A stretch of DNA of 32,723 nucleotides, taken from Gallionellaceae bacterium (GTDB lineage Bacteria; Pseudomonadota; Gammaproteobacteria; Burkholderiales; Gallionellaceae). The notes under the pieces were generated by a model. It ran no database searches. It was not told the DNA's origin and worked only from the letters and a program-made list of their open reading frames with translations. A program made the position numbers and the translations under genes. Shown here piece after piece: positions 1-32,723 of the stretch. Where the stretch lies: positions 1 to 32,723 of the forward strand of contig VIKH01000026.1 in NCBI GenBank assembly GCA_008080515.1, in the 5' to 3' direction. Positions within the stretch are counted from its first letter, which is position 1. Every line of letters begins with the position of its first letter.

Positions 1-1602
1 TTCTTTGGCGGCGGCTTCGGCGTGCGATTGCTTCAGCATGGCGGGCATGGCGCGCACGGCGAGGGTGGTGGGCGAAAGCGGGGCGATGTCGAAGCCGAGT
101 TTGTGCAAGGATTCCTGTTCGTCTTCCACGGTGGCGACATCCAGGGTGTCTGCCGCGAAGGTAACGGGGATGAGCAGCGGCTGGGTGGGCATCTGTTGGG
201 CATCGAAGGCGGCTTTCAGTCGTTCGTACACGATGCGCTCGTGGGCGGCGTGCATGTCCACCACGACGAGGCCTTGCTGGTTCTGGGCGAGGATGTAGAT
301 GCCGGAGAGTTGGCCGAGCGCGAAACCGAGGGGGTGTTCCTGCGAAGATTGGGTTTGTAGGTCGGGTTTTAACCCGACAGCAACAGGATGAAGTCGGGTT
401 AAAACCCGACCTACATTTTGCGCGATGGCAGATCCTTCCCACAATTTGTAGGCGGCTTGCGGTTGGGCGGCGTTGAAGGACATTGCTTGTTGCTGGCCGA
501 TGTTAGTTTCGTCACTCCGGCGTAGGCCGGAGTCCGGTTCTTGATTAAATGCGCTGGATTCCGGCATTCGCCGGAATGACGATGCAGCGGTTTCGCTTTC
601 GGCCGGAGTCCCGCTCATCGTCGCCCCCAGCGCATCCTGCAAGGCATGGAACACGAACTGGTGGATACCCTGGCTTTCGCGGAAGCGCACTTCGCTCTTG
701 GCCGGGTGAACGTTCACGTCCACCTGTTCAGGCGGCATGTCGAGGAACAAGACAAAAGCCGGATGGCGCTGGTGATGCAGGATGTCCTGGTAGGCCAGTC
801 TTACAGCGTGCATCAGCACCTTGTCGCGTACGAAGCGGCCATTGACGAAAAAATATTGCCCGTCGCGCGTGAAGCGCGAATAGGCGGGCAAAGCGGCGAC
901 GCCGTAGAGATGCAGTGCGCCGATCTGGCGTTCGACGGTGACGGCGTGCTGGCCGAATTCACCGCCGAGGATGGCGGTGATGCGTTGCGCCAGATCGTGC
1001 TGCGGCAACTGCCACACGTTCTTGCCGTTGTGCTGCAAGCTGAACGCGACATCAGGCCGCGACAGCGCGATGCGTTTGAGGGTCTCTTCGCACCAGGCGT
1101 ATTCGGTGCTTTCGCTCTTGAGGAACTTGCGCCGTGCGGGGGTGTTGAAATACAGCTCGCGCATTTCCATGCTGGTGCCGTGCGCGTGGGCGGCAGGGGC
1201 GGCGTCGCTTTGCGTGCCGTCCGCCGCCTGTATCTGCCATGCGTGGGCGGCCCCCCGGCTGCGGCTGGTGAGCGTGACTTGCGCCACCGCCGCCATGCTG
1301 GCCAGCGCCTCGCCGCGAAAGCCCATGCTGGCGACGCGCTGCAAATCATCCAGCGAGGCGATCTTGCTGGTGGCGTGGCGCAGCAGGGCAAGCGGTAATT
1401 CGTCGGGCGATATGCCGCCGCCGTTGTCGCGCACGCGCAGCAGTTTTACTCCGCCACCTTCCATCTGCACCGCAATCTCGGTCGCTCCCGCATCCAGGCT
1501 GTTTTCAAGCAGCTCCTTGAGCGCGGAAGCGGGCCGCTCGATGACCTCACCAGCGGCGATCTGGCTGATGAGCAGGTCTGGCAACAGTTGGATGGTGGGC
1601 AT
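1..1602 (-). CDS. mutL: DNA mismatch repair protein MutL (C-terminus off the window)
   Basis: MutL is the dimeric ATPase that couples MutS mismatch recognition to strand removal. Reading minus from ATG 1602-1600 gives an open frame of 534 codons that leaves the window at base 1. The N-terminal GHKL ATPase is intact: the first residues include QIAAGEVIERPASALKELLE, then DNGGG and GFRGEAL. The transducer domain has VNVHPAKSEVRFRE. The C-terminal dimer domain holds DMHAAHERIVYE, which fits the D(Q/M)HAx2Ex4E endonuclease motif of MutL proteins that nick DNA themselves. Roughly 80-100 residues are probably missing off the edge. The linker between the two domains contains two palindromic repeats translated in frame (about residues 341-364 and 397-416). 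Both keep the frame open, so the gene looks functional. Identification is very secure. Confidence 0.96.
   Translation of the reverse strand, partial: MPTIQLLPDLLISQIAAGEVIERPASALKELLENSLDAGATEIAVQMEGGGVKLLRVRDNGGGISPDELPLALLRHATSKIASLDDLQRVASMGFRGEALASMAAVAQVTLTSRSRGAAHAWQIQAADGTQSDAAPAAHAHGTSMEMRELYFNTPARRKFLKSESTEYAWCEETLKRIALSRPDVAFSLQHNGKNVWQLPQHDLAQRITAILGGEFGQHAVTVERQIGALHLYGVAALPAYSRFTRDGQYFFVNGRFVRDKVLMHAVRLAYQDILHHQRHPAFVLFLDMPPEQVDVNVHPAKSEVRFRESQGIHQFVFHALQDALGATMSGTPAESETAASSFRRMPESSAFNQEPDSGLRRSDETNIGQQQAMSFNAAQPQAAYKLWEGSAIAQNVGRVLTRLHPVAVGLKPDLQTQSSQEHPLGFALGQLSGIYILAQNQQGLVVVDMHAAHERIVYERLKAAFDAQQMPTQPLLIPVTFAADTLDVATVEDEQESLHKLGFDIAPLSPTTLAVRAMPAMLKQSHAEAAAKE
357..414. repeat. 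Palindromic repeat inside mutL (GTCGGGTT family)
   Basis: Bases 357-378 and 393-414 form a perfect 22-bp inverted repeat separated by 14 bases. Each arm is itself a small hairpin: GTCGGGTT/AACCCGAC with a 2-base loop (core GTCGGGTTTTAACCCGAC). The element lies in the MutL inter-domain linker and is translated as about 20 residues without breaking the frame. Similar GTAGGTCGGGTT palindromes are, to my knowledge, common intergenic repeats in proteobacteria. Confidence 0.85.
511..580. repeat. Double-hairpin repeat inside mutL (ATTCCGGC family)
   Basis: Two hairpins sit side by side: CTCCGGC/GCCGGAG (515-521 with 526-532, 4-base loop) and ATTCCGGC/GCCGGAAT (558-565 with 570-577, 4-base loop). 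The whole is bounded by GTCA at 511 and TGAC at 577. This matches the general form of the ATTCC...GGAAT repeats found in Neisseria (dRS3-like) and other betaproteobacteria. It is read in frame by mutL and encodes an Arg/Ser/Pro-rich stretch of the linker. Confidence 0.85.
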
Positions 1603-1672
1603 CAGGGGCGCAAGCGGAAAGAACGCGGGGAATTATAGCGGATGCGGGAAGTGAAATATCCGCCAGGCAGGG

Positions 1673-1689
1673 TGCGGCATCATGCCGCA
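1673..1689. promoter_or_regulatory. Perfect inverted repeat upstream of the MazE-like gene
   Basis: TGCGGCAT-C-ATGCCGCA is a perfect 8-bp inverted repeat around one base, 58 bases before the GTG start of the MazE-like gene and in the intergenic gap facing mutL. AbrB/MazE antitoxins often bind palindromes in their own promoter, so an operator is plausible. It could also be a chance or structural palindrome. No promoter hexamers were assigned. Confidence 0.35.
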
Positions 1690-1747
1690 TTCCAAAATCA
1701 GCGTGCAGGTTTTAAAGTTCGCGCACCCAATCTACAAGGAGTTTCTC

Positions 1748-1948
1748 GTGATCAACATTACCGTGCGCAAACTCGGCGGAGCGGCTTTCGTCGTTATTCC
1801 GGAGGAGGTGCTTGAGGCGCTGCACATCGGGGTGGGCAGCAAGCTGGATTTTGACGTGTCGGGAGGAGTTCTGGTGGTGCGCCCTGCTGCAAAAAGCCGG
1901 TGCTACCCGATAGCCGAGTTGTTGCAGGGGCAGGTCAGCGTGTGTTGA
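1748..1948 (+). CDS. AbrB/MazE-type DNA-binding protein, orphan antitoxin-like
   Basis: A 66-residue protein with the swapped-hairpin AbrB/MazE pattern: an N-terminal beta strand (NITVRKLGGAAFVVIPEEVL), a LHIGVGSKLDF segment, a VLVVRPA strand, then a short Tyr-Pro-Ile-Ala-Glu-Leu-Leu tail like the toxin-binding tail of MazE/ChpS. GTG 1748 is chosen because AAGGAG lies 7 bases upstream; an in-frame ATG at 1682 falls inside a palindrome and has no ribosome binding site. No MazF-like toxin follows: the next gene is convergent and unrelated. It is either a solitary regulator or the remnant of a toxin-antitoxin pair. Confidence 0.75.
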   Translation: MINITVRKLGGAAFVVIPEEVLEALHIGVGSKLDFDVSGGVLVVRPAAKSRCYPIAELLQGQVSVC

Positions 1949-1998
1949 AAGACGTGTCGGCCTGGTTTTTTCTTCCGCGCTATCCGCTGCAACTCGGC

Positions 1999-2325
1999 TC
2001 ATAAGTCGGGTTGTCTGGAAAGTGAGCCATCCGGGTTGAGCAGGTAGCGCTCGCTATCCGTTTTATTGTTGCGGATGTAGCGGTTGACAGTCATTTCCCT
2101 GCCGGATGGAGAAAAAACTATTTCGTAGAACAGGTGGTTCTTGAAAACCTCTTCGTAATTCAGGTCGTAGCCCGGTTTCCACGGTTTTTGAGCCGGGTCG
2201 AAACTGTCGAAATAATAGGGAACGCCTGGCGTAAAGCGCTCCCCCGCGTAGGTTTGCCCGGCCAGCAGGAGTAAAGTCACAGCAAGGGTAACGCGATATA
2301 CGATTGATTTTGCAGTATTTTTCAT
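1999..2325 (-). CDS. Small secreted protein of unknown function
   Basis: The product is about 108 residues starting at MKNTAKS (ATG 2325); an ATG at 2337 would add four residues. The N-terminus is a clear Sec signal peptide: Lys/Arg residues, a Leu/Val-rich core, and a probable cut after TYA. The mature part is rich in aromatic and charged residues, with repeated Tyr/Phe-Asp/Pro motifs, and has no cysteine, so no heme-binding CXXCH. I do not recognise the family. It is divergent from nirS across a roughly 210-bp shared control region, so it could respond to the same regulator; that is inference from position only. Confidence 0.6.
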   Translation of the reverse strand: MKNTAKSIVYRVTLAVTLLLLAGQTYAGERFTPGVPYYFDSFDPAQKPWKPGYDLNYEEVFKNHLFYEIVFSPSGREMTVNRYIRNNKTDSERYLLNPDGSLSRQPDL

Positions 2326-2407
2326 GGCAACAGCCATGCAGGTCGGGAGAGTATTATTAGTCGGATGAAAATTTACGGAACTTTTCGTGATTTTACGGAA
2401 TTATTTC

Positions 2408-2421
2408 TTGACGGTTGTCAG
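2408..2421 (+). promoter_or_regulatory. Candidate FNR/DNR/NnrR-type binding site upstream of nirS
   Basis: TTGAC-GGTT-GTCAG matches the CRP/FNR superfamily palindrome TTGAC-N4-GTCAA with one mismatch in the last base. Denitrification genes are commonly switched on by DNR or NnrR from such sites under low oxygen and NO. The centre is about 122 bases before the nirS ATG, implying a leader of some 80 bases if the site acts at -41.5. No convincing -10 hexamer was assigned. Confidence 0.5.
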
Positions 2422-2536
2422 GAATTTGGGCATTCTAGCAGAGACTGCTTGGTTGAAAGTAAAGGGGGAAACCCCGGGTCTTGATGATGCGGGCAGGGGA
2501 TCGTTGGATTTGTGTAACGTTAACTTGGGAGGCTGT

Positions 2537-4153
2537 ATGAAGAGGAGTTATAGAAACACGCTGGCTGCGCTGGCTGCTACAGCGGCGTTGCCACTGGCTA
2601 TCAGCAGTGCTTTCGGCGCTGATGGCGCGCTATCAGCCGATGAAACGGCAAAAGCAAAGAAACTGTATTTTGACCGGTGTGCGGGTTGCCACGGAACGCT
2701 GAGAAAAGGCGCTACCGGCCCGAACATCACCGATGAAAACATGAAGAAGAAGAGCTACGATGCCAACGTAATCAAGGTATTCATCACTGGTGGAACGCCA
2801 GGCGGCATGCCGGCTTTTGGCGGCGGCGAGCTTTCGGAACCGGAAATTGACCTGATGTCCAAATTCCTCTTGCAGCCTCCCCCCGCACCGCCGGAGCTGG
2901 GGCTGGAAGAAATCAAGGAATCCTGGAAGCTGGTGATTCCCGAAGATAAAAGACCCAAGAAGCCGGAGCACAGCAGGAACTGGAAGAACTACTTCGGTGT
3001 TGTCTTGCGCGATGCCGGCAAGGTGGCCATTTTGGATGGTGACACCAAGGAAGTCGTCAACATTGTAAATACCGGTTTCGCGATTCACATTCTGCCTTCC
3101 ACTGCATCGGGCCGTTATTTCTACTCCATCGGCCGTGACGGCAAGGCATCCATGATTGACCTGTGGATGGATAAACCCGCCGTGGTGGCAGAAGTGAAGC
3201 CCTGCCATGACGCGCGCAGCATTGACTCCAGCAAATACCATGGCCCGAAAGGGAACTTTGAGGACAAGCTGGCTATCGTCGGCTGCTACTGGCCGCCCCA
3301 GTTCGCCATCCTTGATGGCCAGACGCTGGAGCCCAAGAAACTGGTGAGCACCCGCTCTTTCACCTACGACACCAACGAGTTCGTCAACGAGGCGCGTGTG
3401 GCGGCGATTATCGCCGGACATAAAGACTCGGTGTGGATCGCCAACATCAAGGAAGCCGGTTATATCTGGACCATTGATTACTCGGACCTGAAGAACCTGA
3501 AGATCACCATGGCCGAAACCGAGCGTTTCCTGCATGACGGCGGCTGGGATGCCAGCAAGCGCTACGTGCAGATGGCGGCCAACATGCGCAACAAGATGGT
3601 GATCGTGGACAGCGAGACCGGCAAGCAGATCGCCCAGGTCGAAACCGGCCAGAAGCCTCACCCTGGCAGAGGCGCAAACTGGGACGACCCGAAGTTCGGC
3701 CCGGTTACCGCAACCCCGCACTTGGGTGAAGGCAAGGTTGCCGCTTGGGGCAGCGACCCCAAGGGCCACAAGGAGCATGCCTGGAAGGTTGTCAGGAATG
3801 TGGAGACCCTCGGCGGTGGCGGCCTGTTCGTCAAGACTCACCCCAAGGCCAAGCACGTATGGGTTGACCATACTTTGAACCCGGACGACAAGATCAAGCG
3901 GAGCATCTGCGCTTTCGAGAAAGCCAACCCGGAAAAGAAGACCTGCTGGCAGGTGGCGGATCACGGACGTGTTACCCATTTCGAGTATAACCAGGCAGGT
4001 AACGAAATCTGGGTAGCCGTATGGGATCAGGTCGGCGAACTGGTGGTGTACGATGACAAGACCCTGAAGGAAATCAAGAGAATCAAAGGGGACTGGCTCA
4101 GGACACCAACCGGCCACTTCAACGTCTACAACGGCATGACCGACACGTATTAA
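2537..4153 (+). CDS. nirS: Cytochrome cd1 nitrite reductase NirS
   Basis: NirS is the periplasmic homodimer that reduces nitrite to nitric oxide in denitrification. ATG 2537 is preceded by GGGAGG at 2527-2532; longer in-frame starts upstream lack this and would hide the signal peptide. The 538-residue product has a Sec signal peptide (cut near residue 28), a cytochrome c domain with CAGCH at residues 48-52, and an eight-bladed d1 propeller. Key d1 residues are visible: His184 in GFAIHI, the likely proximal iron ligand, and the two active-site histidines His333 (FLHDGGWD) and His375 (PHPGRGAN). These correspond to His182, His327 and His369 of Pseudomonas NirS. Length and motifs are normal, so it should be active. 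It heads the nir cluster. Confidence 0.97.
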   Translation: MKRSYRNTLAALAATAALPLAISSAFGADGALSADETAKAKKLYFDRCAGCHGTLRKGATGPNITDENMKKKSYDANVIKVFITGGTPGGMPAFGGGELSEPEIDLMSKFLLQPPPAPPELGLEEIKESWKLVIPEDKRPKKPEHSRNWKNYFGVVLRDAGKVAILDGDTKEVVNIVNTGFAIHILPSTASGRYFYSIGRDGKASMIDLWMDKPAVVAEVKPCHDARSIDSSKYHGPKGNFEDKLAIVGCYWPPQFAILDGQTLEPKKLVSTRSFTYDTNEFVNEARVAAIIAGHKDSVWIANIKEAGYIWTIDYSDLKNLKITMAETERFLHDGGWDASKRYVQMAANMRNKMVIVDSETGKQIAQVETGQKPHPGRGANWDDPKFGPVTATPHLGEGKVAAWGSDPKGHKEHAWKVVRNVETLGGGGLFVKTHPKAKHVWVDHTLNPDDKIKRSICAFEKANPEKKTCWQVADHGRVTHFEYNQAGNEIWVAVWDQVGELVVYDDKTLKEIKRIKGDWLRTPTGHFNVYNGMTDTY

Positions 4154-4165
4154 TTGTCGAATAAT

Positions 4166-4195
4166 CCTGCAAGGGGGCGCAAATCCCTTTGCAGG
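4166..4195 (+). other. Intercistronic hairpin between nirS and the cytochrome gene
   Basis: CCTGCAAGGG pairs with CCCTTTGCAGG across a short loop, leaving one unpaired base. No T-run follows, so it is more likely an mRNA-stabilising or processing hairpin than a full terminator. Such a structure would protect the 3' end of abundant nirS mRNA. Inferred from sequence only. Confidence 0.5.
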
Positions 4196-4217
4196 AAAAC
4201 TAACTTAAGGATGAAAT

Positions 4218-4754
4218 ATGAAGAAATTACTCGCAGCAGTTGCAGCAACGATGATAGTGGCTTCCGCCTCCAGTTTCGCGGCGGATAAGGCTGCTCCGGC
4301 AGCAAAGGCACCGGCAAATTACTGGGACGGTTGGACCAAGGTCTATTCGCTGGATATGTTCCCCGAGTGCGGCGTGAACGTTCTCGGCGCTGGCGGTGAT
4401 GACATTCTCCAGGTAACCGTGGATACCTACTGCGGAGTAAAGCCGGGCGGATATGTCGCTTATATCAACCCGAAGATGATGGACATCTACAAGAAGAAGG
4501 GCAACAAGTATCCTGATGGTCAAATTGGCGTACTGGTCTTCAAGAAAATCGGCGCTGCGTTTACAACCGACATCAAAGACGGCAAGCCGATCATGGACGT
4601 CAAGGCCATAGCGGATGGCAAGTCGATCGCGTCTAAAGAGAAGGGCCACCCCCTGAATCCGGAGACTTGCTTTAACTGCCATGAAACCATACAAAAAGGC
4701 GTGTGCAAGAGCCACGGTTATGTCTGCGGCGACGTAGTGTTCAGGACGAAGTAA
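4218..4754 (+). CDS. P460-like monoheme c-type cytochrome within the nir cluster
   Basis: A 178-residue secreted protein with a Sec signal peptide (cut near SFA-AD) and one heme motif, CFNCH, at residues 151-155 near the C-terminus. TAAGGA precedes the ATG. The layout resembles the cytochrome P460 / cytochrome c'-beta family: an NYWDGW segment near the mature N-terminus, a VAYINPKMMDIYKKKG strand-helix, YPDGQIGVLVFKK where P460 proteins have a DGTV..K motif with the heme-linked lysine, and CXXCH near the end. The lysine lies about three residues later than in Nitrosomonas P460, so the cross-link is uncertain. Four extra cysteines (ECG, YCG, VCKSHGYVCG) could form two disulfides. It occupies the slot of nirM (cytochrome c551) in Pseudomonas but is not a c551. 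Roles could be electron donation to NirS or NO/hydroxylamine binding; neither is proven. Confidence 0.6.
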   Translation: MKKLLAAVAATMIVASASSFAADKAAPAAKAPANYWDGWTKVYSLDMFPECGVNVLGAGGDDILQVTVDTYCGVKPGGYVAYINPKMMDIYKKKGNKYPDGQIGVLVFKKIGAAFTTDIKDGKPIMDVKAIADGKSIASKEKGHPLNPETCFNCHETIQKGVCKSHGYVCGDVVFRTK

Positions 4755-4785
4755 TCGGGATGTAACTGTTTTACGCAATCAAAGG

Positions 4786-4820
4786 CGGCTAAGGGGCTTA
4801 CCCTTAGCCGTTTCTATTTT
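4786..4820 (+). terminator. Rho-independent terminator after the nirS/cytochrome pair
   Basis: CGGCTAAGG (4786-4794) pairs perfectly with CCTTAGCCG (4802-4810) around a 7-base loop and is followed by TTTCTATTTT. This is a textbook intrinsic terminator. It separates nirS and the P460-like gene from nirC onward, so the structural genes may be made in excess of the heme d1 assembly genes, or the latter may have their own promoter. Confidence 0.85.
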
Positions 4821-4845
4821 GAATATGGCCTACGGGTAGTTGGAA

Positions 4846-5196
4846 ATGTCGGGTAAGCCGTTGCAGCTATTCTGGTTCACGATGCTGGTGCTTGCGTATT
4901 CAAGCTTGGCGCGCGGCGAAGAATCAGACGAAGGGATAGTAGCCCCTCCTCCAGCCCGCCAGGCCGAGCTGCTCAATTTTGTCCGCCAGGACTGCGGGTC
5001 GTGCCACGGCTTGCTGCTGGAGGGCGGGTTTGGTACTCCGCTCTCGCCATCAGCACTTGCGGGGAAACCAGCCGAAGCACTCAAAGATACCATACTGCAC
5101 GGGCGCTACGGCACAGCGATGCCGCCGTGGGAATCATTTTTAACCGAATCTGAAGCGGGGTGGATTGTGCAAATGTTGCAGAAAGGATTACCCTGA
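4846..5196 (+). CDS. nirC: Small c-type cytochrome NirC
   Basis: A 116-residue periplasmic cytochrome with a signal peptide and one heme site, CGSCH, at residues 50-54. The later GTAMPPWESFLTESE segment holds the Met that would be the sixth heme ligand, and the tail is the usual class I helix. Size, motif order and position between nirS and nirF fit NirC (cytochrome c55x). NirC can donate electrons to NirS or act in heme d1 maturation. The start may be TTG 4840 or ATG 4846; neither has a good ribosome binding site, and the ATG is chosen. The stop is followed one base later by the GTG of nirF, so the two are translationally coupled. Confidence 0.85.
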   Translation: MSGKPLQLFWFTMLVLAYSSLARGEESDEGIVAPPPARQAELLNFVRQDCGSCHGLLLEGGFGTPLSPSALAGKPAEALKDTILHGRYGTAMPPWESFLTESEAGWIVQMLQKGLP

Positions 5197-5197
5197 A

Positions 5198-6376
5198 GTG
5201 CGCAAGTTACCGGTTTTGTTTTTGTTCTGCTCCCTGCTTTTCCTGGAGGGGTGCGCTGTCAACGTGCCGCAACGTGCTACAGGAGATTTGGGCGTAATTA
5301 TCGAGCGTGCTACGGGCGGTCTCCAGGTAGTGGAAACCACTCGCCGCACCAAGCTTGGACAAATCGCCGGGCTAGGCGATTTGTCCCACGCTTCCCTCAA
5401 TTTCTCCCGCGACGAGCGCTACGCTTTCGTGTTTGGCAGAGATGGCGGCCTGACCAAGGTGGATCTATTGGGAATGCGCATCGTCAAGCGCGTGATACAG
5501 TCCGGCAACAGCATTGGGGGTGCGATTTCCCAGGATGGTAAGCTGATTGCGGCGTCGAACTATACGCCTGGCGGCATCCGGGTCTTCGACACCGAAACCC
5601 TTGACCTCGTAGCAGATATTCCCTCTATAGATCGCGGAGGGAAACTATCCAAAGTGGTCGGCCTGGTGGATGCACCGGGCAACCGTTTTGTGTTCAGCTT
5701 ATTTGAGGCGGGTGAAATCTGGGTGGCGGATATGCGCGTACCGTCCGAGCCGACGGTGACGAAATTCGAGCAAATCGGCAAGGAACCGTATGATGGCATG
5801 ATTACCGCAGATGGCCGGTATTATCTGGCAGGGCTGTTCGGTGAAGACGGTTTGGCCATGCTGGATTTATGGAACATGGACGCGGGCGTCAAGCGGGTGA
5901 TGAACGGCTACGGCAAAGGCGAGCAAAAGTTGCCGGTGTATAAAATGCCGCACCTGGAAGGATGGGCAGCAACAGGCAGCGAACTGCTGGTGCCCGCAGT
6001 AGGTCGGCATGAGGTGCTAGTAGTAGATCAGCACGGCTGGATGGAGGTAGGGCGCATTCCCGTCCACGGCCAACCGGTGTTTGTCGTGGCGCGACCAGAT
6101 AACCGTCAAGTGTGGGTAAATTTTGCCTTGCCGCACAACGATACTGTTCAGGTGATTGATGTGCCGAGCCGCAAGATCATAAAAACGCTGAAGCCGGGAA
6201 AGGCGGTGTTGCATATAGAATTCGCGCCACGCGGGGAACAAGTTTGGCTTTCGGTGCGCGATGAAGACCGGTTGGTGGTGTACGACACCGAAACTTTTGC
6301 GAAGCTCAAGGAGCTGCCGTCCGACAAACCCAGCGGCATCTTCTTTACCCCGCGCGCACATCGCACCGGCTTGTGA
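5198..6376 (+). CDS. nirF: Heme d1 biosynthesis protein NirF, probable lipoprotein
   Basis: NirF is a d1-propeller protein required for a late step of heme d1 synthesis; its exact reaction is still debated. GTG 5198 lies one base after the nirC stop; an in-frame ATG at 5165 would overlap nirC and bury the signal. From GTG the product is 392 residues. It has a short hydrophobic leader ending in LEGC at residues 16-19, a lipobox-like site, so membrane anchoring in the periplasm is likely. The rest resembles the d1 domain of NirS without the cytochrome c part: no CXXCH, and repeated beta-blade segments such as GDLSHASLNFSRDERY and PHLEGWAATGSE. It is followed after 10 bases by nirDL. Confidence 0.92.
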   Translation: MRKLPVLFLFCSLLFLEGCAVNVPQRATGDLGVIIERATGGLQVVETTRRTKLGQIAGLGDLSHASLNFSRDERYAFVFGRDGGLTKVDLLGMRIVKRVIQSGNSIGGAISQDGKLIAASNYTPGGIRVFDTETLDLVADIPSIDRGGKLSKVVGLVDAPGNRFVFSLFEAGEIWVADMRVPSEPTVTKFEQIGKEPYDGMITADGRYYLAGLFGEDGLAMLDLWNMDAGVKRVMNGYGKGEQKLPVYKMPHLEGWAATGSELLVPAVGRHEVLVVDQHGWMEVGRIPVHGQPVFVVARPDNRQVWVNFALPHNDTVQVIDVPSRKIIKTLKPGKAVLHIEFAPRGEQVWLSVRDEDRLVVYDTETFAKLKELPSDKPSGIFFTPRAHRTGL

Positions 6377-6386
6377 TTGATCGGAT

Positions 6387-7430
6387 ATGACCGACATCGC
6401 ATTTCATCTGCTCAACGATTTTCAGCGCGACTTTCCGCTGGCGTCCGCACCATTTAGTGTGATTGCCGATCGCCTGGGTGCAAATGAAACCGATGTGCTG
6501 GAAACCTTGAGGCACCTCCATGCTTGCGGGAAAGTCAGCCGGGTAGGCGCCGTTTTCAGACCGCACAGCATCGGTGCCAGCACGCTGGCTGCGCTGGCTG
6601 TGCCGGCGGAGAAACTTGACGAAGTGGCGCAACTGGTCAGCAGTTATACCGAGGTCAATCATAACTACGAGCGTGAGCACAGTTACAACCTGTGGTTTGT
6701 TGTAACTGCTGCAGACGAACTGCGGATACTGAAGGTGCTGGATGAAATCTGGCAGCGTACCGGTTATCAACCGCTGCACTTGCCCATGATTGAGGATTTT
6801 CACATTGATCTGGGTTTCGATCTGCTGCGACCGCACCAAGGACGCAATACCAGCACCACGAGAAGCGCAGACAGTGTGGCACCTCCCTCTGAGCCACCGC
6901 TGTCGCTGCCGTTTGAAACCGCTCTGATTGGTGCGATTCAGAAAGGCTTTCCGTTGGTAGAGCGCCCTTTTGCGGAAATCGGTGCAGGCATCGGCCTGGC
7001 CGAGAGCGAGGTTATGGCCGGGCTTGCACACTTGGCGGCAAAGGGAACCATCAAGCGCATGGGTGTCATCGTGCGCCATCGTGAGCTTGGCTATCGCGCC
7101 AATGCGATGGTGGTGTGGGATATACCGAACGATCAGGTAGGAAAGGTAGGGCAGAGTATCGGTAGTTTTGGCGCGGTTACCTTGTGCTACCGCAGGCCGC
7201 GCCGCTTGCCGGGTTGGCGCTACAACCTGTTCACCATGATTCATGGCTGCCGTTCCGATGAAGTGTTGGAGATGGTGGAGCAGTTGAAGAATCAATGCGG
7301 GCTGAATGATACCGCCTGCGCAGTGTTGTTCAGCCGCCGCTGTTTCAAGCAATGCGGCGCACAGTATGTGCCAAGCCCGTTGCCGGAATTTTCTGGAACG
7401 CGGCATGCCGCATCCGCTAATGCGATATGA
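6387..7430 (+). CDS. nirDL: Siroheme decarboxylase NirD-NirL fusion
   Basis: A 347-residue fusion of two Lrp/AsnC-like siroheme decarboxylase subunits. Residues about 1-150 resemble NirD: a winged-helix start, then VNHNYEREHSYNLWFV with the histidines expected in the active site. A Ser/Thr/Pro-rich linker (around GRNTSTTRSADSVAPP) leads to a NirL-like half, about 175-330, with the GYRANAMVVWDIPNDQ and CYRRPRRLPGWRYNLF motifs. NirD/L and NirG/H together remove two carboxyl groups from siroheme to give didecarboxysiroheme. NirDL fusions are known, for example in Hydrogenobacter. The C-terminal tail beyond ..FKQCGAQYV looks unstructured. The next gene starts six bases after the stop. Confidence 0.92.
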   Translation: MTDIAFHLLNDFQRDFPLASAPFSVIADRLGANETDVLETLRHLHACGKVSRVGAVFRPHSIGASTLAALAVPAEKLDEVAQLVSSYTEVNHNYEREHSYNLWFVVTAADELRILKVLDEIWQRTGYQPLHLPMIEDFHIDLGFDLLRPHQGRNTSTTRSADSVAPPSEPPLSLPFETALIGAIQKGFPLVERPFAEIGAGIGLAESEVMAGLAHLAAKGTIKRMGVIVRHRELGYRANAMVVWDIPNDQVGKVGQSIGSFGAVTLCYRRPRRLPGWRYNLFTMIHGCRSDEVLEMVEQLKNQCGLNDTACAVLFSRRCFKQCGAQYVPSPLPEFSGTRHAASANAI

Positions 7431-7436
7431 GCTGTA

Positions 7437-7883
7437 ATGATGGATGAGCTGGATCGCGCCATTATCAACTCCTTGCAGGGTGGCTTTCCGGTCTGCGAGC
7501 GCCCTTTTGCGGAAGTTGCCAGACAGTTGCATACCACCGAACAGGAGGTAGTATCAAGAATCGGTCGGCTGCTGGAGAGCGGCATTCTGTCCCGTTTCGG
7601 CCCGATGTACCACGCTGAGCGCATGGGCGGAAGCCTGAGCCTTGCGGCGATGAAAATACCGGATTCCGATTTCGAGCGGGTGGCGGGGATCGTGAACGCG
7701 ATGCCGGAAGTCGCGCACAATTACGCGCGCGACCACGCGCTCAGCATGTGGTTCGTCCTCGCCACTGAAACGCCGCTTGAACACGCGGCGGCACTCGAAA
7801 GAATCGAGCGCGCAACGGGTTATCCGGTATACGACATGCCCAAGATCAGGGAGTATTTTATCGGGTTGAGGTTTGCGGCATGA
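7437..7883 (+). CDS. nirG: Siroheme decarboxylase subunit NirG
   Basis: A 148-residue Lrp/AsnC-like protein: a winged helix-turn-helix at about residues 1-60 and an RAM-like ligand domain with AHNYARDHALSMWFVLA, the D/G-type motif carrying the active-site histidine. It resembles the NirD half of the fusion more than NirH, as expected for NirG, and would pair with NirH. The gene can start at either of two adjacent ATGs (7437 or 7440). It overlaps nirH by four bases (ATGA), indicating translational coupling. Confidence 0.9.
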   Translation: MMDELDRAIINSLQGGFPVCERPFAEVARQLHTTEQEVVSRIGRLLESGILSRFGPMYHAERMGGSLSLAAMKIPDSDFERVAGIVNAMPEVAHNYARDHALSMWFVLATETPLEHAAALERIERATGYPVYDMPKIREYFIGLRFAA

Positions 7884-8371
7884 CAGCCATAACACCGCTG
7901 GATGAAATTGATCGTCGCATTGTCCTTGCCACCCAGTCAGGGCTGCCGCTGGATCCGCAACCTTATCATGCGGTGGCCTTGCAAGCGGGCGTCTCACCGG
8001 AAGAGGTGATGCTGCGCATGCGGCAGATGCTGGAAACCGGAGTGATCCGCCGCATCGGTGCGGTGCCTAACCATTACGCCTTGGGCTACAGGGCAAACGG
8101 TATGACGGTGTGGGATGTGCCGGATGAACGCGTGGATGAACTGGGTGAAGAAGTCGGTGCGCTGGAATTCGTCAGCCACTGTTACCAGCGACCGCGCCAT
8201 TTGCCGGACTGGCCATACAATTTTTTTGCCATGGTGCATGGACATGACCGTGGCGAAGTGGAAAGGCAAGTGAGCTGTATTGCTGCATTGATCGGCGATG
8301 CTGATCGCGGCCATGAAATTCTCTATAGCACGCGCATCCTGAAAAAAACCGGGTTGCGCATCGTTGGATAA
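7880..8371 (+). CDS. nirH: Siroheme decarboxylase subunit NirH
   Basis: A 163-residue Lrp/AsnC-like protein with the L/H-type signature: GYRANGMTVWDVPDER followed by CYQRPRHLPDWPYNFFAMVHG. The N-terminal winged helix (LDEIDRRIVLATQSGLPL) shares ancestry with DNA-binding Lrp proteins, but in this family it is part of an enzyme. It probably forms a complex with NirG parallel to the two halves of NirDL. Overlaps nirG by four bases; nirJ starts eight bases after its stop. Confidence 0.92.
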   Translation: MTAITPLDEIDRRIVLATQSGLPLDPQPYHAVALQAGVSPEEVMLRMRQMLETGVIRRIGAVPNHYALGYRANGMTVWDVPDERVDELGEEVGALEFVSHCYQRPRHLPDWPYNFFAMVHGHDRGEVERQVSCIAALIGDADRGHEILYSTRILKKTGLRIVG

Positions 8372-8379
8372 GGCCTGAC

Positions 8380-9543
8380 GTGTTCCGTATTTCCCAATTC
8401 ATGCAGGAAATCGCCGCCCCCACTCCGCTGGGCGAGAAGCGCAATCCCCCGGGGCCGGTAGTGATCTGGAATCTGATCCGGCGCTGCAATCTGACCTGCA
8501 AGCACTGCTATTCGATCTCGGCGGACAAGGACTTCGCGGGGGAGCTTTCAACAGAAGAAATCTTCGCCACGATGGACGACCTGAAGCGCTTCCGTGTTCC
8601 GGTGCTGATCCTGTCCGGCGGAGAGCCGCTGCTGCACCCGGATATTTTCGAGATTTCGCACCGCGCAAAAAAGATGGGATTCTATGTTGCGCTGTCGAGC
8701 AACGGTACGCTGATTGACGAAAGCAACATCGGGCGCATCGCGGCGGTGGGGTACAACTATGTCGGGGTGAGCCTGGACGGCATCCAGAAAACCCATGACG
8801 AATTCCGCCGCATGGCGGGCGCGTTCGACAAATCCATGCACGGCATCCGCCTGTGCAAGGAGCGCGGCATCAAGGTCGGCATCCGCTTTACGCTAACCCA
8901 GGACAATGCGCACGACTTGCCGGGGCTGCTGCAACTGATGGAAAGCGAAGGGCTGGACAAATTTTATCTATCGCATCTCAACTATGCCGGGCGCGGCAAC
9001 AAGAACCGCAGGAATGACGTGTTCCACCAGGCTGCGCGGCAGGCGATGGATCTGCTGTTTGACACCTGCTGGCGCTATCAGAACGATGGCAAGCTCAAGG
9101 AATTCGTGACTGGCAACAACGACGCAGACGGCGTCTACCTGCTGCTTTGGGTGCGGCGGAATTTTCCCCATCTCGAAAATCATATCCGTGCCAAGCTCGA
9201 ACAGTGGGGCGGAAATTCCTCTGGCGTGAACGTCGCCAACATAGACAATCTGGGTAATGTCCACCCCGACACCATGTGGTGGAACTATAATCTTGGCAAC
9301 GTGCGCGAACGGCCGTTCTCGGAGATTTGGGCGGACACCGCTGACCCCATCATGGCCGGGCTGAAGGCGCATCCGCGCAAGATCGGCGGACGTTGTGGCG
9401 GGTGCCGTTATTTCAATATCTGCGGGGGGAATACGCGGGTGCGCGCATGGCAGGTGAGCGGTGACCCGTGGGCGGAAGACCCGGCCTGTTATCTGAATGA
9501 TGAGGAAATTGGAATTGTTGAGACGATAACGACCGAAAGCTGA
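8380..9543 (+). CDS. nirJ: Radical SAM heme d1 biosynthesis protein NirJ
   Basis: NirJ is the radical SAM enzyme that replaces the propionate side chains of didecarboxysiroheme with oxo groups on the way to heme d1. The 387-residue product has the CX3CX2C iron-sulfur motif at Cys36, Cys40 and Cys43 (CNLTCKHC), followed by LSGGEPLLHPD, the SAM-contacting loop. A C-terminal cysteine group (GRCGGCRYFNICGGN ... DPACYL) fits the second iron-sulfur cluster of the SPASM-like tail. Start is GTG 8380, giving VFRISQFMQE, which lines up with the usual NirJ N-terminus; a later ATG at 8401 would cut into it. Cytosolic. NirN follows two bases after the stop. Confidence 0.95.
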   Translation: MFRISQFMQEIAAPTPLGEKRNPPGPVVIWNLIRRCNLTCKHCYSISADKDFAGELSTEEIFATMDDLKRFRVPVLILSGGEPLLHPDIFEISHRAKKMGFYVALSSNGTLIDESNIGRIAAVGYNYVGVSLDGIQKTHDEFRRMAGAFDKSMHGIRLCKERGIKVGIRFTLTQDNAHDLPGLLQLMESEGLDKFYLSHLNYAGRGNKNRRNDVFHQAARQAMDLLFDTCWRYQNDGKLKEFVTGNNDADGVYLLLWVRRNFPHLENHIRAKLEQWGGNSSGVNVANIDNLGNVHPDTMWWNYNLGNVRERPFSEIWADTADPIMAGLKAHPRKIGGRCGGCRYFNICGGNTRVRAWQVSGDPWAEDPACYLNDEEIGIVETITTES

Positions 9544-9545
9544 AC

Positions 9546-11036
9546 ATGATTAAAAAACTCCTGTGTACCTGTAGTTCCGTGATGGGCCTGTTGCTGGCGT
9601 TCGGAGCGGCGGCTGAACAAACGACCGAAAAAAATTACGCCGATTTCTGTGCCGCCTGCCATGGCGCCGACCGCCTGGGCGGCGCCGGTACGGCGCTGCT
9701 TCCGGAAAACCTGGCGCGCCTGCGCCGCCCCGAGGCGTTCAAGACCATCGCCGAAGGGCGCTCCGCCAGCCAGATGCCGGGTTTTGCCGGCAAGCTCGCC
9801 AAAGAAGACATTCAGGCGCTGGTGGATTTTATTTACACGCCGTTGCCCAAGTTGCCGGTATGGGGCGCGGATGAGATCAACGCTTCGCACCTGCAGCATG
9901 TGCAGGGGAGCCTGCCGGACAAACCGGTGTTCGGCGCCGACCCGCTCAACCTTTTCGTGGTGGTGGAGCTGGGTGACCACCACGCCACCATCTTGGACGG
10001 CGACAAGTTCGAGCCGATTTTCCGTTTCAAGACACGCTTCGCCTTGCACGGTGGACCGAAGTTCAGCCCGGGCGGGCGCTTTGTGTATTTCGCCTCGCGC
10101 GACGGCTGGATCAGCAAGTTCGATATTTACAACCTGAAAGTGATCGCCGAAACCCGCGCCGGCATCAATACCCGCAACCTGGCTGTCTCCGGCGATGGCA
10201 AGACGGTGCTGGTGGGCAATTATCTGCCGCATTCTCTGGTGCTGTTGAGCGCGGAAGATCTTTCACTGATCAAGGTGATTCCGGCGCTGGGTCAGGATGG
10301 AACCAGCTCGCGGGTATCCGCCGTGTACCAGGCGGAGCCGCGCGGCAGCTTCGTCGCGGCGCTGAAAGACACCAAGGAGGTATGGGAGATACCTTACGGG
10401 GCCAAGGATTTTCCGGTGCGTAGGATTGCCGCCGACGACTATCTGGATGATTTTTTCTTCGATCAATCCTACCGCCATCTGATCGGCGCTGCGCGGGACG
10501 GCAAAAAAGGGCAGGTGATTGACCTCGATTCCGGCAAGAAAGTTTCGGAGCTCGATTTGCCTGGCATGCCGCATCTGGGTTCCGGCATCACCTGGGAACA
10601 TCAGGGGCGCCCGGTGATGGCCACGCCCAACCTGAAAGAGCCGCTGGTGAGCGTGATAGACATGACAACCTGGCAAACCGTGAAACAGATCAAGACGCAG
10701 GGCTCCGGTTTCTTCATGCGCAGCCACGAAAATTCTCCTTATGCGTGGACCGACGGTTTCAACAGCAAAGACAGCCGCGACGTGATGCACATCATAGACA
10801 AGCGCACGCTGGAGGTGGCGAAGGTCATCCGCCCGATGCCGGGCAAGACGGCGGCGCACGTCGAGTTCACCCGCGACGGCAAGTACGTGCTGGTCAGCAT
10901 CTGGGAAGATGACGGCGCGCTGCTGATTTACGATGCCGAAAAGCTTGAGGAAATAAAGCGGTTGCCGATGAAAAAACCTTCCGGCAAGTACAACGTCTAT
11001 AACAAGATTACCCGCTCTGCCGGTACCAGCCACTGA
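9546..11036 (+). CDS. nirN: Cytochrome c / d1-domain protein NirN
   Basis: NirN is a periplasmic relative of NirS. In Pseudomonas it catalyses the last step of heme d1 synthesis, oxidation of dihydro-d1, and helps loading into NirS. The 496-residue product has a signal peptide cut near residue 23, a cytochrome c domain with CAACH at residues 35-39, and a d1 propeller with TRFALHGGPKFSPGGR at the proximal-ligand position. It lacks the paired FLHDGGWD and PHPGRGAN active-site histidine motifs of NirS, so it should not be a nitrite reductase. It closes the tight nirC-to-nirN run and is followed directly by a 141-bp palindrome. Confidence 0.93.
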   Translation: MIKKLLCTCSSVMGLLLAFGAAAEQTTEKNYADFCAACHGADRLGGAGTALLPENLARLRRPEAFKTIAEGRSASQMPGFAGKLAKEDIQALVDFIYTPLPKLPVWGADEINASHLQHVQGSLPDKPVFGADPLNLFVVVELGDHHATILDGDKFEPIFRFKTRFALHGGPKFSPGGRFVYFASRDGWISKFDIYNLKVIAETRAGINTRNLAVSGDGKTVLVGNYLPHSLVLLSAEDLSLIKVIPALGQDGTSSRVSAVYQAEPRGSFVAALKDTKEVWEIPYGAKDFPVRRIAADDYLDDFFFDQSYRHLIGAARDGKKGQVIDLDSGKKVSELDLPGMPHLGSGITWEHQGRPVMATPNLKEPLVSVIDMTTWQTVKQIKTQGSGFFMRSHENSPYAWTDGFNSKDSRDVMHIIDKRTLEVAKVIRPMPGKTAAHVEFTRDGKYVLVSIWEDDGALLIYDAEKLEEIKRLPMKKPSGKYNVYNKITRSAGTSH

Positions 11037-11177
11037 CAGGATGTTGAAAAACTACTGCGAGGCGATGATGCTGCGTTGGAAACCGTCAAAAAATGCTCAT
11101 TTATTTCATATAAACTCCGCTTTTTTGCCGGTTTCCGCCTTGCCTGATCGCCTCTCGCTACGTTTTCCCACACCCTG
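11037..11177. repeat. Long imperfect palindrome after nirN
   Basis: The sequence from CAGG at 11037 to CACCCTG ending at 11177 is one imperfect inverted repeat of about 70-base arms. Matching blocks include GAGGCGAT on the left with ATCGCCTC on the right, GGAAACCG with CGGTTTCC, and CAAAAAA with TTTTTTG. The centre is near 11107. It starts at the base after the nirN stop codon and could fold into a very long hairpin that stabilises or ends the nir message. Its form suggests a dispersed repeat family rather than a dedicated terminator. Confidence 0.75.
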
Positions 11178-11217
11178 TTAAGCAGTATCAGATCACAAGC
11201 AAACCAGAAGGCTTTGT

Positions 11218-12612
11218 ATGGATTTTTTGCCGGTATTCATGAACGTGAAAGGCCGCCCGTGCCTCGTGGTCGGCGGCGGCGAAGTCGCGCACCGCAAGGC
11301 GTCGGTGCTGCTGGATGCGGGCGCGACGGTCAAGGCGGTCGCGCCGGAATTTTCCGCCGCTTTCGGCGACCAGCAAGGCATCGAGCGCGTCGCCGAACGG
11401 TTCCGGCCCGCGCATCTGGACGGCGCAACACTGGTCATCGCGGCAACCGATGACAGCGATGTCAACCGGGAAGTTTCGCGGTTGGCGCGCGAGCGGAATA
11501 TCCCAGTGAACGTGGTGGATAGCCCCGATCTTTGCACCTTCATCATGCCTTCGATCATGGATCGCTCGCCGCTGGTGGTGGCGTTTTCCAGCGGCGGGGC
11601 ATCGCCGGTGCTCGCGCGGATGCTGCGCGGCAAGCTGGAAACGATGGTCCCGCAAGGTTACGGTCGCTTGGCCGCGTTCTGCGCGCGGCTACGCGATACC
11701 GTCAAGGCGCGCATCACTAATCCGCAGACGCGGCGCATTTTCTGGGAAAACGTGCTGGAAGGCCCGATCGCCGAGAAAATGCTGGCGGGCGATGAGGCCG
11801 ACGCGGAAGCCATGCTATTGGAACGGCTGGAGAACGAAAACGCAGCGCAGCACGGCGAAGTGTATCTGGTCGGCGCGGGTCCCGGCGACCCGGATCTGCT
11901 GACTTTTCGCGCTCTGCGGTTGATGCAGAAGGCCGATGTCGTGCTGTACGACAACCTGGTATCCAAGCCCATCGTTGATATGGCGCGCCGCGACGCGGCT
12001 CGTATCTTCGTCGGCAAGCAACGCGATAACCATACTCTGCCCCAGGATGAGATCAACGCGCTGCTGGTGCGTCATGCAAAAGAAGGCAAGCGCGTGCTGC
12101 GCCTCAAGGGGGGCGACCCATTTATTTTTGGCCGGGGTGGCGAAGAAATCGAAACGCTCGCCGGGCATGGCATCCCGTTTCAGGTTGTGCCCGGCATCAC
12201 GGCGGCATCCGGTGTTGCCTCCTATGCCGGCATTCCGCTGACGCACCGCGATTATGCGCAGGCATGCATTTTCGTGACCGGGCATCTGAAGGACGGCAGC
12301 ATGAATCTGGATTGGGGCGCGCTGGCTCGGCCAAAACAAACTATCGTGTTTTACATGGGGCTGCACGGTCTCGGCACGCTCTGCGCCAAACTGGTAGAGC
12401 ACGGACTGCCGGGCAGCACTCCCGCAGCGATCGTTCAACAGGGAACCACGAAAAACCAGCGCGTCATCAAAGGAACGCTGGTGACGTTGCCCGGCATCGC
12501 GCAGGTTGAAAAACCGCAAGCGCCAACCCTGATAATTGTCGGCGGCGTAGTCGCGCTCAGCGATAAACTGGCCTGGTTCAACCCCAAGCAAGCCGCAGGG
12601 TCGGCAAGGTAG
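11218..12612 (+). CDS. cysG: Siroheme synthase CysG
   Basis: A 464-residue bifunctional enzyme. Residues about 1-205 are the precorrin-2 dehydrogenase / sirohydrochlorin ferrochelatase: [18 protein letters not shown] binds [14 protein letters not shown] holds the catalytic Asp, and the Ser-rich loop [12 protein letters not shown] is present. Residues about 215-455 are the uroporphyrinogen III methyltransferase: [24 protein letters not shown] and [13 protein letters not shown]. It makes siroheme from uroporphyrinogen III. Since heme d1 synthesis starts from siroheme, placing cysG after nirN, without a separate nirE, gives a full route to the NirDL/G/H substrate. GAAGG precedes the ATG. It is separated from nirN by a long palindrome, so it may be expressed independently and also serve assimilatory siroheme enzymes. 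Confidence 0.96.
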
Positions 12613-12709
12613 CAGCCCCGATGCCGGGAGCAATGCATCCTGCTCGGACATGATATAGAATCCGCCCTCCGGCAGGCGGGCGGGCTTTCCAGTAATTAAG
12701 TTGGGTAAA

Positions 12710-12835
12710 CCCCCGGCTATGCCGGGGGACTCCCGAAGTTTGACATTTACGATGGTTTGGCTTTTGATTTTCACCGATTGCGGTTAGGCCACTTTGAGGG
12801 GTCAGCAATCGTAAAGCCACCGGCTTTGCCGGTGG
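12710..12835. repeat. Pair of like hairpins bounding a short non-coding segment
   Basis: CCCCCGGC-TAT-GCCGGGGG (12710-12728) and CCACCGGC-TTT-GCCGGTGG (12817-12835) are 8-bp perfect stems with 3-base loops. Both are preceded by GTAAA and share CCGGCTNTGCCGG, so they are copies in direct orientation about 107 bases apart. This arrangement resembles a REP pair or the subterminal hairpins of IS200/IS605-type elements with no transposase left between them. The whole gap from 12613 to 12859 holds no gene and no recognisable riboswitch. Confidence 0.65.
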
Positions 12836-12859
12836 ATACTTACTTCCTGATTTATTGCC

Positions 12860-15109
12860 ATGAGCAAATACACCGTATCAAGCGCAGCGCTGGGAGCGCT
12901 GCTCGGAATATCCACCAACACCGCCTTTGCGGCAGATGTCGCCACGATGGATGAAGTGGTGGTGACGGCGACCCGGACCAGCGCCACGCTTTCCGACGCA
13001 CCGGCTGCGGTAACTGTCGTCAACGCCAAAGACATCGAAGAAAAAAATGCTTCGCGCCTCGGTGACGTGCTGGATCAAGTGCCCGGCTTGTATTTGCGCG
13101 GCGGCACCCTCGGCCAATCGCAGGGCACCATCGGGACGAGCGGCATGTCGCTGCGCGGCGTTGACCAGACCAAAACGCTAGTGCTGCTCGACGGGCAGCC
13201 GATTCAGGATGCAAGCTCCGGAAAAGTGAACTGGCGCATCCCGTTTGTCGAAGATATTTCCCGCGTCGAGGTCGTGCCCGGATCGTTTTCCGCGCTGTAC
13301 GGCAGTAACGCCATCGGTGGCGTGGTCAACATCATCACCAAACAGCCGGACAAGCGGGAATTCACCGCCAAAGTGAAGAAAGGCTGGGGCGATGCCAGCG
13401 GCGAGGATGCCAGCGTTTACTTCCGCGACAAGATGGAAAACGGGCTGGGATTCGCAGGTGGGATCGGCATCCAGAACCGCGACAGTTATGTGAACGATTT
13501 TGTTGTTGTCAAAAATCCGCCGGTGTGTACTGTTCCTGCTAACTGCGTCACTTCTGTTACAGGTGCGCTGGCTACCACGACCAGGGAAGGTTTGCCGGCC
13601 TATGTGGTGGGAGACTTGGGAGCGGTGCCATGGAATTCCACCAATGCCACCGCCAAGCTGTTTTATGACCTGAATGCACGCAGCAAGGTTTTCGCTGGCG
13701 TCAGCCATCAGGAAACCAGGCAGGATTACACCCAGTTCAACATGTATCTCAGAAATTCCGGCACCGGCGCGGTGGTACCAGTTCCGAGCGGGACGCTGAA
13801 CATCAATGGACGGCAGGCATCCTTGACGAATTCCAGCTTCACCTTGTTTTCGTTTCAACCGCTCCAGGAATCCACCGCCCGGTATTTTGTCGGCTATGAC
13901 GGCGTGATCGGCAACAATTATTTGCTGAAGGCTGATCTCGCTAGAATCGAGCGCACCTATAGTTATACTGCCGCAAACACAACGGCTGCCCCAATCGCCA
14001 CCTGGAACAGCGGTACAGGTACGTTGTATGACACCCCGAACAACGGGCTCGACGGCTCAGCACAGGTTACTTTTCCTATCGGCGCGCGCCATGTTCTGGT
14101 GACCGGTTTGGCACTGCACAAGGACTCGGTAAACCAGCAAATCTACGCGCTATCCAACTGGCGCAACCCGGATTCCAAAACTGCGGTGAACAGCGGCTAC
14201 CATGGTCGCTCGACCACTGTTTCCGTTTTTGCGCAGGACGAGTTCAGCGCGACGGGTGCGCTCAAAATCTATCTGGGCGGACGGTGGGATGATTGGGAAG
14301 CGAGCGGTGATAAGTACAGCAACATCGCGCCCGCAGGGGCGACAATTTATTCCAAGCGCAGCGTCTCCGCATTCAGCCCGAAAGCATCTGCGGTTTATAA
14401 CTTGTCAGAAGCGGCGACACTGCGTGCCTCTTTCGGGAGATCGTTCCGGTCGCCCACCAACCAGGATCTTTATGTGACCGCGAGAATACAGGGCAAGACG
14501 GTTGTGAACAATCCCGATCTTCAGCCCGAGCGCGGCACGACGTGGGAGATGAGTGGGGAGTTTCGTTTATCGGAAAATGCCAAGACTAACATCACCTACT
14601 ACGATACCCGGTTGAGTAACCTGATCCCGCCGAGGAGCACCGCAGCTACCTGGGTTCGCTACAATGCAGCCAAAGCAAAGGTGCGGGGAGTTGAGCTGGG
14701 AGGAGCAATAAAACTGGCAAGCTGGCTGGAAATGGATGCTAATTACTCCTATAACGATTCGGAAATACTGGAAAGCGCAGCCGAGCCGGCGAGCGTCGGC
14801 AAAAGGCTGACCGATTCGCCAAAAAATATTGCCGGTATCGGGTTTGCCGCTCAATATGGGGCATGGTCTGGCACGCTGAATGCGCGCTATATAAGCCACG
14901 TGTTCCTTGACCCAGCAAATGCCGATACGGTAGATGGGGTGCCGACCAGTTGTGACGCGCAAACGACGGTGAACGCCAAACTCGGTTACGCTTTTTCCAA
15001 GAATATCAAGGGGCATGTCGCGGTCAATAATTTGCTGGACGAGAGAAGCTACAGCTATTTTCTGAATCCGAAGCGCAACCTGGTGGCGGGGCTGGACTTC
15101 ACACTGTAG
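12860..15109 (+). CDS. TonB-dependent outer-membrane receptor
   Basis: A 749-residue outer-membrane barrel that imports a bound metal complex or cofactor using TonB energy. After a signal peptide (cut near FAA-DV) comes the TonB box MDEVVVTATR, then the plug with PGLYLRGGT, LVLLDGQPIQD and the typical VEVVPGSFSALYGSNAIGGVVNIITK. The barrel fills the rest, with FGRSFRSPTNQDLY and ...PERGTTWEMSGE motifs, ending in DFTL rather than a terminal Phe. The plug resembles BtuB/CirA-type receptors, but the substrate cannot be read from sequence. There is no clear ribosome binding site before ATG 12860, and no cobalamin riboswitch was seen in its leader. Confidence 0.9.
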   Translation: MSKYTVSSAALGALLGISTNTAFAADVATMDEVVVTATRTSATLSDAPAAVTVVNAKDIEEKNASRLGDVLDQVPGLYLRGGTLGQSQGTIGTSGMSLRGVDQTKTLVLLDGQPIQDASSGKVNWRIPFVEDISRVEVVPGSFSALYGSNAIGGVVNIITKQPDKREFTAKVKKGWGDASGEDASVYFRDKMENGLGFAGGIGIQNRDSYVNDFVVVKNPPVCTVPANCVTSVTGALATTTREGLPAYVVGDLGAVPWNSTNATAKLFYDLNARSKVFAGVSHQETRQDYTQFNMYLRNSGTGAVVPVPSGTLNINGRQASLTNSSFTLFSFQPLQESTARYFVGYDGVIGNNYLLKADLARIERTYSYTAANTTAAPIATWNSGTGTLYDTPNNGLDGSAQVTFPIGARHVLVTGLALHKDSVNQQIYALSNWRNPDSKTAVNSGYHGRSTTVSVFAQDEFSATGALKIYLGGRWDDWEASGDKYSNIAPAGATIYSKRSVSAFSPKASAVYNLSEAATLRASFGRSFRSPTNQDLYVTARIQGKTVVNNPDLQPERGTTWEMSGEFRLSENAKTNITYYDTRLSNLIPPRSTAATWVRYNAAKAKVRGVELGGAIKLASWLEMDANYSYNDSEILESAAEPASVGKRLTDSPKNIAGIGFAAQYGAWSGTLNARYISHVFLDPANADTVDGVPTSCDAQTTVNAKLGYAFSKNIKGHVAVNNLLDERSYSYFLNPKRNLVAGLDFTL

Positions 15110-15207
15110 CCCCCGCCGCTTGCCGCTCTGCGGCGTGGCGCGGTTATTGGCGATCCGGCATGATGCTGGCTCGCGCGCTTCGGGCGCTGGTTTACGGGGA
15201 TACTGCC

Positions 15208-16869
15208 ATGGTAAAAACAGCCAAGCCAGCGCCGGGCAAATCCGTAAAAACATCCGTAGCCAGACAGCCCAAACCGGCGCGCAACGTGTCGGCCAAATCC
15301 GCTCAAAAAAGTAAACCAACAGCCCCGCCTGCCGCTCCCGCAGATCGTGCGGTTGAGGGTGACATTGCCTGGCAAAACCGGTTTCAGCAAAATCTGCTCA
15401 CGCTGTATACGGCAATCGAACAAAGCCCCATCTCGGTAGTCATCGCCGATGCAGATGCCAATATCCAGTACGTCAACCCGTATTTCACAAAAATTACCGG
15501 CTATAGCGCGGAGGAGGTGATAGGGAAAAACCCGCGCATTTTTCAATCCGGGCTGACGCGAAATGAAATCTATGCGGATTTGTGGAACGCTCTTAACAAA
15601 GGCGAGGTCTGGCATGGCGAGTTCATCAACAGGCGCAAGAATGGGGACTTGTATTGGGAAGAGGCCCACATCGCGCCGATAAAGGATACGTCCGGCAACG
15701 CCTGTCAGTATGTCTGCATGAAGCTGGACGTCACGCGGCGCAAACAGGTAGAGACGGAGTTGCTCGACAAGCACAACCTGCTGACCTCCGTCATCAACAG
15801 CTCCACCGATTTTATTTTTGTCAAAGATGCGGGGCTGCGCACAGTCCTCTGCAACGAAGCATTTGCCGGAGCGCTGGGGAAACGCCCGGCTGAACTTTAC
15901 GGCAAAACCGATATCGAGAACGGCTGGCCGACAGAACTGGTAAAGGGAAACCCGGAAAAAGGGATCAAGGGCTACGAGCAGGACGATCTGGCCGCGTTGA
16001 GCGGGGAGACGGTACGCAATATGCACGATCCGGCACCCGCCGGCGGCGAGATCCGCATCTTCGATACCGTCAAGCTTCCGGTGATCGGCGCAAGCGGCAG
16101 TGTAATCGGGCTGCTTGGCATCGGGCGCGACATTTCCGACCGGCTGGCGGATGAGCGGCTTACCCGAAGTTTGCTGTTACAGGCCCGCACACTTACCCGC
16201 CACATGTTTGATATCCAGGAGGATGAGCGCCGCAAGATTTCCCGCGAGCTGCATGACGAGTTGGGCCAGTGGCTCACCGCCATCCAGGCTGAAACCCAGG
16301 CGATCGAAAACATTGCAGGCAAAACCGCCCCGGAAATGCTGGGCAGTATCCGTGCCGTCAAACGGAGCGCGGAATCCATGCATGAGGTGATCCGCCGCAT
16401 TGTGCACAGTTTGCGCCCCGCCCTGCTGGACACGCTGGGGCTGGCGGATAGCTTGCGCGAGCTGGAAAAACAATGGTGCCAACCCAGGCTGGGCATTTCC
16501 TGCGAATTCTGGCTCGAAGGCGACCTTGCCAATCTGGGCGACGAGCTGAACATAACCATTTTCCGTGTCGTGCAGGAAGCGCTCAACAATATCGCCAGCT
16601 ATGCCCAAGCCAACCATGTTTCGGTGCATCTGCGGCGAGTGTTGGGCGCAGCGGCGGGGGACGACGCCATATTGCTGTCCATCGGTGATGACGGCGTCGG
16701 CTTCGATGCCGGGCAAAAGTTACGCGGGACAGGCCTGCTGGGTATGCGCGAGCGGGTGATTGCGGCAGGCGGCGAGTTTGATTTGAACAGCGCACCGGGG
16801 CAGGGCGTGCGCATCCATATCAAACTGCCGGTCGCGCCGACGTGGGAGGAGGATTATGAGCGGTGGTAG
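15208..16869 (+). CDS. Soluble PAS-PAS histidine kinase, NarX/UhpB-type catalytic core
   Basis: A 553-residue sensor kinase with no membrane segment. ATG 15208 is preferred over ATG 15160 because ACGGGGA precedes it. The first 45 or so residues are a Lys/Ala/Pro-rich tail of low complexity. PAS 1 is at about 67-180 (VNPYFTKITGYSAEEVIGKNPRIFQSG split over its helix), PAS 2 at about 190-310, then a HisKA_3 helix with the phospho-acceptor His349 in RELHDELGQ, and a HATPase domain ending in DDGVGFD and GTGLLGMRERV. PAS 1 has the NPxFxxITGY pattern common to redox, heme or small-molecule PAS domains, but the ligand is unknown. It overlaps the next regulator gene by 14 bases and is surely its partner. 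Confidence 0.92.
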   Translation: MVKTAKPAPGKSVKTSVARQPKPARNVSAKSAQKSKPTAPPAAPADRAVEGDIAWQNRFQQNLLTLYTAIEQSPISVVIADADANIQYVNPYFTKITGYSAEEVIGKNPRIFQSGLTRNEIYADLWNALNKGEVWHGEFINRRKNGDLYWEEAHIAPIKDTSGNACQYVCMKLDVTRRKQVETELLDKHNLLTSVINSSTDFIFVKDAGLRTVLCNEAFAGALGKRPAELYGKTDIENGWPTELVKGNPEKGIKGYEQDDLAALSGETVRNMHDPAPAGGEIRIFDTVKLPVIGASGSVIGLLGIGRDISDRLADERLTRSLLLQARTLTRHMFDIQEDERRKISRELHDELGQWLTAIQAETQAIENIAGKTAPEMLGSIRAVKRSAESMHEVIRRIVHSLRPALLDTLGLADSLRELEKQWCQPRLGISCEFWLEGDLANLGDELNITIFRVVQEALNNIASYAQANHVSVHLRRVLGAAAGDDAILLSIGDDGVGFDAGQKLRGTGLLGMRERVIAAGGEFDLNSAPGQGVRIHIKLPVAPTWEEDYERW

Positions 16870-17530
16870 GGTTGAATCGGTTGATCGCAAACCGATTGCT
16901 GTGCTGCTGGTGGACGATCATCCGGTGGTATGCGACGGCTACCGGCGCCTGCTGGAAACCGAGCCGGACATCCGCGTCGTGGCGGAAGCCGGAAACGGCG
17001 AAACCGGCTACGTCCAATACAAGAAACACGAGCCGGATGTGGTGGTGCTCGATCTCAGCATGCCGGGCATCGGTGGCCTAGAAACCATCCGCCGCATCAG
17101 GGCCTACGACCCGGGTGCGCGCATCCTGATTTTCAGCATGCACAGCAGCGAGGCCATGGTGCGGCACGCGCTGCAAGCGGGCGCCACCGGCTATCTGACC
17201 AAGCAGGGCGGCATGGGGCAAATGGTGCAAGCCGTGCGCGAGGTGGCGCGGGGGGCGACGTTTATTGGCGCAGGCAACAGTATCGGCGCTGAAACAAACC
17301 AGACCGCGCAGGCTGCACCGGATGACCCGTTGCAGGTGCTTTCCTCGCGAGAGTTTCAGTTGTTCAAGCTGATGGCCGAGGGGCATTCCATATCCGAAAT
17401 CGCGGCGACGCTCTCCATCAGCCCGAAAACTGTCGGCGTCCACCACACCAACATCATGAAAAAACTGGGGCTGCATAACTTGTCCCAGATTGTCAGGCTG
17501 GCTATTCGCTGTAGCGTGATCGAACCTTGA
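16856..17530 (+). CDS. NarL/FixJ-family response regulator
   Basis: A 224-residue two-domain transcription regulator. The receiver domain (about 15-130) has LLVDDHPVV with the acidic pair, the phospho-acceptor Asp66 in VVVLDLSMPG, and the Lys switch region GYLTKQGG. A short linker leads to the LuxR-type helix-turn-helix (about 158-215): LSSREFQLFKLMAEGHSISEIA, then KTVGVHHTNIMKKLGL. It overlaps the kinase gene by 14 bases. Targets are unknown; the nearby TonB receptor and nir cluster are candidates by position only. No terminator is obvious right after the stop. Confidence 0.93.
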   Translation: MSGGRVESVDRKPIAVLLVDDHPVVCDGYRRLLETEPDIRVVAEAGNGETGYVQYKKHEPDVVVLDLSMPGIGGLETIRRIRAYDPGARILIFSMHSSEAMVRHALQAGATGYLTKQGGMGQMVQAVREVARGATFIGAGNSIGAETNQTAQAAPDDPLQVLSSREFQLFKLMAEGHSISEIAATLSISPKTVGVHHTNIMKKLGLHNLSQIVRLAIRCSVIEP

Positions 17531-17601
17531 CAGGGCGTAAAACAATTTGAGCGCGGCCCCTTTTTTTCCTGCCGTGGATGCGCTCGTCCGTGCGGCAGAG
17601 T

Positions 17602-17637
17602 CCGTAGGGCGCAATAACCAACGGGCATTGCGCCGTA
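17602..17637. repeat. Intergenic hairpin repeat (GGCGCAAT family)
   Basis: GGCGCAAT (17608-17615) pairs perfectly with ATTGCGCC (17627-17634) around an 11-base loop, flanked by CCGTA on the left and GTA on the right. This GTAGGGCGCAATAA...ATTGCGCC pattern is, to my knowledge, a widely scattered proteobacterial repeat. It lies in the 243-base gap before aroA, which otherwise holds no gene I can support. Confidence 0.7.
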
Positions 17638-17773
17638 AGTGCTGCAACATGCTTGCGCCGCCTGATCTTCGAGTTTCGCGGGCCTGTCTTTGAGGTAACC
17701 CATCCCCCTCCCTCTCCGGTATCATGCCTCCCTCAAGATTATTCAGCGCTGCCCGTTGCAAGCTGCATCCCTC

Positions 17774-19879
17774 ATGACCTCCGAAAATTTTCTCGATCTT
17801 CCCCCTCTATTGAGCGCCCAAGGCACGGTGCGCCTGCCCGGCTCGAAGAGCATTTCCAACCGCGTGCTGTTACTGGCGGCATTGTCCGAGGGCGCGACCG
17901 AGGTGCGCGATCTGCTGCATTCCGACGATACCGCGCGCATGCTGGATGCGCTGCGCACTTTGGGCGTTGCAGTGGAGTTGTTGGGCGACAACGCCCTTCG
18001 GCCAGACTCAGGACAGGCTTACCGCGTGACGGGTTGCGGTGGAACCTTCCCGGTGAAGGAAGCGAAGCTGTTCATCGGCAATGCGGGCACCGCGTTCCGC
18101 CCGCTGACGGCGGCGCTGGCCTTGGCGGGCGGGCGTTATGAGTTGTCGGGTGTACCGCGCATGCACGAGCGGCCCATCGGCGATCTGGTGGATGCGTTGC
18201 GGCAGTTGGGGGCGGGTATCCGCTACCTCGGCAATGAGGGTTTTCCGCCGCTGGAAATTTTTCCTGCGAAGCTGTCGGGAGCGCTGGTGCAGGTGCGCGG
18301 CGACGTGTCCAGCCAGTTCCTCACCGGACTGCTGATGGCGCTGCCCTTGCTGGATCGCACGGTGAGGATTGAGGTGGTGGGCGAGCTGATTTCCAAGCCG
18401 TACATCGGGATCACGCTGGCGATGATGGCGCGCTTTGGCGTGGCTGTGGAACGGCAGGAGTGGCAGAGTTTCGTTGTCTCCGGCGGCCAGCGTTACCGCA
18501 GTCCCGGCACGGTTTATGTGGAAGGCGATGCCTCGTCAGCCTCGTACTTTCTGGCTGCTGGTGCGGTAGGCGGCGGGCCGGTGCGGGTGGAGGGCGTGGG
18601 GCGCGACAGCGTGCAGGGCGATGTGCGTTTTGCCGAGGCGCTGGAAAAGATGGGGGCGCGCATCACGATGGGCCCGAACTGGATGGAGTGCGAAAGGGCG
18701 ATGCCGGAGGCGTCAAGCATATTTCAGCCATCCTCTTGCGGGGGGGCGAGCGCACCGGAACCCGGCAGGCTCAAGGCCATAGATCTCGATTGCAACCATA
18801 TCCCCGATGCGGCGATGACGCTGGCGGTGGCAGCGCTGTTCGCCGATGGCACCACGACGTTGCGCAACATCGCCAGTTGGCGCGTCAAGGAGACCGACCG
18901 CATCGCCGCGATGGCAACGGAATTGCGCAAGCTCGGCGCGGCGGTGGAGGAGGGTGCGGACTACCTCCGAATCACTCCTCCCTATGCCGTTCGTGGTGAG
19001 CTTGTCGAGCCACCTGCCATCAGCTACGTAGAAACCGTCCACCCTTCGACAGGTTCAGGGCGAACGGTTTTGTTGCATGCCACCATTGATACCTATGACG
19101 ACCACCGCATGGCGATGTGTTTCTCGCTCGCCGCGTTCGGCGGAGCGGGCGTGCGCATCGCCGATCCCGGTTGCGTGGCGAAAACCTTCCCCGATTATTT
19201 CGAGCGCTTCGCGCGGGTGGTCAGGGCGGTGCCGGTGATCGCGATAGACGGGCCTTCCGCGTCCGGCAAAGGCACCGTGGCGCAGCTTGTGGCGAAGGCC
19301 TTGGGCTTCCGTTTTCTCGACAGCGGCGCCTTGTACCGGCTGTTGGCGCTGGCGGCGCAGCAGCGCGGCGTGCCCCTCGAGGCGGAAAATCGCCTGGCCG
19401 AGCTTGCGGCAAATCTGGATGCGCGCTTCGACGAATCCGGCGCCTGGCTGGATGGCGCGCCGGTCGGCGACGAGCTGCGTTCCGAGCAATGTGCCGACAT
19501 GGCGTCGAAAGTGGCGGCGTTGCCCGCAGTGCGCGCCGCGCTGCTGGACAAGCAGCGGGCGTTTCGCCGGGCGCCCGGCCTGGTCGCGGACGGGCGCGAC
19601 ATGGGTTCGGTGGTGTTTCGGGATGCAGCCCTGAAAGTGTTCCTCAACGCCAGCGCGGAAGCGCGTGCGGAGCGGCGTTATAAGCAGTTGATAGAAAAAG
19701 GAATGAGTGCTAATATCGCGTCCCTTTTGCAAGAGGTGCGCGCGCGCGACGAGCGGGATTCGCGCCGTAGCGTGGCACCGCTGCAACTGGCGCCGGGAGC
19801 AGGCCTGCTCGACACCACCGACCTGACCATCGAGCAGGCGGTGCAGGAAGTGCTGGCACGCTACCGTACCGTGCGTTGA
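17774..19879 (+). CDS. aroA-cmk: Fused EPSP synthase / cytidylate kinase
   Basis: A 701-residue fusion. Residues about 1-475 are AroA (shikimate pathway, makes EPSP): [51 protein letters not shown] and TYDDHRMAM are intact. Residues about 480-700 are Cmk (phosphorylates CMP/dCMP): GPSASGKGT is the P-loop, then DSGALYRLL and [10 protein letters not shown]. Such fusions occur in other betaproteobacteria. ATG 17774 is chosen over TTG 17756. AroA carries additions: a 27-codon palindromic repeat translated just before the TYDDHRMAM loop (about residues 405-431), a Ser/Gly/Pro-rich stretch around [18 protein letters not shown], and a short NALRPDSGQ insert near residue 75. None breaks the frame. 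Confidence 0.95.
18987..19067. repeat. Palindromic repeat inserted in frame within aroA
   Basis: The left arm starts CCGTTCG and contains TGAGCTTGTCGA (18987-19010); the right arm (19043-19067) is its imperfect inverse, ending CGAACGG. Aligned arms match at CCGTTCG, TGA and TGTCGA. The 81-base element equals 27 codons and encodes peptide with RGELVEP and HPSTGSGRT, which the EPSP synthase family lacks at this place. A half copy occurs at 32090-32115. Confidence 0.85.
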
Positions 19880-19888
19880 AGTAATGGC

Positions 19889-19940
19889 CCCGTAACGCCC
19901 ATCGTTACGGGTTGTGCAACTTACCCCCGCCGCAAGCGGG
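19889..19940 (+). promoter_or_regulatory. Two stem-loops in the rpsA leader
   Basis: CCCGTAACG/CGTTACGGG (19889-19897 with 19903-19911, 5-base loop) and CCCGC/GCGGG (19926-19930 with 19936-19940) lie between aroA-cmk and rpsA. Neither has a T-run of terminator strength. S1 mRNA is autoregulated through leader structure in E. coli and rpsA here has only a weak GGA ribosome site, so a leader role is plausible but unproven. Confidence 0.4.
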
Positions 19941-19962
19941 TTTATCTGGAAGCCTCTACTAA

Positions 19963-21591
19963 ATGAATGCAAATGCTGCCGTAAACGATCTGGAAAGTTT
20001 TGCCTCCCTGTTTGAAGAAAGCCTGACCCGCAAGGAAATGCGCGCGGGCGAACTGATCACCGCGCAAATCGTGCGCGTGGACCACAACGTGGTGGTAGTG
20101 AATGCCGGCCTGAAATCCGAGAGCTTTATTCCGGTCGAAGAATTTCTCAACGCCTCCGGCGAGGTGGAAGTCAAGTCGGGCGATTTTGTTACCGTGGCGA
20201 TCGAGTCGCTGGAGAACGGCTACGGTGAAACCAAGCTGTCGCGCGAAAAGGCCAAGCGCCTCGCGGCCTGGCACGACCTCGAAGTGGCGATGGAAGAAGG
20301 CAAGATCGTTGAAGGTTTCGTCAGCGGCAAGGTCAAGGGCGGCCTGACAGCCACGGTCAACGGCATCCGCGCCTTCCTGCCCGGCTCGCTGGTGGACATC
20401 CGCCCGGTCAAGGACACCACGCCTTACGAAAACAAGACCATGGAGCTGAAAGTCATCAAACTGGACCGCAAACGCAACAACGTGGTGGTTTCGCGCCGCG
20501 CCGTGCTGGAAGCCAGCGCGGGTGCAGACCGCCAGGCACTGATGGAAAACCTGAAGGAAGGCGCAGTGGTCAAGGGCATCGTGAAAAATATCACCGACTA
20601 CGGCGCATTCGTGGATCTGGGCGGCATAGACGGGCTGCTGCACATCACCGATCTGGCATGGCGCCGCGTCAAGCACCCGTCCGAAGTGCTGACGGTGGGC
20701 GACGAAGTCGAGGCCAAGATACTCAAGTTTGACCAAGAGAAAAACCGCGTTTCCCTCGGCATCAAGCAGATGGGCGACGATCCGTGGTCCGGGCTGTCGC
20801 GCCGTTACCCGCAAGGCACCCGCCTGTTCGGCAAGGTGACCAACCTGACCGACTACGGCGCGTTCGTGGAAATCGAGCAGGGTATCGAAGGCCTGGTACA
20901 CGTATCCGAAATGGACTGGACCAACAAGAACGTGCATCCTTCCAAGGTGGCGCAACTGGGCGATGAAGTCGAGGTGATGATCCTCGAGATTGACGAAGGA
21001 CGCCGCCGCATCTCGCTCGGCATGAAACAGTGCCAGGCCAACCCGTGGGATGACTTTAACCTCAACCACAAGAAGGGCGACCGGGTGAAAGGGCAGATCA
21101 AGTCCATCACCGACTTCGGTATTTTCATCGGGCTGGATGGCGGCATAGACGGTCTGGTGCATTTGTCCGACTTGTCCTGGAGCCAGCCGGGCGAGGAGGC
21201 GGTGCGCAACTACAAGAAGGGCGACGAGGTCGAGGCCATGGTGCTGGCGATAGACGTGGAGCGCGAGCGCATTTCGCTGGGCATCAAGCAGATGGACGGT
21301 GATCCTTTCAACAGCTTCATCGCGACGAACGACAAGGGCAGCGTGGTAAACGGCACGGTCAAATCGGTGGACGCCAAGGGCGCGGTCATTTCTCTGGGCG
21401 GCGAGATCGAGGGTTATCTCAAGGCTTCGGAAGTATCGTCCGACCGCGTCGAAGCGAAGAAGCGGTCGCCATGCAGCGGCTCGCGGCGGACAATACCGCT
21501 GCCGGCGCTGCCGGAACGACCAACCTGGGGGCCTTGCTCAAGGCGAAGCTCGACACCAGCAAGACCGACGCGCCGTAAGGGGGAGCAATGA
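19963..21591 (+). CDS. rpsA: Ribosomal protein S1, with deletion and frameshift in the last S1 domain
   Basis: S1 binds mRNA on the 30S subunit through repeated OB-fold domains. Domains 1-5 are complete, with repeated (D/N)YGAFV..GGIDGL and RISLGIKQM signatures. Domain 6 begins normally ([15 protein letters not shown] ... [12 protein letters not shown]) but after about residue 495 the frame is wrong: the ORF continues as an Arg/Pro/Ser-rich tail to 21591. The normal C-terminus is visible in the +2 frame from about 21456 ([18 protein letters not shown]) to a stop at 21576-21578. About 40 codons of domain 6 are missing at the junction, which lies in a GAAGCGAAGAAGCG direct repeat. Either a real deletion or an assembly error. 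The weak ribosome site is usual for rpsA. Confidence 0.93.
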
Positions 21592-21875
21592 CACGTTCCG
21601 ATCTTATCGCCAAGCTGGCGGAGCGATACCCGCAGTTGCTGGCAAGAGACGCCGAGTTGGCGGTCAAGGTGATCCTCGATACCCTGTCCGGCAACTTGGC
21701 GCGCGGCGGGCGCATCGAGATCCGCGGTTTCGGCAGTTTTTCGCTGAACTACCGGCCGCCGCGGATCGGGCGCAACCCCAAGTCGGGAGAAAAGGTGCAG
21801 GTGCCGGCCAAGCACGTGCCGCACTTCAAGGCCGGCAAGGAGTTGCGGGAACGGGTTGATTACCCGCCGTCTTGA
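21588..21875 (+). CDS. ihfB: Integration host factor beta subunit
   Basis: A 95-residue HU/IHF-family DNA-bending protein. [22 protein letters not shown] is the beta-arm signature with the Pro that intercalates into DNA, followed by [19 protein letters not shown]. It starts [17 protein letters not shown], typical of IHF beta rather than HU. GGGAG lies just before the ATG. It follows rpsA as in many proteobacteria. Together with IHF alpha (not in this window) it would bend DNA at promoters and origins. Confidence 0.95.
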
Positions 21876-21984
21876 ACCGGCTGTCGCCGGGGCTCGGAGC
21901 AAGCAGATTGGCGGCCTGTCGCAAGATGGTGCCGCCGATTTTTTGTAGGCCGGCGTCGCAGGGAATTTTTATTTCGGATAAGTC

Positions 21985-22281
21985 ATGCGCTACTTGAACT
22001 GGCTGTTGCGCGCCGCCCTGTTTTTTTTGCTGCTCGGCTTCGCCCTGAAGAACGACGAGCCCGTGGTGCTGCGCTATTTTTTCGGTTTTGAATGGCACGC
22101 TTCGCTGGTGGTGGCCATGCTGTTTTTTTTTGCTGCGGGAACCGGCGTCGGCATATTGGCCATGTTGGGAAGCGTTTTCCGCCAGCGCAGGGAAATCGCC
22201 GCGCTCAAGCGCGACCTGCGCCTGAAAAACAAGCTTGCGGGTGTCGGCGAAACCCAGCAGATGCCCATCCAACCCTCCTGA
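21985..22281 (+). CDS. lapA: LapA-family inner-membrane protein (DUF1049)
   Basis: A 98-residue protein with two hydrophobic helices, at about residues 5-25 and 40-65, and a basic cytoplasmic tail with coiled-coil character (RQRREIAALKRDLRLKNKL). This is the LapA/YciS layout. LapA works with LapB and the protease FtsH in controlling LpxC and so LPS amount. The adjacent lapB gene supports the call. The 109-base gap after ihfB holds no clear feature. Confidence 0.85.
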   Translation: MRYLNWLLRAALFFLLLGFALKNDEPVVLRYFFGFEWHASLVVAMLFFFAAGTGVGILAMLGSVFRQRREIAALKRDLRLKNKLAGVGETQQMPIQPS

Positions 22282-22299
22282 TTGTCAACAGGCCCTAGT

Positions 22300-23471
22300 A
22301 TGGAGTTCGAACCGTGGATGCTGCTGGTCTTCCCGCTGTTTTTCGGCATGGGGTGGATGGCGGCGCGCATAGACATCAAACAGCTGCTGTCCGAATCCAG
22401 CGCCCTGCCGCGCTCGTATTTCCAGGGGCTCAACTTTCTGCTCAACGAGCAGCAGGACAAGGCCATCGAGGCGTTCATCGAGGTGGTCAAGGTTGATCCG
22501 CAGACGATCGAGCTGCACTTTGCGCTGGGCAGCTTGTTCCGCCGCCGGGGCGAGGTGGATCGCGCCTTGCGCATGCACCTGAACCTGGTCGAGCGCGCCG
22601 ACCTGGAAGAAGACAAGCGGCAGCAGGCGCTGTTCGAGCTGGCGCAGGATTATCTCAAGGCGGGCATTCTGGATCGCGCCGAGGCGCTGTTTCAGGACTT
22701 GCAGGGCACGCAATATGCCAAACAATCGCTGGATTTCCTGCTGGAGCTGTACCAGAAGGAAAAAGACTGGCTCAAGGCGATAGACGTGACGCAGCAACTG
22801 ACCGCGATTTCCGGCAAGCCGCACGACCGGGAAGCGGCTTTTTTCTATTGCGAGCTGGCCGCCGCCGAATTGCCGCACAAGCGGGTGGACACGGCGCGCG
22901 CGCACCTGAAGCAGGCGCTGGCAAGGCACCCGCAGGCGGTGCGCGCCAGCATGATGCTGGGGGATATCGAGTATGCGGCGCACAACTATCCGGACGCCAT
23001 CGAGATCTGGAAGCGCATCGAGCAGCAGGATCCCCAATATCTTCCGCTGGTGGCGGAGCGCATGCTGGAAGCTTACCGCCAGAGCGAACAGGCGGAAGCG
23101 GGCATCGCGGCGCTGCAAGGCTATCTCGCCCGCTACCCGTCGCTGGATTTGATGAACGTGCTGTTCGGCGTTATTTTGCGGCGTGATGGTGCGGAAGCGG
23201 CGTACAAACTGGTGCGCGACGAGTTGCAGCGCAACCCGACCCTGCTCGGGCTGGATAAGCTGCTGGAGGCGCGCCTGCTGGATATTCCCGAGGAGCGCCG
23301 CGCCGACGTGGAAATGGTGAAGAAACTGGTACACCAGCGCACCCGCCCGCTGGCGATGTACCGCTGCACCAACTGCGGCTTCAAGGCGCGCCAGTTTTAC
23401 TGGCATTGCCCGGCCTGCCACGGATGGGAAACCTATTCGCCGCGTAGAAGCGAAGAAAACGGGCTCGCGAT

Positions 23472-23475
<4 letters not shown>
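22300..23475 (+). CDS. lapB: LPS assembly regulator LapB (TPR protein)
   Basis: A 391-residue membrane-anchored TPR protein. An N-terminal helix ([18 protein letters not shown]) anchors it; several TPRs follow, including [19 protein letters not shown] and [19 protein letters not shown]. The C-terminus is a rubredoxin-like metal-binding module with two CXXC pairs ([20 protein letters not shown]), which is diagnostic of LapB/YciM. It brings LpxC to FtsH for degradation. ATG 22300 is chosen; a TTG at 22282 overlaps the lapA stop. It overlaps pyrF by four bases. Confidence 0.95.
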
Positions 23476-24169
<694 letters not shown>

Positions 24170-24173
<4 letters not shown>

Positions 24174-25135
24174 GCTTGTTGCCCGCATTCGATAAGGCGC
24201 GCATTCTGGTTGTCGGCGACGTGATGCTGGACCGCTACTGGTTCGGCGATGTCGAGCGCATTTCGCCGGAAGCGCCGGTGCCGGTGCTCAAGGTGGGGCG
24301 TGTCGAGGAGAGGCCGGGAGGTGCGGCCAACGTGGCGCGCAACATCGCGGCGCTGGGCGCGCACTGCACGCTGTTGTCGGTGGTAGGCGAGGACGAGGCG
24401 GGCGTTTGCCTGGAAAAGCTGCTGGCCGGGCAGGGCGGCGTGGCCGCATCGCTGCACCGCGACGCCACCATTTCCACCACCATCAAGCTGCGCGCCATCG
24501 CGCGGCACCAGCAGTTGTTGCGGATTGATTTTGAAACACAGCCCAGCCACGAGGTGCTGAAAGCCAAGCTGGCGGATTTCCGCATCCAGTTGCCCGGAGC
24601 CGATGTGGTCATCCTCTCCGATTACGGCAAGGGCGGGCTGGCGCATATCGGCGAGATGATCCGGCTGGCGCGCGCCGCAGGCAAGCCGGTGCTGGTTGAC
24701 CCCAAAGGCGAGGACTATGCGCGCTACAGCGGGGCCACCTTGTTGACGCCGAACCGCAGCGAATTTCACCAGGTGGCGGGCGGCTGGAAAAGCGAGGCAG
24801 AACTGTCCGCCAAGGCCGAACGGTTGCGCGTCGAATTGGGTCTGGATGCATTGCTGGTAACGCGCAGCGAAGAGGGCATGAGCCTGTACCGCGCGGGCGA
24901 GGCGCTGCATGAAGCGGCGCAGGCGCGCGAGGTGTTCGATGTCAGCGGCGCGGGCGATACCGTGATCGCGACGATAGCGACGATGCTGGCCAGCGGGGCG
25001 GGCTTGCCGCTGGCGATGCGTATCGCCAACCGCGCCGCCGGCATCGTGGTGGGCAAGCTGGGCACGGCGGTGGTGAGCAGGGAAGAAATTATCAAAGACA
25101 TCGGAGAAGGGGGAAGGAGGAAGGGGGAAGGGTAG
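24170..25135 (+). CDS. hldA: D-glycero-beta-D-manno-heptose-7-phosphate kinase
   Basis: A PfkB-family sugar kinase of 321 residues equal to the first domain of HldE/RfaE. Visible motifs: [42 protein letters not shown] and the catalytic DVSGAGDTV. It phosphorylates heptose 7-phosphate to the bisphosphate in ADP-heptose synthesis. There is no nucleotidyltransferase domain, so a separate HldC must exist elsewhere. The last residues (EGGRRKGEG) and the stop codon are encoded by a purine-rich repeat, so the C-terminus is probably longer or different from relatives. Coupled to pyrF by an ATGA overlap. Confidence 0.94.
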
Positions 25136-25178
25136 GCGTGCTGTTTTTACCCTTCTCTCTTCCCTCTTCACCCTTCCC
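25103..25178. repeat. Purine/pyrimidine inverted repeat at the end of hldA
   Basis: A purine tract at 25103-25133 (GGAG, GGAAGG, GGAAGGG units) is mirrored by a pyrimidine tract at 25147-25178 (CCCTTC, TTCCC units) as an imperfect inverted repeat. The stop codon of hldA lies at the end of the left arm. It can form a long hairpin between hldA and hldD and may reduce read-through. Confidence 0.7.
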
Positions 25179-25195
25179 TGTTAAGGAGTTCGAAT

Positions 25196-26191
25196 ATGTA
25201 TTACATCGTCACCGGCGCAGCCGGATTTATTGGTGCCAATCTGGTCAAGGCGCTGAACGAGCGCGGCGAGAACAACATCATCGCGGTGGACAACCTGAAG
25301 AATGCCGACAAGTTCAGGAACCTGGCGGATTGTGACATTGCCGACTATATGGACAAGGAAGAGTTCTTCGGCAAGCTGGAGGACGGGTTTTTCGATGGCC
25401 TCATCACGGCGGTGCTGCACCAGGGCGCGTGTTCCGACACCATGGAAAACGATGGCCGCTACATGATGGAGAACAACTACCGCTACGCGCTGGGGCTGCT
25501 CAACTACTGCCAGAACGAAGAAATACCCTTGCTGTACGCTTCTTCCGCATCGGTATACGGTGCCGGGCCGGAGTTCAGTGAAATCCGCGAACACGAGGCG
25601 CCGCTCAACGTTTACGCCTACTCCAAGTTTCTGTTCGATCAGGTGGTGCGCCGCCGCTGGCACAAGCGCAACGCGCAGATTGTCGGCCTGCGCTATTTCA
25701 ACGTGTACGGGCCGCGCGAGGCGCACAAGGGGCGCATGGCTTCGGTGGCTTACCATTTCTTCAACCAGTACCGCGCCGAGGGCTGCGTGAAGCTGTTCGA
25801 GGGTTGCGACGGGTACGAAAACGGCGGGCAGTTGCGCGATTTTGTATCGGTGGAAGACGTGGCCAGGGTCAACATGCATTTTCTGGATCACCCCGGCAAA
25901 TCCGGCATTTTCAATCTCGGCACGGGCCGCGCGCAAAGCTTCAATGATGTGGCGGTCGCCGCCGTCAACACCCTGCGCGGCGCGGATGGGAAAAGCGCAC
26001 TGACGCTGGAAGCCATGCGGCAGCAGCAACTGGTGCGCTATATCCCCTTCCCGGAGCAACTGAAGGGCAAGTACCAGAGCTACACCCAGGCCGACATCGG
26101 CGCCCTGCGTGCGGCTGGATATGCCGAGCCGTTCTTCAGCGTGGAGCAGGGCGTGGCGCGCTATGTGACTTATTTGCTGGGCGGGGCTTGA
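25196..26191 (+). CDS. hldD: ADP-L-glycero-D-manno-heptose 6-epimerase
   Basis: A 331-residue short-chain dehydrogenase/epimerase. The N-terminal [19 protein letters not shown] binds NADP; the Ser of [11 protein letters not shown] and the YxxxK of [11 protein letters not shown] form the catalytic set; [16 protein letters not shown] is the substrate loop typical of HldD. It converts ADP-D,D-heptose to ADP-L,D-heptose for the LPS inner core. TTAAGGAG precedes the ATG. Pairs with hldA. Confidence 0.96.
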
Positions 26192-26331
26192 GGGGGCCTC
26201 TATAAATCCGAACCACGTCGCGATACTGCGTTAATCAAAAATTTTTAACGCTTACATATCAAACAGGTGCGGGCGCCAAAATTTTTTTCGCGCCTTGTCC
26301 CGCTTGGCATTTGGAATTTATGGAAGCTCCC
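26192..26331. repeat. MITE-like element with terminal inverted repeats
   Basis: The left end, 26192-26212 (GGGGGCCTCTATAAATCC...), and the inverse of the right end, 26331-26311 (GGGAGCTTCCATAAATTC...), match at 16 of 21 positions, all differences being transitions. The 140-base interior is A/T-rich in places and has no open frame of note. It begins at the first base after the hldD stop. Probably a non-autonomous mobile repeat; no transposase is present. With the next element it fills the 390-base gap between hldD and the GGDEF-EAL gene. Confidence 0.55.
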
Positions 26332-26333
26332 AT

Positions 26334-26513
26334 GATCCTTGAAACCGCAATTCAAGCCACAGAGAACACAGAGCACACAGAGAAACAGCGGCACTCACCA
26401 CTTGACGCGCCTTCATCCTTTGGGTGAGATGCGATTCGTCAGCAACTTATTGGTTTTTCTCTGTGATCTCTGTGTCTCTGTGATCTCTGTGGCCAATTAA
26501 GTTTTTCAGGATG
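26334..26513. repeat. CACAGAG-type inverted repeat element
   Basis: GCCACAGAGAACACAGAG and following bases (26356-26385) are mirrored by CTCTGTG units at 26454-26493. Weaker pairing extends outward, ATCCTTGAAA on the left with TTTTTCAGGAT on the right. The interior of about 70 bases has no gene. ACCACAGAGACACAGAG repeats are scattered in many proteobacterial genomes to my knowledge. Confidence 0.7.
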
Positions 26514-26581
26514 ATTCCGTTTCAAAATCATCGGCACGGCGGCGCGGGTTTCTGCGCCCGCTCCGGATAGGGCTGACGGCC

Positions 26582-29521
26582 ATGAGAACCTTCGGCATTA
26601 CCCGCAAGTTGTGGCTGGCCATGCTGCTGTTGGCGGCGCTGCCGCTGGTCGCGCTGCAACAGGCGCTGGAGAAGCGCTTCGGCGAAGCCATGCGCGCGAC
26701 GATAAGCGGCCATCTCCAGGCGGTGACGCTGATCAAAATGGCGCAGATTGACAGCCATATCGCGCACGTGCAGGAAAACGCGCAGACGCTGGCGCAAGCG
26801 GCGTGGACAACCAACGTGCTGAAAGAGCTGGGAGCCGAAAAAAACAGGGCTGCCGCACAGAAGCTCCGCCAGCTTCGCCAGCAATATCTGGCTCTGTCGG
26901 ACAGCATCGCCGATCCGGAAGAAATCTACGATCTGCTGCTCGTCTCGCCGTCCGGGGAGGTGGTGCTGACCCGCAAGGAAGAGCCGGATATGGGTGCCAA
27001 CCTGTACACGGGGCCGTACCGGGATACGCATCTTGCGAGGCTGGTGCGCGAAACGCAGCAGACGCGGAACACGGGATTTTCCGGCTACGAATACTATCCC
27101 CCTTCGCGGGCGCAGGCCGCCTTTGTCGCCGCTCCTGTCATCGAAGGCGGTCGGCTGATCGGGGTGCTGGTGTTGCAGATTTCGCAGGGCAACCTGGACA
27201 AACTGACCGGGGATTATTCCGGGCTGGGGGAAACGGGCGAAGTGGTGATCGCCCAGCGCGCGGGCGATGCTGCCGTCATCGTGGCCCCGCTGCGCACCAA
27301 CCAGGACAAACCGCCGCTGAAGGTGCGCAAGGACGGCATCGCGGTGCTGTTCGACGCGCTCGACCAAGAGCATGGCGTGGGGATCAGGCGGGATTATCGC
27401 GGGGAAGAGGTGCTGGCGGCATGGGGCTACCTGCCGCGCACGCAATGGGGAGTGGTGGTAAAGATTGACACGGCGGAGGTGTTCAGCCCGATCCGGCAAA
27501 TGCGCCAGTGGGGTTATGCGCTGCTGCTGGGCATCATCGCGCTGGTCGGCCTGGTCGCGCTGTGGATGGGGCGCTCCATCGTGCGCCCGATCAAGACGCT
27601 CACCCGCTTGTCCGGCGAAATTGCCGGGGGAGATCTGGACAAACGCATCCCCCCCGGCTCGTCCAGCGACGAGCTGGGCGATTTGTCAGGGTCGTTCAAC
27701 CGGATGGCGGCCAGCTTGCAGCAAAGCCAGAACGCGCTGCTCGCCGAGCGGCAGGGGCTGGCAGATGCGGTGCAGCAGCGCACCGCCGATCTGGAAGAAG
27801 CCAACGTCCACTTGTTGCAGGAAATCGCCGACCACCAGGCCGCCAAAGAGGATCTCCTGCTGGCGCAAGCGGTGTACCAGTCTATCGTGCAGGGCGTGGT
27901 CGTGTCCGATGCCGAGAACAAGATCATCTCGGTCAACCCGTCCTACAGCAGGATCACCGGTTACAGTGCCGAAGAGCTGATGGGGCGCAAGCCCGGCTTC
28001 AACAAGTCGGGCTATCATGATGAGGCGTTCTATCGGCATATGTGGCAAATCATAGCCCAAGAGGGGCGCTGGGAGGGCGAGGTGTGGGACCGGCGCAAGA
28101 ACGGGGAAGTATTTCCGGCCTGGCTTTCCATCAACGTGGTGCGCGACAAGCAAGGCAACATTTTCCGGCATATCGGGGTAATCAGCGATGTCACGGAGCA
28201 AAAAGAAGCGCGGGAGAAAATTTATTTTCAGGCGAATTATGACGACCTGACCGGCCTGCCCAACCGCCGCCTGCTCATGGACCGGCTGGATCAGGAGGTC
28301 AGGAAGGCGCGCCGCAACTCGACCCAGGTGGCGCTGCTCTTCGTTGATCTCGACAACTTCAAGGAGATCAACGATACCTTCGGGCACGAGCGGGGCGACA
28401 AGCTGCTGCACGAAACCGCACAACGCATCCAGGCTTGCGTGCGCGAAGTGGATACGGTGGCGCGGCTCGGCGGCGACGAATTCACCGTGGTGTTGCCGTA
28501 CATCAAATCCAACCGCGAAGTGGATCGGGTGGCGCAAAAAGTGATAGACAGTCTCGCCGTGCCATTCGATTTGGAGACAGACATGGGGTATGTTTCCGCC
28601 AGCATGGGCATCACCGTGTTCCCGTTTGACGGCGAAAGCGGCGCGGCATTGCTGCGTAATGCCGACCAGGCCATGTACGACGCCAAGAAACTGGGGAAAA
28701 ACCGCTTCAGCTATTACACCTCCACCATGCAGCAGGCGTCGCAGCAGCGCCTGCATCTTTCCAACGAGCTGCGCGCGGCATTGTTGAAGGGCGAGCTGGA
28801 AATGTATTTCCAGCCCATCCACGATCTGCGCAGCGGAGAGGTGGTCAAAGCCGAGGCGCTGATCCGCTGGCATCGGGCGGACGGGAAACATGTCGGGCCG
28901 GACGTGTTTATCGGGCTGGCGGAAGAGATCGGCCTGATCGCCGAAATCGGGCAATTTGCGTTCGAGCAGTCGGTGAGCCAGCTCAAGGGATGGAATGAGG
29001 TTTTTCCGCATCCTGTCGGGGTGGCGGTAAACCTGTCGCCGCGCCAGATTTCCGGGAGCCGCAGCAACTTTTCTCCGTGGCTCGAGCTGCTGCAAGAGCA
29101 AGGCGTCCCGGCAACCTCCATCACGCTGGAAATCACTGAGGGGACGCTGCTGGATGACAACCACGCCGTGCGCGACAGGCTGGCCCGCCTGCGCGATGCC
29201 GGTTGCAGTATCGCGCTGGATGATTTCGGCACCGGCTATTCTTCGCTCAGCTACCTGAAGAAGATGAACGTGGATTTTATCAAGGTGGACAAGTCGTTCG
29301 TCCGCGATCTCGCGGTTGACTTGAACGATTTTGCCCTGGTAGAGGCCATCATTGTCATGGCGCACAAGCTCGGCATCAAAGTCATCGCGGAAGGGGTGGA
29401 AACGGCGGAGCAGCGCGATATACTGGCGCAGATTGGCTGCGACTTCGTGCAGGGCTATTATTTTGCGAGGCCGATGCCGGCGCAGGATTTCATCAATTAT
29501 CTCAAGGCGAATAGCAAATAG
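26582..29521 (+). CDS. Membrane Cache-HAMP-PAS-GGDEF-EAL cyclic-di-GMP protein
   Basis: A 979-residue sensor of cyclic-di-GMP metabolism. An N-terminal helix (LWLAMLLLAALPLVAL) and a second helix near residue 320 (ALLLGIIALVGLVALW) flank a periplasmic Cache-like sensor. HAMP, a coiled segment and a PAS domain (VNPSYSRITGYSAEELMG) follow. The GGDEF domain is complete, with GGDEF at 630-634 and the inhibitory I-site RxxD (REVD) at the proper five-residue spacing. The EAL domain starts with EAL at 758-760 and keeps VNLSPRQ, DDFGTGYSS, KVDKSF and EGVET, the metal and catalytic residues. Both activities could be real. The next gene, cysM, starts at the base after position 29521. Confidence 0.95.
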   Translation: MRTFGITRKLWLAMLLLAALPLVALQQALEKRFGEAMRATISGHLQAVTLIKMAQIDSHIAHVQENAQTLAQAAWTTNVLKELGAEKNRAAAQKLRQLRQQYLALSDSIADPEEIYDLLLVSPSGEVVLTRKEEPDMGANLYTGPYRDTHLARLVRETQQTRNTGFSGYEYYPPSRAQAAFVAAPVIEGGRLIGVLVLQISQGNLDKLTGDYSGLGETGEVVIAQRAGDAAVIVAPLRTNQDKPPLKVRKDGIAVLFDALDQEHGVGIRRDYRGEEVLAAWGYLPRTQWGVVVKIDTAEVFSPIRQMRQWGYALLLGIIALVGLVALWMGRSIVRPIKTLTRLSGEIAGGDLDKRIPPGSSSDELGDLSGSFNRMAASLQQSQNALLAERQGLADAVQQRTADLEEANVHLLQEIADHQAAKEDLLLAQAVYQSIVQGVVVSDAENKIISVNPSYSRITGYSAEELMGRKPGFNKSGYHDEAFYRHMWQIIAQEGRWEGEVWDRRKNGEVFPAWLSINVVRDKQGNIFRHIGVISDVTEQKEAREKIYFQANYDDLTGLPNRRLLMDRLDQEVRKARRNSTQVALLFVDLDNFKEINDTFGHERGDKLLHETAQRIQACVREVDTVARLGGDEFTVVLPYIKSNREVDRVAQKVIDSLAVPFDLETDMGYVSASMGITVFPFDGESGAALLRNADQAMYDAKKLGKNRFSYYTSTMQQASQQRLHLSNELRAALLKGELEMYFQPIHDLRSGEVVKAEALIRWHRADGKHVGPDVFIGLAEEIGLIAEIGQFAFEQSVSQLKGWNEVFPHPVGVAVNLSPRQISGSRSNFSPWLELLQEQGVPATSITLEITEGTLLDDNHAVRDRLARLRDAGCSIALDDFGTGYSSLSYLKKMNVDFIKVDKSFVRDLAVDLNDFALVEAIIVMAHKLGIKVIAEGVETAEQRDILAQIGCDFVQGYYFARPMPAQDFINYLKANSK

Positions 29522-30409
29522 ATGTATTCCACCGTAGAAAATTTTGTCGGCAACACGCCGCTGGTGCAGCTCAAGCGCATTCCCGGCGACACCTCCAACG
29601 TCATCCTCGCCAAGCTGGAGGGCAACAACCCGGCCGGCTCGGTGAAAGATCGCCCGGCGCTTTCGATGATCGCGCGCGCCGAGGCGCGCGGCGACATCAG
29701 ACCGGGCGACACGCTGATCGAGGCGACCAGCGGCAACACCGGCATCGCGCTGGCGATGGCGGCGGCGGTGCGCGGCTACCAGATGATATTGGTGATGCCG
29801 GATAACCAGAGCATAGAGCGCTGCCAGACCATGCGCGCGTTCGGCGCGGAACTGCGGCTGACGCCGAAAGAAGGCAGCATGGAGCTGGCGCGCGATACGG
29901 CGGAAAAATTGCGCGACCAGGGGCGCGGCGTCATCCTGGACCAGTTCGCCAACCCGGACAACCCGCTGGCGCACTACGAAGGCACCGCGCCGGAAATCTG
30001 GCGCGATACGGGAGGGCGCATCACCCATTTCGTCAGCAGCATGGGCACCACCGGCACCATCATGGGCTGCTCGCGTTACTTCAAGGAAATGAACCGGGGC
30101 ATCCAGATCGTCGGAGTGCAGCCGGAGGAGGGCGCGCAGATACCCGGAATACGCAAATGGCCGGAAGCGTACCTGCCAAAAATTTACGATGCCAAACGGG
30201 TGGACAAGCTGGAATATGTCAGCCAGGGGAATGCTGAAGAAATGACGCGGCGGCTGGCCCGAGAAGAAGGCATTTTCTGCGGTATTTCATCCGGCGGCGC
30301 GCTGGCGGCGGCGCTGAAGGTGTCGGGCGAAGTGCGGAACGCTACGATCGTATTTATTGTCTGTGATCGCGGCGACCGCTACTTGAGCACCGGGATATTT
30401 CCGGTGTGA
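29522..30409 (+). CDS. cysM: Cysteine synthase B (O-acetylserine sulfhydrylase)
   Basis: A 295-residue PLP enzyme that makes cysteine from O-acetylserine and sulfide or thiosulfate. NNPAGSVKDRPAL carries the PLP-binding lysine; EATSGNTGIALAM is the substrate loop; STGTT-type phosphate-binding residues appear as SSMGTTGTIMG. The short C-terminus and the sequence after the lysine favour CysM over CysK. It starts at the ATG next to the stop of the GGDEF-EAL gene, so the two are probably co-transcribed although functionally unrelated. It converges with the TPR gene six bases later. Confidence 0.93.
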   Translation: MYSTVENFVGNTPLVQLKRIPGDTSNVILAKLEGNNPAGSVKDRPALSMIARAEARGDIRPGDTLIEATSGNTGIALAMAAAVRGYQMILVMPDNQSIERCQTMRAFGAELRLTPKEGSMELARDTAEKLRDQGRGVILDQFANPDNPLAHYEGTAPEIWRDTGGRITHFVSSMGTTGTIMGCSRYFKEMNRGIQIVGVQPEEGAQIPGIRKWPEAYLPKIYDAKRVDKLEYVSQGNAEEMTRRLAREEGIFCGISSGGALAAALKVSGEVRNATIVFIVCDRGDRYLSTGIFPV

Positions 30410-30415
30410 GCGGCC

Positions 30416-30847
30416 TCAATTCAAGTCTGTCGCGGTTTCCTTCAGCAGCTCGCGCGCCTTGCCCGCCAGTTCGTGGTCGGGGTTGATGTCGAGCAGTTGT
30501 TGCCAGATCGAGCGGGCCTCGGCAACATTGCCTTTGGCGTGACGCAGCAGCAGCCCGAGGTTGACGTAAGCCTGCCCGAAACCGGGATGCCTGGCGACCA
30601 CGTCGCGAAAAGTTTGCTCGGACAGGCTGAGATTTTCATTGCGCCAGTACATCGTCCCGAGGTCGGTGCGCACGCCGGGTTGATCCGGATTTAAATCCAG
30701 CACATGCCGGTAATACACGATCGCCTGCGCGGAATCTCCCTTGTCGTAATAAATATTGCCAAGGGATTTGGCGGCCTCGATGTCGCTGATGTCATTATTG
30801 AGGCAGCCCTTGAGGTGCTCGATGTTGAAAGAAGTGCCGCTTTCCAT
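30416..30847 (-). CDS. Small TPR protein
   Basis: A 143-residue cytosolic protein with about three tetratricopeptide repeats: AAKSLGNIYYDKGDSAQAIVYYRHVLDLNP, VRTDLGTMYWRNENLSLSEQTF and AYVNLGLLLRHAKGNVAEARSIWQQLLDINP patterns split over the motif. There is no signal peptide or membrane helix. TPRs mediate protein binding; the partner is unknown. It ends six bases from the end of cysM on the other strand and follows the amiC remnant by 129 bases on the same strand. Confidence 0.8.
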   Translation of the reverse strand: MESGTSFNIEHLKGCLNNDISDIEAAKSLGNIYYDKGDSAQAIVYYRHVLDLNPDQPGVRTDLGTMYWRNENLSLSEQTFRDVVARHPGFGQAYVNLGLLLRHAKGNVAEARSIWQQLLDINPDHELAGKARELLKETATDLN

Positions 30848-30976
30848 AATTCCGCTCTCCGGGCTGAAATGTGATTTGAGAATATCGCGCTTGCAACGCC
30901 TGTGCGATGCGGCGAATAAGCCGTGTTTCAGTATACCAAAGGGAGCTGGGCGGGTTGGTGTTTTTGTTGCTGCCGC

Positions 30977-32078
30977 CTATTCGTTTTGTGCCACGCGCTG
31001 TCTCGCCAGCGCCGGGTTCTGGGAAAAATAGCGCTTGATGCCGCCCAGAATCGCCTGCGCCAGCTTTTCCTGGAAACCGGGATCATTCAGCTGGCGTTCC
31101 TCGGTCGGGTTGCTGATGAAGGCAGTCTCCACCAGCACCGAAGGAATGTCGGGCGATTTCAGCACGGCAAACCCGGCCTGTTCGACAAAGCCACGGTGCA
31201 GGGCGTTCACGTTGTCCAGCTCGTTCAGCATATACTTGCCCAGCTTGAGGCTGTCGTTGATGGTGGCAGTCTGCGACAGATCCAGCAAGGTTCGCGCGAG
31301 GTAGGGGTCTTTCACTGCAATGTTCACCCCGCCGATCAGGTCGGCCTCGTTTTCTTTCTTCGCCAGCCAGCGCGCGCTGGCGCTGGTGGCGCCGCGCTCC
31401 GACAGGGCGAATACCGAAGAGCCGCGCGCGTTGGGCTTGACGAAAGCATCGGCATGGATGGATACAAAAAGGTCGGCATGTGTCCGTGACCAGAATGCGG
31501 GTGCTGATCTCCGGGATGTTTTTTGCGGGTGCGGGAGGCGGCTGTGTGGCAAGCGGCGCTGAACCGGCAAGAGCGGGTGCGCTGGCCGCAGCAGGCGCCC
31601 GGTCTTCGCCCGCAACCGGTGTTTCCGCCAGCTTGCTTTCGGATTTGAGCGCCAGCGCCATCAGCGGATCGGCGGATGCGGCGGGATAAACGTCCAGCAC
31701 CAGCCGGTGGCCGTATTCGCCGACCGGTTTGAGGCTGAACAATTGCGGTTTGGCTTCCGTTTTCAGGTCCAGCACCAGCCGCACGACGCCCGGCTTGAAG
31801 CGCCCCACCCGCGCGCTTTGGATGTAAGGGTCAGCGTTGCCGATTTTGCCGGCAATCTCGTTCAGCGCGCCGCCGATCTCAACTTCTTCCAGGTCTATGA
31901 CCAGGCGCTCCGGATGTTGCAGGGTAAACAGGTGGTGGCGGATCGGCTGTGCGGATTCCAGCGTCAGGCGGGTGTACTCCTGCGACGGCCAGATGCGCGC
32001 GGAGCTGATGGCGACAGCCGCCTGCACATGGGGCAACCAGAGCAGGCACAGCAGGGCGGTTAGTGATCCGGAACGCAT
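30977..32078 (-). pseudogene. amiC: N-acetylmuramoyl-L-alanine amidase AmiC, internally deleted and frameshifted
   Basis: AmiC cleaves septal peptidoglycan in the periplasm. From ATG 32078 the first frame gives a signal peptide (LLCLLWLPHVQA) and an AMIN domain (about residues 20-130, with ARIWPSQEYTRLTLES), then a Pro/Ala linker to NIPEISTRILVT. There, at about 31480-31490, the frame changes. The other frame resumes as HADLFVSIHADAF and runs to the normal end at 30977, with the catalytic Glu in VLVETAFISN. About 75 residues are absent between the two, including the DxGHGG and REK motifs that carry two zinc ligands. So the enzyme should be inactive if the sequence is right. An assembly error is possible. 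Confidence 0.85.
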
Positions 32079-32089
32079 TATCCAAGAAT

Positions 32090-32115
32090 CCGTTCGCATT
32101 GAGCTTGTCGAAATG
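32090..32115. repeat. Half copy of the CCGTTCG...TGAGCTTGTCGA repeat
   Basis: CCGTTCG-CAT-TGAGCTTGTCGA matches the left arm of the repeat inside aroA at 19 of 22 positions. No opposite arm is nearby. It lies in the amiC upstream region, between amiC and tsaE. Confidence 0.7.
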
Positions 32116-32155
32116 TGAATGGGAACGGCAATCAAGTTCAAACCGTGCCGGATCA

Positions 32156-32644
32156 TTAGTCTTGCAATAATTTCAAACATTCCCCGGCTATTGCAGTGTT
32201 GGCATTGAGGGTGATGTTGCGGCCAGCGGGCAGGATCTCGAAGCGGATTTCCAGATCAGCCTCGGGCAGCAAGCCATGCGCTTGTTCCGGCCACTCCACC
32301 AGACAAATATTACGGCCATCGAATTCGTCGCGGAAACCCGCAGCTTCCCATTCTGATTCATCGCGGAAGCGGTACAGGTCGAAGTGGCAAAAGTGTAGCC
32401 CGCCTATCCGGTACTGCTCAAGCAGCGTGTAGGTCGGGCTTTTCACGCTCCCGGCGAAACCCAGCGCGCGGAGCAACGCGCGCACCAGCATAGTTTTGCC
32501 CGCACCCAGATCGCCGCGCAAATACACCACCATTCCCGGCTTCAGGATTGTGGCCAGGCGCGCGGCAAACTCACCGGTGCCAGCCTCGTCGGCCAGCAGC
32601 AATGTTATTCGGCTATCATCCGGTTTATGCAAAGCGGAACCCAA
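32156..32644 (-). CDS. tsaE: tRNA t6A biosynthesis ATPase TsaE
   Basis: A 162-residue P-loop ATPase (YjeE) that supports TsaB/TsaD in making threonylcarbamoyl-adenosine on tRNA. LRGDLGAGKTMLVRALLRALG is the Walker A region, SPTYTLLEQY follows, and HFDLYRF and LVEWPEQA are the family signatures. Start is uncertain: TTG 32644 or a nearby TTG (32632). The longer start overlaps the start of queG on the other strand by 18 bases. The order tsaE-amiC on one strand is conserved in many proteobacteria, where mutL often follows amiC; here the TPR gene follows amiC, and mutL is at the other edge of the window. Confidence 0.92.
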   Translation of the reverse strand: MGSALHKPDDSRITLLLADEAGTGEFAARLATILKPGMVVYLRGDLGAGKTMLVRALLRALGFAGSVKSPTYTLLEQYRIGGLHFCHFDLYRFRDESEWEAAGFRDEFDGRNICLVEWPEQAHGLLPEADLEIRFEILPAGRNITLNANTAIAGECLKLLQD

Positions 32645-32723
32645 AAAATAGATTATGCGGAGCTTGCCGCCAGCATCAAGGGGTGGGGCAGAGCGCTCGG
32701 ATTTCAGGCGGTGGGCATCAGCG
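32627..32723 (+). CDS. queG: Epoxyqueuosine reductase QueG (N-terminus only)
   Basis: The last 97 bases encode MQSGTQKIDYAELAASIKG and then WGRALGFQAVGIS, the start of QueG, the cobalamin and iron-sulfur enzyme for the last step of queuosine synthesis. The rest is off the window. It is divergent from tsaE, a common arrangement. With only about 32 residues the call rests on this N-terminal match and the neighbour. Confidence 0.75.
   Translation, partial: MQSGTQKIDYAELAASIKGWGRALGFQAVGIS

Follow-up and report, generated by a model that had tools for sequence, protein, structure and literature searches.

REPINs are pairs of inverted REP hairpins lying close together, present in many copies and mobilised by RAYT (TnpAREP). 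Other small repeats are found within coding sequences. In Rickettsia, palindromic elements (RPEs) of about 105–150 bp are described as lying in frame in genes for conserved enzymes (PMC10969869, PMC2229807, PMC3767692), and an RPE-bearing Gmk is presented there as translated and active, with an altered substrate affinity (PMC2229807). ERIC, Correia/NEMIS and other MITEs with open frames, about 100–200 bp long, are likewise outlined as fusing in frame to genes (Delihas, PMC2229807). An earlier note on the locus treated here had taken the Rickettsia elements as a precedent and had called the same behaviour little described in a betaproteobacterium; the precedent stands, but in-frame palindromes are in print beyond Rickettsia, a paper on intragenic GTAG/CGTC REPs naming several species and among them Thauera, a betaproteobacterium (Di Nocera et al. 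2013, PMC3733652).

The repeat family described below, one copy of which lies inside aroA in a stretch of 32,723 nucleotides from a Gallionellaceae genome (the window), resembles both RPEs and GTAG/CGTC REPs. With RPEs it shares the trait of in-frame insertion of palindromes into conserved-enzyme genes as well as orthologues that carry inserts at the same locus; by description it is set apart, RPEs measuring about 105–150 bp and belonging to Rickettsia, whereas the paired genic copies here span 57–139 nt and belong to betaproteobacteria. With GTAG/CGTC REPs it shares short dimers in ORFs, many of them adding 20–30 residues, and hosts that include DNA-repair and tRNA-synthetase genes (PMC3733652). 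What sets it apart is that the bases beside CCGTTCG vary among the listed copies, so that no such constant tag is seen when judged by eye, and that a frame bias has been measured for the present family, whose genic copies are locked in phase. Paired inverted hairpins in many copies also recall REPINs, but neither the counts nor the flanks of PF01797 genes show an association with Y1/RAYT. ERIC, Correia/NEMIS and other MITEs are small mobile in-frame repeats like the present ones, though described at about 100–200 bp. Searches of the open-access literature with four core strings of the repeat, subscription papers lying outside their scope, turned up 10 papers, none of them on the subject as judged by titles and the starts of abstracts.

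An in-frame palindrome spread through core proteins recurs, then, in a betaproteobacterial family. Natural enzyme pairs with and without the insert become available, a measurable frame bias offers a means of telling peptide-level selection apart from target choice, and caution is advisable with VRPELVEG- and STGSGRT-type peptides in predicted proteins, which can be repeat-derived.

The aroA-cmk gene and its insert

The window comes from a 2.9-Mb draft genome in 183 contigs (G000). The host gene is a fused aroA-cmk, a point absent from the earlier note: its product matches the NCBIfam equivalog PRK11860 at 1072.5 bits (cut-off 943), and Pfam places EPSP_synthase at residues 15–477 and Cytidylate_kin at residues 488–696 (P0001). 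The features are as follows.

17774..19879, + strand: aroA-cmk, bifunctional EPSP synthase / (d)CMP kinase, host gene of the insert; start codon assigned in the present analysis
17995..18018, + strand: REP-derived in-frame piece in aroA-cmk, 24 nt, missing from the earlier note
18987..19067, + strand: REP dimer of two inverted units, 81 nt or 27 codons, in frame in aroA-cmk
18987..19019, + strand: first unit of the dimer, arm type TGG, 3′ arm diverged
19020..19034, + strand: spacer separating the two units
19035..19067, − strand: second unit of the dimer, arm type CCC, read through from the + strand
19091..19117, + strand: conserved TYDDHRMAM segment, 3′ of the insert
32090..32112, + strand: core of a half copy of the REP unit, near the 5′ end of the minus-strand ORF 31083–32180

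The dimer begins with CCGTTCG and ends with CGAACGG, and its arms match at 17 of 22 bases, which bears out the palindrome that had been reported at 18987–19067, in frame and just 5′ of TYDDHRMAM. Because the dimer has a whole number of codons and is open in one frame, aroA reads through it: the reading frame remains intact and the predicted AroA-Cmk is lengthened by 27 residues. The TGA that would be expected in frame from the consensus ACCATGAACGG is missing in the first unit because the 3′ arm has diverged. As a lone inverted repeat, this palindrome is not exceptional, shuffled sequences folding as well or better in 14/200 cases as RNA and 18/200 as DNA, and a repeat-finding search reported no palindrome at the site; it is membership of the family that lifts it above chance. 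Two further lines were set aside. The excess of near-perfect inverted repeats across the window (23 against a shuffle mean of 0.3) is uninformative on the aroA copy, whose 17/22 arms fall below the threshold, and the three Rfam matches over 17700–19900, all under the gathering score, were treated as chance.

The 24-nt piece at 17995–18018 is probably older; the other two genomes of the genus share it, as does G007, which belongs to a different genus. AroA holds a further insert at window positions 18700–18760, in which no REP core was seen and which G002 matches in place, though not closely in sequence, while G001 is without it. The AroA of G001 (L439) has in turn an insert of its own, about 32 residues long and lying between RFGVKV and EWQSF, which the other two genomes of the genus do not have.

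A half copy had also been noticed near 32090–32115. It is real, with its core at 32090–32112, and is part of a longer repeat that recurs elsewhere, the repeated flanks extending about 29 nt to the left and about 47 nt to the right. The 45 codons that precede it score as non-coding, so the half copy probably lies upstream of the true start of the minus-strand ORF 31083–32180.

A dispersed family of paired hairpins

The unit of the family is a 33-nt hairpin, CCGTTCG-NNN-TGARCYTGTCGA-A-N′N′N′, and the dimer consists of two such units in inverted orientation. In G000, the half-site TTCGNNNTGAGCTTGTCGAA has 149 matches at three mismatches or fewer, against 20 for the same pattern read backwards, and the stricter exact half-site CCGTTCGNNNTGARCYTGTCGAA has 79 against none for its decoy, in agreement with the claim that the repeat belongs to a dispersed family. 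The exact half-site is found in 48 of 61 genomes of the bacterial family, G000 included, and a survey of the phylum with the exact pattern only found it in 3 of 120 genomes, namely G000 and a further two, in which it has 70 and 115 copies. The arm bases covary: in 233 of 261 units all three are complementary, where shuffles average 40 and reach 56 at most, and 13 complementary arm types occur. Among the 160 elements outside the in-frame set described below, 71 are forward–reverse pairs and 80 are single units. Complementarity of the outer flanks exceeds the shuffle maximum at positions 1–5, a signal confounded by related copies, and several G000 copies sit in longer repeats of about 120–135 nt. 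Many dispersed short palindromes, a hairpin with compensatory changes and inverted pairs are thus all present, as in REPs and REPINs. At least nine contigs of G000 (C2, C72, C90, C98, C128, C160, C161, C162 and C183) have a copy within about 110 nt of one of their ends.

Mobilisation by RAYT is not supported by the counts or flanks of PF01797 genes. Across the 61 genomes, counts of Y1 transposase (PF01797, which also covers IS200-type enzymes) and of REP correlate weakly (p=0.06, rho 0.24), PF01797 genes are absent from five genomes that have 10 or more REP units, and a REP unit lies in the flanks of only 1 of 34 fetched PF01797 loci.

Copies in frame within genes

The census took in the stretches around the listed G000 sites and the listed sites of other genomes (109 stretches) and yielded 185 elements, 70 in G000 and 115 elsewhere, 22 of them at contig ends. 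Genes were called from codon scores, and an element was called in frame from open frames together with the codon scores of its flanks, the element itself being left unscored. On this basis, the count of genic against intergenic copies that the earlier note had proposed gives 25 of the 185 examined elements in frame inside coding-scored genes, 10 in G000 and 15 elsewhere. According to Pfam and NCBIfam, the hosts are AroA-Cmk, PurL (2), RarA/MgsA (3), MutS (2), Mfd (2), CysS (2), MmeI-type enzymes (2), type ISP enzymes (2) and a dipeptide-type ABC ATPase (2 inserts), with single copies in a FadB-like dehydrogenase, an MFS transporter, EarP, an IF-2B-family protein, a mannosyltransferase-like protein, a U32 peptidase and a class-III aminotransferase. 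Known domains match across the insert or on both sides of it in 21 of the 25 by our reading. Three calls (L178, L340 and L354) are supported by codon scores on one side, and for L384 no position was found for the second matched stretch. One element of the first census (L150) was dropped as a chance match within a gene.

An in-frame copy in the AlaS gene of G000 was left out of the 25, its right flank scoring −0.13, below the cut. The ORF concerned (L138:7447–8943, − strand) has 499 aa, against about 880–910 in many others, and the protein no longer matches its relatives after the insert, which suggests a frameshift or an assembly error.

Genes broken by the element were sought through the coding score of 180-nt flanks, on both sides and on one strand. 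None was found among the 185 elements by this test, which is about two-thirds sensitive; because only 16 of the 25 in-frame copies already known are picked up by it, broken genes could be missed. The 19 elements that pass this common coding-flank test comprise 16 in frame, none in broken genes and 3 between neighbouring genes, and 26 elements have a single coding flank.

A preferred reading phase

The explanation that we hold to be likely is that a REP dimer inserted in a variable loop of AroA, that the gene reads through it and that selection shapes the genic copies. A hairpin-forming dimer would have entered the loop between the ITPP and IDTYDDHR segments, and the gene, reading through it, would yield a predicted enzyme longer by 27 residues; the elements would move by means of an enzyme and insert in all frames, purifying selection then retaining those that lie in a permissive loop and are read in the frame that is tolerated.

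In 20 of the 21 genic elements that have a forward unit, the first such unit gives VRxExVE (xCC GTT CGN NNT GAG CYT GTC GAA), the one exception being an ABC ATPase insert read PFGLNLSK. Chance would favour the other phase, PFxxSLS, because in the remaining elements that frame is open more often (155 of 239 readings) than the VRxExVE frame (109 of 239). The preference has a binomial p=2e-6 on multi-unit availability, and when each gene family is counted once, the two ABC sites separately, the ratio is 13:1 (the collapse being our own). The reverse units (n=22) are spread over STxS (15), FDxL (3) and RQA (4). A TGG-armed lead unit occurs in the aroA copy alone among the 21 genic elements, against 61 of 239 other readings.

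That the lock reflects target choice, the insertion enzyme preferring sites at a fixed codon position, rather than selection on the peptide, is a reading that we regard as unlikely, though it deserves to be taken seriously. It would fit four elements (L282, L306, L340 and L354) in which the forward unit is phase-locked even though the reverse unit falls in another frame, and it would fit the small difference in hydropathy between the avoided frame (0.18) and the used frame (−0.14), a difference that lends weak support to purging of a hydrophobic peptide as the cause. A preference for one preceding base is, however, not visible, G, A, T and C all occurring just 5′ of genic copies.

Empty sites and recurrent loops

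The two other genomes of the genus have an AroA 86–90% identical and without the 81-nt segment. In a search over 30 genomes of the family AroA was matched in 28, the loop could be read in 27, and the dimer is in the AroA loop of G000 only; the segment is absent from the 26 other readable genomes, and the two solved-structure AroA alignments that were printed skip the insert residues, so that the alignment check suggested in the earlier note goes the way it had expected. Among 80 further AroA loci, the best of at least 597 GTDB stretches, 50 loops could be read by the same regex, and one of the 50, from a Gallionella MAG (L038), contains one REP half at this loop, with the reading DPSAGSGRTE. 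The length of the AroA loop varies across the family, and because it varies otherwise too the loop looks tolerant; the position of the insert in a surface loop, as had been proposed, is suggested here by that variation in length.

Several loops carry the element in two or more genera. For RarA, 24 of the 26 family loci had a readable loop, two of them with the element (G000 and G004), and the RarA of G034 also carries it (L345). The RarA of G000 is closer to its insert-free sisters (92–95% identical) than to the insert-bearing protein of G004 (81%), which points to separate insertions. PurL linkers were read by regex in 6 of 26 loci, two with the element (G000 and G013) and four with other repeat-like sequence, most of the remaining loci aligning only outside the insert. 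AlaS loops were read in 15 of 26 loci, and the two with the element, G000 and G012, have it at one site in nearly identical copies; CysS, MutS and Mfd each have two hits, in matching loops. Gene conversion may also account for shared loops, above all that of AlaS.

A genome of the same order and of another family (G079, 4.8 Mb) behaves alike. Among 19 elements sampled on its 4.39-Mb contig, 6 are in frame, in RecG, HtpG, ValS, an FAD-dependent oxidoreductase, urease alpha and UvrD, and the forward units are in the VRxExVE phase in 6 of 6. One NCBIfam match spans the insert in five of the six hosts, UvrD being matched in two stretches. At the urease locus (L492), the urease frame was retained and an antisense ORF set aside. 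In a further genome (G084), two in-frame candidates out of 26 elements were discarded, neither ORF matching NCBIfam at 1e-30.

The list of hosts invites the idea that the inserts are useful, the extra loop changing how DNA-repair and translation enzymes work or are regulated and being kept by positive selection: RarA, MutS, Mfd, RecG, UvrD, AlaS, CysS and ValS are all hit, and a similar speculation for repair genes appears in Di Nocera et al. (2013, PMC3733652). Sister species nevertheless lack the element in AroA, RarA and AlaS, metabolic, transport and restriction genes are hosts as well, and unrelated inserts fill the same PurL and AlaS loops, pointing to tolerance. We consider usefulness improbable; for the AroA insert, neutrality or a slight cost is most likely.

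An assembly or binning artefact, in which a repeat was wrongly joined into aroA, could draw on the G000 contigs that start or stop next to a copy; it is nonetheless highly improbable, as the frame in aroA is kept exactly, other assemblies carry the element in the same loops and six in-frame hosts lie on a single contig of G079. A native origin of the segment, as an old stretch of AroA that is palindromic by chance, would be compatible with a loop of varying length across the family but can practically be dismissed, for the segment is absent from the readable relatives and BLAST matches it to another genic copy (L170) at 77% over exactly the 81-nt unit pair.

Beyond insertion into a tolerant AroA loop, which we take as the likely account of the locus, a wider reading can be offered tentatively and is rather doubtful: the elements may form a RAYT-independent, phase-locked REP family, predicted to be translated, that has an insertion enzyme of its own and recolonises the same core-enzyme loops across genera, and so may be a second RPE-like system, in betaproteobacteria.

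Other repeats within the same proteins

Some hosts of the element contain further repetitive sequence. The FadB-like ORF (L170:109–2838, − strand) has repeated PPLQKGG-type peptides, apparently another in-frame repeat, and at L155:791–2923 (+ strand) MmeI-type domains, a DUF559 match and repeated GRG-type peptides share one open frame. A second repeat (GGAACTACTAGCCATTCGAC..., read DGTTSHST...QVAGY and variants) is in frame in the AlaS of G000 (L253), where it lies within the REP loop, and in the PurL of G001 and G006 (L202 and L204); an exact 20-mer of it occurs in 4 of 443 loci, some of which overlap.
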